Shown piece after piece: positions 1 to 56,325 of a stretch of 56,325 nt of DNA. Below the pieces are notes generated by a model. It ran no database searches. It saw nothing but the letters and a program-made list of their open reading frames with translations, and was not told where the DNA came from. Source of the stretch: an uncultured Elusimicrobiales bacterium (lineage in GTDB: Bacteria > Elusimicrobiota > Elusimicrobia > Elusimicrobiales > Elusimicrobiaceae); NCBI GenBank assembly GCA_944326725.1, contig CALVFA010000019.1, positions 1 through 56,325 on the forward strand. The letters run 5' to 3'. Both the position numbers and the translations under genes were made by a program. Position 1 is the first letter of the stretch. The number at the start of each line of letters is the position of its first letter.

Positions 1-66
1 GGCGGCGCTAGTATGGAATTTGTGGAAGGCAAAGAATTGCCGGGTTTGGTCGCTCTGACCAAATAG
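1..66 (+). CDS. pgk: Phosphoglycerate kinase, C-terminal end only
   Basis: The window opens inside this gene. The 21 visible residues contain GGAS followed by an EFVEGKELPGLVALTK end and a TAG stop, which matches the conserved C-terminus of phosphoglycerate kinase, the ATP-forming step of glycolysis that converts 1,3-bisphosphoglycerate to 3-phosphoglycerate. GGAS is part of the nucleotide-binding end of the second domain. A triosephosphate isomerase end also has GGAS, but its following residues differ, so PGK fits better. The neighbouring secG agrees with the common glycolysis-secG arrangement, although no tpiA lies between them here. The last 12 codons of this gene recur three more times downstream. 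Confidence 0.85.
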   Translation, partial: GGASMEFVEGKELPGLVALTK

Positions 67-104
67 GGCAAGTCTTTGGAACTTTCCAAGATATGGACGC
101 ACAA

Positions 105-141
105 ACCGGGCCCTGTTGTTGGGGCCCCGGTCTATTTTTGC
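105..141 (+). terminator. pgk terminator hairpin
   Basis: ACCGGGCCC pairs with GGGGCCCCGGT across a TGTTGTTG-like loop, followed by TCTATTTTTG. It lies 38 bases after the pgk stop codon. Confidence 0.75.
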
Positions 142-195
142 CCAAAGAATTGCCCGGACTCGTGGCTTTAACGAAATAACCCTGACACAAACAAA

Positions 196-221
196 CCCTC
201 CGCGTAAGCGGGGGGTTTTTT
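196..221 (+). terminator. Second terminator in the pgk tail array
   Basis: CCCTCCGC and GCGGGGGG flank a GTAA loop and run into TTTTTT. It closes the first 203-base unit. Confidence 0.7.
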
Positions 222-307
222 ATTTGCTCCAGGCAAAGAATTACCGGGTTTGGTCGCTTTGACCAAATAAGGCAAGTCCTTGGACATTACTCCAACTATT
301 GACACAA

Positions 308-344
308 ACCGAGCCCTGTTGTTTGGGGCTCGGTCTATTTTTGC
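308..344 (+). terminator. Duplicate of the pgk terminator with paired base changes
   Basis: ACCGAGCCC pairs with GGGGCTCGGT and is followed by TCTATTTTTG. Compared with the copy at 105, a G-to-A change on the left arm is matched by C-to-T on the right arm, so pairing is kept. Confidence 0.7.
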
Positions 345-506
345 CCAAAAAATTGCCCGGACTCGTAGCTTTGACGAAATAAACCCTGACACAAACAAAT
401 TTCTCCTAGCAAACGAAGGGCTTTATGAGGCCCAGGCAAAGCTCATACAGATATACTTTTACATAAGCATTCTTCTGGTAAACACACATAAAAACGATAA
501 AAATTG

Positions 507-512
507 TATAAT
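507..512 (+). promoter_or_regulatory. -10 box of secG promoter
   Basis: A perfect TATAAT lies 35 bases before the secG start, with an AGGAGA ribosome binding site at about 529-535. It gives secG its own promoter downstream of the pgk tail array. Confidence 0.55.
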
Positions 513-546
513 AAATATGTTACTTTTACAGGAGATATAAAAATTT

Positions 547-843
547 ATGTTGACGCTTCTTCTTATCATTCATTATTTTGCGTGTATTTTGTTGATTTTG
601 TTGGTATTGCTGCAAAGCGGCAAAGGTTCCGCCGCCGGTATTTTTGGCGCTTCCGGAGCAGACAATATCTTTGCCAGCCCCACTGCTTTTAATGCCGTCA
701 ATAAATTAACCGCCGGACTTGCTGTTTTATTATTTATTACTTCTGTGTTATTAACTGTTTCTTATAACAAGAGAACTTCTTCCTCTGTTATGGATAAAGT
801 CAATCTCCCGGCTCCGACGGCTCCAGCCACCCCGGGCAAGTAA
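547..843 (+). CDS. secG: Preprotein translocase subunit SecG
   Basis: This 98-residue inner-membrane protein is the small SecG subunit of the SecYEG channel, which helps SecA drive proteins across the membrane. Two membrane spans are visible (about residues 3-22 and 54-73), joined by a loop that begins with the family motif LLQSGKG and a glycine/serine-rich stretch, as usual. The tail after residue 75 is polar and proline-rich. An AGGAGA ribosome binding site lies 11 bases before the ATG. Length and layout are normal. It stands alone between its own -10 box and a terminator. Confidence 0.93.
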   Translation: MLTLLLIIHYFACILLILLVLLQSGKGSAAGIFGASGADNIFASPTAFNAVNKLTAGLAVLLFITSVLLTVSYNKRTSSSVMDKVNLPAPTAPATPGK

Positions 844-860
844 AATTTAAAAATACAAAA

Positions 861-886
861 ATCCGCGCCAAAAGCGCGGGTTTTTT
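861..886 (+). terminator. secG terminator
   Basis: CCGCGC and GCGCGG form a hairpin with a short CAAAA loop followed by six T, 20 bases after the secG stop. Confidence 0.8.
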
Positions 887-935
887 ATTGATTTTTTGTG
901 TACGATATGGGATAATAGCGTATCTTGGAGAGCAA

Positions 936-1469
936 ATGATAACGCAAAATATTTCTTTACTCCCTCTCTTGCCCCCACAATGGCCCCAGTTCATCAGCGA
1001 CTTGCAGGAGGCCTTCTCTCCAGCCCTGAAAAAAGAGTTCAAGACAAACGCACCCTTTCCGCCCAAAGAAGAAATACAAGCCACGCTGTCTAATGCAGAA
1101 AACGAGGCTTATCACATCTTCTCAGACGGGCAAAAAATCGGCGGAGCTGTGGTAAAATATCTGTCCCACCAACACAAGGCCTGCTTAGAACTGTTTTTTA
1201 TTCTTCCACAAAAACACGGAAAAGGCTTGGGCCAGCTAGCCTGGCAAGCATTAGAAGCGCAATACCCGCAGGCAAAAACGTGGGAACTGGTCACACCATA
1301 CTTTGAAAAGCGGAATATCCATTTCTACGTCAATAAATGCGGCTTTCGGATTGTAGAATTTGTCAACAAATACCACCCTTCTTCAAACCCACATTACCAA
1401 ATACAAGAAGGAGAAAACCCTTTAGGACGGGACGAATTTTTCCGTTTTGAAAAAATAGTCAACCGGTAA
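936..1469 (+). CDS. GNAT family N-acetyltransferase
   Basis: A 177-residue protein whose central part has the acetyl-CoA binding motif of GNAT enzymes, QKHGKGLG at residues 92-99 followed by a helix, and a later strand-helix segment (FYVNKCGF) typical of the C-terminal half. These enzymes move an acetyl group from acetyl-CoA to an amine; the acceptor cannot be told here. I chose the ATG at 936 because GGAG sits five bases upstream, while the earlier in-frame start at 888 would lie in the secG terminator. A GATAAT box at 911-916 may be its -10 element. No operon partner. Confidence 0.8.
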   Translation: MITQNISLLPLLPPQWPQFISDLQEAFSPALKKEFKTNAPFPPKEEIQATLSNAENEAYHIFSDGQKIGGAVVKYLSHQHKACLELFFILPQKHGKGLGQLAWQALEAQYPQAKTWELVTPYFEKRNIHFYVNKCGFRIVEFVNKYHPSSNPHYQIQEGENPLGRDEFFRFEKIVNR

Positions 1470-1814
1470 CACAAAAACCCGGTAGCTTTTTGGGGTAGCG
1501 TTTTGTAAGCAAAAAAAGTATTCCCAGCATTTTGCAGAGTTTCCTTTTTCTTCCTTTCCTGTATAGGGGAAACGGCCACAAAAAAGCCCTTTCTATTGCT
1601 AGAAAGGGCTTGTGTAGTAAAGTGCGCGGGGACTGTACTCGCCTTCCGGTCGTTTGCCTGACGGCAAACGCCTGCAGGCCGGGATCGCGGTTTTTGCCTT
1701 TCGCTTCGCTCAAACAAAAACATCGCTCCGCCTTTCTGCTCCCCACGCGCACAAAGCAGTTTGTGCGCTCCCCGCGCAGGCATTATTTGCACCCGTCCGG
1801 CAGAAAATGCAGAC
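1470..1814. other. Intergenic region, no gene seen
   Basis: About 345 bases between the acetyltransferase and tRNA-Leu. It holds two perfect hairpins (1585-1610, and CGTTTGCC/GGCAAACG near 1651-1670). GTGCGCGGGGAC at 1622-1633 resembles the 3' end of the adjacent tRNA-Leu read on the minus strand and may be a decayed partial copy. Open frames here look like chance. Confidence 0.5.
1579..1610 (-). terminator. Hairpin terminator, minus strand
   Basis: AGCCCTTTCT and AGAAAGGGCT form a perfect 10-base stem. The T-run is on the minus strand (A-run at 1579-1585 on the plus strand). No minus-strand gene directly precedes it except tRNA-Leu further away. Confidence 0.55.
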
Positions 1815-1844
1815 ACAAAAAAATCCGGACCTTTCGTCCGGATT
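1815..1844 (-). terminator. tRNA-Leu terminator
   Basis: AATCCGGAC and GTCCGGATT form a perfect stem; read on the minus strand it ends in a run of T, seven bases after the tRNA. Confidence 0.75.
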
Positions 1845-1851
1845 AAAATCA

Positions 1852-1933
1852 TGCGCGGGGGGGGACTCGAACCCCCAAGCCGTGAGGCATGCGCCCCTCA
1901 AACGCACGCGTATACCAATTCCGCCACCCGCGC
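1852..1933 (-). tRNA. tRNA-Leu (anticodon GAG)
   Basis: Read on the minus strand, the acceptor arm GCGCGGG pairs with CCCGCGC. The anticodon stem TGCGT/GCGCA closes the loop TTGAGGG, giving anticodon GAG for CUC/CUU codons. A variable arm and the T-arm GGTTCGAGTCC-like sequence are present. The 82-base length fits a class II leucine tRNA. CCA is not encoded, so a CCA-adding enzyme must finish it. Confidence 0.92.
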
Positions 1934-2072
1934 TAAAAAGCGTTTGTACTGCGAGGGAATGCACCTAAGGTGCTTGTATATTTTAGCAAAATTAATCCCC
2001 GCTGGCAAAGCCCCGACGTAAAAAACTGACAAAAATAAAATTTTTCCGTCGGAAAACAGGACCGCATTTTGG

Positions 2073-2078
2073 TATAAT
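2073..2078 (+). promoter_or_regulatory. -10 box for the EamA/HAD operon
   Basis: Perfect TATAAT 27 bases before the first ATG of the transporter operon, in an AT-rich stretch; no clear -35 box. Confidence 0.5.
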
Positions 2079-2105
2079 TTATATATCTTTTAATTGGGAG
2101 CAAAC

Positions 2106-2993
2106 ATGAATCCTCTGCTGGCTACTTGGTTGTGCTGGGCTATTGTAGGCGCTTCCCCCATAGCAGGACGCTATGCCGTAGGCATTATCAGCCCGGTACT
2201 CTTGGTATTTTTAGGCACCTTAACAGCCATCGCGTTTTTCGCTCCCTGGCTGACGCGCCATCACAAATGGGGGGAAATATTTGCCCCGCAGACCCGCTGG
2301 AAATTTCTTTTCATCGGCACCTTTGGCACAGCACTGCCCTTTTCCATTCTGCTTTGGGCGCTGCATTACACCACCCCGGGCAATGCCGCCATATTGCAGC
2401 AATCGGAACTGCTGTACTCTTTACTCATCGCCGCCCTTTTCTTAAAGGAATTTCCCACCAAACAACAAATCTTAGGCAGCCTGCTGATTTTAAGCGGTGT
2501 GATACTTATTTTACTCAAAGAACAATACACCCCGCGCTGGACGGGGGATTTAATGGTGGTGGGCTGCACCTGGATGTTGCAGGCGGCCTCCTGCCTGGCT
2601 AAAAAACTGCCCAAACATTTGGACCACCGCGTCATAGCCGCCGCACGCAATATTTACGCTTTGCCGGCATTGGCGGTCATTTTAATACTGCTGGGCTGCA
2701 GCACGCAGGGAACCTTTACGTTTAAGCCCGGTGCCACAGCCGTTTGGGTACTTTTATACACGGGTATTTTTAAATACGGCTGGGCGATGATTTTATGGTA
2801 CCAGGCTATCCGCGCGCTGGATTTGGGCAAAGTAACCGCCATTTATTTGTCTTATCCCGTTTTGTCGTTTATTTTATCTTTGATAGTAGGATTTGAAACT
2901 TTACACTTCTATCAGCTTATCGGCCTTATGCTGACGCTGGCGGGAGCGTATTGGGTTAGTCTTATCGTCAAGAAACAACAGGAGCATGCATGA
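2106..2993 (+). CDS. EamA-family (DMT) transporter, first of a pair
   Basis: A 295-residue integral membrane protein with about ten hydrophobic spans in two similar halves, the pattern of EamA drug/metabolite transporters. Recognisable landmarks are FGTALPFSILLWALHYT in the first half and LGKVTAIYLSYPV in the second. Such proteins export or import small metabolites; the substrate is not predictable. I chose the ATG at 2106 because GGGAG lies five bases upstream. Its stop overlaps the next gene's ATG in an ATGA, so translation is coupled. The next gene is a clear paralogue, suggesting an ancient tandem duplication and possibly a two-subunit transporter. Confidence 0.85.
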   Translation: MNPLLATWLCWAIVGASPIAGRYAVGIISPVLLVFLGTLTAIAFFAPWLTRHHKWGEIFAPQTRWKFLFIGTFGTALPFSILLWALHYTTPGNAAILQQSELLYSLLIAALFLKEFPTKQQILGSLLILSGVILILLKEQYTPRWTGDLMVVGCTWMLQAASCLAKKLPKHLDHRVIAAARNIYALPALAVILILLGCSTQGTFTFKPGATAVWVLLYTGIFKYGWAMILWYQAIRALDLGKVTAIYLSYPVLSFILSLIVGFETLHFYQLIGLMLTLAGAYWVSLIVKKQQEHA

Positions 2994-3883
2994 AAAAATT
3001 CTCACCCGTAGCCGCTATTTGGATAGCGTGGTTTGTCACCGCCGCCAACTTAGTGGTCACTAAATACGCTGTGCCATATATTACGTCTGCTTTATTTATA
3101 TTTCTCAGCTGTGTCGGGGCGGTGCTGTTTTTTACGCCTTATTTGATTAAAACCGGCGGCTGGAATGTGATTTTGGACCGCAAGCTTTTTTGGCAGTTCT
3201 TAGGCCTGGGCACATTGGGCACAGCCCTGCCGATGACGGTGTTTATGATTGCTTTAAACTATACCACCCCCACAAACGGAGCTATTTTGAACCAGTTTGA
3301 AATTGTCTATTCCATTCTTCTTTCCTGGTTGATTTTAAAAGAACGCCCGACGGCTAAACAAATAGGCGGCTCCGCCCTGGTCATAACGGGTGTGACACTG
3401 CTTTTATGGCAGGCGGGGTTTTCGGTGCAGTTAAAGGGAGATTTGATGATTGTGGGCTGTTTGTGGATGTTCCAGCTGAGCCATATTTTCGCCAAAAAAT
3501 TGCCCGCGGACATGACCCCGCCCCAAATAGCCGCCGCCCGCGCTTTGTTTGCGCTGCCGGCCCTGTTTTTGCTTATAATATACGTAGCGGCCACGCAGGG
3601 GCTGGTGTTTGAGGCTACCCCGACATTGTGGTGGACGTTGGCTTTTAGCGCCATAATTAACTATTTTGCGGGCAACACTTTTTGGTATTACGCCATACGC
3701 CATATGGATTTGGGCAAGGCGTCTGCCATTATTTTATCTTACCCGGTAATGACATTTATTTTGTCGGTCTTGCTGGGGTTGGACAAGATTACCGTTTTCA
3801 AAGTGCTCGGTTTAGTGCTGGCCATGGGCGGCGCATATATAGTAACGGGCATTGTCAGCAAACAAGGAGAAGCAAAGAAATGA
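2990..3883 (+). CDS. EamA-family (DMT) transporter, second of a pair
   Basis: A 297-residue paralogue of the preceding protein with the same roughly ten spans. Shared landmarks include GTLGTALPMTVFMIALNYT, GDLMIVGCLWMFQ, AKKLP and LGKASAIILSYPV, aligned with the partner over nearly the whole length. It starts inside the ATGA overlap with the first transporter and ends in another ATGA overlap with the HAD phosphatase gene, so all three are probably made in fixed proportion. Function is likely transport of a small metabolite, perhaps as a heterodimer; that is inference from the pairing. Confidence 0.85.
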   Translation: MKKFSPVAAIWIAWFVTAANLVVTKYAVPYITSALFIFLSCVGAVLFFTPYLIKTGGWNVILDRKLFWQFLGLGTLGTALPMTVFMIALNYTTPTNGAILNQFEIVYSILLSWLILKERPTAKQIGGSALVITGVTLLLWQAGFSVQLKGDLMIVGCLWMFQLSHIFAKKLPADMTPPQIAAARALFALPALFLLIIYVAATQGLVFEATPTLWWTLAFSAIINYFAGNTFWYYAIRHMDLGKASAIILSYPVMTFILSVLLGLDKITVFKVLGLVLAMGGAYIVTGIVSKQGEAKK

Positions 3884-4728
3884 AAAAGTTGGTACTGTTT
3901 GATTTAGACGGCACATTGGTTTACGCCGGCGGGGCCGGACGGACCGCGCTGACCAAAGCCATTAAAGAACTTTACGGAAAAGAACCCAAATTTGAACACA
4001 GCTTAATATCCGGACGCACCGACACGGACAACTTTGCGCTGGTATACAAATTAGTCAAAGGGAAAAATGCTTCCAAAGCGGAAGTGAAAAAAATTTACGA
4101 TAAATACTTGGAACTCCTGCCGGCGGAAGTAAAAAGTGCCTGCAAGAAAAAAACCTACAAATTGGTAACCGGCGTAAAAAAACTGTTGGAAAAACTATCC
4201 AAAGAGAAAGACTTGGTGTTGGGCTTAGGTACGGGCAATATTGAGAAAGGCGCCCAAATCAAGCTGGACCCCTCCGGCCTGCTGGCTTATTTTACCATAG
4301 GCGGATACGGCGAGGACGGCCACACCCGCGAAGAAATGCTCAAGGCCGCCGTCAAACGCGCAGAGAAAAAATATAAAACCAAATTTGCCCCGGACCAGGT
4401 GTATGTGGTGGGGGATACCCACCGCGATATTTGCGCCGCCAAAAACTGCGGCTACCACAGCGCGGCGGTTACATCGGGCTTTGGCGATGCGGCGCTTTTA
4501 CAGCGGGCCGCGGCGGAGCTGGAGATTAAGAATTTTAACGATGTAAAGACGTTTTATGTTTGGCTTGGGCTCAACGCCGACCCCAAAGGCGTCAAGCGCG
4601 GCATTTACATTTCGCCGGCCAGCGCCATTGAACATGTATTTTTCAGCCGCACCGGCATTGACGAAGACCGGCTGAAAATGCTGCATATTAAAAAGTATTC
4701 GGACTTGCCCTCCGGCACAATTATGTAA
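3880..4728 (+). CDS. HAD-superfamily phosphatase with C-terminal extension
   Basis: A 282-residue soluble hydrolase. The nucleophile motif is DLDGT at residues 8-12, a GTGN motif II segment lies near 117-120, and VVGDTHRDICAA near 176-187 supplies the metal-binding aspartates; this is the phosphoglycolate phosphatase / beta-phosphoglucomutase branch. The last 60 residues go beyond the usual fold and I do not recognise them. The ATG at 3880 overlaps the transporter stop and has AGGAGA upstream; longer readings upstream lie inside the transporter. Substrate unknown; co-expression suggests it handles a compound related to what the transporters move. Confidence 0.85.
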   Translation: MKKLVLFDLDGTLVYAGGAGRTALTKAIKELYGKEPKFEHSLISGRTDTDNFALVYKLVKGKNASKAEVKKIYDKYLELLPAEVKSACKKKTYKLVTGVKKLLEKLSKEKDLVLGLGTGNIEKGAQIKLDPSGLLAYFTIGGYGEDGHTREEMLKAAVKRAEKKYKTKFAPDQVYVVGDTHRDICAAKNCGYHSAAVTSGFGDAALLQRAAAELEIKNFNDVKTFYVWLGLNADPKGVKRGIYISPASAIEHVFFSRTGIDEDRLKMLHIKKYSDLPSGTIM

Positions 4729-4793
4729 CCCGGCGGCGCCAGCCTAAATGCCGGACGGCAACGTGATTTTTAGAAAAGAGACTTGAGGATTTT

Positions 4794-5363
4794 ATGGAAT
4801 GGTTCAAAGCGGCGGAAAAATTTAATCAGGCGTTGGCTTCCTCTGACCCTACACCGGGCGGAGGGGCTGCCGCCGCCATGGCGGCGGCGATGGGCTGCTC
4901 TTTAATCATTATGGCGGCCCAGACAACGGCTAACCGCAAGGCCACTCTGCCTGAGATAAAGAAAAAATTAGAGCAGCATATGCGCAAGCTGGGGGCTTTA
5001 AAAGGACAGCTGAACAATTACATTCAAGAGGACGGTGCCGCTTACAGCGCCTATATCGTAGCCAAAAAGCTGCCTAAAGAGGACGCAGACCGGCAAAGAG
5101 CCATGCAGGACGCCCTGGTATATGCCGCCCGCGTGCCGGCAGACACCGCCACCACCGCCATACAATGCCTGCGGGAAATTGACTTGATTAAAGACGATAT
5201 TGCCCCTATTATCATGTCTGATATATACTGCGGGCAGCATCTGCTTAAATGTGCGGTGCGCTGCTGTGTGGAAAACATCAAAGCCAATTTGGAATTTATT
5301 AAAAATGAAGACTGGAATAAAAAATTCCGCCAACATATTGACGTGTTTTTAAAATCCTGTTAA
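4794..5363 (+). CDS. Cyclodeaminase/cyclohydrolase family protein (FchA-like)
   Basis: A 189-residue helical protein matching the formiminotetrahydrofolate cyclodeaminase / methenyltetrahydrofolate cyclohydrolase family (FTCD C-terminal domain). The diagnostic N-terminal loop is SSDPTPGGGAAAAMAAAMG, with TPGGG at residues 20-24 leading into a small-residue helix, and the conserved DGAAYSAY segment follows. It probably acts in one-carbon folate metabolism, releasing ammonia from formimino-THF or opening methenyl-THF. Family length is about 200, so it appears complete. A TTGAGGA ribosome binding site precedes the ATG. It is co-directional with the next gene, 11 bases away. Confidence 0.8.
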   Translation: MEWFKAAEKFNQALASSDPTPGGGAAAAMAAAMGCSLIIMAAQTTANRKATLPEIKKKLEQHMRKLGALKGQLNNYIQEDGAAYSAYIVAKKLPKEDADRQRAMQDALVYAARVPADTATTAIQCLREIDLIKDDIAPIIMSDIYCGQHLLKCAVRCCVENIKANLEFIKNEDWNKKFRQHIDVFLKSC

Positions 5364-5374
5364 GGGCAAAAACT

Positions 5375-6940
5375 ATGACTGAAAAAGCAACCAAACGCAG
5401 CGGCATGCTGGGCACCATTTATAAAATGCTTCCAAATATAGACGACGACTACGCCGCCAAATTAGTCTATACGCTGGAAAACAAAAAATCGCTCTCCCGC
5501 CTCCAGCAAGACATTGCAGACCTGGCCGCCCAACTGGGGGAGGCCAGCGCCATGTCTGACACCATTGTGGCGAAAATGCTGCTTGACGAAATCACCCTGC
5601 CGGCGGCGCTGCGCCAGCTGCGCGTGTACAACAACGCCGTTTCCGTAGCGGAGCTTACGGCTGCTTTGGAAACCCCGCCGGAAGCCACAGACTTACTGCT
5701 CAACTATTACGCTTCTTTTGGGGCGGAGCGCTTCTTTGACATAGAATTTGCCAACGCCTTAAAAGACGTGCGCGATAAAAAAGACATGCAAGACGCAGAC
5801 AAAGCCCAGCACGCGCTGGACTGCCTGATTTTACAGGCGCAAAAAGATTTGGCCTCTAATGAAAAAACGCTGCAAGCCAACAAAAAAGCCATTTATGAAG
5901 CCGCAGACAAATACCATTTGTCCGTCAAAGTAACCGCGGCCCTGCAAGCCATTTATACGGTGCCCGGCGCGGCGGATTTTGAGCAGCGCTTTACCAAACT
6001 GATGAAAGCGTTAGTCAAAATTAACGAAGATGAAAAGCTTTGCGCCTCATTGGCCGCCAAGGTGCTTCTGTGCCAAATTTCCCAAAAAGACGCCCAGGAC
6101 ATCGCGCTGACTTCCAAGCTGCTCAAAGGGCAAATTTTGGAAGACGATTTAATGATTATCGCCTGCCGCTATTTGAAAGTCAAAACGCCGCAGGACATAC
6201 AGGACACCTTTGACGCCGTTCTTTCGCGCCTGCCGCATGTAAGCCAAAAAGAAGAAAATTTGGGGCTGGCTGTGCAGGTGCTTTTAGACGGCACGGAGCC
6301 CACTTTTGAAAAGGCCCAGCAAAAAGCCGCCCTGCGCCGCGAGCGCATTTTGCTGCGCAAAGCGCTGTCTAAAAAAGAAACTTACAACGGCTACGAATAT
6401 GACATAGCGGAGCGTTTTGCCGGACAAAAAACTTTCGTGCAAATTGAACGCGAAATGAATGAACTCTTGTCCCAGCTGCCCCATTGCCAAGATGAAATGG
6501 AAAACAAAGAGCTGGCCTGCAAGGTCATTTTAGGCACCCTCAGCCAAGAAGACGCCCAGAAGCAGGCCGCCTATCTGCGTGATTTAAAAGCCCAAACGGT
6601 AACACAAGGGCTGACGCCGCAAGCCTTAAAAAATTATTTAGGCACCAAATCTGCAGATGAGATAAACACTTTTTTTGAAAAATCCTTGGCTCCGTATACA
6701 TTTTGGAAGTCGGACCGGGCCAAACATGAGTTTGCATTGCAGTCATTGGTTGGTGAATTAAACGGCACTTCGGACAAACGCATTTCCAGTTTTGTGCTGG
6801 ACATGCTGGAAGAAGGGTCTTCGCTGGAACTGGTAAGCGATATGATGGCTAATATACAGACCCATAAAACGTCAACCGAAGAGCTGGACAAACTGTTGGA
6901 AAAATACAAAAAAGCGCGCGTTGCCAGCAAAGAAGCATAG
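5375..6940 (+). CDS. Unrecognised soluble protein with six helical repeats
   Basis: A 521-residue, apparently all-helical protein without signal peptide or membrane span. I do not recognise a named family, but it is built of about six repeats of 70-80 residues. Each has a segment like F..LL..LP, a charged loop and then a KVLLG.IS..DAQ-like ending. Clear endings are at residues 66-82, 228-244, 299-318 and 381-399; weaker ones near 146-160 and 453-470. Such helical-repeat rods usually bind proteins or nucleic acids. It sits 11 bases after the cyclodeaminase gene and before the GYF_2 membrane protein, both in the same direction. Confidence 0.6.
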   Translation: MTEKATKRSGMLGTIYKMLPNIDDDYAAKLVYTLENKKSLSRLQQDIADLAAQLGEASAMSDTIVAKMLLDEITLPAALRQLRVYNNAVSVAELTAALETPPEATDLLLNYYASFGAERFFDIEFANALKDVRDKKDMQDADKAQHALDCLILQAQKDLASNEKTLQANKKAIYEAADKYHLSVKVTAALQAIYTVPGAADFEQRFTKLMKALVKINEDEKLCASLAAKVLLCQISQKDAQDIALTSKLLKGQILEDDLMIIACRYLKVKTPQDIQDTFDAVLSRLPHVSQKEENLGLAVQVLLDGTEPTFEKAQQKAALRRERILLRKALSKKETYNGYEYDIAERFAGQKTFVQIEREMNELLSQLPHCQDEMENKELACKVILGTLSQEDAQKQAAYLRDLKAQTVTQGLTPQALKNYLGTKSADEINTFFEKSLAPYTFWKSDRAKHEFALQSLVGELNGTSDKRISSFVLDMLEEGSSLELVSDMMANIQTHKTSTEELDKLLEKYKKARVASKEA

Positions 6941-7040
6941 TCCCCAATACAAAAGCCTTAAAAAGGGCTATTCAAAAGGACGATAATTTTGTATGCTTGT
7001 ATCGTGACGGTTTATTTTTAAACGCTAGGGTGAAAAACAA

Positions 7041-9707
7041 ATGAGATACTGGGTTTATATTAATGACAAAGTGGACGGGCCTTACGAAGAAGAAAAGCTC
7101 GTCACGCTGGACGGTTTTACACCGGAGACACTGATTTGCTCCGAGGACATAGAAGAAGGCGGCAGCCAAGAGTGGGTAAAAGCTTCCAATATTTTTGAAT
7201 TTGACGAAGCGGCCAAAACCATGACCCGCGCCCCGCTGACAGAAGAAGAATTAAACACCATACGCGGCAATAGTTCTGACGTAACGGCCACGTCGCCCAT
7301 TACGCAGGTGCCTGCCGCGCAGGATACCGCTTCTACGCAAATTCTCATTGAAAAAATTGATAATTTGACCCGGGAAATTGAAAGCTTAAAAACTAAGCTG
7401 GACGCCGCGCTGGCTGCTTCGGCGGCCCCCATAGCAGCAACACATTCACAGGCCGCCGCCATCTCCAACCAAACGTCGGACCCCGTCACAGAAGAAGCCT
7501 TGATTACCAATACGGAAAGTTTGGTAAACCATGCAGAAAAACTGGTGGCCCAGGCCAGTTCTTCTCAGGCCAAACCGGTGGACTTTTTAGACGAAATACA
7601 AATAGGCTCCGCCAAGACAGAAAGCCTTTCTGAAAAGGGAGGGGAAGAAGTTGTTCTGCGCTCGGCTTTAGACTCATTATACAATGCAAAAACAGAACCG
7701 GAAGAAGAAAAAGAAGCCACTTTCCAGGATTTGCTTTCTTCTGCCAAAGTAATCACAGAACCGCCGGTTTCTGCCTCCCCTGTGCAGTCGGCTCCCGCAG
7801 TAGAAGGAGCGGCCCCTGCTGCGGTTTCTCAAGAAGAGCCCCAAAAACAAGAAGAGACCTCTGAGTTCGCCCCGGCCCCGGCCCCGGCCCCGGCCCCGGC
7901 CCCGGCCCCGGCCCCAGAACCAAAAGAAGAGCCTGTTGAGCCACAGCCGGTTTTGGAACAACCGCTGCCGAAAGAAGAAGAGGCGGAACCCGTCACGGAA
8001 GAGAAACGGGAAGAAATTATCAATGAAATTACGGCCTCGGCCCAGCAAAGTGATTTAATTTTGCAGGCAATTGAAGAAGCCCAAAAAGAAGAAAAACCCG
8101 AAATCGCCTCCTTAGACAATGCGGCGCAGGAGACGGCAGAAAAAACGGCATCAGCAGTCTCTGAAGAAAAAGAGGAACCAACAGAAGAAAACCAGGTTCC
8201 CCAATTAGGCGACTTGCCTAAAGAAAAAGAATCTTTGGATTTGACTGACCAGCCTCAACTGTCTATTACTGGGGCGGAACAAACGGCTAAAACTTTGCCT
8301 CCCCAAACGCAGGCAGCTCAATTTCAACCCCAAGAAGATCTGTCCGGCGCTTTAACGCCGATGGATCCTAATGCCGTTGAAGAGTCAGATAAAAAAGAAG
8401 TAACAGAAACTATTAAAGAATTAGTGCCTGGCAAAAAGATAGAACCTCAAGAAGAAGAAGGTCTTATCTCCCAGGCAGACCTGGAAGAAGCTTTTACGGA
8501 GCGGGCTCCCTCGCCGGAATTCCCTATTCCGGAAGAAACTTCATCTGCCAATGTGCCGCCGGCTAGCGAACAGTCTGCTGCCGTCCAACAGACGGAATCT
8601 TCTTTGCCGGAAGGAAAAGGCTTTTATAATCCTAATGATATGACGGAAGTGGAATTAAAAGAGGGATCTACTTACCTGATTTCAGATTTCATTCCGCCGG
8701 CTACAGCTTCAGGAAAAGATTCCGCCGCCATACCCCAGTCGTATGGTGCTGTACCCGGTTCTTCCGAAGCAGCCCAGGCCAATGTGGAAAGCAAACCCAA
8801 AGTTGAAGTACAACCCGTAACGGAAGCCGTGGAAGAAATTATTCCCACGAAACGGGACGAAACGGATTTAAGCATGTCCAAGGTCATTTTGGAAAACACC
8901 ATTAAGACCAAACGCGGCGCAACCATGGATATCAAAACCGTTCCCATGGTTCAGGAGCCTAGTGAAGCAAACCGGTTGGATTTGTCCGATTCTGATTTGG
9001 ACATAAACACCCAACATGACCTCAAAGCCGCAGACCTTAAGACCGGAAACAACAAATTGACAAAGATGTTGCTTGGGACACTAGTTTCCGTCGTTATCTT
9101 GGCTTTAATCTACGTTATGCTGGCGTATTTGGAGATTCTGCCTGCGCAGTTTAATTTCCTTAAATCCGCCGCCGCAGAACAACAAATCCAAGTATCAGAG
9201 GATCAGTTAAATGAAATGCTGGGAACGGACATGGATCCTGCATTGGGACAACAGCCCGATACACTGGCTGTGGGTCAAAATATGAATACTCAGCCCGGTC
9301 AACCGGCAGACGGCACTGCTTTTCCTATGCAGCAAGGAGCTCTGCCTCAAGACGTTACACAGGCCACTATACAGAATGGGCAAATGATGCCTCTGCAACC
9401 AGCGGCTAATCCGTTAGATCCTATCTTGTTGGAAGTGCAGAACTTCCCTATGATTAACGGTCAAACGCTGCAGCAGGTGATTAATGCCCGCCACCCGGCG
9501 GCCCAAAACCTGATTGAATGGAATATTACCACAGCCGTAGAGCCGGATAATTATTCCATCTTAGTCAAAGTACCGCCTGAGAATCCGCAAAGTTTTAAAA
9601 TTTCGTACCGCTTCAACTATAATACGGTCACGAAAACATTGGATCCGACTATATCCGATTCCAAAAACTTGATGGATTCTTTGCAACCGCAGCAGCCGGC
9701 CCGCTAA
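7041..9707 (+). CDS. Large single-span protein with N-terminal GYF_2 domain
   Basis: An 888-residue protein. Residues 1-55 look like a GYF_2/DUF4339 domain (YWVYINDKVDGPY, then a helix and W), a module for proline-rich peptides or protein contacts. A short coiled coil follows near 100-130, then a long acidic, low-complexity region rich in E, P, A and Q with eight Ala-Pro pairs at about 277-292. One membrane span lies at about 675-698, leaving a 190-residue outer tail that ends in a small folded-looking domain. Topology therefore suggests a cytoplasmic N-terminus and an extracytoplasmic C-terminus linked by a long tether. AGGGTGA precedes the ATG. No close family recognised; an envelope-spanning or scaffold role is only a guess. 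Confidence 0.65.
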   Translation: MRYWVYINDKVDGPYEEEKLVTLDGFTPETLICSEDIEEGGSQEWVKASNIFEFDEAAKTMTRAPLTEEELNTIRGNSSDVTATSPITQVPAAQDTASTQILIEKIDNLTREIESLKTKLDAALAASAAPIAATHSQAAAISNQTSDPVTEEALITNTESLVNHAEKLVAQASSSQAKPVDFLDEIQIGSAKTESLSEKGGEEVVLRSALDSLYNAKTEPEEEKEATFQDLLSSAKVITEPPVSASPVQSAPAVEGAAPAAVSQEEPQKQEETSEFAPAPAPAPAPAPAPAPEPKEEPVEPQPVLEQPLPKEEEAEPVTEEKREEIINEITASAQQSDLILQAIEEAQKEEKPEIASLDNAAQETAEKTASAVSEEKEEPTEENQVPQLGDLPKEKESLDLTDQPQLSITGAEQTAKTLPPQTQAAQFQPQEDLSGALTPMDPNAVEESDKKEVTETIKELVPGKKIEPQEEEGLISQADLEEAFTERAPSPEFPIPEETSSANVPPASEQSAAVQQTESSLPEGKGFYNPNDMTEVELKEGSTYLISDFIPPATASGKDSAAIPQSYGAVPGSSEAAQANVESKPKVEVQPVTEAVEEIIPTKRDETDLSMSKVILENTIKTKRGATMDIKTVPMVQEPSEANRLDLSDSDLDINTQHDLKAADLKTGNNKLTKMLLGTLVSVVILALIYVMLAYLEILPAQFNFLKSAAAEQQIQVSEDQLNEMLGTDMDPALGQQPDTLAVGQNMNTQPGQPADGTAFPMQQGALPQDVTQATIQNGQMMPLQPAANPLDPILLEVQNFPMINGQTLQQVINARHPAAQNLIEWNITTAVEPDNYSILVKVPPENPQSFKISYRFNYNTVTKTLDPTISDSKNLMDSLQPQQPAR
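7869..7914 (+). repeat. Hexanucleotide repeat (CCGGCC) inside the GYF_2 gene
   Basis: About seven uninterrupted GCCCCG-type hexamers encode the Ala-Pro tract. Being a multiple of three, slippage would change tract length without a frameshift. Confidence 0.85.
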
Positions 9708-9721
9708 GAAATAAGTTTTTC

Positions 9722-9751
9722 AAACCCCTGTCAGACGACAGGGGTTTTTTT
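9722..9751 (+). terminator. Terminator after the GYF_2 gene
   Basis: AAACCCCTGTC and GACAGGGGTTT form an 11-base stem with AGAC loop followed by a T-run. Confidence 0.85.
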
Positions 9752-9752
9752 A

Positions 9753-9758
9753 TACACT
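9753..9758 (+). promoter_or_regulatory. -10 box giving a leaderless hydE transcript
   Basis: TACACT (alternatively TATACA two bases earlier) ends six bases before the hydE ATG and there is no room for, or sign of, a ribosome binding site. Confidence 0.5.
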
Positions 9759-9764
9759 GTATAT

Positions 9765-10808
9765 ATGGACAGTATTTCCCTGATTAACCGCGCCGAACAG
9801 CAACATCATCTGCAAGAGGAAGAAATCCAATATTTACTGGAAGACAATTCCTCCTCAAAACTTCTTTTTGCCGCCGCAGACCGCGTCCGTAAAAAATATG
9901 TAGGCGACGCCATCCATTTACGCGCTTTAATAGAATTTACCAATATCTGCGCCAATAGTTGTTTCTATTGCGGTTTACGCTGTCAAAACTGCGCCATAAC
10001 GCGTTACCGCTTAACGGAAGAGCAAATATACTCCCTAGCCCAAAAAGCCGCCTCCTGGGGCTATAAGACGGTTGTGTTGCAAGGGGGGGAAGATGCTTTT
10101 TTCACAGTGGAACGCCTGGTACCTCTTTTGCGCCGCATTAAGGAATTGGACCTGGCTATTACATTAAGCATTGGGGAAAGACCGCGCGCGGATTACCAAG
10201 CATTTAAAGAAGCCGGAGCGGACCGCTATTTGCTGCGCATAGAAACGACAGATAAAGCTTTATATCAGAAATATCACCCGGGTATGTCTTTTGAAAACCG
10301 TCTGCGCTGCCTGCAGGATTTAAAAGAGCTGGGATATGAAACCGGCACCGGGGTATTGGTCGGACTGCCTGGGCAAACCTTCCGCTCTTTGGCCCAAGAT
10401 ATTTTATTTTTCAAGCGTTTTAGACCGGACATGATAGGCCTTGGTCCCTTCATCCCTAATCCGCACACCCCGCTTAAAGACGCCCCGGCGCCCCAGTTGC
10501 TCCCTGCCCTGAAAGTGATGGCCATTACACGGCTTTTGCTGCCGGATATCAATATCCCGGCCACTACCGCCATGGAAGCCCTTACGCCCCAAGGCCGCCT
10601 AAAGGCCCTGCAAAGCGGGGCAAATGTAATCATGCCAAATATCACGGAAGGACAAGCGCGCGAAAACTACGCTCTTTACCCCGGCAAATCTGCCGCGGCA
10701 CCGGCCCCGCAAAACCTGTGCCAGGAGTTGGAACAAAAACTGCATACCATCGGCCGTCACATTGGCACGGGATACGGCGGGCACAAACATTCAGAGTTTT
10801 CTTTTTAG
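9765..10808 (+). CDS. hydE: [FeFe]-hydrogenase maturation radical SAM protein HydE
   Basis: A 347-residue radical SAM enzyme. The 4Fe-4S cluster motif is C62-x3-C66-x2-C69, embedded in a FTNICANSCFYCGLR context typical of HydE/BioB-like proteins, with VLQGGEDAFF and ETGTGVLVGLPGQT further on. HydE acts with HydF and HydG to build the organometallic cluster of [FeFe]-hydrogenase, so the cell probably makes hydrogen; the partners are not in this window. Two extra cysteines (73, 76) follow the main motif. The start codon lies six bases after a -10 box, so the message is likely leaderless. BioB or PylB-like functions are less likely from length and motifs. Confidence 0.85.
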   Translation: MDSISLINRAEQQHHLQEEEIQYLLEDNSSSKLLFAAADRVRKKYVGDAIHLRALIEFTNICANSCFYCGLRCQNCAITRYRLTEEQIYSLAQKAASWGYKTVVLQGGEDAFFTVERLVPLLRRIKELDLAITLSIGERPRADYQAFKEAGADRYLLRIETTDKALYQKYHPGMSFENRLRCLQDLKELGYETGTGVLVGLPGQTFRSLAQDILFFKRFRPDMIGLGPFIPNPHTPLKDAPAPQLLPALKVMAITRLLLPDINIPATTAMEALTPQGRLKALQSGANVIMPNITEGQARENYALYPGKSAAAPAPQNLCQELEQKLHTIGRHIGTGYGGHKHSEFSF

Positions 10809-10954
10809 ACTTTCTTTAATAAACCCGGCTTGTGCCAAACTATCTTTTATTTCCGTTTTACTTCATTTTGACCGCTACGAATTTCATGTAAGCCCACCCA
10901 TTTCTTAGAACAATGGCATGCTCTTTTACTAAGAGAAAATCTAAGATTTATTAT

Positions 10955-10988
10955 AAAAAACCCGTCCTTATGAAGGACGGGTTTTTTA
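10955..10988. terminator. Shared terminator between hydE and pepT
   Basis: AACCCGTCCTT and AAGGACGGGTT flank an ATG loop, with A-run before and T-run after, so it can stop transcription from both sides of this convergent pair. hydE ends about 150 bases before it. Confidence 0.8.
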
Positions 10989-10993
10989 TTCAT

Positions 10994-12232
10994 TTATTTT
11001 TTAGCAGTATTTTCTACAATGCGCACCAACAAATTAAATATTTTTTCGCTCCATTGCAAACTCAGCCACTCATATGGGCCGTGCGGGTTCTCGTATGAAG
11101 CAAAGATATTGGGTGTAGGTAACCCGCGCAAAGAGAGCTGCGCCCCGTCCGTGCCGCCGCGGGCTTGGGTTAACCGATAATCAATATTTTCATCTTTTAA
11201 CGATTTTTCCAACACCTCCATAGCCAGCGGTTTTTCTTTGAGCACTTGGCGCATATTGCGGTACTGTTTGATAATCTCCAGGTTGATTTTGGCATTGGGA
11301 TATTTGGCTTTTTTCTCTTCTACAATCTGAATCAAATCTTTTTTAAACTGCTCAAACTGCTCCAGCTCATGGTGGCGCACAATGCCCCGCAAGGTGGCTT
11401 CATCCAGGTGGCCTTCCACCTCGTTAAAAAGAATAAAACCTTCTTCTGCTTCGGTTGTTTCCGGCAGTTTGTTTTCCGGCCAAGAAGACACTATGTCTGC
11501 GGCAATACGCACCGGATTGGCCATAAAATTTTTTGCCACGCCCGGATGACAGTTTTTGCCGATAATGGAAATGACAAATTTATCCGCGTTAAAGTTACCG
11601 CAGTCAATATTGCCCAATTCACTTCCATCTACGGTATAGGCAAAATCAGCGCCAAAACGCTCAATGTTAAAATACCCAATACCGGTGCCGGTTTCTTCAT
11701 CAATAGTAAAAGAAATTTTAACCGGCCCGTGTTTTATCTGCGGGTGAGCCAGCAAATACTCCGCCAAAGTCATGACCAGCGCAATGCCGATTTTATCGTC
11801 CCCGCCCAGAAGTGTATTTCCGTCTGCCGTCACAATATCATGCCCAATGCATTTAAGCAAACGGGGGGCGCTCTGAGGGGTTAAATACATCTTTTTTTCT
11901 TCATTAATCACCAAATTTCCACCTTGGTAATTGTGATGAATTACGGGACGCACATTTTTGCCGCAAAAATCTTCCACCGTATCCATATGGGCCAAAAATC
12001 CAACAGCCGGCACCTTGTCAGACACATTGGAGGGGATTTCTCCAAACACAAAACCATTTTTATCTATTTCTACACGGGAAACACCCAGCTCTTTCATTTC
12101 TTGGGCCAACATTTTGCCAAAAGCCAGCTGCGTAGTTGAAGTAGGTATAGTGCTGCTGGTGCTGTCACTGGTAGTTTCTATAGATGCATAACGAACAAAA
12201 CGGTCATAAATTTTCTTTTGCAAATCATTCAT
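10994..12232 (-). CDS. pepT: Peptidase T (tripeptidase)
   Basis: A 412-residue M20-family zinc aminopeptidase that removes N-terminal residues from tripeptides in the cytoplasm. Metal and catalytic motifs are all present: AHMDT (His82, Asp84), LGGDDKIG, the DEETG pair carrying the general base, VDGSELG, and a C-terminal SYENPHGPYEW segment with the last zinc histidine. Length equals the family norm. Reading upstream on the minus strand there is a TATAAT box and a GGAGA ribosome binding site before the ATG, so it has its own promoter. It ends at a shared terminator with hydE. It fits a peptide-fermenting life style together with the POT-like transporter at 23.6-25 kb. Confidence 0.93.
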   Translation of the reverse strand: MNDLQKKIYDRFVRYASIETTSDSTSSTIPTSTTQLAFGKMLAQEMKELGVSRVEIDKNGFVFGEIPSNVSDKVPAVGFLAHMDTVEDFCGKNVRPVIHHNYQGGNLVINEEKKMYLTPQSAPRLLKCIGHDIVTADGNTLLGGDDKIGIALVMTLAEYLLAHPQIKHGPVKISFTIDEETGTGIGYFNIERFGADFAYTVDGSELGNIDCGNFNADKFVISIIGKNCHPGVAKNFMANPVRIAADIVSSWPENKLPETTEAEEGFILFNEVEGHLDEATLRGIVRHHELEQFEQFKKDLIQIVEEKKAKYPNAKINLEIIKQYRNMRQVLKEKPLAMEVLEKSLKDENIDYRLTQARGGTDGAQLSLRGLPTPNIFASYENPHGPYEWLSLQWSEKIFNLLVRIVENTAKK

Positions 12233-12348
12233 AGATTTTCTCCATACTTGTTTTAATTATTATACAACATAGCTGTTGACAGCGCTGGATAAACATTACA
12301 CTGGAAAATGTTATAAAATAACTTATGTCGTTATTTTAGGAGGCTTTC

Positions 12349-12810
12349 GTGAAAAAGATTTTTCTTCTCTTTCTGACCCCTTTTCTTTTCAGCGCTTGCG
12401 CCAGCGTGCAGGAAGCGGAAAACTTTGCCAACTGCACCTACGCCCTGCGCGGGGTGGAAATATCGGACTACAATGTTAATTCTTTATCTTTTAACGTCTA
12501 TTTGGGTATTACTAACTTAAACCGCCGTGACGCCGCCGCCATCAAGAAATTTGAGGGGGAAATGTTTATGGAAGACGTCAAAGTGGCAGACGTAAGTTTT
12601 GAAAACGTGCGTATAGAACCCGGCGCCACGAAAAACCAAAAAGTCTATTTAACCGTACCTATGGACGTATTTAGCAGCAAGCTGCTGGGACTGGTCAGCA
12701 TGGGCAGCGCCACGGTCAATTACCATTTAACCGGCACGGCTTATTTTGAAACCCCGCTGGGAGACGTTCCCATACCGGTAGACATCGGCCGTTACGGAAG
12801 CACCAACTAA
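12349..12810 (+). CDS. Lipoprotein with LEA14/WHy-like domain
   Basis: A 153-residue lipoprotein. The N-terminus has a signal with lipobox FSAC and lipid-bearing Cys17. The rest is a single beta-rich domain with the pattern of LEA14/WHy proteins (LSFNVYLGITNLNRRDA, then a VRIEPGATKNQKVYLTVP segment). Members are found in envelopes and linked to stress tolerance; the role here is unknown. The start is GTG at 12349, chosen because a perfect AGGAGG sits five bases before it. It stands alone and ends in a strong terminator. Confidence 0.75.
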   Translation: MKKIFLLFLTPFLFSACASVQEAENFANCTYALRGVEISDYNVNSLSFNVYLGITNLNRRDAAAIKKFEGEMFMEDVKVADVSFENVRIEPGATKNQKVYLTVPMDVFSSKLLGLVSMGSATVNYHLTGTAYFETPLGDVPIPVDIGRYGSTN

Positions 12811-12817
12811 ACTTTAA

Positions 12818-12843
12818 AACCCTTCCTCGTTGGAAGGGTTTTT
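12818..12843 (+). terminator. Lipoprotein gene terminator
   Basis: AACCCTTCC and GGAAGGGTT with TCGTT loop, followed by TTT, eight bases after the stop codon. Confidence 0.8.
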
Positions 12844-13062
12844 GTTTCCCGTCCTCTTCCTTCGGCACACCGCCCCCTCAGCTTAGCACGCTACCCAACT
12901 TTCGGCCTTGAGCTGGGAGTTTTATTTCCAGATTTCCGCGCCGCCCCATGCTGCCTGCCAGCTGTCTGCGTATAAAGCTCTGTTTTCTTATGGGCTTGCT
13001 CTCTCCATTTCTAGGGCTGCAGCCCGGAACATGGTGTTGTTATAAAGAAGCATAGTATTACG
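12844..13062. other. Spacer between two convergent genes
   Basis: About 220 bases with no open frame or recognisable RNA; the two flanking terminators account for the rest of the gap. Confidence 0.5.
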
Positions 13063-13096
13063 AAAAGGAGCGCAAAGATGTTTTGCGCTCCTTTTT
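13063..13096 (-). terminator. feoB terminator
   Basis: AAAAGGAGCGCAAA pairs with TTTGCGCTCCTTTT across GATG; T-run and A-run on both sides allow action on either strand. It lies just after the feoB stop. Confidence 0.8.
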
Positions 13097-13113
13097 CTTT
13101 TTTGCAAAACAGA

Positions 13114-15090
13114 CTAAATAAGCAGCCTTAGTACCGTCGCACTAAGCAGTGCCAGGCCAAAGGTTAAAACAATGATTTTCAAGGTGTCTTTAAGGCCGTT
13201 TTCACGCAGCATGACAAAGAACGTCGCCACGCAGGGCAAATACATAGCCATAAACACACAGGCCACCGCCAGCTGGTCCGGCGGCAGGCTAAACGGCTCC
13301 AGCAAAGCAATAGAAACGTCTTTGCGCAAAAAGCCCAAAAACAGCACCGGGGTAGCCTCTACCGGCAAATTCAGCAAGTACTGCACCGGATAGCGGAAAA
13401 TCTTTGCCAGCCAATCGGTCAACCCTGAAAACTGCATTAAATCCACAAACAGCACACCCGCCAAAATAAGCGGCAGCGCATCGCCGAAATACTCTTTCAT
13501 GCGCAGCCATATTTTGCGCGCCAGCGGACGCAGCTGAGGCACACTCCAGGAAGGGATTTCCATAAACATTTCCGGGGTGTCTCCCTTGAGCAGTTTATTT
13601 AAAATGGTCCCGGCTAAAATACCGTTTATAAACAAAACACCAAACACGATAAGCAAGTATTTTATCCCATACGGGGAAAGCATAGACAAAATCATAGCCG
13701 TCTGGGAAATACACGGCGCCAGCACCAAAATAAGCGCCAGTGCAATTATCCGTTCCCGGCGCGTTTCCAGCACGCGCACCCCCATCACCGCGGGCACCTT
13801 ACAGCCAAAGCCCAGCATAATGGGGATTGCTCCGTATCCGTGCAAACCAATACGGTGCAGCAGGCGGTCCAACAATACTGCCAAACGCGGCAAATAGCCC
13901 AAATCGCCCAGAAAACCCAGCAGAGAATAAAATACCAACACAAAAGGCATCACATCTACCAGGGCAATCTTCAAGCCGTCAGATAACACGCCGAAATAAT
14001 GTTCTCCTCCGTCACCCAGCAGGAATAAATACCACGGCGTCCCTTCCAAAAAGGCGAATATCTTCTGCAGGAAAGGGAAATAATAATTGTCATACAACGG
14101 CTCCAGCAAGCCGATAATCAGCTCTCCTATGTTCACAATTACAAACAAAGAAGCCAGCAGCACCACCAAGGCAATGGCTAGCCCGCTGATAGGGTGCGTG
14201 GCCCAAGCTTGCAATTTCTCAGTAAAGCTGGCGTGTTTATGATGAATTTTCTGCACGTGGCGCACAATGTCGCCAATTAAGCGCCATTTATCTTCCGGGG
14301 TGGGGGGAATAGTCAACACGCGCTCCTGTTTGCCGTCATTTTTTGCCAAACGGCCCACGGACACTTCCAAACGCTTCAGCCCTTCCCCCGTGGTGGCCAC
14401 TACTGCAATTACGGGGATGCCTAAGCGTTTAGACAGGGCACGCACGTCAATGGAAATGCCTTTGCGCTGGGCCTCGTCAAATTTATTGAGCAGTAAAATC
14501 ACGGGTTTGCCCAGGCTCATCAGCTCCAGCGTAAAATACAGATTGCGCTCCAAATGCGATGCGTCCGCCACGCAGACAATAAAGTCGTAATTTAATTCTT
14601 TAAACAAATCGCGCTTTTTGCCTTCTATCAGCCATTTCTCTTCCAAGCGGTACAAACCGGGAATGTCTATAATGTTATAGGTTTCCCCGTCAAAAACAGT
14701 AGTCCCATAATTCAGCCCCACTGTCGTGCCCGGAAAGTTAGATGACAATATGCCAATCCCCGTCAAGCGCGAAAAAAGCAGGCTTTTCCCTACATTGGGG
14801 TTCCCCGCCAATAAAAATGTATGCGTGCGGAAAGCGTCCTGTGGGCAGGCCGCCCCAGCGCAGGGAGCCACAATAATTTTCTTAGCCGTACGGGGGCCGA
14901 TGGCCACCTCACTGCCGCATACAGAAATAACAAGGGGGGTTTTGCCGGCTTTGCGCACTACCGTTTGGCCTTTAGCCAAGCCCATGGCAGCCAGCTTGCC
15001 GGCTTGGGAACCTTCTGCCTGGACATCTTTTATCTCAGCGCAGGCGCCGGGTTTTAAATCAAGAAGCGTAAAAAGTGGTTGTGTTTCCAT
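13114..15090 (-). CDS. feoB: FeoA-FeoB fusion, ferrous iron transporter
   Basis: A 658-residue inner-membrane Fe(II) importer. Residues 1-78 form a FeoA-like SH3 domain (LAAMGLAKGQTV, then VAIGPRTAKKIIV); a short linker with Cys77 and Cys82 follows. The GTPase domain has G1 GNPNVGKS at 96-103, switch NFPGTTVG at 118-125, G3 DIPG at 142-145 and an NKFD G4 motif near 203. The rest carries the two gate repeats and about eight spans ending in a short tail. FeoA and FeoB are often separate genes; here they are joined, giving one-polypeptide regulation. The total is somewhat short for a fusion, so the C-terminal cytoplasmic end is minimal. A TACAAT box lies upstream on the minus strand. Confidence 0.92.
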   Translation of the reverse strand: METQPLFTLLDLKPGACAEIKDVQAEGSQAGKLAAMGLAKGQTVVRKAGKTPLVISVCGSEVAIGPRTAKKIIVAPCAGAACPQDAFRTHTFLLAGNPNVGKSLLFSRLTGIGILSSNFPGTTVGLNYGTTVFDGETYNIIDIPGLYRLEEKWLIEGKKRDLFKELNYDFIVCVADASHLERNLYFTLELMSLGKPVILLLNKFDEAQRKGISIDVRALSKRLGIPVIAVVATTGEGLKRLEVSVGRLAKNDGKQERVLTIPPTPEDKWRLIGDIVRHVQKIHHKHASFTEKLQAWATHPISGLAIALVVLLASLFVIVNIGELIIGLLEPLYDNYYFPFLQKIFAFLEGTPWYLFLLGDGGEHYFGVLSDGLKIALVDVMPFVLVFYSLLGFLGDLGYLPRLAVLLDRLLHRIGLHGYGAIPIMLGFGCKVPAVMGVRVLETRRERIIALALILVLAPCISQTAMILSMLSPYGIKYLLIVFGVLFINGILAGTILNKLLKGDTPEMFMEIPSWSVPQLRPLARKIWLRMKEYFGDALPLILAGVLFVDLMQFSGLTDWLAKIFRYPVQYLLNLPVEATPVLFLGFLRKDVSIALLEPFSLPPDQLAVACVFMAMYLPCVATFFVMLRENGLKDTLKIIVLTFGLALLSATVLRLLI

Positions 15091-15221
15091 AAAAGTTAGT
15101 TATTCCTTACTTTTATATTGTAGCACACCCAGGGCAGATAACGCAACAGAAAATTTGAACATTCTTCCGTCGGCAAAAAATACGGCCTTTTCCTTGCCTG
15201 CCTCTCCTGAGAGATTTTTGG

Positions 15222-15227
15222 TATAAT
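15222..15227 (+). promoter_or_regulatory. -10 box of ferredoxin gene
   Basis: Perfect TATAAT 39 bases before the ferredoxin ATG; CAGGAGAG supplies the ribosome binding site at about 15251-15258. Confidence 0.55.
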
Positions 15228-15266
15228 AAAGTATCGTAAAATTAACCATTCAGGAGAGACAAATTT

Positions 15267-15437
15267 ATGGCTTACAAAGTGAACCCCGATGTCTGCATTA
15301 ACTGCGGCGCCTGCGAATCTTCTTGCCCGGTTGGTGCTATTTCCGAACAGAACGGCAAACGCGCCATTGACGCCGCCAAATGCATTGAGTGCGGTGCTTG
15401 CGCCGGCACCTGCCCGGTCAGCGCTATTGCCCTGTAA
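15267..15437 (+). CDS. 2[4Fe-4S] ferredoxin
   Basis: A 56-residue clostridial-type ferredoxin. The two cluster motifs are C10-x2-C13-x2-C16-x3-C20-P and C39-x2-C42-x2-C45-x3-C49-P, in symmetric halves. It is a low-potential electron carrier, probably feeding hydrogenase or pyruvate:ferredoxin oxidoreductase; HydE at 9.8 kb supports the former. CAGGAGAG sits eight bases before the ATG and a TATAAT box precedes it. Length is exactly the family norm. It is a single-gene unit with its own terminator. Confidence 0.93.
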   Translation: MAYKVNPDVCINCGACESSCPVGAISEQNGKRAIDAAKCIECGACAGTCPVSAIAL

Positions 15438-15456
15438 GGCTTAACTGACTTTAACT

Positions 15457-15485
15457 AAACCCCTTGCCCTGGCAGGGGGTTTTTT
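15457..15485 (+). terminator. Ferredoxin terminator
   Basis: ACCCCTTGCC and GGCAGGGGGT hairpin followed by six T, 20 bases after the stop. Confidence 0.8.
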
Positions 15486-15513
15486 ATCAGGTAAAACGCA
15501 AGCTGACGCTTCC

Positions 15514-15640
15514 ACCTGCGAATCTTCTTGCCCAGCCGGCACTATTTCCGAACAGAATGGCAAACGCGCCATTGACGCCGCCAAATGCATTGAGTGCGGT
15601 GCTTGCGCCGGCACCTGCCCGGCTAATACTTTCCCTCAGC
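15514..15640 (+). pseudogene. Truncated duplicate of the ferredoxin gene
   Basis: About 110 bases copy the ferredoxin coding sequence from codon 15 to about codon 51 with only a handful of differences; the homology fades after the second CxxCxxCxxxCP. The first 14 codons, including two ligands of the first cluster, and the start codon are missing, and no ATG is in frame upstream. The frame itself stays open to a TAG at about 15720. It lies directly behind the ferredoxin terminator. The close match suggests a recent duplication; expression seems unlikely. Confidence 0.85.
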
Positions 15641-15749
15641 TAAAGTTTTATATTTTTTATAGAGAAATAAGCCGGTTAAAACCATTTTTTATTTTCCCAA
15701 CAGTTGGCCCCGCCAAATAGCACAGCATTTTCTATTAAATAAAACAAAA

Positions 15750-15780
15750 AAAGAGCAGGGGGATGTGCCCTGCTCTTTTT
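15750..15780. terminator. Hairpin terminator behind the ferredoxin remnant
   Basis: AAAGAGCAGGG and CCCTGCTCTTT form a perfect 11-base stem with A-run before and T-run after, able to act on both strands. Confidence 0.6.
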
Positions 15781-15875
15781 CAGAACCATTCGGGGGGTAA
15801 ATCGAAAGGTTCTGGGGGGAGAAAATCTATACTTTTATGATACAACGGCAGAAGAAAAAATGCAAATGTTTTTTC

Positions 15876-15910
15876 ATATATATTTAAATTCTTTTTATTT
15901 AAATATATAT
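15876..15910. repeat. Perfect AT-rich inverted repeat
   Basis: ATATATATTTAAAT and ATTTAAATATATAT form a perfect 14-base stem around a 7-base loop, about 100 bases before the ankyrin gene. Could be an operator or only an AT-rich cruciform. Confidence 0.6.
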
Positions 15911-15985
15911 AGCTATTTTAAATTAACATTATTTTAAAACGGAGAAAAAAGAGAAAAATTTTTATCCAAACTCTCTTCCTATTGC

Positions 15986-15991
15986 TATAAT
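15986..15991 (+). promoter_or_regulatory. -10 box of the ankyrin protein gene
   Basis: Perfect TATAAT 19 bases before the ATG; GGAGG follows at about 16001-16005. Confidence 0.5.
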
Positions 15992-16010
15992 ATAAACATT
16001 GGAGGAAAAA

Positions 16011-17945
16011 ATGAATAAACTTTACCTGACGCTATTGTTTGTTTTTGCAGTGGCTCCTTTGGCTTTGGCCCAAGAGCCGGACATCATTTATGTAGACGGC
16101 AAACCCGTTTATATTGGCGGCTTGGAACCTGTTGACCAGGCAGCAGCCAAAACCAAAGAAGAAATGATTAAAGCCGAAGCGGCGCGCTCCAACATTCCCG
16201 GTGATATTTACCGCGGCACCGTATTGGGCACCCAAACCCCCACCAACCGCGGGGAAGTATTCGGCAGCAAAGAAGTGACCTACCGGGGCAATGTATTGGG
16301 CCAACGCCCTACCGCAGCCGACGGGAAACAAATTCAAGGGGAAATTTACCGCGGGGAAGTTTTTGGTGCTACCCAAAAAAAATATGACGGAGAAACCTTG
16401 GGCAAACAGCCTTTGGCTAAAACCAAATATGTTTATGACACCTCTTTGGTACGCGCCATTAAAACCGGCGACGCCGACCGCGTCCGCACATTAATTTACG
16501 CCAATGTAGACGTAAACGAACGCAATTACGCCGGCATTACGCCGCTGACCATTGCCGCAGAAAAAGGCAACATGGATATCATTAAGCTTTTGATAGAAGA
16601 AGGGGCCGCCTCCGTTAATTTATCCTCCAGCTATGGCGTAACCCCACTCATCGCCGCTGCGGCCGCAGGCCAGCGCGAAGCAGTTAATTACTTGCTGAAA
16701 AACGGGGCTGACGCCACCGCAAAAGACGATTTGGGCAAAACAGCTCTGCTGCACGCCATGTCCGCCGATGACCGCCGTTTGACTGAAACGCTGCTCTCTT
16801 TAAACACCCGCGCCATTAATCTGCCTGACAATATGGGCAACACCCCGCTTATGTATGCGGCGCAAAACGGCAGCACCGATAATCTGCGCGTACTGCTCAA
16901 ACACAAAGCAGACCCGGACTATCAAAACCCCGCCAACGGTTTTTCCGCTTTAAGCGCAGCGGCAGCCGCCGGGCAGGAAAAAGCCGCCCAGGTATTGGTC
17001 AGCCAGGGGGCAGACGTCAACCTGCAGGATAATGCCGGAAGAACCGCCTTATTCTATGCCGCTGAAAACGGACAGACAGCTTTAATCCGCCAGCTTTTGC
17101 GCATGGGAGCCAACATAAACGCCACCGACGCCAAAGGTAAAAATGTATTTATCGCCGCGGCAGAGGGGCAAAGCATTCCTTCCATGGAACTTCTGTTGAG
17201 AGAAGATTTCTCCATCAATTCCACCGATACCGACGGCAAAACCGCTCTTATGTACACCACCGCCAAAGGCACGAAAGCTTTGCAGTGGCTTATAGACAAC
17301 GGGGCTGATTTGAATTTGCAGGACAGCAACGGCAACACCGCTTTAATGCACGCCATTAAAAACTTAAATGAAAAGGCCGCATTAATCTTAGTAAAAAATG
17401 ATGTAGATTTAACCGCCGTAAACAAAGAAAATAAAGACGCTTTTGCTTTGGCGGCGGACTTAATGCCTAATTCCCCGGTGATGACGGTGCTGCAAGTAAA
17501 GAAACACTCCGTCCTGCAGCAGCAGCTGCAAGCCCGCGCCGCCGCGCAAGCTTTAGCTAATGAAGAACAGGCCAAAATGCGCGCCCAGGCACAGGCTTTG
17601 GCCCAGGAAAAACTGGCTGAAGTAGAGGCACTGGAAGCGCAGTTGCGCGAAGAAGAGGAATTAATCCGCCAATTAAATGAAGAAAAACTGGCCCAACAAG
17701 CAGAAGAGCTGAACCAGCAGAAAGAACAGCTCCGCCAGCAACTGCGCCAAGAATTAACCCAACAAGATGACGAGCTGGCCGCGTTGCAAAAGCAATTAGA
17801 AGAGGCCAAAGCCAAACGGGAAGCGCAAATCAATGCCCAGGTGGAAGAACGCCTGCAAAAAATGAACGCCGCCGCTGACGCAGCTAATGCAGCGGTCAAC
17901 TCCACCCGCCAAGCGCTCGAGCCTCCTACCGTATTAATAGACTAG
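16011..17945 (+). CDS. Secreted ankyrin-repeat protein with C-terminal coiled coil
   Basis: A 644-residue exported protein. A Sec signal covers residues 1-21 (cut after LALA). Residues 64-134 contain five copies of a YRGxVhG-like motif spaced 12-20 residues. Residues 145-495 hold about ten ankyrin repeats (GxTPLxxAAxxGxxxxxxxLLxxGAD pattern), and 503-630 is a long coiled coil rich in A, Q, E and L. Ankyrins bind proteins; with the signal peptide the site of action is periplasm or outside. The ATG at 16011 is chosen over an upstream TTG because GGAGG lies six bases before it. Function unknown; host or envelope protein binding are both possible. Confidence 0.8.
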   Translation: MNKLYLTLLFVFAVAPLALAQEPDIIYVDGKPVYIGGLEPVDQAAAKTKEEMIKAEAARSNIPGDIYRGTVLGTQTPTNRGEVFGSKEVTYRGNVLGQRPTAADGKQIQGEIYRGEVFGATQKKYDGETLGKQPLAKTKYVYDTSLVRAIKTGDADRVRTLIYANVDVNERNYAGITPLTIAAEKGNMDIIKLLIEEGAASVNLSSSYGVTPLIAAAAAGQREAVNYLLKNGADATAKDDLGKTALLHAMSADDRRLTETLLSLNTRAINLPDNMGNTPLMYAAQNGSTDNLRVLLKHKADPDYQNPANGFSALSAAAAAGQEKAAQVLVSQGADVNLQDNAGRTALFYAAENGQTALIRQLLRMGANINATDAKGKNVFIAAAEGQSIPSMELLLREDFSINSTDTDGKTALMYTTAKGTKALQWLIDNGADLNLQDSNGNTALMHAIKNLNEKAALILVKNDVDLTAVNKENKDAFALAADLMPNSPVMTVLQVKKHSVLQQQLQARAAAQALANEEQAKMRAQAQALAQEKLAEVEALEAQLREEEELIRQLNEEKLAQQAEELNQQKEQLRQQLRQELTQQDDELAALQKQLEEAKAKREAQINAQVEERLQKMNAAADAANAAVNSTRQALEPPTVLID

Positions 17946-17965
17946 TGTTTCAAATTCTTACCATA

Positions 17966-18002
17966 AAAACCCCGCTTCTGATGAAAAAGAAGCGGGGTTT
18001 TT
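17966..18002 (+). terminator. Ankyrin gene terminator
   Basis: AAAACCCCGCTTCT and AGAAGCGGGGTTTT form a 14-base stem, 20 bases after the stop codon. Confidence 0.85.
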
Positions 18003-18343
18003 ATATAGAAACAATTTCTATCTTAATCTAAATTATAAAAATACTATCCTTTAGAAATCTCTCAAGCCGGTGTTCCTAATCGCCGCTGATTTCTTTTTTC
18101 AACTCACAAAATTTTCAATTCCCCTAAAACCCCTGCACCGGCAAAGATTTTATACAAAAACTATTCCCAGCGCCCGCAGCGCTCTAAATACGATGAAAGT
18201 TCCGAGCTTTCGTCGGGATCTTTTGTTTTAAAATACATGCTTTGCGCTGTTTTGCCCGCCGCAAACTACGCATGCGAACTTTTCGTTTTTTTGTGGTGCT
18301 TTTTACGGCTCAACTCTTTTCCTGGGACATGCTGAGGAATAAT
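18003..18343. other. Intergenic region, no gene seen
   Basis: About 340 bases between two terminators of convergent genes. No convincing open frame, RNA or repeat; it looks like decayed sequence. Confidence 0.5.
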
Positions 18344-18375
18344 TAAAAAAACGGGCCCCTTATTTGGGGCCCGTT
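18344..18375 (-). terminator. Terminator of the nuclease-LtaS-kinase operon
   Basis: AACGGGCCCC and GGGGCCCGTT form a perfect stem; the T-run is on the minus strand, 13 bases after the kinase stop. Confidence 0.8.
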
Positions 18376-18388
18376 TAAGAGCAAATTT

Positions 18389-19846
18389 TTATTTTCGCAG
18401 TTTACACCAGTTTAAAAAGGCGTGCCATTGCTCAAACAAATCTTCCGCTTCCTCTGCGTCCATATGCGGCTCCACCGGTGGAAGCAAACGCATGGTTTCC
18501 CATTGGGAAGCGTCTATTCCTGCTCCCTGCGCCGCCAGCAAAGCGGCCCCCGCCGCCGTACTTTCCGATTCAGAGCATGGCAACAGCCTACTTTGCAATA
18601 TATCCGCCTGAGCACGCAGCAGAGAGCGGCATTTAGATAAGCCGCCTGTAACTTTAATTTCTGTACTTTTAATGCCAAAACGTTCCGCATAGAACACAAT
18701 ATCAGCCAAGAGCAGGGCCATCGCCCGTACAGCACCGGCTACGACATCCGCCTTTTGGGTACGAGGGGAAAAACCAGACAACACCGGCGCGGCGCCAAAA
18801 TCCCAATACGGGGCCCCCAAACCGCCCAACGCAGGCAAAAACCACACCGGCTCTTTGGCGCTTTCACACAAAGCGTCCATTTCATCGGTGGAAAAAGAAA
18901 ATCCTATTTCGCTCAGCCACGCAAAAGCCGTCCCGCAGGCGTTGACCGGTCCTTCCAGCAAATATTCGCCGGTGCCGGAAGCCACCGCCCCCACCGAGGT
19001 CAACAGCCCCGGCAGCAAATGCCGCTGGCTGCCGGTGTTGCGCATAAAGAAAGCGCCCGTGCCGTAATTAATACATGCCCCGCCCGCCACTATGCGCAGT
19101 GCACACAAAGCGGCCTGCTGGTCTCCTACGCACACCCGCACCGGCACCTGAATACCTTCATGTTCAAATACGCCGTAATCGTCTGCGGTGCGTTTAATTT
19201 GTGGCAGCCAGCCGCGCTCTATGCCAAAAGCCTGCAACAGCTGAGGCTCCCAATTAAAAGTGGATATATTTAAAAGCAACATGCGTTGGGCCAGCGTCGG
19301 GTCGCAGGCAAAAGTTTTGCCGCCCGTTAAGTGCCAAATAATATATGACGCCACCGGTCCCACGCACAGCCGTCCGTCCCGGGCGGCCTGTGCCGCTTCG
19401 GGTATGTTTTTAAGCGTCCAGGCAATTTTGGGCGCAGAATAAAACGGCGTTTTATACAGGCCGGTCAGCCGGTGCACAGTTTCCTGCGCAATTTCTGCCT
19501 GTGCCGCTTCCTCTGCGGCGCGTCCGTCCTGCCAGCTTAAAGCCGGGGCTACCGGGCGGCCGGTCAGCCGGTCCCAAAAAACAATGGTGGAGCGCTGGCT
19601 GGCTACGGAAATTGCGGCGCAATTACCCGCCCCTACCTGCGCCAATACCGCAAATAAAGCGTCCAGCTGTCCGGTCAACATTTCCCAGGCGTCAAATTCA
19701 GCCGTCACCTGTGCGCCGGCATTGCTTTGGCGGCGGGTTTCCAAGGCGCGGCTGGCCCGCGCGGCAACATGGCCCTTTTCATCAATAGCCAGTGCACGGG
19801 AAGTGGAACTGCCTTGGTCTATGGCAATAATAAATTTATTGTTCAT
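18389..19846 (-). CDS. FGGY carbohydrate kinase, glycerol-kinase-like
   Basis: A 485-residue sugar/polyol kinase. Its ATPase motifs closely follow glycerol kinase: IDQGSSTSRA near the N-terminus, GDQQAALC, YGTGAFFMRNTG, GLGAPYWDFGA and VTGGLSKCRSLL. However, the substrate-binding pair that reads QRE in E. coli GlpK reads QRS here (SQRST), so glycerol may not be the substrate. It would phosphorylate a polyol or sugar with ATP in the cytoplasm. It is the last gene of an operon and its start overlaps the LtaS-like gene by 11 bases. That pairing suggests a link with glycerol-phosphate chemistry of the envelope, which is inference. Confidence 0.8.
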   Translation of the reverse strand: MNNKFIIAIDQGSSTSRALAIDEKGHVAARASRALETRRQSNAGAQVTAEFDAWEMLTGQLDALFAVLAQVGAGNCAAISVASQRSTIVFWDRLTGRPVAPALSWQDGRAAEEAAQAEIAQETVHRLTGLYKTPFYSAPKIAWTLKNIPEAAQAARDGRLCVGPVASYIIWHLTGGKTFACDPTLAQRMLLLNISTFNWEPQLLQAFGIERGWLPQIKRTADDYGVFEHEGIQVPVRVCVGDQQAALCALRIVAGGACINYGTGAFFMRNTGSQRHLLPGLLTSVGAVASGTGEYLLEGPVNACGTAFAWLSEIGFSFSTDEMDALCESAKEPVWFLPALGGLGAPYWDFGAAPVLSGFSPRTQKADVVAGAVRAMALLLADIVFYAERFGIKSTEIKVTGGLSKCRSLLRAQADILQSRLLPCSESESTAAGAALLAAQGAGIDASQWETMRLLPPVEPHMDAEEAEDLFEQWHAFLNWCKLRK

Positions 19847-21761
19847 CTTTATACCAGGTATTATTCTTTAGCAGCACATAGGCAGCTTTATCCAAAGAAA
19901 GCAGCGTTTCTTCCGCTTTTTTGGGGTCAAAATGTTCATTTAATTTTTCTTCTGATAAAATTTCTTTGCGGGTATGGCGTATGGCGCCGTCTTGGGTGAT
20001 AAGCCCGATGTTTACCCCTTCCGACACCAAAGCCACACGCTCTGAGGCGTTGCGTTCGTCCAGCATATCGCGCCCCATGGCTGTATATGGCACGTCCAAC
20101 CCAGCTAAGTTATACAAAGTAGGCACTAAATCCAACTGGGACACCACATAGTTTACGGTGCGGGGCTTTAAAATTTTCGGTGCATACAAGACCATAGGAA
20201 TACGGAATTTATTGTACAAAGAATCCGAATCCGGCCCGCCGGACGTATGGTCCGCCACAAAAACAAACACCGTATTGTCAAACCACCCTTCTTCTTTGGC
20301 GCGTTTTAACAGCTCGCCTATAGACCAGTCCGCAAAATAGAGCGTGTTTTTAAAACCGTCGTCCCATGTTTTCCCTTTGTATTTGTTAAACTGCTCCAAA
20401 GTGCGGGCAAAAGGCGCATGGGTAATGCCGGTAAACACCATGCCCATAAAATTGCGGTTTTCTCGGTTTTTGACCAAGTCTGCGCCAAACATCAACCCAT
20501 CGTAGTCATATCCAAATGGCGCCGTATCAATATAAGGCAACAATTCCTCCATATCTTCATTGCCATAGCTTCCTTCAGCTCCCAAATAAGAAGCCAAAGC
20601 GCATAAGCGGTAAGAGTCCCTGTCGGAAGTTTGTGCAAAAAACGTATCCCAGCCGGCCTGCGCCAAGGCCCCCGGGAAGCGGAAGAAGCTGGTCAGCTCC
20701 AGCCCGTAGCCAAACATAGGCAGCCCCGGCACCAGCGGCACCCCTGCCAGCACGCCGGCAAAACCAAACATACTTCGCAGCCCGACGGCATAGGCATTGG
20801 TAAAATTAACTCCGTCTTTGACTATTTGGTCAAATACCGGCGTAACGCCGAAATGATTGCCAGAAAGGGAATCCACATAATACGGGTGCCACCCTTCCAA
20901 CAGGACAATAAAGAAATTGATATCTTTAGGCTGGCGGGGGGAAACGGGCCGGCGCATTAAGGGATATTTCTCATCTGGCACCATTTCTTCCGGCGCTATT
21001 AATAATTTTTGGGCGTTGGCTATAGCCTTGTCTGCCGGATAATTGCTTTGTATATCCACCGCCCCTTTGCGTCCCACCTGATAAGCGGTAAACACCCCGT
21101 TAAGCGTCAGCGCCGCCGCCGCAGGAGAAGAAGCATATTGATACACATCGGCAATGCCGATGGGCTTGCCAAAGCCCAAATGCCCGCGTATGCCCAGCAC
21201 AATAAAGAGTATGCAGACAATCAGTTTAACCATCTCCCCTTTTGCATAATAGGGGTCAAAGACATAGCGGTATTTAAAAATTTTATGCACAAATACCCCG
21301 GCCACCGCCAGCAGCACAAACAACAGCAAAAGCGGCAGCAGCGCTTTGGTAAACATATAAGTCAGCACGAAGCCCCAGTCGGCGGAAATCTGTATAATCT
21401 CTTCGGCAATATGGCGTTTTACATACGGGAAATAAATCAAATCCGCCACCAAAAACCCCGCCATGACCATCAGCTCCAGCGCCATAAACAGCACACAGCT
21501 TTTTACATAGCGCACGGAATTGACCGGCAGGTTAAAAAGCAAAATCACCGGGCCGATAAAAAGAGCCACCACCGCCAAATCAAAACGCAGGCCGTTAAAA
21601 AAAGCACTCATAACCTGCCCAGCGGTCAACGAAGCAAAAGTGGAATGATACAGCAGAAACAAAGCCAGCCTAAACAAACTAAACATCAACATAGCAAACA
21701 GCACAATAGCTATGGAAAGTTTTATACGGAAATCGCTTCTTTTAGGTTTTTTAATCCACAT
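19836..21761 (-). CDS. LtaS/MdoB-like sulfatase-fold membrane enzyme
   Basis: A 641-residue protein with five N-terminal membrane spans (about 14-38, 60-80, 88-112, 130-158, 177-192) and an external sulfatase-fold domain from about 280. The first metal ligand is Glu289 in VLLEGW, and the last metal pair is ADH in VFVADHTSGG. Relatives move phosphoglycerol from phosphatidylglycerol onto envelope glycans or lipids. In those enzymes the nucleophile is Thr in a GTRT-like motif; here the aligned residue is Ser330 (GLRSMFG), which could still act as nucleophile. One base (TAATG) overlaps the upstream nuclease gene and 11 bases the downstream kinase. Confidence 0.8.
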   Translation of the reverse strand: MWIKKPKRSDFRIKLSIAIVLFAMLMFSLFRLALFLLYHSTFASLTAGQVMSAFFNGLRFDLAVVALFIGPVILLFNLPVNSVRYVKSCVLFMALELMVMAGFLVADLIYFPYVKRHIAEEIIQISADWGFVLTYMFTKALLPLLLLFVLLAVAGVFVHKIFKYRYVFDPYYAKGEMVKLIVCILFIVLGIRGHLGFGKPIGIADVYQYASSPAAAALTLNGVFTAYQVGRKGAVDIQSNYPADKAIANAQKLLIAPEEMVPDEKYPLMRRPVSPRQPKDINFFIVLLEGWHPYYVDSLSGNHFGVTPVFDQIVKDGVNFTNAYAVGLRSMFGFAGVLAGVPLVPGLPMFGYGLELTSFFRFPGALAQAGWDTFFAQTSDRDSYRLCALASYLGAEGSYGNEDMEELLPYIDTAPFGYDYDGLMFGADLVKNRENRNFMGMVFTGITHAPFARTLEQFNKYKGKTWDDGFKNTLYFADWSIGELLKRAKEEGWFDNTVFVFVADHTSGGPDSDSLYNKFRIPMVLYAPKILKPRTVNYVVSQLDLVPTLYNLAGLDVPYTAMGRDMLDERNASERVALVSEGVNIGLITQDGAIRHTRKEILSEEKLNEHFDPKKAEETLLSLDKAAYVLLKNNTWYKDEQ

Positions 21762-23014
21762 TATTCTGCCTCGGTAATTTCTAAATCGGTTTGTTGTTTT
21801 TCCTGGGCCAGCGCGCGCAGCTTGGCTTTGGCTTCTTCGGAAACAGCAGGGTCAGAGAGCAAAGCGGCTATACTGCTTTGCGTAGGCACCAATGTTTTAG
21901 CAAGCAAATGCAGCGAGCGCAGGGCGTCTATGGTTTTGGCTTTGTCGGCAAATTCCAGGCGGCTTTTGTCTACAAGCTCTGCACGGAACTTAGAGCCAAA
22001 ATGTCTTTTATAGCCCAGCTTGTCCATCAGCGCGGCAATTTCCTGGCGCAGACGCCGCTCCTCTTGGGTAATTTCGCCCAAGCGGTCTATTTTTTCCGCC
22101 AAAACCTCCGGCGCTGTTTTAGAGGCCGGGGCGCAAACCTGCGGCGCACAAACAGCAGCCGGGCCTTGTTTAAACGGATTATGGGCCGGGGGGGGAACGT
22201 CCGGTATTTTGGCGCCCCAACCGCTGGGACCGTCATATTCCTTCCCGGTAAACACGGGGCAAATATTGTGATAATCACACCAGCGGCATTTGTTTTCCTC
22301 TGGGTCCGGGGCAAATTTGCCCGCGCGGATACTGTCGGCCACGCCTAGTACCTTTTGCCAAAATTCATACATGTCTTTGTCGCTGCCGCGCTCAAACGTC
22401 AATTCCTGCAAAGACGGCAAATGATAAAAACTCAAACTCTCCACCCGGATTTCTTTTACTTTTGGGTCGGCTTTCTGCACCAACTGCAAAACGGTAGGGC
22501 TGTTTTCGGCAATTTTTTGGTACATCATCAGCTGGTCCGGCTCCCGCTGGACCGTTTTGCCCGTTTTATAGTCCAAAATTTTAATGCGTCCGTCCCCCAA
22601 ATAGTCAATCCGGTCCAAAATGCTGATTAAGCTGAGGCCGTCCATATCCAGGGTGCTTTTCATTTCCACAGACAGCGGGTGCACCAGCGAATTGCCGTGC
22701 TTGCCGTAATAAGCGGCAATAATGCGGCAGCCTTCCTCATAGCCCAACCGCTCTTTCTCAGCCGAGGCATAACCTTTTTGCTCAAAAGAGGTACTGTCCC
22801 AATGGGTTTTGAAAAAAGAAAGCGCTTCCTGCAAGGTAGGGAAAGCCGGGTTAGCCGGGTTATACACATACTCCATTACTTCATGCAGGGCTGAGCCGAA
22901 TGCAAAGTAATATTTCGGCAATTCAGGCAGCATATGGACGTAGCGGAATTTATACTTTTGCGGGCACTCTTTATACATGCCCATTTTAGAATAAGAAAAG
23001 GAAAGTTTTTTCAC
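21761..23014 (-). CDS. PD-(D/E)XK nuclease with iron-sulfur cysteines
   Basis: A 417-residue RecB/Cas4-type nuclease. The N-terminal SYSKMGMYKECPQKYKFRY is typical of the family. The catalytic core is ILDRIDY followed by ILDYKTGK. Cys17 and the later KCRWCDYHNICP cluster (three cysteines) form the expected 4Fe-4S site of AddB/Cas4-like proteins. A C-terminal 130-residue region with a coiled coil replaces helicase domains. The start is GTG, preceded by AGGGG on the minus strand. It could act in DNA repair; it is not next to cas genes. It is translationally linked to the LtaS-like gene although no functional link is obvious. Confidence 0.8.
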   Translation of the reverse strand: MKKLSFSYSKMGMYKECPQKYKFRYVHMLPELPKYYFAFGSALHEVMEYVYNPANPAFPTLQEALSFFKTHWDSTSFEQKGYASAEKERLGYEEGCRIIAAYYGKHGNSLVHPLSVEMKSTLDMDGLSLISILDRIDYLGDGRIKILDYKTGKTVQREPDQLMMYQKIAENSPTVLQLVQKADPKVKEIRVESLSFYHLPSLQELTFERGSDKDMYEFWQKVLGVADSIRAGKFAPDPEENKCRWCDYHNICPVFTGKEYDGPSGWGAKIPDVPPPAHNPFKQGPAAVCAPQVCAPASKTAPEVLAEKIDRLGEITQEERRLRQEIAALMDKLGYKRHFGSKFRAELVDKSRLEFADKAKTIDALRSLHLLAKTLVPTQSSIAALLSDPAVSEEAKAKLRALAQEKQQTDLEITEAE

Positions 23015-23435
23015 ACCTAAACCCCTAAATTACATACTTAGTTTTATTGTAGCATTTTAAAGCCGCGGGAAAAGGGGGAAATAAGTACACGCGTGCGTGT
23101 ACGCACCCGCGCGAAAGATAGGACCAACAGCAACACAGCAAAAGCCTTTTTCAAATAAACAGCCGCCGCCCATTATAGGGGGCACAAACACTTGCCATGC
23201 AAGCTCTGAAACGTCCAATATAGCCAACAGCTGCTTCTGGCAGTGATACTATCCTAATGTACACGCTGCCAGGCGGACTCATCTTGTTGTTATTTTTCCA
23301 AGAAGAATTATGGACTCTATGCGTATACGCCGCCAGCCTATTGCCGCATTTGTTTCATTTGCCGCGCTTGGGTGTTTGCGACAGGGAGAGGGAAATTGAT
23401 ACTTTTTGGCAGGAAGAAATGTTTTAGCATAAAAA
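23015..23435. other. Intergenic region upstream of the nuclease operon
   Basis: About 420 bases without a convincing gene. A perfect small palindrome GTACACGC-GT-GCGTGTAC lies at about 23086-23103. The part next to the nuclease should hold its promoter on the minus strand. Confidence 0.45.
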
Positions 23436-23507
23436 TACCCCCATACAGAATCGAACTGTAATCCCCTGCTTAGAAGGCAGGTGCTCTATCCGTTGAGCTA
23501 TGGGGGC
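23436..23507 (-). tRNA. tRNA-Arg (anticodon TCT)
   Basis: On the minus strand the acceptor GCCCCCA pairs with TGGGGGT (with one G-T pair). CCTGC/GCAGG closes the loop CTTCTAA, giving anticodon TCT for AGA/AGG codons. The D-arm (AGCTCAACGGATAGAGC) and T-arm (GTTCGATTC) are standard. CCA is not encoded. Confidence 0.93.
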
Positions 23508-23565
23508 ATAAAAACGACGCGCGGTCGCATCTTTTTTATTATTTTACAAAATTATCGTCTTGCTT

Positions 23566-23596
23566 GCACAAAAGCCCCGCTGAAAGCGGAGCTTTT
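23566..23596 (-). terminator. POT-like transporter terminator
   Basis: AAAAGCTCCGCT and AGCGGGGCTTTT on the minus strand, with one mismatch and a GAAA-type loop, lie 30 bases after the stop. Confidence 0.7.
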
Positions 23597-23627
23597 GGCA
23601 AAATAAAAAGAGCTAAGCGGCAAGCGG

Positions 23628-25013
23628 CTATGAAACTTTACTTTTGCCGCCTTCAATCCATTTGCGCGTCAGTATCAGCCCAATAGGGGAAATACAGGCA
23701 ATAAACGCGTAAATAAGCCACATTTCACCCGGGTGCTGTACGCCTTCTTTGGGGATAAAATGCGAAAGCATGGAGCCGGAATAGAGCCCGGTGGTAAACT
23801 TGGCCATAAACCATGGCAGCCCCGCCAAGCCCATATAAGCGCCCACTTGACCTACGGGAGCCAAATCACCTACGTATTCGTAAAAACGAGAGGACCAAGC
23901 CGCTTCGCCCAAAGAGAAAATAATTACATAAAGAATCAACATCGTCAGGCTGGGCTGCTGTCCAATAAGTAAAAACGTGGTCGCGGCAGAAATGCTGGTG
24001 CCGATAATAAGCATTTTAAACACGCTGACATTGCGCGTCAGCATGGCAATCAGCGGCACAAAAATAACAATAATAAAGGGATTAATACCATTAATCCATT
24101 CAAACTTAGCCGCCACTTCCGCCGGGAATACGCGGAAAATATAATCCGGCATGGTTAAAAACTGGTGGGCAAAGAGCGTCTGCACCGGCAGCAAAATAAA
24201 AATAAACCACATAAAACGCATGTCCCGAAAAGGCATTTCACTCAATCGCTGTTTCCAGGTTTTATTTTGGTTTTCCTCTTCGTTTGCTGCGGCTACGCGG
24301 CATTCTTTTTCCGTTTTTTTGGTAAACAGCGTCATGTGCGCAAGCAACAACACTCCCGTCAAGGCCGTACAGGTTAAAAATACACCCATAATACCCCAGC
24401 CTAAACCGTGAATATCTCCAATAAACGGATCTTTGGTGCGGATGAATGGGGATATAAAATTCTCAAACACAATCCCCAAATTCATAATCGCGTAAATAAA
24501 GCTAAAGGCAATGGCGGATACTTTTGGGTTAGTATACTCTTTGGCCCCGGCGTACAAAGCCGGCTGCAATATACCCGACCCCAAAGCCATTAAAACGATG
24601 GAAACCCAAGACATGGCATACCCCACGGCGTGCATACCTGCCTGGGAAGGAAGTTCCGCAAAACCTAATAATACCCTGCCGGAAAAAAGCAACATTAAGG
24701 CAATGGTCAATGCTTTGCGTACACCGTATTTGTCCGACACAAATCCTCCGCCGAACATAAACAACGTAACTAGCCCCGTAAAGGTAGATACGCTGACCCC
24801 CGTCATGGCATCACTCATGCCGACATTACCGCCCAAATAGAGCGTAAGCAGGGTCAGTATGCCAAAATAGGCAATGCCTTCCCCGAAGTTTACCAAGTTT
24901 ACCAACCAAAACGCCCGCGAAGAAGAAAAAATAATTTTTAACTCTTCTTTTAGCGACGTTTTGGCCTTTGTGTCCGTTTGCGCGGTTTGCGCTATTTGTT
25001 CATTTTCACTCAT
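23628..25013 (-). CDS. POT-like MFS transporter (peptide family)
   Basis: A 461-residue inner-membrane carrier with about twelve or more spans. Span 1 (VNFGEGIAYFGILTLLTLYL) and the GGFVSDKYGVRKA loop place it in the proton-dependent oligopeptide transporter branch of the MFS. The usual ExxER motif is incomplete: the Arg position is Gly, so proton coupling may differ. Likely imports di- or tripeptides, which PepT could then split; substrate is not certain. The minus-strand TATAAT at 25021-25026 ends seven bases before the ATG and no ribosome binding site is seen, so the message is probably leaderless. It is divergent from the TPR-HEPN gene. Confidence 0.75.
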   Translation of the reverse strand: MSENEQIAQTAQTDTKAKTSLKEELKIIFSSSRAFWLVNLVNFGEGIAYFGILTLLTLYLGGNVGMSDAMTGVSVSTFTGLVTLFMFGGGFVSDKYGVRKALTIALMLLFSGRVLLGFAELPSQAGMHAVGYAMSWVSIVLMALGSGILQPALYAGAKEYTNPKVSAIAFSFIYAIMNLGIVFENFISPFIRTKDPFIGDIHGLGWGIMGVFLTCTALTGVLLLAHMTLFTKKTEKECRVAAANEEENQNKTWKQRLSEMPFRDMRFMWFIFILLPVQTLFAHQFLTMPDYIFRVFPAEVAAKFEWINGINPFIIVIFVPLIAMLTRNVSVFKMLIIGTSISAATTFLLIGQQPSLTMLILYVIIFSLGEAAWSSRFYEYVGDLAPVGQVGAYMGLAGLPWFMAKFTTGLYSGSMLSHFIPKEGVQHPGEMWLIYAFIACISPIGLILTRKWIEGGKSKVS

Positions 25014-25020
25014 AAGATTT

Positions 25021-25026
25021 ATTATA
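25021..25026 (-). promoter_or_regulatory. -10 box giving a leaderless transporter transcript
   Basis: Perfect TATAAT on the minus strand, seven bases before the ATG at 25013. Confidence 0.55.
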
Positions 25027-25063
25027 TTTTATATGGGCCCCGACGAAAAGAGTTTTTATATAC

Positions 25064-25092
25064 TTGGCAGGCGTACACACAATTGCTACTAT
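25064..25092 (+). promoter_or_regulatory. Promoter giving a leaderless TPR-HEPN transcript
   Basis: TTGGCA, 17 bases, TACTAT. The -10 box ends six bases before the ATG at 25099, placing the expected first RNA base at or next to that ATG. Confidence 0.6.
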
Positions 25093-25098
25093 CATTTT

Positions 25099-26031
25099 AT
25101 GCAACGATTGCTAAAACCTGCCGTACAAAAGCGCGCAGAAGAAATCAAACAACTTATTTTAAAAGACCAGCCCTTTGAGCAGCAACTGGGCACGCTTTAT
25201 ACGGATTTGCGCCTAGCCGGGAAACATGCCTGGGCCGTAGAGGTATATCAATTGCTGCTGCTTTATATACCGCCGCGGCACAAACAAAAACTTTTTCACC
25301 CAGCTTTGCTGCAGGCGTTTCTTTCTTTAGGCCATACAGCCCCGGCGCAGCAAATGGTCCAGCAACTTCTTAAGCAAAACCCCTCTGACCAGGAAACGCG
25401 CAAACTAAGCACAGGCCTGCGTATGCGCGCAGAACACACGCTGCCGCCGTATACGCCTATGGCGTCTTTAAGCAAATACGCCCAAGACGGCTCCTGCGCC
25501 GCCCATAAAAAACGGCCGGAAAACCTGCCGGAAACTTGGCAAAAAAGTTTTCAACATATTACTCCTGCCAAACTGCAGGAAATCGGATATTTTGCCAAAC
25601 GCCGCCAGCTGGCCCGCACCCCACAGACATACCGCACCGCACTTATACAGACATTTGATGAATTGGCCTGCTGCTACTTAATGAAACACTACCACGCCGT
25701 AGCCGCCCTGTCTGGGGCTATGTTGGAAATATTGTTGGCCTTGCTGATACACAAAAAATGCAAGGTGAAAAAAATAGCCTGCAGCGGCAAAAAACCCCAA
25801 GCACTTTTTGATTTGCATTTGAACGAATTAATTACTATTTGCAGTGAAAAGGCTCTTCTCTGTGCCGCCACGCTTAAATTGCTGCGCGCAGCCCGCATGC
25901 AGCGCAATTTTATTCACCCGGGCAAAGAGCTGTTGCAACGCAGCAAACTGACGCCCGCCGGAGCCCGCGTATGTTTTTTGGCGGTGTTGGAAGTAACGGA
26001 CGAATTATTCGCCCCGTCTAAAGGCAAATAA
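25099..26031 (+). CDS. TPR protein with HEPN/DUF4145-like C-terminal domain
   Basis: A 310-residue soluble protein. Its first part has two TPR-like helix pairs (LGTLYTDLRLAGKHAWAVEV; LLQAFLSLGHTAPAQQMV). The C-terminal 120 residues resemble HEPN/DUF4145-type domains: a small-residue helix (AALSGAMLEILLALLI) and a late RNFIHP motif where R and H could form an RNase-like or nucleotide-handling site. I set the start at 25099 because a TTGGCA-N17-TACTAT promoter ends six bases before it; an ATG at 25033 is possible but lies upstream of the promoter and would overlap the divergent promoter. The two halves are joined by a charged linker. Function unknown. Confidence 0.6.
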   Translation: MQRLLKPAVQKRAEEIKQLILKDQPFEQQLGTLYTDLRLAGKHAWAVEVYQLLLLYIPPRHKQKLFHPALLQAFLSLGHTAPAQQMVQQLLKQNPSDQETRKLSTGLRMRAEHTLPPYTPMASLSKYAQDGSCAAHKKRPENLPETWQKSFQHITPAKLQEIGYFAKRRQLARTPQTYRTALIQTFDELACCYLMKHYHAVAALSGAMLEILLALLIHKKCKVKKIACSGKKPQALFDLHLNELITICSEKALLCAATLKLLRAARMQRNFIHPGKELLQRSKLTPAGARVCFLAVLEVTDELFAPSKGK

Positions 26032-26225
26032 AAACACCCGTCTGCCTATCCACGAGTACATATTTTCAGCCTCACTATCCGGCCTGGCGCCCCATAGCGC
26101 TCAAAATACGCCAAACGTACACCGGGGCCGGCGCTTAAAAGAGTAAGGCCCCGCCTTCTCTCCGATTGCAGACTAGCCGCCTGCACACCGAGCGGCAGCT
26201 TCACAGGGCGCCAAGCCGAATAAGC

Positions 26226-26231
26226 TATAAT
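26226..26231 (+). promoter_or_regulatory. -10 box giving a leaderless LapC-like transcript
   Basis: Perfect TATAAT seven bases before the ATG at 26239, with no ribosome binding site. Confidence 0.55.
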
Positions 26232-26238
26232 TTATGAT

Positions 26239-28035
26239 ATGACTTATAAAAATATTTTTTGGTTTTGCTTTATAGAATTTATTTTATGGTGTTTGCTTTC
26301 GCTGGTGTATTTTACCATCAGCGGTTTCTATCCCACAGGCACCGGCATCGCTTTTACCGCGCTGTTTATTCCCGGCAACAACTTTATGTTTGCCGCCGGA
26401 TTATTTGTTCTGTTAATACTGCTGCGTTTCATCGGGCCGCGCACGGCGGCTGTAGGCGCGACGGTGTTGGGTTCCGTTTTTAATATCGCCCTGCTGTTGG
26501 ACATTTTTGTTTATACGCAATACCGCTTTCACATCAGCATGGCCATGTTACAGCTGTTTTTTGGCCCGGCCGGACGGGAAATTTTTGTATTCCCGGCCGC
26601 TACTTATTTTATTTTGGCAGTGGCCTTGGCAGTCATTATCGCAGCCACTTGGGGACTGGGCAAACTGGCGCGCAAAATTCCGTGGGGCGGCAAAGCCGCC
26701 GCTGCCGTAACGCTGCTGCTTGTATTTATATTCGCCGGATATAACGGCATGTATGCCTGGGGCAAATTTATGGCAGTGCCCTCTGTGCTTACCCAAGTCA
26801 CCTATCTGCCCTGGGCCCAGCCGCTGAGCATGAACCGCCGCCTGCGCAAAATGGGCTTTGAGCCCGCCAGCCAACCTTATGAAACACCGCGCGCCGGGGC
26901 TTTAAATTATCCGCTGGCCCAATTATCCTGCCAAGCACAAACAAAGCCTAATATCTTGGTCATATTAATTGATTCCTGGCGGGCAGATGCCTTCTGCCAA
27001 GACATCACGCCTCATTTGTACGCCGCGTACAAAAATGCGCCTAATGCTTTCTACTTTACCGACCACTTAGCCGGCGGAAATGCCACAGAAGCGGGAGTGT
27101 TTTCGCTGTTTTATTCCATGCCGTATTCGTATTGGGACAGCGTAACCGGTGCCAAAATACGCCCCGTCCTTATGCAGGAGCTTGATGAGCAAGGCTACCA
27201 GTTTGGCATTTACGCCAGCTCTAAACTCAACAGTCCCGAATTTAACCAAAATATCTTCTCCCATATTGACCCGCTGCGCATATCTTCCAATGGGAACTCC
27301 AAATGGGAGCGCGATGAGGACGCCCAAAAAGAATTTCTCTCTTTTTTGGATAACCGGGATAAAGAACGTCCGTTTTTTGGTTTTCTCTTTTATGATTCCG
27401 CCCACGGGCAAGAGTTTCCGCCAGATTACCAGGCCCCTTTTACGCCATACGGCGACAAAATGAATTACTTGCTCTTAACCAAAAACACGGATCCAACCCC
27501 CTACATGAACCGTTATAAAAATGCCGTGCATTACATTGACCACCTGATAGGCAATTTGTTTGACGAACTGAAAAAGCGCGGCCTGGATAAAAACACCATC
27601 ATTGTATTGACTGGAGACCACGGGCAGGAAGTCAACGATACCCGCAATAACTTCTGGGGCCACAACAGCAATTTTGCCAAATACCAAACCCATGTGCCGC
27701 TGCTGGTATGGTGGCCGGGCAAACAAGGCGGGGAAAAGGCTTACCGTACCTCCCATTATGACATAGTGCCCGCGCTGCTTACCCACGCGCTGTCCTGTAC
27801 CAACCCCACCAAGGATTACAGCTCCGGCTATGATTTGTTTGACCAGACGCCGCGGCCTTGGACCTTGATTTTAAGTTATACCAACAAAGCCATACGGGAA
27901 GAGAATATCATTTCCGTACTCAACAATTACGGCGGCATGACCAATTATGACGAAAATTTTGTTCCTTCGGATAAATCTGTCAGCCCGCAGGCCTTGGCAG
28001 AAAGCCTAAAGGAATTCAGCCATTTTTATAAATAA
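26239..28035 (+). CDS. LapC/PbgA-like sulfatase-fold membrane protein
   Basis: A 598-residue inner-membrane protein with five N-terminal spans (first 180 residues) and a periplasmic alkaline-phosphatase-fold domain. Metal-site motifs are IDSWRAD (Asp245) and TGDHGQE (about 458-464). The usual nucleophile Thr lies in GGNATEAGVFS (Thr283). The architecture, with the DUF3413-like membrane part, resembles PbgA/YejM (LapC), which controls lipopolysaccharide synthesis in enterobacteria. Unlike E. coli LapC, the metal motifs look complete, so it may be a working hydrolase or transferase. Probably leaderless (TATAAT seven bases before the ATG). Confidence 0.78.
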   Translation: MTYKNIFWFCFIEFILWCLLSLVYFTISGFYPTGTGIAFTALFIPGNNFMFAAGLFVLLILLRFIGPRTAAVGATVLGSVFNIALLLDIFVYTQYRFHISMAMLQLFFGPAGREIFVFPAATYFILAVALAVIIAATWGLGKLARKIPWGGKAAAAVTLLLVFIFAGYNGMYAWGKFMAVPSVLTQVTYLPWAQPLSMNRRLRKMGFEPASQPYETPRAGALNYPLAQLSCQAQTKPNILVILIDSWRADAFCQDITPHLYAAYKNAPNAFYFTDHLAGGNATEAGVFSLFYSMPYSYWDSVTGAKIRPVLMQELDEQGYQFGIYASSKLNSPEFNQNIFSHIDPLRISSNGNSKWERDEDAQKEFLSFLDNRDKERPFFGFLFYDSAHGQEFPPDYQAPFTPYGDKMNYLLLTKNTDPTPYMNRYKNAVHYIDHLIGNLFDELKKRGLDKNTIIVLTGDHGQEVNDTRNNFWGHNSNFAKYQTHVPLLVWWPGKQGGEKAYRTSHYDIVPALLTHALSCTNPTKDYSSGYDLFDQTPRPWTLILSYTNKAIREENIISVLNNYGGMTNYDENFVPSDKSVSPQALAESLKEFSHFYK

Positions 28036-28089
28036 TCCGCCAGGACGGCAGCCGCTAGTTACGCTGGCCTGAGAGGGAAATGGACTGAA

Positions 28090-28566
28090 ATGAGAGTAGA
28101 ACAAGTAAAAGATTTTTTAAACAAACAGGGGCTTCTGCCGCAATATAGGCAGTTTGCCGTATCTTCCGCCACGGTAGAGCTGGCGGCCAAAGCCGTAGGC
28201 TGCCCGCCGCAGCACATTGTAAAAACTTTGGCTTTCAAAACCAAAGCGGGGCCCATAGTCGTCTGTGTATGCGGCGCGGCAAAAGTGGACAATAAAAAAT
28301 TTAAAGCAGTCTTTGGAGAAAAAGCCGTTTTCCCGCACGGAGAAGAGGTAGAACAATTGACCGGGCACCCTGCCGGAGGCGTCTGCCCTTTTGCACTCAA
28401 TGAGGGGGTGCGGGTTTTTCTAGACGAAAGTATCCGCCCGTTTGATTTTGTCTATCCGGCCGCCGGCGCACCCAATAACGCGGTACGCCTCTCGCCGGCT
28501 CAATTGCAGGAGCTGACCGGGGCGCAGTGGATAGATATTTCCAAATTTTCGCCCAGCCCTCTCTAA
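28090..28566 (+). CDS. YbaK/ProX-type aminoacyl-tRNA deacylase
   Basis: A 158-residue protein of the YbaK/prolyl-tRNA editing family, which hydrolyses mischarged tRNA(Pro). The conserved lysine-bearing segment is HIVKTLAFKTKAG, followed by VCVCGAAKVDNKK and GHPAGGVCPFAL, which form the substrate pocket. Length is normal for a free-standing deacylase. It probably clears Cys- or Ala-tRNA(Pro); the exact substrate cannot be read from sequence. It lies 54 bases after the LapC-like gene in the same direction, with a GAGAGG site somewhat far upstream. Confidence 0.85.
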   Translation: MRVEQVKDFLNKQGLLPQYRQFAVSSATVELAAKAVGCPPQHIVKTLAFKTKAGPIVVCVCGAAKVDNKKFKAVFGEKAVFPHGEEVEQLTGHPAGGVCPFALNEGVRVFLDESIRPFDFVYPAAGAPNNAVRLSPAQLQELTGAQWIDISKFSPSPL

Positions 28567-28712
28567 AATAAAACATAAGGACTACAAAGCAGGGCCGCCC
28601 TTTAGAGGGCCGCTGCTTTAAATGGATTTTTACAAGAGGAAAGGGTTTTCTTTAAAAGAAAAATCTGCTATAGTAAGTCCATACAGCATATTCTTTATGG
28701 GAGAAAAGGGTT

Positions 28713-29123
28713 ATGAACATACTTAAAACATATTTCTTTGCGGAAATAGCCAAGTTCTATCGTTTATTATTGGCTGACGGCACAAAGCCGATTTTTTGGA
28801 CGGAAAAATTCTGTCAGGGACGGGAAAAAAGAAAAGCCTTTTGGATGTATTTTTTATTTAATGTTATAGGGATTCTGGCATTGGGCTTATTGTCCACTCT
28901 TACTGACGTTTTGAGTAAATTTTTCCTTATATTGCTATTGCTATATACTCTTGTCATATTACTGCCCACCATCTCCATAGCAGGCCGCCGTTTGCATGAT
29001 GCAAACTTTCGCATATGGTGGTTGTTTTTGTTTTTTATTCCAATGGCTGGGCAAATAGCTTTGCTAATTTTATTGGCGTTGCCGAGCACGCCTGGAACCA
29101 ATCGCTTTGGAGAAGGAAAGTAA
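28713..29123 (+). CDS. DUF805 membrane protein
   Basis: A 136-residue inner-membrane protein. The family signature is AGRRLHDANFRIWWLFLFF followed by a proline-containing last span and PGTNRFGEG at the C-terminus, which is typical of DUF805. Four hydrophobic spans are visible. Function of the family is unknown. GGGAG and AAGGG lie before the ATG. It is a single gene with its own terminator. Confidence 0.85.
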   Translation: MNILKTYFFAEIAKFYRLLLADGTKPIFWTEKFCQGREKRKAFWMYFLFNVIGILALGLLSTLTDVLSKFFLILLLLYTLVILLPTISIAGRRLHDANFRIWWLFLFFIPMAGQIALLILLALPSTPGTNRFGEGK

Positions 29124-29137
29124 AAACAGTTTTTCCG

Positions 29138-29165
29138 CCGCCCGTCTGCTGACGGGCGGTTTTTT
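29138..29165 (+). terminator. DUF805 gene terminator
   Basis: CCGCCCGTC and GACGGGCGG with TGCT loop followed by six T. Confidence 0.85.
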
Positions 29166-29216
29166 ATGGCTGTTGTTTTTTGCCAAAGGACAGCCTCCGC
29201 ACGTCAAAGAAATTGC

Positions 29217-29222
29217 TAAAAT
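29217..29222 (+). promoter_or_regulatory. -10 box giving a leaderless GDPD-like transcript
   Basis: TAAAAT ends six bases before the ATG at 29229; no ribosome binding site is present. Confidence 0.45.
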
Positions 29223-29228
29223 ATTTTT

Positions 29229-30011
29229 ATGAAATTATTTGCCCGTTTGTTTATTTTACTGTTATGCGCCTCTCTTCTCTACAGCAGCGCCATGTATGGC
29301 TATGTGTGGCTGCAAATGCGCCCGATCGATCCTATCACCACCGTTTCAGGCCTTCAATCCTTAGACACGCGCCCGCAGGTGCACTTAATACACGCTGTCA
29401 ATTCCGTCCGCCGGGCTAAGGCCAAAGACAGCCATTATGAGGGACTAGAGCTGGATTTAAACCGTATGGACGGACGCTTACTGGTGGCACACGATGAAAA
29501 AGATTTTAAAGACGCCGTTTCTTTAGAGCAGATTTTTTCCACCGTTAAAAATCCCCAGCAAAAGACTTGGTGGATTGATTTAAAAACCACCCTGACCCAA
29601 GCCGATATTGATGAGCTCAAAACTCTGGCCGCCCGTTTCAGCATTAATCCGCGCCGCATGTTTTTTGAAACCGGAGGAGGGGAAACCGCCGATTTACTGA
29701 CCCAAAACGGCTTTCCCATTTTGTTGCAGGTAGTCAACGGCTTTAACGAAGATGAACAAGACCCGCAAAAACGCGCCGAGTTAAACGCCCAAATGGAAGA
29801 GAATATCCGCCGCTACCGCCCCTTTGCCATCGCGGGCAGTTTGGGCAAATATCCGTATTTAAAGGCTTATTTTCCCAACTATAACAAAGCCATTTACAGC
29901 GCCACCACTGTGCGCCCCAGTTTGAAGAAGAAATTTTTAAAAGACGCCCTGTTTAAAGACCCGCATGTACTTCTTTTCATGCAGGACGAATATACCTGGG
30001 CCCCTTTTTAA
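29229..30011 (+). CDS. GDPD/FAM151-like phosphodiesterase-fold protein
   Basis: A 260-residue protein with an N-terminal signal or anchor (about residues 5-27) and a TIM-barrel phosphodiesterase-like domain. Motifs in order are HAVNS, LELDLN and VAHDE, which occupy the places of the His, Glu-Asp and His of glycerophosphodiester phosphodiesterases; WIDLK follows. A GDPD would cleave glycerophosphodiesters, releasing glycerol-3-phosphate, but the match is closer to the less studied FAM151-like branch, so the activity is uncertain. Probably leaderless. The HD-domain gene follows 15 bases later and is likely co-transcribed. Confidence 0.65.
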   Translation: MKLFARLFILLLCASLLYSSAMYGYVWLQMRPIDPITTVSGLQSLDTRPQVHLIHAVNSVRRAKAKDSHYEGLELDLNRMDGRLLVAHDEKDFKDAVSLEQIFSTVKNPQQKTWWIDLKTTLTQADIDELKTLAARFSINPRRMFFETGGGETADLLTQNGFPILLQVVNGFNEDEQDPQKRAELNAQMEENIRRYRPFAIAGSLGKYPYLKAYFPNYNKAIYSATTVRPSLKKKFLKDALFKDPHVLLFMQDEYTWAPF

Positions 30012-30026
30012 CTGTTAAGGAGATTT

Positions 30027-30614
30027 ATGCCACATACTGCAATCACTAGAGAGCAAGCCTTGGCCCTGCTCAAAAAATACAACCAGGAACCCTTTCACCT
30101 TATGCATGCCTTTACGGTGGAAGCCGTCATGCGCTGGTACGCCGTACAATCGGGCCGGGCAGAAGAGGCTGATTTTTGGGCCTTGTGCGGCCTGCTGCAT
30201 GATATAGATTTTGAAAAATATCCGCAGGAGCACTGCCAAAAAGCGCCCCAACTGCTGGCGGAAATCCAAGCCGAGCCGGAGCTGGTGCACGCCGTGTGCG
30301 CACACGGCTATGGGCTGGTGTCTGAGGTAAAGCCGGAGAGCGAAATGGAAAAATTTCTTTTTGCCGCCGACGAACTGACCGGCCTTATCGGAGCGGCGGC
30401 CCGCATGCGCCCGTCTAAAAGCACCAAAGACATGGAGCTTGCCAGCCTCAAGAAAAAATTTAAAGATAAAAAATTCGCCGCCGGCTGTTCGCGCGATGTC
30501 ATCAAACAAGGGGCCGATATGCTGGGCTGGGAGCTGGACAAACTATTAGATACAGTACTGCAGGCCATGCGTGAAACGGAAGACGCCGTTTCCGCCCAAA
30601 CCGCCGCCTTGTAA
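30027..30614 (+). CDS. HD-domain hydrolase
   Basis: A 195-residue protein of the HD metal-dependent phosphohydrolase superfamily. His27, the HD pair at 58-59 (LLHDIDFEKYP), HAVCAHGYG and Asp in AADELTGLIGAA give the H...HD...D metal-binding set. Members cut phosphate esters of nucleotides or signalling molecules; the substrate here is unknown. An AAGGAGA ribosome binding site lies six bases before the ATG. It is downstream of the GDPD-like gene, likely in one operon. Confidence 0.8.
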   Translation: MPHTAITREQALALLKKYNQEPFHLMHAFTVEAVMRWYAVQSGRAEEADFWALCGLLHDIDFEKYPQEHCQKAPQLLAEIQAEPELVHAVCAHGYGLVSEVKPESEMEKFLFAADELTGLIGAAARMRPSKSTKDMELASLKKKFKDKKFAAGCSRDVIKQGADMLGWELDKLLDTVLQAMRETEDAVSAQTAAL

Positions 30615-30655
30615 CCTCATCAGAAAGAGAGCATCTTTTGGGGTTTTAGGCAGAT

Positions 30656-30845
30656 TTGCCTTTAAAAACTTACGCAGACGCTGTGTGCCGGAGCACTTGC
30701 CTTTAAAAACTTGTGCAGACTATATCCCAGCACTTGCCTTTACAAAACTTGCGCAGACTGTGCCTGAGCTCTTGCCTTTAAAAAACTTGTGCAGGCTTTA
30801 TCCCAGCATTTGCTTTTAAAAACTTGCGCAGGAGGTGCTTTATTC
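30656..30845. repeat. Tandem array of five degenerate 37-41-base units
   Basis: Copies of TTGCCTTTAAAAACTTGYGCAG start at 30656, 30697, 30734, 30772 and 30810. The second half of each unit (a CCCAGCAC-like end) also repeats with variation. Units run on without unique spacers, so this is not a CRISPR array. It lies in the 370-base gap after the HD gene; nothing else is recognised there. Confidence 0.85.
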
Positions 30846-30984
30846 TGCCTTCACTACTATGTAAAAGCGCAACACTTTACCATTCGCCCTCTCCCGCTTG
30901 GCATAGGCCGAATAGCATACCAAACAAAACCCGCCTAAAGGAGGGCTTTTTCTTATATCAAATTTTACTTAGAATGACGCGGTG

Positions 30985-31704
30985 CTACATGTTTTTTTCC
31001 AGCTCGGCAAAAAATTCCGTTGCTTTTTGCTGGAAGAACAGATCGCTCACACCGTCTGTATAAGCAGACGGCTGGGTGTTGACCTCTATAATTTTAGCTC
31101 TATGCTGTTTAGCCAAAAGCGGCAAACTGCACGCCGGCATGACCTGCCCCGCTGTGCCGACCACCACCATTACATCAGCCTTAGAAGCCATTTCTACAGA
31201 GGCCTGATAAGCCGCCGCAGGGATACCTTCCCCATAAAATACAAAATCGGGCTTAAGCACTCCGCCGCAGCTGCAGCGCGGAGGCAAAGTGTCTAATGCG
31301 ACATCCTTCGTAAGGTATACCCGCCCGCAGTTAATACAGTGCATTTGCTTGATAGTGCCGTGAAATTCCTGCACGTTTTTGCTGCCGGCTTTTTGGTGCA
31401 GGCCGTCAATATTTTGCGTAATCACCCCGCAAAAACCGCCCCGCGCTTCCAATGCGGCAATAACCTGGTGGGCTTTGTTGGGCTGGGCTTCATTCATACA
31501 TGTGAAAAAAATCTTTTTCATTTCCTCCCAGCTGCGCTTGGGGTCTGAATAGAAAAAATCTATTTCAATAAATTTAGGGTCGTACTGGTTCCACAAACCG
31601 CCGCGGCCCGTGAAAGGGGGAATGCCGCTCTCTACCGACACGCCGGCCCCCGTAAACACCACGCCCCGCTGGGCGTTTTTAATTAAATTTATCGCTTGCT
31701 TCAT
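30985..31704 (-). CDS. cobB: Sir2-family NAD-dependent protein deacylase
   Basis: A 239-residue sirtuin that removes acyl groups from lysine using NAD. Motifs present: GAGVS (19-23), TQNIDGLH (96-103), the catalytic His115 in FHGT, and a zinc site with Cys123, Cys126, Cys144 and Cys146. The second zinc pair is C-x-C rather than the usual C-x2-C, a small deviation. Length is normal. The minus-strand TATTAT ends seven bases before the ATG, so its mRNA may be leaderless. It is divergent from the SPL-family gene, and the two promoters overlap. Confidence 0.9.
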   Translation of the reverse strand: MKQAINLIKNAQRGVVFTGAGVSVESGIPPFTGRGGLWNQYDPKFIEIDFFYSDPKRSWEEMKKIFFTCMNEAQPNKAHQVIAALEARGGFCGVITQNIDGLHQKAGSKNVQEFHGTIKQMHCINCGRVYLTKDVALDTLPPRCSCGGVLKPDFVFYGEGIPAAAYQASVEMASKADVMVVVGTAGQVMPACSLPLLAKQHRAKIIEVNTQPSAYTDGVSDLFFQQKATEFFAELEKNM

Positions 31705-31710
31705 ACCTGC

Positions 31711-31717
31711 TATAATA
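31711..31717. promoter_or_regulatory. Overlapping divergent -10 boxes
   Basis: TATAAT at 31711-31716 on the plus strand serves the SPL-family gene; TATTAT at 31712-31717 read on the minus strand ends seven bases before the sir2 ATG. Both promoters cannot easily be open at once. Confidence 0.5.
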
Positions 31718-31733
31718 TAATTTTGGGGCGAAT

Positions 31734-32558
31734 ATGAACAACTCTCTCAAGGTCAAGGAAATCATCGCCAGGGGTTATATTAACCCTTCCAAACTGCCGG
31801 GGTCGGATTATGTTATCAATCCCTACGTCGGCTGTCCGCACCGCTGTATGTACTGTTATGCCGAATTTATGAAACGCTTTTCCAACCACGACGAACCCTG
31901 GGGCACCTTTGTAGATGTTAAAATACGCAGCACCTCCACCCGCCCCATCAATTTAGCCGGAAAAAATGTATTTCTAAGTTCTGTAACCGACTGCTATAAC
32001 CCGCTGGAAGAAAAATATGAACTCACCCGCAAACTGCTGCAGCAGCTGCGCTACAGCGGGGCCGCCATTACTATTTTGACCAAATCCGCCCTGGTGCTGC
32101 GCGACTTAGATATTTTTAGGCAAATGCCAGACATTACCATCGGCGTTTCCATGAACACAACAGATGACCTTTTCCGCCAAGAAATAGAACCCGGCGCCGC
32201 CAGCGTATTAAACAGACTTTATGTCTTAAAAACTCTGCGCGAAAACGGCATACGAAACTGGATGCATGTCTCTCCGCTGTTTCCGCATTTTTCCGACTGG
32301 AAAGCCCTGCTGGAAGCGGCCGCCGGCTTTACGGACCGCTTTACGTTTGAAAACCTCAAACTGCGCGCCGCCGCTTTGCCGCGCGTGCTGCTTTATATCA
32401 CGCAAAAGCACCCACAGTTAAAAGAACTTTACGAACAAATCTACCGCCAAAACAATATGGACTATTGGCGCAGCACGCGCAAAGAAATTTTGGCTTTTTG
32501 CAATGCGCGCAAAATATCGGCCGCGGTGCATTTCTCCGAAAAAGAACCGCAGGAATAA
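31734..32558 (+). CDS. SPL-family radical SAM protein
   Basis: A 274-residue radical SAM protein with the cluster motif C34-x3-C38-x2-C41 (GCPHRCMYCYAEF) after an INPYVGC lead, typical of the spore-photoproduct-lyase-like/Rv2578c group. True spore photoproduct lyases are longer and occur in spore formers; nothing here suggests sporulation, so another radical reaction is likely. FLSSVTDCYNPLEEKY is a further family landmark. Substrate unknown. GGGGCG is a weak ribosome binding site before the ATG. Confidence 0.8.
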   Translation: MNNSLKVKEIIARGYINPSKLPGSDYVINPYVGCPHRCMYCYAEFMKRFSNHDEPWGTFVDVKIRSTSTRPINLAGKNVFLSSVTDCYNPLEEKYELTRKLLQQLRYSGAAITILTKSALVLRDLDIFRQMPDITIGVSMNTTDDLFRQEIEPGAASVLNRLYVLKTLRENGIRNWMHVSPLFPHFSDWKALLEAAAGFTDRFTFENLKLRAAALPRVLLYITQKHPQLKELYEQIYRQNNMDYWRSTRKEILAFCNARKISAAVHFSEKEPQE

Positions 32559-32620
32559 TCTGACCCCAAAAACCGCTTGCTCTGCACGCCGTTTATTTAC
32601 TAATCTGACAAGGGGGAGTT

Positions 32621-33376
32621 ATGTCTCAAATCAAACGCGCCATTTACAATACCTTGCAGTTTAACCACCACAGCAAACTGACCAGCGCCATCAACGGCTT
32701 TATCATTTTGCTTATTTTGCTCAGCGTACCCGTAGACGTTATAGAAAGCTTGGGCGACGCAGGGCCCCGTCTAAAACGCCTGGTATTGCATTTGGATTTG
32801 TTTATGAGTGCGGTGTTTGCGCTGGAATATGCCCTGCGCGTAATTACCTGCACCGCTGACCCCCGCTACGCCAAACCCATCAGCGGACGCATTAAATATA
32901 TGCTGACCCCACTGATGATTATAGACTTGCTGGCTATCTCGCCGTTCTTTATTTTAGGGGCGGGCTATTTGCGCATGCTGCGTGTATTTCGTATTTTAAT
33001 GCTCATGCGCTACACCAACGCCATTGAACTGATAAATACCGTAGTATCTAAAAAGAAATCAGAGCTAATGATTTGCGGTGCGTTTATCTTAATGCTGTGG
33101 GTGTGGAGCGCGTTTATGATTTACCGGGTGGAACATGTGGCCCAGCCGCTGGTATTTCGCAATATGTTAGACGCAATGTGGTGGTCGGTGGAAACGTTTA
33201 CCACGCTGGGATACGGGGACCTATATCCCATTACCTATTTGGGCCGCGCTATTGCCGCCGTTACAGTAGCGGCGGGGCTGATCTTATTTGCCATTACCAC
33301 CGCGGTGCTGACGGCGGGTATCGTGCAGGAAATACAGCGTTTTGAAAAAAGAAATAAAAAACCGCCTGAGGTATAG
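32621..33376 (+). CDS. Kv-like voltage-gated potassium channel
   Basis: A 251-residue ion channel subunit with six membrane spans. The selectivity filter TLGYGD is at residues 195-200. Span S4 is arginine-rich (LRMLRVFRILMLMR, residues 118-130), so the voltage sensor looks intact, and S2/S3 carry acidic residues. It should assemble as a tetramer in the inner membrane and pass K+ in response to voltage. A short charged tail follows S6 with no RCK domain. AGGGGGAG precedes the ATG. Single-gene unit. Confidence 0.9.
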   Translation: MSQIKRAIYNTLQFNHHSKLTSAINGFIILLILLSVPVDVIESLGDAGPRLKRLVLHLDLFMSAVFALEYALRVITCTADPRYAKPISGRIKYMLTPLMIIDLLAISPFFILGAGYLRMLRVFRILMLMRYTNAIELINTVVSKKKSELMICGAFILMLWVWSAFMIYRVEHVAQPLVFRNMLDAMWWSVETFTTLGYGDLYPITYLGRAIAAVTVAAGLILFAITTAVLTAGIVQEIQRFEKRNKKPPEV

Positions 33377-33390
33377 CCGCTCTTTTCTAG

Positions 33391-33425
33391 ACAGCCCCTG
33401 CGATAAAGCAGGGGGTGTCATTTTT
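33391..33425 (+). terminator. Channel gene terminator
   Basis: ACAGCCCCTGC and GCAGGGGGTGT with GATAAA loop, followed by CATTTTT. Confidence 0.75.
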
Positions 33426-33475
33426 CAGATTCATTTTGCTGTAAATTGCTGCGACACCGGCGCATATATAAAAAA

Positions 33476-35434
33476 TTAATCCGCCGGGCCGGCCCCATTA
33501 GAAGAAGGCGCCTGTTCCGGCGTTTCAAGCGTTTCTTCCGGCGGGGCGGAGGGGTGGCGGTCCATACGGAAGCTGATATCTTTTATTTTCTTCAAGCAAT
33601 TTATCATATAAACCGTCTGGCCGTTTTCATACACTTTTTTAATCCCGTGAAATTCCGTTTCAAACCCCGGGAAAAGGTTGTCAAAGTCCTGGCTGATTTG
33701 CAAAAAGCCCAAAATCTCTCCGCCCTCAGAAGGGAAACGTTCCCCGGGCATAATCAGCGGCACGCCGGGGGGGTAGGGCAAAATCATAAATACGCTTACG
33801 CGCCCGGCCGCTTCGCCTAATGGCACATACTCCGTCTTGCCTTCCACCAAGCCATAATACGCTTTATGCGGCAAAAGCGCCTGCTCCGGCAGGGTGCTGT
33901 AGAGAGAGCTGACCGTCTTCATAATCTGTCGCTTTTTCAAAAAGCGGTGCAAGCGGGCGCATAAATCTTTTAGCCCTTCTTCCGGACGGTAAAAATCCGG
34001 GTGCTGCGCCACTAAATCGGGAAATACGTCTTGCAGCGGCTCATTTTCATCGTAGGCGGTTTTAAAAGCGTGCAAAGCCTGCAAAAGCTCGCGGCTACGG
34101 TCTATACTCACGCCGGGCGCAAACAAGAAAAGCAAATTGTAAAAACCAATTTTTTCCGGCACAATGTTTTTGCGCTCCAAAAACTTGCGTACCACCGCGG
34201 CAGGTATACCCTCTTCTTCCATAGACGCGTCTGCCCGCACGCCGGGGGTAAGCAATGTTACCTTAAGCGGGTCTAACAACAAATCATCTTCTTCATTTAC
34301 GGCAGTGCCAGTCCAAGAAGCGCCCGGTTGCATTTTCCACTGGGCCGGGTCTTTTTCTAAACGTTTTCTGGGCGGCTGCCATGGGGTAAACCACCAGGTA
34401 CCGCTCTTGCGGTAGCGCTCCCCGGCCAGGCGCACCACATGGCGGAAGCGGATAGCTTGGTCTAAGGCTTTATTTATCAGCTCATAGCCGCGGTCGCGCA
34501 TAATGCGCGCGCTGACGTCCAGCGAAGCAAACAGCGGGTAAAACGGCGATGTACTGGCGTGCATAAGGTTAGCCTCCACCAACCCCTGCGGGTCCAGCTC
34601 CTGCTTGCCGGTACCTTGTTTGAAATGCAGCATAGACCCCTGGGAAAAAGCCAACAGCATTTTATGCGTAGACTGCGTGGCAAACACCGCAGGCATATGC
34701 ACGCCGCGTTTTTTTTGAAACGGACTCATCGCGTAGCGCCCGTCATAAAAAGGGTGAAACGCCGCATAGGCAAACCACGCCTCATCAAAAAGCAAAAAAT
34801 GGGTTTGATTGGCCAGCAAACTTTTCACTTTGTCTGCATTATAAATAACGCCGTCGTAGGTGGAATTGGTCAGCACCGCCAGCTGCACCTTAGGGGCCTT
34901 TTTATTGCGCACCCATTTGCTTTGCTGTACTTTTTCTTTGACAGCCTGGGGCGTCATTTCTTCCAGACTAATAGGCCCCAGCAAGCCGTAGGAGCTAGGC
35001 TTGGGACGCAGATAAATGGGAATAGCCTCGTTCATAATAATAGCATGCATAATGGATTTGTGGCAGTTGCGGTCCACCAGCACCACGTCATTGGGAGCTA
35101 CGGTGGCAAAGAACACAATTTTATTGGCAGTAGAAGTGCCGTTTAAAACAAAAAAAGTCGTCTGTGCGCCAAATATTTCCGCGGCCTGGCGTTCCGCCTC
35201 GCCGGCGGGTCCTTCGTGCTCCAAAATAGAGCCCAGGTCCGCCACGCTGCTGGAAAGGTCAGAAAGAAATAAATTGCGCCCATAAAATTCATAAAAATCT
35301 TTGCCCGCCGGCGTGGCCTGCATACCCCGGCCGCTGGCGTGGCCCGGCGTGCTCCACAGGGCGGCCTTTTTGCGCGCGTAGTTTTTAAGCGTCTTGTAAA
35401 AAGGGGGGAGTTTTTCTGTTTCGTTCTCGTTCAT
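33476..35434 (-). CDS. PLP-dependent Orn/Lys/Arg decarboxylase
   Basis: A 652-residue fold-type I decarboxylase of the AdiA/CadA/SpeF group. Lys258 in STHKMLLAFSQ binds PLP; His125 (NCHKS) stacks on the ring and Asp217 (FDEAW) holds the pyridine nitrogen. The protein starts directly with the PLP domain: the roughly 130-residue N-terminal wing that inducible enterobacterial enzymes use for decamer assembly is missing. The last 30 residues are proline/glutamate-rich. Substrate could be arginine, lysine or ornithine. It lies just after the aax-like operon but behind that operon's terminator, so it has separate transcription. Confidence 0.88.
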   Translation of the reverse strand: MNENETEKLPPFYKTLKNYARKKAALWSTPGHASGRGMQATPAGKDFYEFYGRNLFLSDLSSSVADLGSILEHEGPAGEAERQAAEIFGAQTTFFVLNGTSTANKIVFFATVAPNDVVLVDRNCHKSIMHAIIMNEAIPIYLRPKPSSYGLLGPISLEEMTPQAVKEKVQQSKWVRNKKAPKVQLAVLTNSTYDGVIYNADKVKSLLANQTHFLLFDEAWFAYAAFHPFYDGRYAMSPFQKKRGVHMPAVFATQSTHKMLLAFSQGSMLHFKQGTGKQELDPQGLVEANLMHASTSPFYPLFASLDVSARIMRDRGYELINKALDQAIRFRHVVRLAGERYRKSGTWWFTPWQPPRKRLEKDPAQWKMQPGASWTGTAVNEEDDLLLDPLKVTLLTPGVRADASMEEEGIPAAVVRKFLERKNIVPEKIGFYNLLFLFAPGVSIDRSRELLQALHAFKTAYDENEPLQDVFPDLVAQHPDFYRPEEGLKDLCARLHRFLKKRQIMKTVSSLYSTLPEQALLPHKAYYGLVEGKTEYVPLGEAAGRVSVFMILPYPPGVPLIMPGERFPSEGGEILGFLQISQDFDNLFPGFETEFHGIKKVYENGQTVYMINCLKKIKDISFRMDRHPSAPPEETLETPEQAPSSNGAGPAD

Positions 35435-35524
35435 ATATGTTTATTATTGTATATAAAAATGACAAATTTTCCTTAAAATTTAAATTTCTAAATCAGCTTT
35501 CTTCTTTCCTGCATATGCCTACAT

Positions 35525-35554
35525 AAAAACGCCCTGCCGCAAAGCAGGGCGTTT
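35525..35554 (-). terminator. Terminator of the aax-like operon
   Basis: AACGCCCTGC and GCAGGGCGTT hairpin with a T-run on the minus strand, 15 bases after the antiporter stop and about 90 bases before the PLP decarboxylase start. Confidence 0.8.
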
Positions 35555-35568
35555 GAAACCTATACACG

Positions 35569-37038
35569 CTAAATACTGACCAGCCCACGGGAAAAAACAT
35601 ACACCGCCACCAGAGCCGCCAACACAAGCAAATACATAAACGCTTTTTCTCCCGCACCGAAAAAAACGGGTTTTCCGTCTTGCTGTTGGCGCCGCGCCCA
35701 GATAAACACCGGCACCCCAAGCGCCAGGAAAATAACCGCCAGGAACAGGTATTTCAGCCCCGCCGCATACACCAGCCATAAGCCATAGCCCGTGCCGATA
35801 ATGGAGGTAAACAGCGCCGCGGCGCGGCCCTTTTTAGCCACTTGGCTGTACTCGCCGTCCTCCACCAGTTTCCACAAATACGCCGTGCTGAAAATATACG
35901 CCGGCAGCACCATCACCCCGGTAATGGAAAGCATGGTATTCCAGGCATTGTTAGAGAAATACACCATCAAAATAGCCAGCTGCATTAAGCCGCTGGTCAC
36001 CCACAAAGATACGCTGGGGGACCCGTTTTTATTCTCCCGCGCAAACTGCTTGGGGAACGTGCCGTTCTGCGCCGCCGCCTGCGGGATTTCGGCGGTAATC
36101 ATCGTCCAGGCTAGCCAGCTGGAAAGCACCGCTATCACAAGGCCAATGTTCATTACCCACGCACCCCACGGGCCGACCACTTTTTCCAGCACGCCGGCGG
36201 TAGACGGATTGGCAACAGAAGCCAGCTCCTGCTGGGTTAAAAACCCAAACGGCAACAGCGAAAGCAAAATATAAATCACCAAGCAGCCCAAAAAGCCCAG
36301 TATGGTGGCTTTGCTGACATCATTTTGGCTTTTGGCGCGGTTAGACATGACCACCGCCCCTTCTATGCCGATAAACGCCCACAGCGTGACCAACATCGTG
36401 CTTTTAAGCTGCGTGCCCAAGCCGCCCAAGCTTTTGCCGCCTTCGGCCATTTTGCCCCAGAAGTTAAAATCAAATTTATCCATATGGAAGCTAAAGAGCA
36501 AAATAATAATAAACAAAAACAGCGGCACCAGCTTGCCCACGGTGCCGATAATGTTCATCACCGCCGCTTGGCGCACCCCGCGCAGCACCACAAAGTTAAA
36601 CACCCATATCAAAATGGAGCCGCCGATAATGGACCACAAATTATTGCCGCCCTGGAAGTACGGCGGAAAAAAATAATTCAGCGCGTCCATTGTAATAACG
36701 GCATACCCCACATTGCCAAAAATTTGGCACAGCCAATACCCCCAGCCGATGGTAAAGCCCGCATACGGGCCAAACCCTTCCCGTGCGTACATATAAATGC
36801 CGGCGGTCAAATCCGGCTTTACGCGGGAAAGAATGCTAAACGTATTGGCAATAAAATATATGCCAAACCCGGTGATGACCCACGCCAGTAACACAGCCCC
36901 GGCGCTGGCGCCGGCGGCCATATTTTGGGGGAGGGAGAAAATCCCGCCCCCGACCATAGAACTGATAACAATGCTGGCCAGGCCGATAATGCCCAGCTTC
37001 TTGACCGCAGAAACAGACGAGTCGTTATTCTCTGCCAT
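35569..37038 (-). CDS. aaxC: Arginine/agmatine-type antiporter (APC family)
   Basis: A 489-residue APC-superfamily exchanger with twelve to thirteen spans. The substrate-binding helix break reads [12 protein letters not shown] near residues 26-37, typical of basic amino acid antiporters (AdiC, ArcD, AaxC). [16 protein letters not shown] is the conserved helix 6 break. It should import arginine in exchange for agmatine (or ornithine) across the inner membrane, removing protons when coupled to decarboxylation. It starts 20 bases after the pyruvoyl arginine decarboxylase gene, which sets its likely substrate. The symbol is given by analogy with the chlamydial operon. Confidence 0.82.
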
Positions 37039-37058
37039 AGCTCCCCCAATACAAAACC

Positions 37059-37670
37059 TTAGTCCATCGGTTTAACGCCTTTGGCTACCGCCAGCGGCGC
37101 GAATTTGAAGTTTAAAAAGCCCATTACCGTCAAGCAGTACGCAAAAGGTTTGGTAATGTTGATGTAATTGTGCCACATCTGAAATTCGCTGTGTTTTTCC
37201 ACCCCGCGGATTTCCAGCTCGTGCTTTAAGGATTTATTGAGCCACATTTCGCAATGGCCTTTGGCAATTTCATCGTCAATAGGCGTGTCAAAATACTCCA
37301 CATATTCCGCCGCCCAGCCGCCTACAAGATTGCCTTTTTTGTCTTTGCCCCAGCACACCCCCAAGCCGGTGGCAATGGCTTTGTGCTCGGTAATATTGGC
37401 GCCGTTGCCGGCCATAATCACTTCCAGCACCGCGCCGTGTTTAAACTGGTCCGCCACTGCGTCCACCGGCACGATATTTTGGTAGAGCTCTTTAGGCAAC
37501 ACCGAAGTATAAGGCACCACATTGAAGTTTTCTATCTTGGCCTGCAAAAGCGCAGAGTCGTAGCAAAAGGTTTCAAACGGCTGTGGCGGAATACCGTCCT
37601 CTGCCTGTCCGGCACCGCCGGAAATAAACGCCAAGGTGGGATAGCGGGTCCCCAGTTGAATATCTTGCAT
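37059..37670 (-). CDS. aaxB: Pyruvoyl-dependent arginine decarboxylase
   Basis: A 203-residue proenzyme of the PdaD/AaxB family. The self-cleavage site is Thr55-Ser56 in [11 protein letters not shown]; Ser56 becomes the pyruvoyl group that decarboxylates arginine to agmatine. Other landmarks are [12 protein letters not shown] near the N-terminus, [19 protein letters not shown] and [12 protein letters not shown]. All key segments are intact, unlike the broken versions in some Chlamydia trachomatis strains. Acts in the cytoplasm between the OprB-type porin (27 bases upstream) and the antiporter (20 bases downstream). AGGAGAG precedes the ATG. Confidence 0.92.
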
Positions 37671-37697
37671 AGTTCTCTCCTTTTATGTCCAGTATGT

Positions 37698-38933
37698 TCA
37701 CAGCATAATTGTCGTCCGCAGGCCGGCTACCGTAACTACATGGTCGCCGCTGCCTAAAGCCGCCCGCGGATAAATTTGCACATCAGGCGTGATGGTCAGC
37801 ATTTTGCCTATGCCCCACACCCATTGCAGCTCCAGCGCCGTTTCTCCGCTGCGCCATGAAGCAGGGTAACCCAAGGCCTCTCCGTCAGCGCGGTTATACA
37901 CCGCCCCCAACGTGATGACATCTAAGTCATTGCGCTCAAGTGGATTTAAATAAGAGAGCGCCAGCGCATAGGAATTTTTAATGGTGTTGATATTGCCGTC
38001 TGAACCATTGGCCCGGGCGGAAACGGCCCATTTTTTGCCAAAATTTTGGCTGGCGTTAAACGACCAGCCCCGCCCTATGCCCGGCTGATCCGCCACGGAC
38101 GGCTGGTAATAATACAGAAAAGAATACTGCCCCGCACCCAAGCCTTTAATGGTGGGGCTGTAAGAGATGGAGCCAAACCACGTGTAATACCCGCCGAAAG
38201 CGTGGTTTAACTGTATGGTCTGCCCGTCTATATTAGAGGCGTCCTGCCAGCCGGCGGCCAGCGTCCAGCTGCCCGGGGCGGCCTGTACATAACCGCCAAA
38301 GCTGGCTATCGGATAAACCGAGGTGCCGTTTTGGGACAGGGCATAATTAAACAGCGCCGTCTGCTGATTGTCTAAATAGTTGGAGCCGTCAAAGTTATAG
38401 AGGGGGAACTGGCCTATGGTAAAAGAGAGCCAATCCATTTTCCCCGGCAGGGTATGGGTATAAGAAAGCTGGGAGAAAATCTCTTGGTTTGCTGTATAAT
38501 CGTTCTGTGCCGATAATAAATCCAGGCGGTTTTGCAGCGTAGTGCCCTGTATGCCCCAATAGTGGATATATGTGTAGTTAAAATTAATCTGCCCAGAGCC
38601 AAAACGGGTATCTGTAAATAAATCCCAGGTAACATAAGGATAGTAGTAGCCCTGGATAGAGGTTTGTTTGGCGCTGGGGGCGCCGCGCTGAAGCAGGTAG
38701 CTAATATCGGCCCCTACCTGCAGGCCGAGGTGCTTGGTGACCTCTTCTTCCCAGCCCAAATACTCTTTTCCAAAAGACTGCAAAGAATCATGGTGCAATA
38801 AATGCGCCCGCGCCAGCACGCGCTGGTGTTTGGCGGTATGCTGGGTCAAATTGACCTCTTCCTGCGCCCAAAGCGAACCGACACAGCTCAGCATAACCCC
38901 CAAAACAACACCCGCCGCTGTTTTTATTTTCAT
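37698..38933 (-). CDS. aaxA: OprB-family outer-membrane porin, AaxA-like
   Basis: A 411-residue outer-membrane protein. A signal peptide covers about residues 1-23 (cut after LWA). The mature part is a beta-barrel of alternating aromatic strands, ending in TVAGLRTTIML, in the carbohydrate-selective OprB family. In Chlamydia an OprB-type porin, AaxA, lets arginine through the outer membrane and is encoded first in the aaxABC operon; here it also comes first, 27 bases before the decarboxylase gene. That context makes arginine uptake more likely than sugar uptake, although the family alone would say sugar. CGGGGGT precedes the ATG. Confidence 0.82.
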   Translation of the reverse strand: MKIKTAAGVVLGVMLSCVGSLWAQEEVNLTQHTAKHQRVLARAHLLHHDSLQSFGKEYLGWEEEVTKHLGLQVGADISYLLQRGAPSAKQTSIQGYYYPYVTWDLFTDTRFGSGQINFNYTYIHYWGIQGTTLQNRLDLLSAQNDYTANQEIFSQLSYTHTLPGKMDWLSFTIGQFPLYNFDGSNYLDNQQTALFNYALSQNGTSVYPIASFGGYVQAAPGSWTLAAGWQDASNIDGQTIQLNHAFGGYYTWFGSISYSPTIKGLGAGQYSFLYYYQPSVADQPGIGRGWSFNASQNFGKKWAVSARANGSDGNINTIKNSYALALSYLNPLERNDLDVITLGAVYNRADGEALGYPASWRSGETALELQWVWGIGKMLTITPDVQIYPRAALGSGDHVVTVAGLRTTIML

Positions 38934-39338
38934 ATTTACCCCCGAATGTTTTTATTTACGCTAATATTTGCCCGCGCCGCCGGACAAGAGAGGAAAAGGG
39001 TTAGTTTCAACAAGAGAAACTCTCTCCGTCGGCGTGGAACAACAAAATAACCCTTTTTTTCTGCCGCCAGAAAGAAAAAACTCCCCAAATAAACCGCGAA
39101 TTTTGCGCTCGTCTGCCACATCTTTATAAAAACAGGGCCGCGCCAAATAAAAAATCCGGCCTGGCGGGGAACAAACACATACAATAAATATCTCCCGACC
39201 TGGTAGGCAATAACACCATACAATACCCCGGCCTGGCGGGGAGCAAACACAAAAAAAACCGGCCATTTACTGACCGGTCTTAATAAAAAGACATTCCTTG
39301 GCTTTATACTTTTGACGGGCAAGCCCCGCGGCAAAGGC
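38934..39338. other. Intergenic region with short repeats, no gene
   Basis: About 400 bases between the porin gene and rmuC. The porin promoter should be at its left end. Three related segments lie at 39156-39250; no convincing gene. Confidence 0.5.
39156..39250. repeat. Three degenerate 33-39-base tandem units
   Basis: CCGGCCTGGCGGGGAACAAA at 39156, a diverged CCGACCTGGTAGGCAATAAC at 39195 and CCGGCCTGGCGGGGAGCAAA at 39228; each is followed by an ACACA-rich end. Confidence 0.75.
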
Positions 39339-40691
39339 TCAGCTAAACAAGCCTTCTTGCTTTTTGGGTTCGTCCAATGCGGCGGGCGGCGGGACGGATT
39401 TAGCCGTATTTTTGCCGCGGCCTTTAGAGCCGTCATAGTCATAATGCATGCGCTTCAGCAGGCGGACGTTTTCTTTGGTCAGCGGCGCTTCATAAACGTC
39501 TATAATGCGCTGGGCGGTGGGCAGCAGGGCCCCTTTATTTCCGTCTATATGTCCGCGGGCGGTTTTTACGGCGTCAAAAGCGTTGGCTACGGCATTTTCC
39601 GTCTTGGCAAAGTTGACCAAAAAGTCATTAAACTTCTCCATCAGCTTGAAAATATCTTCTTTCAAATCTTCCATATACTCATGCTGTTTATCAATATCCC
39701 ACAGCTTAGACACCATTTTCAGCGTGCTCATCAGCGACGTGGCAGACACCAGCGCAATGTTGTTTTTCCACGCTTCGCCCAGCACATCCGGGTCCTGCGA
39801 CACCGCCGCCAGCAAAGCGCTTTCCGGATAGACAAACATCAACGTATAATCAGGCTGCACTTTATCGCCCTGCTCCTGGAATTTCTTGTAATATTTTTTG
39901 GCGGAAAGATCCCGTATCGTACGCTTGAGGTCTTTGACATGGGCGTCTAACAGAGCGGCCTTTTTTTCAGGATCTTGCTCGTTGTAATAGTCCATATAAT
40001 GGTTAAAAATTGTTTTAGAGTCCACCACAATCCAGCGGTCTTTAGGCAGGGCAATTTGTACATCTACGCGTTTGCCCTCTTCGGACACTTGCTCAAAATA
40101 ATCCAGCCCCTCTTGAAGGCCCGCACTGTCTAAAATATGTTTAAGGGCCTCTTCGCCCCAGCTGCCGCGCACAATGGCCTCTCCTTTAATGGCGTTTGCC
40201 AGGCTGACGGCGCTTTGATCTATTTTTTCCGTGGATTTCATTACATCAGCCAAGCCCTTTTCCAGCCGGGCCTGTTTTTCGCCCGTCAGACGTTCCATAT
40301 CATTTACTTTCTTGACAAAGGTTTCCAACTGCAGCGTCAGCGGACGCAAGGCTTCTGCATTTTTGCTCTCCAGGCCTTTGCTTTTTTCTTCCAAGATTTT
40401 AGACGCCAAATCGGCAAACTGCGCCCGGTAAGTGGCTGCCAGTTCGTTAAAGTTTTTCTCTACTAAAACGCGTTCTTTCTCCAAAGAAGCAGCCTGCTCC
40501 TGCAGGCGGGCATTGGCAGCCCCCAACGCGGCGTTTTGCTCACGCAAGGCGGCGCTGTCCTGCGTTTCTTTTAGCAGGCGGGCATTCTCCTGCGCCAGCA
40601 TATCCCGGCGGGGTTTGCCGTAAAAATAGGCGGCGCAGGCCCCCAAAGCCGCCCCGCACAACAAAGCCAGTAAAATATAAAAAATAGTCAT
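39339..40691 (-). CDS. rmuC: DNA recombination protein RmuC
   Basis: A 450-residue RmuC protein. An N-terminal membrane anchor (about 4-22) is followed by a long coiled coil (about 35-115) and the RmuC domain (about 140-420), with landmarks RGSWGEEALKHIL, VDVQIALP, WIVVDSKTIFNHY and PEYTLMF-like QPDYTLMFVYPE. RmuC limits recombination between inverted repeats and has a restriction-nuclease-like fold. Given how many repeats fill the intergenic DNA of this genome its presence is notable, but it is widespread in bacteria. GGAGC precedes the ATG. Length is normal. Confidence 0.92.
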   Translation of the reverse strand: MTIFYILLALLCGAALGACAAYFYGKPRRDMLAQENARLLKETQDSAALREQNAALGAANARLQEQAASLEKERVLVEKNFNELAATYRAQFADLASKILEEKSKGLESKNAEALRPLTLQLETFVKKVNDMERLTGEKQARLEKGLADVMKSTEKIDQSAVSLANAIKGEAIVRGSWGEEALKHILDSAGLQEGLDYFEQVSEEGKRVDVQIALPKDRWIVVDSKTIFNHYMDYYNEQDPEKKAALLDAHVKDLKRTIRDLSAKKYYKKFQEQGDKVQPDYTLMFVYPESALLAAVSQDPDVLGEAWKNNIALVSATSLMSTLKMVSKLWDIDKQHEYMEDLKEDIFKLMEKFNDFLVNFAKTENAVANAFDAVKTARGHIDGNKGALLPTAQRIIDVYEAPLTKENVRLLKRMHYDYDGSKGRGKNTAKSVPPPAALDEPKKQEGLFS

Positions 40692-40896
40692 TCTTTGCTC
40701 CTTTCTCTTTTTTTAATCATAACAATTTTGGACCGCTCTTCCAAACCCAAAGCGATACTAAAAAACAATCTTCCGCTTTCGTTGTGACTTTCCATACCGC
40801 AGCGGCTTTATTTTTCCGCAACATGCCTAAAAAATTTGCGCTAAAATAAAAAAGTTTTTATAGAATATAGGTATCTTAATAAAAAAGGGGAAAAAC

Positions 40897-41217
40897 ATGA
40901 ACAAACTGCTTACTCTTACCCTATTAGGCGCCCTGTGCTTGGGCGTTGGCTGTGCTTCCGGCGGTTCTACCGCCACCTCTGCGGCAAATACACCAATGAC
41001 GCTGGACGAAGCGCTGCAAAAATCAGCTGAAACGCGCCAGAAACTGATGGACGCCAAAGAAGCGTATGAAAACGCCAAAGCCGCGGCAGAAGCCAGCCAA
41101 GAAAACAATACCAGCTTCTCTACGGAAATGGCCAAACAGGCGGTGCAGAGCAAAATAGACGAATCTAAACAAAAACTGCAAGATGAAGCCAATGCCTGGA
41201 AAGAAGTATTGAACTAA
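40897..41217 (+). CDS. Small coiled-coil lipoprotein
   Basis: A 106-residue lipoprotein with lipobox VGCAS (lipidated Cys19) and a mature part that is almost fully helical and rich in A, K, E and Q with heptad spacing. This resembles small Lpp-like lipoproteins that space the outer membrane from the cell wall, though it does not end in the usual lysine-linked tail. AAGGGG lies before the ATG. It is a one-gene unit with a strong terminator. Role unknown beyond envelope structure. Confidence 0.7.
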   Translation: MNKLLTLTLLGALCLGVGCASGGSTATSAANTPMTLDEALQKSAETRQKLMDAKEAYENAKAAAEASQENNTSFSTEMAKQAVQSKIDESKQKLQDEANAWKEVLN

Positions 41218-41231
41218 GCCGGCTTTATACA

Positions 41232-41266
41232 AAAACCCCTGCCCTCTTGGGCAGGGGTTTTGTTTT
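41232..41266 (+). terminator. Lipoprotein gene terminator
   Basis: AAAACCCCTGCCC and GGGCAGGGGTTTT form a 13-base stem with TCTT loop. Confidence 0.88.
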
Positions 41267-41273
41267 GTCTAAA

Positions 41274-41430
41274 TAACGCCCGCCGAACAGCCTCTATTTC
41301 TGCTTTTCTTATCTGCATGAGCGGGGGATTTTTCTAAGCGACAGCCGTCAACACAGCCTCACATTTACCTCTCTTGTCCGCCCGGGCAGGAGATTTTTCT
41401 TTAAGCAACAACCGCCTAAACGCCCCCTAT
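41274..41430. repeat. Degenerate tandem duplication, about 64-base unit
   Basis: The segment from 41291 (CCTCTATTTC... GGGGGATTTTTCTAAGC) recurs from about 41356 (CCTCACATTT... GGAGATTTTTCTTTAAGC) with many changes. Confidence 0.65.
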
Positions 41431-41511
41431 CCGCTCTTTAGCTTAACAGGGCCGGGAGCACTTGGCAACATCGGGGCCCAAAAGAGTGAAACCCCGACTA
41501 TAAATTTTTTC

Positions 41512-41612
41512 TCCGCGCACTTCCGTCAAAGGCCTGTTGCTACACACAAAGAGGGGCAATATCCGCGCACTTTCGCCAAAGGGCCGGTTGTTTTCTCCAC
41601 AAAGGAGGGGAA
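41512..41612. repeat. Degenerate tandem duplication, 50-base unit
   Basis: TCCGCGCACTTCCGTCAAAGG at 41512 recurs as TCCGCGCACTTTCGCCAAAGG at 41562, and the following CACAAAGAGGGG-like part repeats too. The rest of this 570-base gap holds no gene. Confidence 0.75.
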
Positions 41613-41755
41613 AGAGCCGTAAAAATAAATTTTTTGCCGTTTAAACATCCCCTATTTATATTTTTTCCACACAAAAAAGGGGGATATATTGCCCCGCAGG
41701 AGAGGGGATACTTTTCCCCAAAGAAAAACTACCCGGCCTTCTCTTTTTACATAAC

Positions 41756-41786
41756 AAAACCCCCGCATAAAAGCGGGGGTTTTGTA
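41756..41786 (-). terminator. Terminator of the sigma factor operon
   Basis: AAAACCCCCGC and GCGGGGGTTTT hairpin with ATAAAA loop, ten bases after the last gene of the ECF operon. Confidence 0.75.
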
Positions 41787-41796
41787 ATGGGAAGTT

Positions 41797-42435
41797 TTAC
41801 TCAGCCTCTGCCGGAGCCGGCGGCGGGGGAGGAAGCTCTCCATCTGGGCCCATCGCATGCGGGCCTTTCGGGCCGGCTTCGGGCCCTCTGTGGCCTTTGG
41901 GGCCGGCTTCCGGAACAGCCCGGGGGCCTTTAGGCATATGCCCGTAGCTGCGCAGGGCTTCGCCCAGGTCGCCGTCTTCGGCGATGACCTTATCGGTCAT
42001 TTTTTCAATCCAAGCGTTCTTGGCGGCGGGCTCTTGCTCTTTGTTCAACGCTTCTCTCATATCCGCCAGGCGTTTTTCAAAGGCTTTGATTTGCTCGGAG
42101 CGCATTTCAATTTGCTCGTCGCGCACGGTATTTAATACTTCACCGATTTCTTCACGCGCGGAAGCCTGTTTTTTGCTGCCCTCTTTGGCTTTCTTATATT
42201 CTTTGACCAGTTTTTCCAATTTTTCTTCATTGGCTTTAAACTGGGCCTTTCGGGCCTTGCGCTCGGCTTTGGCGGCGTCCATTTTCGCTTTTCTGTCCGC
42301 CTTATCGCCCTTCTTAAGCATTTCGTGCCGAGGGGCTTTGTCTTTCACAGGGCATTCATCGCCTTTGCACTTAGGGGCGGCAAAAGCAGCCGTACTAAAC
42401 ACCAGCAATGCAGCCAATACGAGTAATTTTTTCAT
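41797..42435 (-). CDS. Secreted Lys/Ala-rich helical protein
   Basis: A 212-residue exported protein. Signal peptide about 1-20 (cut after AFA), then a short CKGDECP motif with two cysteines, a long charged helix region rich in K, A, E and R (about 35-160), and a Pro/Gly/His-rich tail with repeated EAGPKGP-like units ending in PPPPPAPAEAE. GGGAGG lies six bases before the ATG at 42435; a longer frame reaches into the anti-sigma gene and is not needed. It follows the anti-sigma gene by 16 bases. The helical, exported nature and operon position recall CpxP/Spy-type envelope stress proteins, but I see no clear LTxxQ motif. Confidence 0.65.
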   Translation of the reverse strand: MKKLLVLAALLVFSTAAFAAPKCKGDECPVKDKAPRHEMLKKGDKADRKAKMDAAKAERKARKAQFKANEEKLEKLVKEYKKAKEGSKKQASAREEIGEVLNTVRDEQIEMRSEQIKAFEKRLADMREALNKEQEPAAKNAWIEKMTDKVIAEDGDLGEALRSYGHMPKGPRAVPEAGPKGHRGPEAGPKGPHAMGPDGELPPPPPAPAEAE

Positions 42436-42451
42436 GTTTCCTCCCTTCTCC

Positions 42452-42859
42452 TTAAAATCTTTCTTCAAAAGCCTCAAAATCCGCCACAAAACTATTGTAT
42501 TCTTCATCAGCTTCGGCAGAAATATAGGCCACCAGCTCTTGTCCGTCATCTTGAAAACGACTCATATAAGGCCCGGTCAGAAAGAAAAACACGCCCGCGC
42601 CTAATACCAAAGCCGCGGCCAGCACCGGTTTGACTACCCGCCGCCACCAGCCTTTGCCCGCCGAAGCACCTGCCAAAACGCCTTCCACCAGCGTTTGCGG
42701 AGCGGCGGGGGGAACCAACGCCTGCTGCGTCTGCTGCAAAAAGTCCATTTCCCGCTGGCAATGCGGGCACTGGGCCAAATGTTCTTTGAACGCGGCAGCC
42801 TGCTGCGCTTCCAATTCGCCGTAAAAATACAGCGTCAGGTTTTCACATTCGTTTTTCAT
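42452..42859 (-). CDS. Membrane anti-sigma factor with zinc-finger N-terminus
   Basis: A 135-residue protein. The N-terminal part has Cys5 and an H-x3-C-x2-C motif (EHLAQCPHCQREM, about 27-34), the pattern of zf-HC2 anti-sigma domains that hold ECF sigma factors. One membrane span lies at about 77-93. The outer tail is short and acidic. It is encoded two bases after the ECF sigma gene, the classic arrangement. It should keep the sigma factor inactive at the membrane until an envelope signal arrives. Confidence 0.82.
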   Translation of the reverse strand: MKNECENLTLYFYGELEAQQAAAFKEHLAQCPHCQREMDFLQQTQQALVPPAAPQTLVEGVLAGASAGKGWWRRVVKPVLAAALVLGAGVFFFLTGPYMSRFQDDGQELVAYISAEADEEYNSFVADFEAFEERF

Positions 42860-42861
42860 GG

Positions 42862-43422
42862 TTATGCCTCGTCCTGTAACATTTTTTGCATTTTGTGTAT
42901 GCCGCGGTGGTGGTCGGCCAGTACCGTACCGAGGGGGCGGTTTAAAAGCTCAGACGCTTCTTTAAACGTCATATATTGCTTGAGGTAAATCGCTTCCCGT
43001 TGGGCCGGCGGCAGACGCAAAGACGCATTGCGTATGCGCTGGGCCAGCTCGGCTCTTTCCAGGCCTTCCAGCGGCAGTGGGTCATTGCCGGGCAGTTCAT
43101 CGTGCCAATAGGAGTTGCCTTCTTCATCAGTGTCATCTAATGAAACCAGTTTGTCTTGATCGCGGAAATAATTTAAAATCCGGTTCCGCGCCGCCGTAAA
43201 AAGATAGCTCTTGAGCTTTCCTTCTGGGCGGTAGTCATGGATACGGCGGTAAAAATTCAAAAATACTTCTTGAAAAATATCGCCGGCGGCGCCTTCGTCG
43301 CGCACCATGACCATGATATACTGGTACAGCATATTTTTGTACCGGTACACCAGCTCATTAAAACACCCCTCGTCTCCATTTTGGAAACCGACTACCAATT
43401 CATCATCACTTTGCCCGTTCAT
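42862..43422 (-). CDS. ECF-type RNA polymerase sigma factor
   Basis: A 186-residue sigma-70 family ECF factor. Region 2 includes FNELVYRYKNMLYQYIMVMV, the DIFQEVFLNFYRRI helix and KLKSYLFTAARNRILNYFRD; region 4 has LPPAQREAIYLKQYMTFKEASELLNRPLGTV with the helix-turn-helix. I chose the ATG at 43422 because GGTGGAG sits six bases before it; a TTG nine codons earlier is less likely. It probably directs its own operon and envelope genes. Next genes are its anti-sigma factor and a secreted protein. Confidence 0.88.
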   Translation of the reverse strand: MNGQSDDELVVGFQNGDEGCFNELVYRYKNMLYQYIMVMVRDEGAAGDIFQEVFLNFYRRIHDYRPEGKLKSYLFTAARNRILNYFRDQDKLVSLDDTDEEGNSYWHDELPGNDPLPLEGLERAELAQRIRNASLRLPPAQREAIYLKQYMTFKEASELLNRPLGTVLADHHRGIHKMQKMLQDEA

Positions 43423-43636
43423 GTCGTCTCCACCTTTATCTAAACCCAAAAACGGCTGTTTTATTGCACTTTTTATTTTTTTCTAAAAATCACGACTCAA
43501 CGCTTCTTTTTACTGTAGCAAAATTAGAACCGCCAACGGAAAAAGAAAAGGATTATTTAAAATGAAAAATGTATTTCTCTCTTAAACAGATACGCCGCCG
43601 CTCCCTGCCAATATGCCGATTCTGTCCCTGCAAAGT

Positions 43637-43667
43637 GCAAAAAAGCCCGGCTGAAAACCGGGCTTTT
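43637..43667 (-). terminator. Efflux operon terminator
   Basis: AAAAGCCCGG and CCGGGCTTTT perfect stem with CTGAAAA loop and T-run on the minus strand, 19 bases after the last gene. Confidence 0.85.
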
Positions 43668-43685
43668 GCAGGACAAAAAAGCAGG

Positions 43686-44915
43686 CTATTCGTAGCGCAA
43701 AGCGTCAATAGGCGTGAGTTTGGAAGCTTTATAGGCCGGATAATACCCAAAGAAAATACCCGTCGCCGCGGAAAAGCCAAACGCAATAAAAATGGAGGGA
43801 ATACTAAGCTGCGCCGGAATACTGGTGCTGTTGGCCGCCACCACCAGCGTAGCCACTATCCCTATCAACACGCCGATAAGACCGCCGAAACAAGAAAGGG
43901 TAACCGCTTCCACCAAAAACTGCAGGCGGATATCTGCACTGGTGGCGCCGATAGCCATGCGAATACCGATTTCGCGCGTGCGCTCCGTCACAGACACCAG
44001 CATAATGTTCATTACGCCAATGCCGCCTACCAGCAAAGACACCGCCCCAATCACGCCCAGCAAAATACCCATCGTTTTGCTGGCGGCTTTGGCTTCCTCC
44101 ACAAAAGAGGCAAAGTCATCCAACTGGAAATCATCTTCAGCCAGCGGGTGTATTTTGTGCGTATTGCGCACCGTATTGGCTATTTCTTCTTTTGTTTCTT
44201 CTATGGTATTGAAATCCTTTACGCGGATAATGACGCGGTCCAATGCCCGGCGGTCGCTTTTGTTCCAGCCGGTGTTCATTTTCACTTTGCCGGTGGTGTA
44301 TGGAATGAGGGTTCCCTCGTCCATATCAAAGCCCATACCGCCCTGTCCGTTCTTTTTCATTACTCCTACCACTTTAAACGGAATGTTATCAAAAATAACG
44401 GTTTTTCCTACGGCGTCCACATCATTAAAAATAGTTTGCGCCGCCGTAGCGCCCAACACAGCCACCTGGGCGTAGTCGTCCACTTCCCGCTCGGTAAATT
44501 CGCGGCCTTTTTCAATTTCCCAGTCATAGGTTTTAAAAATATCCGTATCCGTAGCCAACACGTCTATAGAAGTGGAAGTATAGCCGTATTTAACCTCAAA
44601 GCCGGAGCTGATATAGGGTGCGGCCGCTTCCACGCCGGGCAAACGGCGTATGGCGCGCACATCGTCCATCGTCACGTCTTTGGGGGAAGAAATACTCTCG
44701 TCCAAATCCCATGGCTGGCGCAAATACAAAATGTTGGTGCCAAAGCGCGAAAACCGCTCCGACATACTCTGCTGTGTACCAGACCCCACCGCCAACATCG
44801 TAATAACCGCCGCTACGCCGATTACAATGCCCAGGCTGGTCAGCGCAGAGCGCATTTTATTGGCAAAAATGGCTTTGACAGAAATGCGAAAAACGGAAAG
44901 CAGCGTATCTATCAT
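43686..44915 (-). CDS. MacB-type ABC transporter permease
   Basis: A 409-residue permease with one N-terminal span (about 20-45, NKMRSALTSLGIVIGVAAV), a large periplasmic MacB core domain and three C-terminal spans of the FtsX fold (LLVGGIGVMNIMLVSVTERTREIG and on). In this mechanotransmission family it drives substrates from the periplasm through TolC rather than across the inner membrane. ATPase and permease are separate genes here, unlike E. coli MacB. Its start overlaps the ATPase stop by four bases. Confidence 0.9.
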   Translation of the reverse strand: MIDTLLSVFRISVKAIFANKMRSALTSLGIVIGVAAVITMLAVGSGTQQSMSERFSRFGTNILYLRQPWDLDESISSPKDVTMDDVRAIRRLPGVEAAAPYISSGFEVKYGYTSTSIDVLATDTDIFKTYDWEIEKGREFTEREVDDYAQVAVLGATAAQTIFNDVDAVGKTVIFDNIPFKVVGVMKKNGQGGMGFDMDEGTLIPYTTGKVKMNTGWNKSDRRALDRVIIRVKDFNTIEETKEEIANTVRNTHKIHPLAEDDFQLDDFASFVEEAKAASKTMGILLGVIGAVSLLVGGIGVMNIMLVSVTERTREIGIRMAIGATSADIRLQFLVEAVTLSCFGGLIGVLIGIVATLVVAANSTSIPAQLSIPSIFIAFGFSAATGIFFGYYPAYKASKLTPIDALRYE

Positions 44916-45598
44916 TTTTTCACCTCATCGCTTACTTTTTGCCCGTCGCGGAAGGTAATCAGACGGCCCGCATACTGTGCAATGTCGGGCTCGTGTGTAA
45001 TCAAAATAATGGTTTTGCCCATTTCTTTATTTAAGCGGGTAAAAAGGTCCATCACTTCTATACTCATTTTAGTGTCCAGGTTACCGGTCGGTTCGTCGGC
45101 AAAAATAATGGGCGCGTCACACACCAAGCTGCGCGCAATAGCTACGCGCTGCTGCTGCCCGCCGGAAAGCTGGTTGGGCATATGAAAAGCCCGCTGCTCC
45201 AGGCCAACGGCTTTGAGCGCCTCCAGCGCTTTTTCGCGCCGCAAATGCGAGGGGGTATGGTTGTATACCATCGGCAGTTCCACATTTTCTACAGCGGTGG
45301 TGCGGCTGATGAGGTTAAACCCCTGAAATACAAAGCCGATTTTGCGGTTGCGCACGCCGGCCAGTTTGGACAAATCCGTCGCAGTTACATCTATGCCGTC
45401 TAAAATATATTTGCCCTGGGTCGGCTTATCTAGACAACCCAAAATATTCATAAAAGTGGACTTGCCGCTGCCGGAAGGGCCCATTACCGCCACGAACTCG
45501 CCGCGCTCTATGGAAATACTGACCCCCTGCAGGGCGTGCACTTCCACATCGCCTACGACGTATGTTTTATATAAATTCGTGGTTTCAATCAGGCTCAT
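44912..45598 (-). CDS. MacB-type ABC transporter ATPase
   Basis: A 228-residue ATP-binding protein of the LolD/MacB group. Walker A GPSGSGKST at 40-48, signature LSGGQQQRVA near 143-152, Walker B IIFADEPTGNLD and the switch His in ILITHEP are all present. It powers the permease encoded next, with which it overlaps by four bases; the adaptor gene ends immediately before it. Confidence 0.93.
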   Translation of the reverse strand: MSLIETTNLYKTYVVGDVEVHALQGVSISIERGEFVAVMGPSGSGKSTFMNILGCLDKPTQGKYILDGIDVTATDLSKLAGVRNRKIGFVFQGFNLISRTTAVENVELPMVYNHTPSHLRREKALEALKAVGLEQRAFHMPNQLSGGQQQRVAIARSLVCDAPIIFADEPTGNLDTKMSIEVMDLFTRLNKEMGKTIILITHEPDIAQYAGRLITFRDGQKVSDEVKK

Positions 45599-46843
45599 TT
45601 ATCTTCTCCGTCCCGGGCGCGGACGATTGTTGGCGGTGGGCATAGCTGCACCTGCTTTATTTTCAGACACAATGACCCGCTGGCCTTCCTGCAAATCGCC
45701 GTCCGTAATCTCGGTACGTTTTTCAGAAATAATGCCAATGCTTACCGGTATGCGGCGGGGCTGCATAGTGGCTGAATCCAGCACCCACACGCCGGTAGTA
45801 TCAAATTTTTCCATATTGGTGCTGGGGGAGAAACGCAACGCCTCATTAGGCACCAAAAGCACGTCTTTTCTGTCGGTTGTCTTAATAGTAATGGTAGCGG
45901 TCATGCCGGGCATAAATTTGCCGTCTGCGTTGTCTACGTTAATCACTACAGTATAGGTAGTGGAAGAAGACGAAGACGTGCTGGAAGAGGAACTGGACGA
46001 AGAGGTATAATTGGTACGCACCTGGCGCACCGTACCGGAGAATTTTTCATCGGGGTAGCCGTCTAAGGTAAATTCGGCGGTTTGGCCTTCTTTAATTTTC
46101 ACCACGTCAGCCTCAGACACTTTGGCTTCTATCTGCATTTTGGTTAAATCTTCCGCCAGCGTGAACATTTCCGGCGTAGAATAACCGGCCGTCAAGGACT
46201 GGCCCTCGCTTACTTTTTTGGTCAGCACCACCCCGTCCACCGGTGAAACGATGCGCGTATTGTCCAAGTCTTTTTTGGCGCTGTCCAAGCTGGCCTGCGC
46301 CTGAATCACGCGCGATTCGGCAGAGTTTAAAGAACTTTTGGCGTTTACAAATTCCAGCTCATACTGTTCCAAATCCGTCTTGGCCACATATTCTTTGTCA
46401 TACAAAGACTGGTAGCGCTTGAGGTTGATTTGAGCCAAGTTATAGGTCATCTTGGCAGATTCCAGCTCCTCTTTGGCAGAGGAAAGGCTGGCTACAGCCT
46501 GGTCATAGTTGGCCTGGATTTGGGTAGGGTCAATCAGGGCCATCAAATCGCCTTTTTTGACCTGTGTATTGTAATCTACATAAATAGCCAAAATTTCGCC
46601 AGACACCAAGGCACCCACTTCGGTGGTGTTCACCGGGGCTATCGGGCCGGAGGCTTCCACAATATCCTCTATGTCGCCTTTTCTCACTTCAGCCGTACGG
46701 TACAGCGGCGCCGGGGGGGCCTGAAAGAAAAACTTCCACACCAAAAACCCCGCCGCGCACACTGCCAGCAAAAGGAGGAGCTTGATCCATTTGGAGCGGT
46801 TTTTAAACCAATTCCACATACCGGAAAAAATATTTATTTTCAT
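45599..46843 (-). CDS. MacA-type periplasmic adaptor
   Basis: A 414-residue HlyD/MacA membrane-fusion protein. One N-terminal span (about 20-40), a split lipoyl domain, a helical hairpin (about 110-210) and beta-barrel segments follow. A run of about twenty residues that is nearly all serine lies at about 280-300 between barrel strands, an unusual insertion. It bridges the inner-membrane ABC transporter and the TolC-like protein encoded one base upstream. The C-terminus is arginine/proline-rich. Confidence 0.9.
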   Translation of the reverse strand: MKINIFSGMWNWFKNRSKWIKLLLLLAVCAAGFLVWKFFFQAPPAPLYRTAEVRKGDIEDIVEASGPIAPVNTTEVGALVSGEILAIYVDYNTQVKKGDLMALIDPTQIQANYDQAVASLSSAKEELESAKMTYNLAQINLKRYQSLYDKEYVAKTDLEQYELEFVNAKSSLNSAESRVIQAQASLDSAKKDLDNTRIVSPVDGVVLTKKVSEGQSLTAGYSTPEMFTLAEDLTKMQIEAKVSEADVVKIKEGQTAEFTLDGYPDEKFSGTVRQVRTNYTSSSSSSSSTSSSSSTTYTVVINVDNADGKFMPGMTATITIKTTDRKDVLLVPNEALRFSPSTNMEKFDTTGVWVLDSATMQPRRIPVSIGIISEKRTEITDGDLQEGQRVIVSENKAGAAMPTANNRPRPGRRR

Positions 46844-46844
46844 A

Positions 46845-48380
46845 TTATCTGGTACCCATCGCTTTTTTAAGTTCCGCCAACGCTACGGCATAATCGTAGC
46901 GGGCGGTCAGTAAATTCAATTCTGAATCCGTATAGGCCACTTCGGCGTCTTTTAAGGCAATCATATCGCCGATGCCTTCATTGTAGCGGCCGCGGGCCAA
47001 GTCCAGGTTTTCTTTGGCCTTTTCCACCGTAGATTGCGCCACAGGGATACTTTCCGCCGCTTCATTAAGCGCAATAAACGCGTTTTGCACTTCCAGAAAA
47101 ACGTCGTTAGATAAGCTGCGGTCGCTGTTTTGCGCAGAAGACAAATTAATGCGCGCCTGCTTGACGCCGTTATAGACGTTTAAAGCGCTGAAAATGGGAA
47201 TTTCCACCCCCGCAAACAAACGGGTTTGGTCATTGTCCAAGCGGAACTCGTCGCCGCTTTTGCTAAAAGAGGCCCCCAGCGTAAAGGTGGGCCAGTAGCC
47301 TGCTTTGGCCTGATTGAGTTTTATTTCGCTGATTTCCAAGGCTGTTTTAGAAGAGCGTACATCGGGGCGGTTGGCATAAGCCTCGGTCAGAGCTTGGTCA
47401 AAACTCAGCGTAAAAGGCTCCGCCTCTATAGTATCGTCTAAAATCAAAGGCTTTTCGCGCGTAACGCCCATTACATTAGCCAGGGCGGCGGTTTGGGTTT
47501 TAACCAGGTTTTTGGCGCGGATTAAGCTTAAAACTTCATTGTTCAGGTTCACTTCCGCCGTAGTAACATCTACTTTCGGGCGCAAGCCTTCGTCAAAAAA
47601 CGCTTTGGTGCGGTCATACTGCTCCTGATACAAATCACGCGACTGGGTGCGTATAGCCACCGCCCGTTGGGCCGAAAGCAGGGCATAGTATGCGCTTTTT
47701 ACATCAGCGATGATTGCATTTTCCGTATCGCACAAATCCATTTGGGCGCGCTCCAGCTCCAGCCGCTGGGTTTTAATGTTGCGCACCATATCGGTAATGC
47801 CGGAAAGAGTGATAGAGGCGTCAATAGAAGAGGACCCCTGTCCATGGTCGGTGCGGGAAGCGGGGGGGATTTTTTGGTTAACATATTCCTGCTGGGCCGA
47901 AGCCGATACCGTAGGCAGAAACTCCGCCTTGGCGCTGCTTAATGTCACCGCGGCCGATTCCACCGCCAAGCGCGCGCTGACAACGCGCGGGCTGTTGGCC
48001 AGGGCAATGCGCACGCAATCGTTTACCGTCAGTTTTTCATCTAAAGAAGGAAGGGGTCTGTTGGCTTCTTCCAATTCAGTAAGCGCAGCGGCCGCTTCCG
48101 CCTGGGCTTGCGCGGCTAAAGAAGCGGGTTCCGGAAAATGCACGGACACATTTTCCGCACTGACTCCCGCCGCCTGGGCCGGAGACACCACCGCCTCTGC
48201 AGAAGCCGCCTGCGCCGCCTCTTCCGGCTGCGCGGCCGCCTCCTCAGCCTGCGGCTGCGCGGTCTGCGTTTGCTGGGCAGTATCCGACGCGGCAGCCTGC
48301 GGCGGCTGCGGCAGTTGCGCACACAGCATACCCGTCGTTAACAAAAAAACGCAAAGTAACAAAATGTTTTCTTTTTTCAT
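46845..48380 (-). CDS. TolC-family outer-membrane efflux protein
   Basis: A 511-residue outer-membrane channel. Signal peptide about 1-21 (cut after MLCA). Residues 22-105 are a low-complexity A/Q/E-rich region not usual for TolC. The two OEP repeats follow (LTVNDCVRIALANSPRVVSARL; LSFDQALTEAYANRPDVRSSK), giving the helical barrel. I chose the ATG at 48380: a minus-strand TATAAT at 48388-48393 ends seven bases before it, while the ATG two codons earlier would be within the -10 spacing. It is first in the tolC-macA-ATPase-permease operon. Confidence 0.88.
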   Translation of the reverse strand: MKKENILLLCVFLLTTGMLCAQLPQPPQAAASDTAQQTQTAQPQAEEAAAQPEEAAQAASAEAVVSPAQAAGVSAENVSVHFPEPASLAAQAQAEAAAALTELEEANRPLPSLDEKLTVNDCVRIALANSPRVVSARLAVESAAVTLSSAKAEFLPTVSASAQQEYVNQKIPPASRTDHGQGSSSIDASITLSGITDMVRNIKTQRLELERAQMDLCDTENAIIADVKSAYYALLSAQRAVAIRTQSRDLYQEQYDRTKAFFDEGLRPKVDVTTAEVNLNNEVLSLIRAKNLVKTQTAALANVMGVTREKPLILDDTIEAEPFTLSFDQALTEAYANRPDVRSSKTALEISEIKLNQAKAGYWPTFTLGASFSKSGDEFRLDNDQTRLFAGVEIPIFSALNVYNGVKQARINLSSAQNSDRSLSNDVFLEVQNAFIALNEAAESIPVAQSTVEKAKENLDLARGRYNEGIGDMIALKDAEVAYTDSELNLLTARYDYAVALAELKKAMGTR

Positions 48381-48387
48381 TTTCATT

Positions 48388-48393
48388 ATTATA
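48388..48393 (-). promoter_or_regulatory. -10 box giving a leaderless efflux operon transcript
   Basis: Perfect TATAAT on the minus strand, seven bases before the ATG at 48380 and only one base before the alternative ATG at 48386. Confidence 0.55.
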
Positions 48394-48519
48394 TAAATAA
48401 AACCGGCTCTGCCGAATAAAAATTTACAATATTCCCTTTATACGCAACACGTAAGAAACGCTTTTTATTGCATTTTATTTCCAACAGGCGCGGCCTGGCC
48501 CCGGTTCTTCCATTTTTAC

Positions 48520-48525
48520 TATAAT
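48520..48525 (+). promoter_or_regulatory. -10 box giving a leaderless DUF486 transcript
   Basis: Perfect TATAAT six bases before the ATG at 48532; the AAGGA between them is too close to act as a ribosome binding site. Confidence 0.55.
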
Positions 48526-48531
48526 AAGGAT

Positions 48532-48864
48532 ATGTGGAAACCTATTGCTTTATTAACTCTCTCCAACTTATTTATGACAGTGGCCTGGTACGGGCACTTA
48601 AAACACAAAAGCACCGCGCTGTGGGCTGTTATTTTAATCAGCTGGGGAATTGCCTTTTTTGAATACTGCCTGCAAGTGCCGGCCAACCGCATGGGAAGCG
48701 GCTATTTTACCGTCACACAGCTTAAAGTGATGCAGGAAATTATTACGCTGGCGGTATTTACGGTGTTCTCTTTGCTTTATTTTCACGAACACTTCCGTTG
48801 GAACCATTTGGCTTCATTTGTTTTATTGGTAGGCGCCGTATTTTTAACCTTTAAAAATTGGTAG
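48532..48864 (+). CDS. DMT-like membrane protein (DUF486)
   Basis: A 110-residue inner-membrane protein with four spans. The conserved DUF486 core is easy to see: FMTVAWYGHLK, SWGIAFFEYCLQVPANR and QLKVMQEIITLAVF. The family is distantly related to small drug/metabolite transporters and has no settled function. Length is normal. Likely leaderless. The dCMP deaminase gene follows eight bases later, so the two are co-transcribed. Confidence 0.88.
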   Translation: MWKPIALLTLSNLFMTVAWYGHLKHKSTALWAVILISWGIAFFEYCLQVPANRMGSGYFTVTQLKVMQEIITLAVFTVFSLLYFHEHFRWNHLASFVLLVGAVFLTFKNW

Positions 48865-48872
48865 AAAACGCT

Positions 48873-49379
48873 ATGAAAAACAAACATAAGCTTTTTACCC
48901 AAATGGCGGAGCTGGTAGCGGCCCAATCCACTTGCTGCCGTATGCAGGTGGGGGCGGTATTGGTCAAAGACAGCCGCGTTATCAGCATTGGCTTTAACGG
49001 CTCTCCCTCTGGGCAGGAGCATTGTGAAGACCATTTTGCAGAGCTGTACCAAACCGCCTTTAAAAACCAATTTGCCACGTATGAAGATTTCCGTGCCAGC
49101 CGCACTTTTTACGACGCCCATGGCAAATGGTCCATTGAAAATGAACTGCACGCGGAACAAAACGCCATTTTGTTCGCGGCCAAAAACGGCATTGCCACCG
49201 CGGGGAGCACGCTTTACGTTACCTATTCTCCCTGCGTACACTGCGCCAAAGTAATTGCCAGCGCCGGCATTGTGCGGGTGTTCTACAAAAACTTATACGA
49301 CCGCAGCCAAGACGGCCTTATCTTTTTGGATAAAAACGGCATTGAGTGCCGCCAGCTGACGGAAGAAGAACTGGCCTGA
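48873..49379 (+). CDS. Deoxycytidylate (dCMP) deaminase family protein
   Basis: A 168-residue zinc deaminase of the dCMP deaminase/ComEB group, which turns dCMP into dUMP to feed dTMP synthesis. The zinc site is His93 with the proton-shuttle Glu95 (HAEQN) and Cys121-x2-Cys124 (SPCVHC). VGAVLVKDSRVISIGFNG is the family opening. I start at the ATG at 48873; a TTG five codons earlier would overlap the previous gene's end. No strong ribosome binding site, consistent with coupling to the DUF486 gene eight bases before. Confidence 0.9.
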   Translation: MKNKHKLFTQMAELVAAQSTCCRMQVGAVLVKDSRVISIGFNGSPSGQEHCEDHFAELYQTAFKNQFATYEDFRASRTFYDAHGKWSIENELHAEQNAILFAAKNGIATAGSTLYVTYSPCVHCAKVIASAGIVRVFYKNLYDRSQDGLIFLDKNGIECRQLTEEELA

Positions 49380-49386
49380 TTTACAC

Positions 49387-49415
49387 AACGGCCCCGCCCA
49401 AAGCGGGGCCGTTTT
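49387..49415 (+). terminator. Deaminase gene terminator
   Basis: AACGGCCCCGC and GCGGGGCCGTT perfect stem followed by TT, eight bases after the stop. Confidence 0.85.
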
Positions 49416-49545
49416 GCCTCTGCTGGGTAGATGAAAATAAAAGCCCCTTTTTGCCAGAACACCAAAGGCCAATATCCGTCTTTTTTGCGGGAAACCAAAA
49501 AGCAAGCAGAGCAGTCCAAGAGTTCCAAAGAAAGTTTTTTTTTAA

Positions 49546-49551
49546 TATAAT
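49546..49551 (+). promoter_or_regulatory. -10 box giving a leaderless TPR protein transcript
   Basis: Perfect TATAAT seven bases before the ATG at 49559; no ribosome binding site. Confidence 0.55.
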
Positions 49552-49558
49552 AAAGTAT

Positions 49559-50200
49559 ATGGAAAACACGAATCAAGAATCTCTGTCTTCTTACGTTTCA
49601 AAACTCATCGATGTTTGCAAAGCCCACAAAAAGGCCCTGTTGGTTGCGGTGGTACTGATTGCCGTAATCGGCGGCGGGTGGAGCTTGTATTCATCTCACA
49701 AAGAAAAGACCTTGCAGGACTCTTGGGCTCAGTTTTACAACGCCCAAGTCATGCTCTTGACGCAAGGCTCTGCGGCAGGTTTTGCCGCTATTGACCAGCT
49801 CAACGCCGCCTATCCCAATACAGACGCCGCTTACTACGGGCGCCTGATGCAGGCGGATTTATTGTTTACGGAAGAAAATTATGCCCAATCCGTAGACATA
49901 TATAAGGAACTGCTCAAAGCCAAAAACCCGCATATACGCATGATTGCCGCCGTATCATTGGGCGCGGCACAACAGGCGATTAAAGAATATGCCGCTTCTA
50001 TTGAAACACTGCAAAATTTCATTGCGGCCAATCCCTCCAGCTTTGCATTGCCGCAGGCTTATTTCTCTTTGGCTCTAAGCCAGGAGCTCTCCGGTGATAA
50101 AGCCGCCGCGCTGGAAACCTACAAAAAAGTCTTAGAAGATTACACCAAAACGTATTTCGGTGTATTTGCCAAAGACAAAATCAATCAATTAAGCAAATAA
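49559..50200 (+). CDS. Membrane-anchored TPR protein (YfgM-like)
   Basis: A 213-residue protein with one N-terminal span (about 25-44) and an outer domain of TPR repeats, including LLFTEENYAQSVDIYKELL and SLALSQELSGDKAAALETYKKVL. The layout matches YfgM-like ancillary proteins that sit next to the Sec translocon or outer-membrane assembly machinery; identity is not certain. I chose the ATG at 49559, placed seven bases after a TATAAT; a longer frame upstream runs through the preceding terminator. It lies before the FadL-like gene but has its own terminator. Confidence 0.72.
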   Translation: MENTNQESLSSYVSKLIDVCKAHKKALLVAVVLIAVIGGGWSLYSSHKEKTLQDSWAQFYNAQVMLLTQGSAAGFAAIDQLNAAYPNTDAAYYGRLMQADLLFTEENYAQSVDIYKELLKAKNPHIRMIAAVSLGAAQQAIKEYAASIETLQNFIAANPSSFALPQAYFSLALSQELSGDKAAALETYKKVLEDYTKTYFGVFAKDKINQLSK

Positions 50201-50202
50201 AT

Positions 50203-50235
50203 AAATCCCTTTCCGCTTAGGCGGAAAGGGATTTT
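50203..50235 (+). terminator. TPR gene terminator
   Basis: CCCTTTCCGC and GCGGAAAGGG with a TTAG loop, followed by ATTTT. Confidence 0.8.
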
Positions 50236-50271
50236 CCTTTTGTAAAGAATACATAAACACAAGGACTCATC

Positions 50272-51513
50272 ATGCAAAAAACACTTAAGACGTTAGCCGT
50301 ACTCGTATTGCCGGTGTTATTCTGCGCCGATGTGCAGGGCGCCGGTTTTGCGCTGTATGAATACAGCGCCAGAACCACCGCTATGGGCGGTGCCACGATG
50401 GCCAACAAAGCAGAAGCGGCCTCTTTGGCGGTCAACCCCGCGTTGATTACCGAACTGGAAGGCACGCAGGCCCAGGTAGGTTTGACCATTGTTACCGCAG
50501 ACGCCAAGACAAGCGTAGCCGGCTCTGCCCGCACGCTGAAAAATGATGTATGGTATTTGCCCAATTTCTTTATTACCCGGAAATGGAGCGACCAAGTATC
50601 CTTTGGTTTGGGCGGATATTCCCGCTACGGTTTAGGCGGCCAGTACAACGGCCCAGTACAGACCTGGCCCGGCAGCAATTTGGCTTATAAAGTAAGCGTG
50701 GAAACCTTTTCTTTCACGCCGACCATTGCCGTAAAAGCCAATGATGAATTATCCGTAGCCATGGGATTGGAAGCGATGATAATCGGCTTCTCTCAAAACT
50801 CTTTCTCTACCGCGGCAAGAGGACCCTATGAAGTCAGCGGCTCCGGCGTAAGCTGGGGGGGCAACTTCTCCTTAATTTACAAACCGTTGTGGGCGGAAAA
50901 ATGGGCCTTTGGTGCCATGTACCGCTCCAAAGTCAAACAGAACTTAAACGGCCGCATTAACGCCGGCAACATGACTATCCCGGACCCGATTAATATCCAC
51001 AGCGGAGACGCCGAAGGCGCCATCGCTTTGCCCGACAGCATTTCTGCCGGTATTTCTTATCAAGCGACGGATAAATGGGTACTGGAAGCCGGTATCGTGG
51101 GCACGTTCTGGAGCTCTTACGACCAAATCTTAATCCAGTACAAAGACAACAGCGCCAACCCCTTTGTATACAACAACAAGAACTACAAAGACGTGTACCG
51201 CTTAAACTTCGGCACGGAATACCAGCTCAACAAAAACTGGGCCTTGCGCGCCGGATACGTATTTGATAAATCCCCGATTAATAGTAAGGAAATGGACACC
51301 CTGGTCCCGGTGGACGACCGCCACATTGCCAGCGTAGGCGTGGGCTATGCCCAAGACAACTGGACGCTGGACTTTGCTTACGCTCATGTGTTTGCCAAAG
51401 ACTTGAGCGGTATTTCCGGTCAAATGTCTAGTGTCATGGGAACACCGATTGCCGTCAAATACACCGACGGAAAGAGCGATATGTTCTCTCTGACGTTTGG
51501 TTATAAATTCTAA
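50272..51513 (+). CDS. FadL/OmpP1-family outer-membrane transporter
   Basis: A 413-residue outer-membrane beta-barrel. Signal about 1-23 (cut after VQG). The mature N-terminus AGFALYEYSARTTAMGGA is the plug segment typical of FadL, and the NPA motif (VNPALITEL) follows. The protein ends in an aromatic strand (LTFGYKF) as needed for barrel assembly. Family members take up long-chain fatty acids or other hydrophobic compounds. AAGGAC precedes the ATG. Single gene with strong terminator. Confidence 0.88.
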   Translation: MQKTLKTLAVLVLPVLFCADVQGAGFALYEYSARTTAMGGATMANKAEAASLAVNPALITELEGTQAQVGLTIVTADAKTSVAGSARTLKNDVWYLPNFFITRKWSDQVSFGLGGYSRYGLGGQYNGPVQTWPGSNLAYKVSVETFSFTPTIAVKANDELSVAMGLEAMIIGFSQNSFSTAARGPYEVSGSGVSWGGNFSLIYKPLWAEKWAFGAMYRSKVKQNLNGRINAGNMTIPDPINIHSGDAEGAIALPDSISAGISYQATDKWVLEAGIVGTFWSSYDQILIQYKDNSANPFVYNNKNYKDVYRLNFGTEYQLNKNWALRAGYVFDKSPINSKEMDTLVPVDDRHIASVGVGYAQDNWTLDFAYAHVFAKDLSGISGQMSSVMGTPIAVKYTDGKSDMFSLTFGYKF

Positions 51514-51525
51514 AAAAATGCTGAC

Positions 51526-51557
51526 AAAAACCCCCGGGTTAACCCCGGGGGTTTTTT
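51526..51557 (+). terminator. FadL-like gene terminator
   Basis: A long GC-rich hairpin (CCCCCGGG...CCCGGGGG) with A-run before and T-run after. Confidence 0.88.
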
Positions 51558-51645
51558 ATTGCCACAGACAGATTTAGCTACCCAAGCACTATTTTACAAA
51601 ACCTCATTGTCACGGCCGGCCTATTTGCGCAAGCATTACCAAAAC

Positions 51646-52686
51646 TTACCGGCACAAATCCTGTTGAGATAATATTTTTTGCAAAAGACGAGGGAAAGCA
51701 TATTCTTTCAAATTTTGCTGCGCCACCGGAGAAAATCCTTCTGGCACAGGAAACGATCTTGGCACAGTTACCAGGTAAAACCACGCATATATTACCCGAT
51801 GGGAAAGCACATGCTTTACCGGACCGCAGAGCAAACAAGGGGTGCAAGAGGAAAAGTATTTCTGCCAAAGAGGGTTCTTTTTTAACTGCTCTAAAGTAAC
51901 AGGGCCATCGGTTTCTATTAACGGAAATTCATAAAGCCCCCGCCAAATATCTTGTTTCTCCCGCCGGTGCAGCCATGTGCAGCGGCCCTGCTTTACATAT
52001 ATATAGGAAAAGAAGCGGTTAGAAATAGAAGTTTTATCTTTACGTACAGGCAGCTGGCTCACGCGCCCGGTTTTATAAGCAACGCAGCGGCGGGAGAATG
52101 GACATTTTTTGCAATCCGGCTGACCGGGCACGCACTGCAAGGCCCCAAAATCCATAATAGCTTGGTTATAATCGTCCGGACGACGAATATCCAACAGCTT
52201 TTGGGCTAAATCATGAAAACACTTTTTTCCCGCCGCCGTGTCAGCAGGGGTATCTATCCCAAATATTCGGGCCAAGACCCGGTACACATTGCCGTCCACC
52301 ACCGCATAGGGCATTTGATAAGCAAAAGAGCAAATGGCCGCCGCCGTATATTCGCCCACTCCTTTTAAAGCAAGCACTTCAGGATAAGAGGAGGGGAAAA
52401 CCCCGTTCATACTCCGCGCGGCCTCATGCAAGTTGCGCGCCCGGCTGTAATAGCCCAGCCCTTCCCAGTATTTCAACACCTCATCTTGGCTTGCCTCCGC
52501 CAAGCTCTGCACATTGGGGAAGCGTTTCACAAAACGCAAAAAATAATCATACCCCTGCGCTACGCGGGTCTGCTGCAAAATAATCTCTGAAATCCAGATA
52601 AGATACGGGTCTTTCACTTCCCGCCAAGGAAGCGCCCTTTTATGTATGGCATACCAAGAGAGTAAAATAGAGGAGAAATCTTTCAT
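51646..52686 (-). CDS. mutY: A/G-specific adenine glycosylase MutY
   Basis: A 346-residue DNA glycosylase that removes adenine opposite 8-oxoguanine. Glu34 (ISEIILQQT) is the catalytic acid, the helix-hairpin-helix is LKGVGEYTAAAI (about 108-119), Asp131 in VVDGNV is the second catalytic residue, and the 4Fe-4S loop is C185-x6-C192-x2-C195-x5-C201. The C-terminal NUDIX-like 8-oxoG recognition domain runs from about 215. I start at 52686 (MKDFSS), leaving off a 19-codon extension without support. It marks the last ordinary gene before the AT-rich right end. Confidence 0.93.
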   Translation of the reverse strand: MKDFSSILLSWYAIHKRALPWREVKDPYLIWISEIILQQTRVAQGYDYFLRFVKRFPNVQSLAEASQDEVLKYWEGLGYYSRARNLHEAARSMNGVFPSSYPEVLALKGVGEYTAAAICSFAYQMPYAVVDGNVYRVLARIFGIDTPADTAAGKKCFHDLAQKLLDIRRPDDYNQAIMDFGALQCVPGQPDCKKCPFSRRCVAYKTGRVSQLPVRKDKTSISNRFFSYIYVKQGRCTWLHRREKQDIWRGLYEFPLIETDGPVTLEQLKKNPLWQKYFSSCTPCLLCGPVKHVLSHRVIYAWFYLVTVPRSFPVPEGFSPVAQQNLKEYAFPRLLQKILSQQDLCR

Positions 52687-53270
52687 AGGCAGTTCTATTT
52701 TACTATTTTTTAGTATTCCGCCGGGATTTTGGAGCCTAGTCAAAGGTTTTGAGACTTTTTATCAGCTCTTTTCTCCTAATTGCAGCTAAGTTTGATTTTT
52801 CAGTAGCCTTGAAGCCCTCAATATACCCTATTTTTGTTTTAAAGCATTTTCCGCTAATGTCAAAAACCAATATAACTGAATATTTTGTGAAAATTAATTC
52901 CAATAAAAAACAGGGGGAAAAGAGGGGGAAATACTTTTATTTAAAAATACAAATTCGAACCTGATTTTGCAAAAAAATATTTTGGTTTTTCTTATCCTGT
53001 TTTTAACAAAAAACGACCCCAAATTACAAAATGTTAAAAAAATAAAGCCTGTTTTTGCTGTTTTTGAAAATAAAAAAATCATTACCAGTTTTTCGGACTC
53101 TGCAAAACAACCTCCAAAGAGCCATTTAAAGATACGCAAAAATCTAAGTCTTAATAGCATATTAGTATTTTTTAATCCTCTTTCAGGCCTGTTTTTTCAT
53201 ACGTCCGCTTATATTTTGAAAGGCAAAACTGCTGTTTTCTCGTCGGAGAAATAGACTTGTGCACAATTTG
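52687..53270. other. AT-rich non-coding region between mutY and the unknown DNA-binding gene
   Basis: About 580 bases clearly richer in A and T than the rest. Several short open frames exist on both strands but have poor composition, no ribosome binding sites and overlap each other. TTTTGCAAAAAAATATTTTGG near 52965 resembles palindromes found further right. Confidence 0.5.
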
Positions 53271-53335
53271 TGACATATGTTGACATATAATTGACATATA
53301 TTGACATATGTCAAAATATTTCTTATTATATGTCA
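53271..53335. promoter_or_regulatory. Phased TGACATAT operator array
   Basis: TGACATAT occurs at 53271, 53281, 53292 and 53302, spaced 10, 11 and 10 bases, so all four face the same side of the helix. The last forms the palindrome TGACATATGTCA (53302-53313), and an inverted ATATGTCA lies at 53328-53335. The array covers the -35 and -10 boxes of the next gene, which suggests a repressor binding cooperatively, perhaps the gene's own product. Confidence 0.75.
53301..53329 (+). promoter_or_regulatory. Promoter of the unknown DNA-binding gene
   Basis: TTGACA, 17 bases, TATTAT: one of the best matches to a housekeeping promoter in the window, embedded in the operator array. Expected transcription start is near 53336. 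Confidence 0.65.
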
Positions 53336-53387
53336 AAAGGCTGTGTAAATCCCGGTGGATAACCCTTTTAAAAGGAGATAAAATCTT

Positions 53388-54203
53388 ATGGCGTCTGATA
53401 TGGAAAACAAGGTCAAAATACGCTTTAAATTTCGCTCCGGAGAGGAGTTTGAAGCAGAAGGCAGCCCTGATTTTATTGAGAAACAGCGGGCGGACTTCCT
53501 GCATTTAATTGGAAAAGAAAAAAAGGCTCCTGCGTGCCCGCCCTCCACTTTTAATCACCCGCAATACACCCCAGCGGAAAGACCGCAGCCAACACCGGCA
53601 GCCCCAGGCCACACCTTATCCACCCAAACAGATGAAAGCTTTTCTTCCGCTCCGGCTGCCCTGCGAAGAGGCCATGAGTCAGCCTCGGCCCCGCTCCAGG
53701 CACAAGAAGTGCCGGACGGAGCCTTTCCAGCCCTCTCTCCGGCGCCGCATTTTGACAGCCCCAGCCGCACCGCTTCAGAAGGATACCACTCCTCTCATTT
53801 TGCATTTTCTCAGGGGCCAGAAAGGGTTTCTTCCCCGCAGAATAACTCTTTAGAGCAGGGGGACAACCTGCGCTGGTGGGAAGAAATTGCAAAAATAGAG
53901 AATGAACACGTCTTTTTACGCAAAAAAAGCCGCTTGCTTTCTCCCGAAACAGCCGCCCTGCTGTTAATCGGGGCGGCACAGAGCCTACTCAAAACTCCGC
54001 AATACAGTGCCTTGGCTCTGTCCAAGTCTTTAGCCAAATCCGGCTACGGAGGGGGGCGGTTGGACCGTATTTTGGGCGGAGAAATCAAAAGGGGGACTAT
54101 CCTGGCCTTTGGAAGTAAGCGATCCCGCGCTTACCGCCTGTCTGATGAAGGGTTTGCCAGGGCTTTTGTCTTGGCCGGGAAAATAGCCGAGGAGTGGCAT
54201 TAA
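53388..54203 (+). CDS. Unknown protein with winged-helix-like C-terminus
   Basis: A 271-residue protein I do not recognise. Residues 1-45 form a small charged beta-rich module (VKIRFKFRSGEEFEAEGSP). Residues 46-160 are a flexible P/S/A-rich linker. Residues 162-271 look folded: a WWEEI helix, LLIGAAQSLL, then ALSKSLAKSGYGGGRLDRIL resembling a helix-turn-helix and SRAYRLSDEGFARAF resembling the wing and last helix. This suggests a DNA-binding protein with a separate N-terminal interaction module. AAAGGAGA lies ten bases before the ATG. It is flanked by phased operator boxes upstream and iterons downstream, so regulator, replication initiator or partition protein are all possible. Confidence 0.6.
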   Translation: MASDMENKVKIRFKFRSGEEFEAEGSPDFIEKQRADFLHLIGKEKKAPACPPSTFNHPQYTPAERPQPTPAAPGHTLSTQTDESFSSAPAALRRGHESASAPLQAQEVPDGAFPALSPAPHFDSPSRTASEGYHSSHFAFSQGPERVSSPQNNSLEQGDNLRWWEEIAKIENEHVFLRKKSRLLSPETAALLLIGAAQSLLKTPQYSALALSKSLAKSGYGGGRLDRILGGEIKRGTILAFGSKRSRAYRLSDEGFARAFVLAGKIAEEWH

Positions 54204-54240
54204 TACTCCAATCCGCCCAAACCCCACACACCAATCCCTT

Positions 54241-54350
54241 TTTTACAGCCCAAATACCCTGAATTTGGGGGCCTATTTTACAGCCAAACACCCTGAGCTT
54301 GGTCCTATTTTACAGCCCAAACGCTCTGAACCAGGGCCCTATTAAGGGAT
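54241..54350. repeat. Three iteron-like direct repeats
   Basis: TTTTACAGCCCAAATACCCT at 54241, TTTTACAGCCAAACACCCTG at 54276 and TTTTACAGCCCAAACGCTCT at 54308, spaced 35 and 32 bases, each followed by a GG..CCTA end. They start 37 bases after the stop of the unknown gene. Confidence 0.8.
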
Positions 54351-54950
54351 CATTGCAAATTCTCTTTACTTGGGTCTCAAGAACATTCATTTAAAGTTAT
54401 GTCCAGCCAAAATGCACTTTCTAGAATATTCTTTTAGGCAAAGATTTTATATTTCCAAATAAACCAAAAAACTCACATCATATTTCCCCATTTTTATCAA
54501 TGCAAAATCGCACTTGTTTTTGCAAAATATTTTTCTGGACTAATAACAAATATTTTGTTTGGCAGAAAAAGGGAAAAAACAGATAAAAATAGAGCGCAGG
54601 GGGAGTATTTGTCAGATTAAAATAACTAACGATAATTTTTATTATGTTAACTTAATTGTAGATAAAATCAGATTTTAAACATCTATATTTAATATTATAT
54701 AAAATCTATTTTTGTTTAAATATTAATGATTTTTAAATAAAAAATATCAAAATACTTTAGATTTATTCTAGAAGCAAAAAAATGTTTTTTATCAACACAA
54801 CAAAATAGCAAAATATTTTGCAAACACTAAAATTTTGACCTGAAATTGATTACAAAAAGAGTTGAACTGGTTATAAAAAATATTATTGAAAACTGTAAAT
54901 TTTAGGTTGTTTTTGCAAAGAAAAACAAAGAGTTATCCTATTTATTAAAC
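54351..54950. other. AT-rich non-coding stretch
   Basis: Strongly AT-rich, no gene. It contains a perfect palindrome GCAAAATATTTTGC at 54808-54821 and close relatives at 54522-54535 and 54545-54557. Such easily melted DNA is typical of origins but is not proof. Confidence 0.5.
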
Positions 54951-55052
54951 GCAAAATTAGCTCTTTTTTTAAAATGCCCTAAAACATTTTCCCCCATATC
55001 CCAGTTACCCCCTTTTGGTCCTGGGGCATTTTAAAAAAGGCCTTAATTTTGC
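54951..55052. repeat. Long inverted repeat, 29-base arms
   Basis: The left arm (54951-54979, GCAAAATTAG... to ...AAAATGCCC) and the right arm (55024-55052, reverse complement GCAAAATTAAGG... to ...AAAATGCCC) match except for a few bases in the middle. The 44-base loop is rich in runs of C. Confidence 0.8.
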
Positions 55053-55208
55053 TTTTAGCTGTTTTTGCTACCACTATGGGCCGAACAGGGGTCTTTTATC
55101 TGCTAGATAGTTCTCCTATCCTTGTTTTAGTTTTATCTTAGGCTTAAACAATATGCCTTGAGAGTACGCTGTTGTCTTATTTGATATCAAGAGAAGGATA
55201 TTTTAGGG

Positions 55209-55402
55209 GATAGTATAAAGGCAGTTTGGGAGTATAGTATAGGTCGGACAATCTGCGGTGTGCCAGCAATTTGGGGTACTATAAGGCGGTTTGAGAATAT
55301 AGTATAGGAGATTTTTTGGGGGTATAGTATAAAAGGTGAAGTTTGCACACACTTTAGCTTGCAACGGTATAGTATAGGCGGTATTGAGGGTAGCATAAAA
55401 GG
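55209..55402. repeat. Seven-copy TATAGTATA box array
   Basis: Boxes of the form GGTATAGTATARRGG are centred at 55213, 55237, 55279, 55302, 55327, 55372 and 55393. The gaps of 24, 42, 23, 25, 45 and 21 bases are close to two or four helical turns, as if two boxes were missing. The core is a near-palindrome. The surrounding sequence has no gene. Confidence 0.82.
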
Positions 55403-55497
55403 TTTCTTTTTCATTTTGAAAGGCTATGGCGGGAGGGCTGGGCAGCGGAGCTAAACCAAACGGACTTCTAGCTACATTATCAAGCAGCATGATGTCC

Positions 55498-55539
55498 AAA
55501 CATAAAAGACGCCTAGACTAGCCCGGGTCTTTTATGTTT
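55498..55539. repeat. Perfect hairpin with 13-base arms
   Basis: AAACATAAAAGAC and GTCTTTTATGTTT enclose 16 bases. It could be a terminator acting on either strand or part of the repeat-rich module. Confidence 0.65.
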
Positions 55540-56325
55540 TCCTTGGGCAGCAGAGAGCAAAAAGTAATTTGTAAACAAAACAGATTTAGCATATTGTATT
55601 GGGCTGGATTTATAAAACATAACTACACGGTATAAATAAAGAGCACAACCCAAACGAGCCCACTTTTGGAAAATATGGAAAATTTGGAAAATATAAAACA
55701 ATATCTAAAATCTGAGAGGAAAAGGGGGAAAACTGCCCTTTTTTCTTTTGCAGGCGGTATTAACAAAACTTTTTCTCCCCCCTTTAAAACCCGCCGCTTT
55801 TGGCTTTTGGCTTTCTTAGCCTTAACGTTTAGCCCCTTCCCCCTTTAGCCTTTTTAGCTTTTAACTTCTAGCATTTAGTGTTCGGCGCTTGGGGTTTCGT
55901 GTTTAGCATTTGGCTTTTAGTTTTTAGCTTATGACTTTTTAGCTTTTAGATTCATGTTTTCCCCACTCTAACAGGAGACTAATTTGCTCAAAGGAGTTCT
56001 CTCTCCTTTACTTACAGGGTCCCCCCAAAAAGCTTTTTCCCCATGCTTGCTCTTCCTGCATAAAAGGGAGATTTCCCCCCCCTTTCGTAAGATTCCACAT
56101 TTTACAAAACCACTCTATAGCGTCTAGCCTCACCCATAGGTGCCGGCTTACTTTTCACTCGGCACGAGCTACGTTCTCTTTTGTCAATATATGTACGCCC
56201 AAGGGGACACACCATAGCACTAAAGCCCGCCCATAATATATCTGCCTTTTTACCTTGTTTTACGATACGACCTCTCATTTACATTCAAATAAGCGCCAGG
56301 CGCACCTCTGAGAGACTACGCAATA
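55540..56325. other. Right end of the window, low-complexity and gene-free
   Basis: A small tandem repeat (three copies of GGAAAATWT) lies at about 55667-55694 and a drifting TTTAGC/TTTTAGCTT-type low-complexity tract at about 55795-55955. From 55960 to the end I see no gene, RNA or repeat. Confidence 0.45.

What the first reader, a model, noticed from the sequence alone, without database searches (positions are those of the whole stretch)
53271..53335. Helically phased operator over a strong promoter
Four TGACATAT boxes at 10-11-base spacing, one palindromic end and one more inverted box cover a TTGACA-N17-TATTAT promoter. Same-face spacing of this kind is used by ribbon-helix-helix or partition proteins that spread along DNA. 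It lies 53 bases before an unknown DNA-binding-like gene.
Basis: partly seen in the sequence, partly recalled or inferred. Interest (0 to 1): 0.66.

Follow-up and report, generated by a model that had tools for sequence, protein, structure and literature searches.

The report
Conserved self-control switch beside DnaA sites
A row of identical short DNA sites on one face of the helix covers the promoter of a previously unnamed DNA-binding protein of Elusimicrobia; the row and the gene occur together, once per genome and flanked by DnaA-type sites, so it is most likely the switch by which this protein controls its own gene.

Summary
In detail: six exact TGACATAT boxes (four direct at 10/11/10 spacing, two inverted) overlie TTGACA-N17-TATTAT. 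In 1000 dinucleotide shuffles of this intergenic region, no 8-mer exceeded four copies in 65 nt. The downstream gene (53388-54203) is an orphan, single-copy protein of class Elusimicrobiia with no Pfam, NCBIfam or PDB sequence match. It is predicted to be a small N-terminal bba domain, a disordered linker and a winged helix; it is not ribbon-helix-helix.

The box array is a property of this gene. A sequence model built from one genus finds it directly upstream in 53/53 gene-positive genomes (23 from another family) and in 0/8 gene-negative ones. Exact paired TGACATA boxes occurred nowhere else in 61 genomes. DnaA-box-like 9-mers flank the array across the class (65 seen, 3.3 expected). In one related genus the boxes also mark the promoter of the neighbouring outer-membrane-protein operon.

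Best reading: an autoregulatory operator, with DnaA as a likely co-regulator. I tested and rejected the idea that the locus is the chromosomal origin: GC skew turns at dnaA, not here. Partition with spreading is not supported by anything found. Binding itself is inferred, not shown.

The parts
53138..53173 (.). Conserved upstream motif AAAAATCTAAGTC...TATTAGTATTTTTT (imperfect inverted repeat, function unknown)
   Evidence: AAAATCTAA and TTATATTAGATTTTT blocks conserved in most of 28 genus sequences; weak hairpin in the window copy
53237..53250 (+). TTCTCGTCGGAGAA inverted-repeat motif, core CGTC(G/T) nearly invariant
   Evidence: short hairpin, z -2.1
53257..53265 (+). DnaA-box-like 9-mer TTGTGCACA (consensus TTATNAACA), starts 14 bp upstream of box 1
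   Evidence: Position conserved across the class; the window copy itself is degenerate (2 mismatches to TTATCCACA)
53271..53278 (+). TGACATAT box 1
   Evidence: conserved in 28/28 as TNNCATA
53281..53288 (+). TGACATAT box 2
53292..53299 (+). TGACATAT box 3 (least conserved box in relatives)
53302..53309 (+). TGACATAT box 4, overlaps the -35 element; left half of palindrome TGACATATGTCA
53306..53313 (-). TGACATAT box 5 (inverted, palindrome right half)
53328..53335 (-). TGACATAT box 6 (inverted), overlaps the -10 end and the expected transcription start; nearly invariant in the genus
53301..53306 (+). -35 element TTGACA
   Evidence: conserved with N17 spacing
53324..53329 (+). -10 element TATTAT
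53354..53362 (-). DnaA-box-like 9-mer TTATCCACC in the 5' leader; relatives often have a second copy 13 bp (start to start) upstream (degenerate here, 53341-53349)
53372..53377 (+). AAGGAG, probable ribosome-binding site for the 53388 ATG
   Evidence: sequence
53388..54203 (+). Gene X: orphan protein of 271 aa; bba mini-domain (residues 9-43), Pro-rich disordered linker (44-153), winged-helix domain (154-270)
   Evidence: AlphaFold2 with a 49-row alignment, pLDDT above 90 in both domains; 149 of 295 phylum genomes

Best explanation
The array is the autoregulatory operator and promoter of gene X. Winged-helix protein X binds TGACATA boxes as phased protomers along one face of the DNA; the fourth box and the two inverted boxes overlap the -35, the -10 and the expected start, so occupancy should exclude RNA polymerase and hold X at a set level. 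DnaA, through boxes placed at a fixed distance beside the array, probably couples this promoter to DnaA availability. In at least one related genus X also acts on the neighbouring outer-membrane-protein operon. Shown: the sites, their phasing, their one-to-one linkage to the gene, their conservation, and the DnaA-like sites. Inferred: that X and DnaA are the proteins that bind, and that the effect of X is repression.
For: The array model built from 28 same-genus sequences finds it directly upstream of X in 53/53 gene-positive genomes, 23 of them from another family (E at most 0.0035), and at no better than E 0.006 in the 8 gene-negative genomes. TGACATA-N3/4-TGACATA: 32 hits in 19 of 61 genomes, all directly upstream of X, reversed control 0. 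Four-box pattern: once per genome, only here. TGACATATGTCA in the genus: 15 of 15 copies are at this locus. The element is recognisable in E. minutum and in families f2, f7 and f8. The product is predicted to be a winged helix with an invariant RLDR helix and a GxKRxRxY wing, with PDB resemblances to MarR/ArsR/PadR-type repressors. DnaA-like 9-mers: 65 observed against 3.3 expected, 43/48 loci; tandem pairs in relatives have 2-4 bp gaps, near the 2-3 bp that E. coli DnaA prefers (PMC11317965). Second box group at the neighbouring OMP operon promoter in 6/6 loci of genus g5.
Against: No binding data. A conserved promoter under another regulator would also give element-gene linkage. Box 3 is lost in some relatives, and in families f8 and f13 the array is weak. 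The window's own DnaA-like boxes are degenerate (TTGTGCACA, TTATCCACC). Foldseek E-values for the full-length window model do not pass 0.001.
Confidence: 0.72

Rival explanations
1. The boxes are bound by a different transcription factor and gene X is only its most conserved target.
For: Linkage of site and gene is equally expected for a dedicated target; the extreme conservation of boxes 4 and 6 is partly the promoter itself.
Against: A separate factor would normally have other targets: exact paired boxes are found nowhere else in 61 genomes, and in genus g5 the only other group lies beside X. Element and X are missing together in 8 genomes.
Confidence: 0.13
2. An iteron-plasmid-like replication or copy-control module: DnaA boxes, iteron-like repeats over the promoter and a winged-helix protein gene; a secondary replicator or DnaA-titrating site in the chromosome.
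For: The anatomy parallels iteron origins (DnaA boxes plus iterons bound by winged-helix Rep proteins, PMC4980987); DnaA-like sites are strongly enriched.
Against: Not the main origin: cumulative GC skew turns at dnaA in G029 (219813) and E. minutum (dnaA at 586), and does not change sign at this locus in G034, G030, G029 or G014. No Rep_3 match, no plasmid, phage or viral relatives. Boxes are one turn apart, not about two.
Confidence: 0.08
3. A centromere-like partition site on which the product nucleates and spreads.
For: Phased boxes; the predicted winged helix resembles AspA of pNOB8 (TMt 0.77), which binds upstream of its own gene and spreads (PMC5120986).
Against: No parA or parB among the adjacent ORFs. 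Neighbours are TPR_21, OMPP1 and mutY. Dispensable: absent from several genomes over 90% complete. AspA recognises one 23-bp palindrome, not four direct repeats; many repressors match equally well.
Confidence: 0.05

Closest known systems
MarR/ArsR/PadR-type winged-helix autorepressors
   Same: Winged-helix fold predicted; operator over the gene's own -35 and -10, with a palindrome across the promoter
   Different: No sequence match to any such family; four direct boxes at one-turn spacing rather than one palindrome; extra N-terminal bba domain and long disordered linker
Iteron plasmid rep-ori control regions (P1, F, pSC101)
   Same: DnaA boxes beside direct repeats plus inverted copies over the promoter of a downstream winged-helix DNA-binding protein gene
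   Different: Chromosomal, conserved across a class, not at the GC-skew origin; single winged helix, no Rep_3 homology; 10-11 bp instead of roughly 17-22 bp repeats; no plasmid relatives
AspA of archaeal plasmid pNOB8
   Same: Winged helix that binds upstream of its own gene; best coverage among small PDB winged helices (TMt 0.77)
   Different: No parB or parA partners, different site, no sequence homology found
DnaA-regulated promoters with double DnaA boxes (E. coli DnaA regulon)
   Same: Tandem TTATCCACA-like 9-mers with 2-4 bp gaps near a promoter
   Different: Combined here with a second, dedicated array of TGACATA boxes

Membership tests
Autoregulated winged-helix transcription regulator | Winged-helix DNA-binding domain | tested here: met
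   AlphaFold2 pLDDT 95-98 for residues 161-270 with wHTH topology; Foldseek hits almost all winged-helix regulators. Prediction, not a solved structure.
Autoregulated winged-helix transcription regulator | Operator sites at its own promoter, conserved with the gene | tested here: met
   53/53 and 0/8; exact paired boxes only here
Autoregulated winged-helix transcription regulator | The protein binds that operator and changes transcription | not testable with these tools
   Needs gel shift, footprint and reporter
MarR, ArsR or PadR family | Sequence match to the family models | tested here: not met
   No such Pfam or NCBIfam match in any of 18 members; fold resemblance only
Ribbon-helix-helix regulator | RHH fold or Pfam RHH match | tested here: not met
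   Predicted bba plus winged helix; no RHH match
ParABS or AspA-type partition system | ParA and ParB partner genes beside the DNA-binding gene | tested here: not met
   Adjacent ORFs are TPR_21, OMPP1, mutY in the window and OMPs in relatives; distant par genes were not searched
ParABS or AspA-type partition system | Spreading of the binder from the site | not testable with these tools
   Needs footprint or ChIP
Chromosomal origin (oriC) | Located at the cumulative GC-skew minimum | tested here: not met
   Minimum at dnaA in G029; no sign change at the locus in G034, G030, G029 or G014
Iteron replicon (Rep_3 type) | Rep initiator homology (two winged helices) | tested here: not met
   No Rep_3 match; one winged helix predicted
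DnaA-regulated promoter | DnaA boxes at the promoter beyond chance | tested here: met
   65 against 3.3 expected over 48 loci; the window copy itself is degenerate
DnaA-regulated promoter | DnaA binds and alters expression | not testable with these tools
   Needs ChIP or footprint

The most novel reading that the evidence does not exclude
A chromosomal, vertically inherited control module of the Elusimicrobiia in which an orphan winged-helix protein and DnaA assemble on one composite element (DnaA boxes plus one-turn iterons), working like a plasmid initiator-control circuit and tying the protein's level to the replication cycle.
Probability: 0.15. Interest if true: 0.75.

Novelty: new variant of a known kind. 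Interest (0 to 1): 0.5.

Why it matters
It gives a first, directly testable operator for an unnamed protein family that is single-copy in much of a little-studied bacterial class (including, by inference, the cultured Elusimicrobium minutum), and links it to DnaA and to neighbouring outer-membrane-protein genes. If DnaA does act here, it would be a cell-cycle-coupled regulatory circuit conserved across a class. If not, it is still a clear case of autoregulation through helically phased direct repeats.

Tried and rejected
Chromosomal origin: suggested by DnaA boxes and a late skew change in the window; rejected by GC skew and dnaA position in relatives. Structured RNA: only a sub-threshold snoRNA match in the window stretch. 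Mobile origin: no plasmid, phage or viral relatives of the G046 homologue or the family alignment. Defence protein: none. Known family: no credible Pfam, NCBIfam, PHROG or PDB sequence match. The Pfam KAR9 and PspA hits fall in the low-complexity linker or are far below cut-off. A search of GTDB contigs with the single protein found only one close relative, so the genome search was used instead. My early note that neighbours are not conserved was wrong: TPR_21-OMPP1-mutY-X is kept in the genus and TPR_21-OMP-OMP-X in another family, though not in E. minutum.

Full report
OBSERVATION. The window holds six exact TGACATAT boxes between 53271 and 53335 and no other exact copy. Four are direct repeats at 10, 11 and 10 bp; two are inverted, one of them making the palindrome TGACATATGTCA with box 4. 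They overlie TTGACA-N17-TATTAT, 11 of 12 consensus matches. In 1000 dinucleotide-preserving shuffles of the 644-nt intergenic region, no 8-mer of any sequence reached more than 4 copies in 65 nt.

THE GENE. The 271-aa product has no credible Pfam match, and its homologues none in NCBIfam or in PDB sequences. It is nevertheless well conserved: 53 of 61 relatives have it, as do 149 of 295 genomes across the phylum, usually once per genome. One of these genomes is a single 1,643,562-base contig with dnaA at 586, which I take to be Elusimicrobium minutum Pei191 (inference from its size). AlphaFold2 gives an N-terminal strand-strand-helix unit (residues 9-43), a disordered Pro-rich linker and a C-terminal winged helix (154-270), with confidence above 90 in both domains; a short homologue gives the same picture. 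The most conserved residues are an RLDR motif in the putative recognition helix and a G-x-K-R-x-R-x-Y wing. Fold searches return ordinary winged-helix regulators; the strongest is a PaaX-like protein at E 8e-4, with AspA of pNOB8 among the better-covered small folds. It is not ribbon-helix-helix.

THE ELEMENT BELONGS TO THE GENE. Upstream regions of 28 homologues from the same genus align over about 200 nt. A sequence-only model of the 110-bp element (A4, R1), trained on that genus alone, finds the element directly upstream of the gene in all 53 gene-positive genomes, including 23 of another family (E at most 0.0035). The 8 gene-negative genomes give nothing better than E 0.006. The within-genus hits are partly circular, because the model was trained there; the 23 are not. 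TGACATA-N3/4-TGACATA occurs 32 times in 61 genomes, every time directly upstream of this gene, with no hit for the reversed pattern. The four-box pattern is unique to the locus, and in the genus so is TGACATATGTCA (15 of 15). The four-box architecture with 10-11 bp spacing is visible in E. minutum (10, 11, 10) and in f2 members G045 and G046 (11, 11, 10). It fades in families f8 and f13.

DNAA-LIKE SITES. In 260 nt upstream of the gene in 48 loci there are 65 9-mers within one mismatch of TTATCCACA, against 3.3 expected from the rest of the same loci; 43 loci have at least one. In many loci one sits 14-15 bp before the first TGACATA box. In other families exact tandem pairs occur (for example TTATCCACAGGTTATCAACA in G046), with gaps of 2-4 bp; E. 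coli DnaA prefers pairs 2 or 3 bp apart (PMC11317965). In the window itself the copies are degenerate, so DnaA action on this particular copy is less certain than for the family.

NOT THE ORIGIN. DnaA boxes and a skew change in the last kilobases of the window suggested oriC. The test went against it. dnaA lies on another contig from the gene in the assemblies where both were placed. In G029 the cumulative skew minimum (219813) falls inside dnaA. In E. minutum dnaA is at 586 and the locus at 904,528, on the far side of the chromosome, where sampled skew has already turned negative. rplB is transcribed away from dnaA in both. At the locus itself skew keeps its sign in four genomes.

A LOCAL REGULON. 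In genus g5 of the other family, six of six loci carry a second group of TGACATAT boxes about 3 kb upstream, between a TPR_21 gene and an outer-membrane-protein gene (Alginate_exp-like in two of the loci scanned), near that gene's own promoter-like sequence; elsewhere in these 4.4-4.7 kb loci such boxes are almost absent. The window has the corresponding neighbours, TPR_21 (49346-50200) and OMPP1 (50272-51513), and TPR_21-OMPP1-mutY-X order is kept in G034, G030 and G014, but without a box group at OMPP1 in the window. So X probably controls itself everywhere, and an adjacent outer-membrane operon in some lineages.

MECHANISM. Most likely X binds the phased direct boxes cooperatively and the two inverted boxes over the -35, -10 and start, repressing its own promoter; DnaA sits at fixed positions beside the array as co-regulator. 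The one-turn spacing puts protomers on one face. Sites, phasing, linkage and conservation are shown; the identity of the binders and the sign of regulation are inferred. Rivals are another factor (0.13), an iteron-like replication or DnaA-titration module (0.08) and partition with spreading (0.05).

NOVELTY. Autoregulation by a winged-helix protein is a known kind. The protein family appears unnamed in the libraries searched, and the composite of DnaA boxes with one-turn direct repeats is an unusual variant, reminiscent of iteron-plasmid control regions (PMC4980987) without membership in that family. Literature searches on Elusimicrobium origins and regulators returned nothing on this locus, but the library held is incomplete.

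Noticed in passing
G000:C59:12246-12274; L169 1420-1710; G034:C1:188228-188580; G029:C4:118400-118660: A second DnaA-box cluster in 18 of 25 genus genomes (TTATCCACA-N11-GTTATCCACA); in the three copies read it continues with TTATCCACA..TTATCCACA..TGTGGATAA and lies upstream of a lipoprotein-like gene, together with a CGTCGGA/CTCGTCG motif like the one at 53237-53250. Possibly a DnaA-titrating or DnaA-regulated site.
   Followed up: partly
L173:611-690 and equivalents in L174-L178: TGACATAT boxes at the promoter of an outer-membrane-protein operon, followed by a long leader of about 250 nt with no Rfam match; the leader could hold an undescribed structured RNA.
   Followed up: partly
window 53138-53173: Conserved AAAAATCTAAGTC...TTATATTAGATTTTT imperfect inverted repeat about 130 nt upstream of the boxes, conserved in most genus members; role unknown.
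   Followed up: partly
window 55194-55390: Several imperfect copies of a GTATAGTATA-containing 26-nt repeat in the 2-kb non-coding end of the contig.
   Followed up: no
window 54234-54330: Three tandem-like copies of TATTTTACAGCCCAAA just after gene X.
   Followed up: no
G000:C51:22263-22988 and equivalents: DnaA/AAA+-like segment (DnaA model positions 99-298) inside open frames of about 900-1600 aa in the genus and E. minutum: an unusual large protein.
   Followed up: no
G034:C1:216652-216677: One inverted pair of TGNCATAT boxes about 2.6 kb downstream of gene X in G034; a possible further target.
   Followed up: no

Follow-up and report, generated by a model that had tools for sequence, protein, structure and literature searches.

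Linked sister chromosomes are separated at dif, and in model bacteria this recombination is not known to require more than XerCD, FtsK and a 28-bp site. Among other proteins of the terminus, MatP is a dedicated DNA-binding protein with many scattered matS sites, and RTP is a winged-helix protein. Both RTP and Tus control their own expression by means of a ter site in the promoter, and fork traps with a single ter site exist (PMC10331603). In one Elusimicrobia genome a dif site was predicted in 2011 (PMC3025954). Here we analyzed 56,325 nucleotides (hereafter the window) of contig CALVFA010000019.1 from an uncultured Elusimicrobiales bacterium (GCA_944326725.1), which carry a gene, X, beside dif. 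No description of X, its link to dif, its promoter array or the dif flank was found in the openly licensed PMC papers searched. Our preferred reading, to which we give a probability of roughly 0.45, is that X may be an autoregulated, locus-dedicated protein of the segregation terminus, acting in late segregation or dimer resolution.

Architecture and distribution of gene X

The gene and its predicted domains are as follows.

53388 to 54203, + strand: gene X, an orphan winged-helix protein of 271 aa (open reading frame, ATG 53388 to stop 54203)
53412 to 53516, + strand: N-terminal beta-beta-alpha module, residues 9-43 (AlphaFold2, alignment)
53922 to 54200, + strand: C-terminal winged helix, residues 179-271 (AlphaFold2, fold comparison, alignment)

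This frame is a real, conserved gene, because the window's protein as a query found a match in 55 of 61 genomes at E<=1, its own included, and a profile of X found one in 147 of 196 genomes of the class Elusimicrobia. At the level of the phylum the profile matched 175 of 340 genomes, and the genomes listed as matching were all from this class or closer to the window's own. In several families within the class X was not matched, and thus not all of the class needs it. When one conserved peptide pattern was run against 84,980 species genomes, 107 relatives were confirmed, of which 80 were kept; nearly all are labelled Elusimicrobia, Elusimicrobiales or Elusimicrobium, and the rest are unassigned bacteria. 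No relative was found in 72,556 plasmid records, 50,697 phage records or viral contigs. Since X is also chromosomal, single copy in its own genome and class-wide, it is a long-kept chromosomal gene, neither a phage repressor nor a current plasmid initiator.

An AlphaFold2 model built on 65 aligned relatives predicted the N-terminal module confidently (strands 9-14 and 20-25, helix 27-43), followed by a low-confidence, disordered linker and by a block at about 179-271 with pLDDT 89-98. This block has the winged-helix topology, with structure matches at Z 8.6-11.1. The N-terminal module is the most conserved part of X (G18 and E20 invariant, F21-G25 near-invariant among the aligned relatives), and the winged helix has invariant R224, D226, R227, G242, R245, Y249 and G255. 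The model therefore bears out the preliminary description, made from the letters alone, of an N-terminal beta module, a long linker and a winged-helix-like C-terminus.

With regard to family assignment, searches against Pfam, NCBIfam, PADLOC, PHROGs and PDB sequences yielded no curated family, only chance-level names (KAR9, PspA, CARF3 and phrog_4278), which we rejected; the gene had rightly been called an orphan without a clear match. Neither homology nor structure searches placed X in an enzyme family without a DNA-binding fold, the outcome that the preliminary description had named as speaking against its proposal. The fold neighbours of the winged helix include AF1382, the archaeal-virus F93 proteins of SSV1 and STIV, the plasmid protein pNOB8 AspA and many MarR/PadR regulators. 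The earlier likeness to initiators, partition proteins or phage repressors is thus kept in part: the centromere-binding AspA is among the neighbours (Z 9.5 over 81 residues, rmsd 2.6), whereas a phage or plasmid repressor or initiator is not supported by the distribution above. The fold shared with AspA is also shared by many regulators, which score alike; moreover, X differs from AspA in its added N-terminal module and linker, and no ParA/ParB-like partner gene was found among its conserved neighbours. The N-terminal module alone gave no confident match (best Foldseek E 1.4; best Z 4.2, to protein L). A detached FtsK-gamma was also considered and rejected, since hhalign, comparing the winged helix of X with the C-terminal ends of FtsK from these genomes, gave a probability of 0.1; the absence of FtsK-gamma among the fold matches listed carries no weight. 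FtsK-gamma (PF09397) itself was over the cut-off in 0 of 61 genomes and weak in 26; judging from sequence, FtsK of these genomes keeps its own diverged gamma-like end.

The gene had further been said to lie alone in repeat-rich DNA, and indeed about 640 bp separate it from mutY upstream, and downstream follow over 2 kb of AT-rich sequence in which no credible gene was seen. Directly past the stop of X, a 34-bp tandem repeat of 3.2 copies (CCTATTTTACAGCCC...) occupies 54237-54343 of the window, in an intrinsic-terminator-like region. The nearest neighbour genes vary by lineage: mutY is present in 33 of 47 loci of one set, and porin-like genes lie near X in 26 of 30 loci of the other. Type IV pilin-like genes adjoin the locus in several relatives (L021, L024, L025, L027).

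Linkage of X to dif and the dif flank

X had been proposed as the centre of a module. Its partner in the module, absent from the preliminary description, is the chromosomal dif, and a conserved flank follows it.

54625 to 54652, + strand: dif, with an 11-bp XerC-type arm, a 6-bp centre and an 11-bp XerD-type arm (ACTAACGATAATTTTTATTATGTTAACT)
54653 to 54776, + strand: conserved, AT-rich stretch flanking dif on its XerD-type side, with AGCA as its last letters (54773-54776)

The site lies 421 bp beyond the X stop and forms the core of downstream noncoding DNA that is conserved between species. It has the canonical 28-bp XerCD/dif layout of other bacteria and a single match in its own genome (control 0). 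The dif pattern with <=2 mismatches was found in 112 of 196 genomes of the class, again with no match of the reversed control.

Linkage was computed with 145 listed X positions. Both X and dif are carried by 108 genomes, on the same contig in 105 and on separate contigs in 3. In 102 of the 105, dif lies on the same strand, 45-2207 bp (median 240) downstream from the end of the X match. The exceptions are G108 (+12.0 kb) and G114 (+5.9 kb), and G144, where a dif with 2 mismatches lies on the opposite strand 35 kb from X. Close contact is therefore not obligatory, given the distances in G108 and G114. Four genomes have dif and no match to X; in three of them dif lies 38-787 bp from a contig end, on the side where X would be expected. 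In G076, dif and the flank are present and X was not detected, and this genome appears to be truly without X. Conversely, 37 genomes have X and no strict dif; among 14 inspected, dif is diverged in 11 (no more than a single substitution away from a looser pattern), weak in one and was not found in two. In an independent set, a dif-like site (<=4 mismatches) is present in 71 of 80 named loci, each time on the X strand. As for the other nine, the flank is shorter than 700 bp in five and the site reads N in one; L152, L157 and L186 have 1.6-6 kb of flank with no dif at <=4 mismatches.

Examination of the neighbours of homologues, which the preliminary description had recommended, thus showed that dif is kept beside X while the nearest genes differ between lineages. 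The linkage is a direct observation, and its persistence while near neighbours change is our main argument that the association is functional.

Compared with other XerCD/dif loci, this one differs in its linkage to X and in a conserved stretch of about 120 bp next to dif, in which a box keeps a fixed distance. The AGCA box lies 120-123 nt past dif in 45 of 59 named loci, and all of 13 further sequences, among them G108 and G076, have a similar looser box at 120-122 nt; the pattern was loosened stepwise from TWAGCA (26 of 60 loci) to AGCA and then to the looser box for these 13. A noncoding RNA was considered for the conserved element and dropped because the element proved to be dif with its flank; no Rfam match at the gathering threshold was found near X in 7 sources, and RNAalifold gave no consensus fold on either strand (33 gapless rows, energy 0.0). 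The near-constant length of the flank, together with the lack of an RNA consensus fold, suggests that the flank forms a DNA-protein complex of fixed geometry. Its binder may be a protein other than X, because G076 has the flank without a detected X. We do not claim that X binds there, as the flank also contains no copy of TGACATAT, the element of the X promoter described below.

Further to the right of dif, the window contains a 34-nt inverted repeat, 85 percent complementary (54946-54979 and 55024-55057), and in relatives a second conserved block occupies a comparable position. Several GTATAGTATAGG-like repeats occur in otherwise empty DNA at 55218-55390.

A promoter array private to X

Upstream of X, the following elements were read.

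53271 to 53335, + strand: iteron/operator array with TGACATAT at 53271, 53281, 53292 and 53302 (+) (direct reading)
53306 and 53328, within the array: inverted TGACATAT copies (direct reading)
53301 to 53314, within the array: palindrome TTGACATATGTCAA (direct reading)
53301 to 53329, + strand: promoter-like TTGACA-17-TATTAT inside the array (11 of 12 matches, by consensus only)
53354 to 53362, - strand: degenerate DnaA-like box TTATCCACC (sequence)

The array is common to the X promoters of relatives. Among 77 loci, TGNCATA occurs upstream of X in 2 to 8 copies (median 4), and at least three copies are present in 70 of 77 X promoters versus 2 of 333 control promoters of the same loci. The 180 successive spacings fall mainly at 10-11 (76), 20-22 (30) and 29-32 bp (47), and as these are about 10.5 bp and its multiples, the sites share one helix face. 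In many loci of the window's family, a conserved CGTCKGAGAA-like motif lies about 20-30 bp upstream of the array (53241-53250 in the window).

The palindrome TTGACATATGTCA was found in 27 of 61 genus genomes searched, and all 27 places, matched by eye to X coordinates, are just upstream of X (control 0). In 400 kb of G034, 5 of 6 copies of TGACATAT are in the X promoter. In G108 only 4 of 14 are, so this single 8-mer is not exclusive everywhere, and no clear depletion of it elsewhere was seen against Markov expectation. Dispersed Ter or matS sites were also sought with the strict motif, and none was found in the 400-kb stretch of G034 or in the 61 genus genomes. Thus X resembles MatP in its probable dedication to the terminus and differs from it in having one cluster of putative sites, in its own promoter, in place of scattered ones.

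Strict DnaA boxes are present in 24 of 77 X promoters versus 0 of 333 controls (none in the window), and relaxed ones in 44 of 77 versus 7 of 333. Their presence next to the array in many species suggests that expression of X may track the replication cycle.

The predicted -35 and -10 of the window promoter are overlapped by the array. X would probably repress its own promoter, with its winged helix binding the TGNCATAT array cooperatively along one face of the helix. All this could be expected of an ordinary autoregulated transcription factor with no role at dif, which stays near dif through synteny inertia or because a terminus position suits its expression (late replication, low dosage, DnaA-linked timing). 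Its MarR/PadR-like winged helix, the putative operator over its own promoter and the 12 kb between dif and X with its array in G108 would fit such a regulator. However, the exact palindrome TTGACATATGTCA is at no other promoter in the 61 genus genomes, and the linkage and strand are kept while near neighbours change. We regard an ordinary regulator as rather unlikely, and still as the explanation to be taken most seriously against a terminus protein.

The probable segregation terminus and the possible role of X

Polarity of KOPS-like motifs around dif was followed with GGGGGRA, picked from a ranking of 7- and 8-mers in G034, G030 and G108, in which GGGGGAA and GGGGGGA reverse strand at dif; the window and G046 are thus the only independent checks.

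52913 to 52930, + strand: last KOPS-like GGGGGRA motifs (52913, 52924) aimed at dif from the left
54989 to 54995, - strand: first KOPS-like motif aimed at dif from the right

A single switch fits 221 of 229 sites in G034 (between 218048 and 218795, with dif at 218342), 190 of 197 in G030 (0.6 kb from dif) and 107 of 114 in G108 (2.2 kb from dif). These counts are consistent, in all three, with a polarity switch of FtsK-orienting motifs at dif or no more than 2.2 kb from it, as marks dif in other bacteria. In the window, a switch between 52924 and 54989, bracketing dif, fits 29 of 32 sites; in G046 the signal is weaker (118 of 134), with the split 11-14 kb off dif. Such switching is rare among G-rich 7-mers (9 to 12 of 176 to 258). 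The E. coli KOPS, GGGNAGGG, was tried and did not switch clearly at dif in G034, G030 or G046; in G108 it did so in part. Of 61 genomes, 57 encode an FtsK motor scoring above the cut-off, and all 8 genomes examined for Xer recombinases have two strong ones. Together with its uniqueness, these features make dif look functional, and the switch at or near dif, FtsK and the two Xer proteins indicate that the X/dif locus is most likely the segregation terminus. In genomes searched for both, one of the two Xer matches has, about 8-15 kb away, a long open frame that contains a second DnaA-type ATPase domain (G000:C51:22368, G034:C3:26746, G108:C1:162924 and others).

The GC-skew maximum, taken inside 400-kb stretches, is 162 kb (G034), 191 kb (G030) and 104 kb (G108) from dif, roughly 6 to 12 percent of the genome in these three relatives. 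It lies on the X side of dif (G034:C1, G030:C7, G108:C1; loci L033-L072 and L257-L276). For Proteobacteria and Firmicutes, PMC3025954 puts one standard deviation of the dif-to-skew distance at 1.39 percent of genome length and reports none beyond 3 percent. In P. aeruginosa, replication and segregation end at different places, yet the skew switches at dif (PMC6199493).

A skew change at the window end and AT-rich repeats had first raised the suspicion of a replication origin. An origin was rejected because the gene lies within one skew arm in G034 and G030, and dnaA is near coordinate 1, opposite the locus, in G108. A related explanation takes X as a domesticated iteron-plasmid initiator, or a relic of an element once integrated at dif, and reads the array with its DnaA boxes as an origin, either former or cryptic. 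The combination of iterons, DnaA boxes and a winged-helix gene does resemble the origins of iteron Rep initiators (for X, by strict boxes at the 24 loci above), and Pfam Rep3_N was touched by 1 of 49 members, at the chance level of E=0.1. On the other hand, the locus is no skew minimum, dnaA of G108 lies elsewhere as noted, and plasmid, phage and viral relatives were not found in the records searched; we consider such a relic very improbable.

The skew bears most directly on a Tus/RTP-like fork trap of type I, with one ter site in the promoter of X, stopping forks near dif. In tus-TerB of E. coli and rtp-Ter of B. subtilis, the DNA-binding protein is encoded at the terminus beside its own site, with the site in the promoter, according to PMC10331603, which also supplies the precedents of autoregulation and single-ter traps. 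X is likewise at the terminus, has a predicted winged helix where RTP is a winged-helix protein, and carries a putative site in its own promoter, which the array overlaps. However, no sequence relation of X to Tus or RTP was found, sites with the strict motif are not dispersed, and the linkage is to dif itself. Moreover, the skew of the three genomes, an indirect sign of where forks meet, does not switch at X and does not place the end of replication at its sites; forks from dif over X appear to run on, because the maximum is 104-191 kb away. This makes a fork trap improbable, though a barrier to forks from the other side may still be present. Because neither the skew expected of fork traps nor scattered sites were found, we file X under neither fork traps nor MatP; by analogy, X would work most like the terminus proteins encoded at their own sites.

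We infer the role of X as a terminus protein as follows. Bound to its array, X would offer its N-terminal beta-beta-alpha module on the flexible linker to some partner close to dif, for which FtsK-XerCD is the most plausible candidate, and so may mark or license the dif region late in the cell cycle. What speaks most strongly against such a terminus protein is that X and its array are 12 kb from dif in G108, and that autoregulation alone would account for the array. A more elaborate form is possible, though we consider it doubtful: a dif-licensing module unlike the minimal 28-bp dif, in which X would nucleate on its own array as a 'terminus centromere', the DnaA boxes would couple its expression to replication, the XerD-side flank of about 120 bp, with its box at fixed spacing, would build a defined nucleoprotein complex with XerCD and FtsK, and the end of segregation would be uncoupled from the skew maximum by 100-190 kb.

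Finally, its place beside dif makes X a promising candidate for a new factor that helps chromosomes to separate in this little-studied class, and since a cultured Elusimicrobium exists, it is testable. The locus is also a case in which the probable end of segregation and the skew maximum lie apart. A gene kept beside dif through the divergence of the class, with a private array, should by its position point strongly to a factor of dimer resolution or terminus handling that is still missing.
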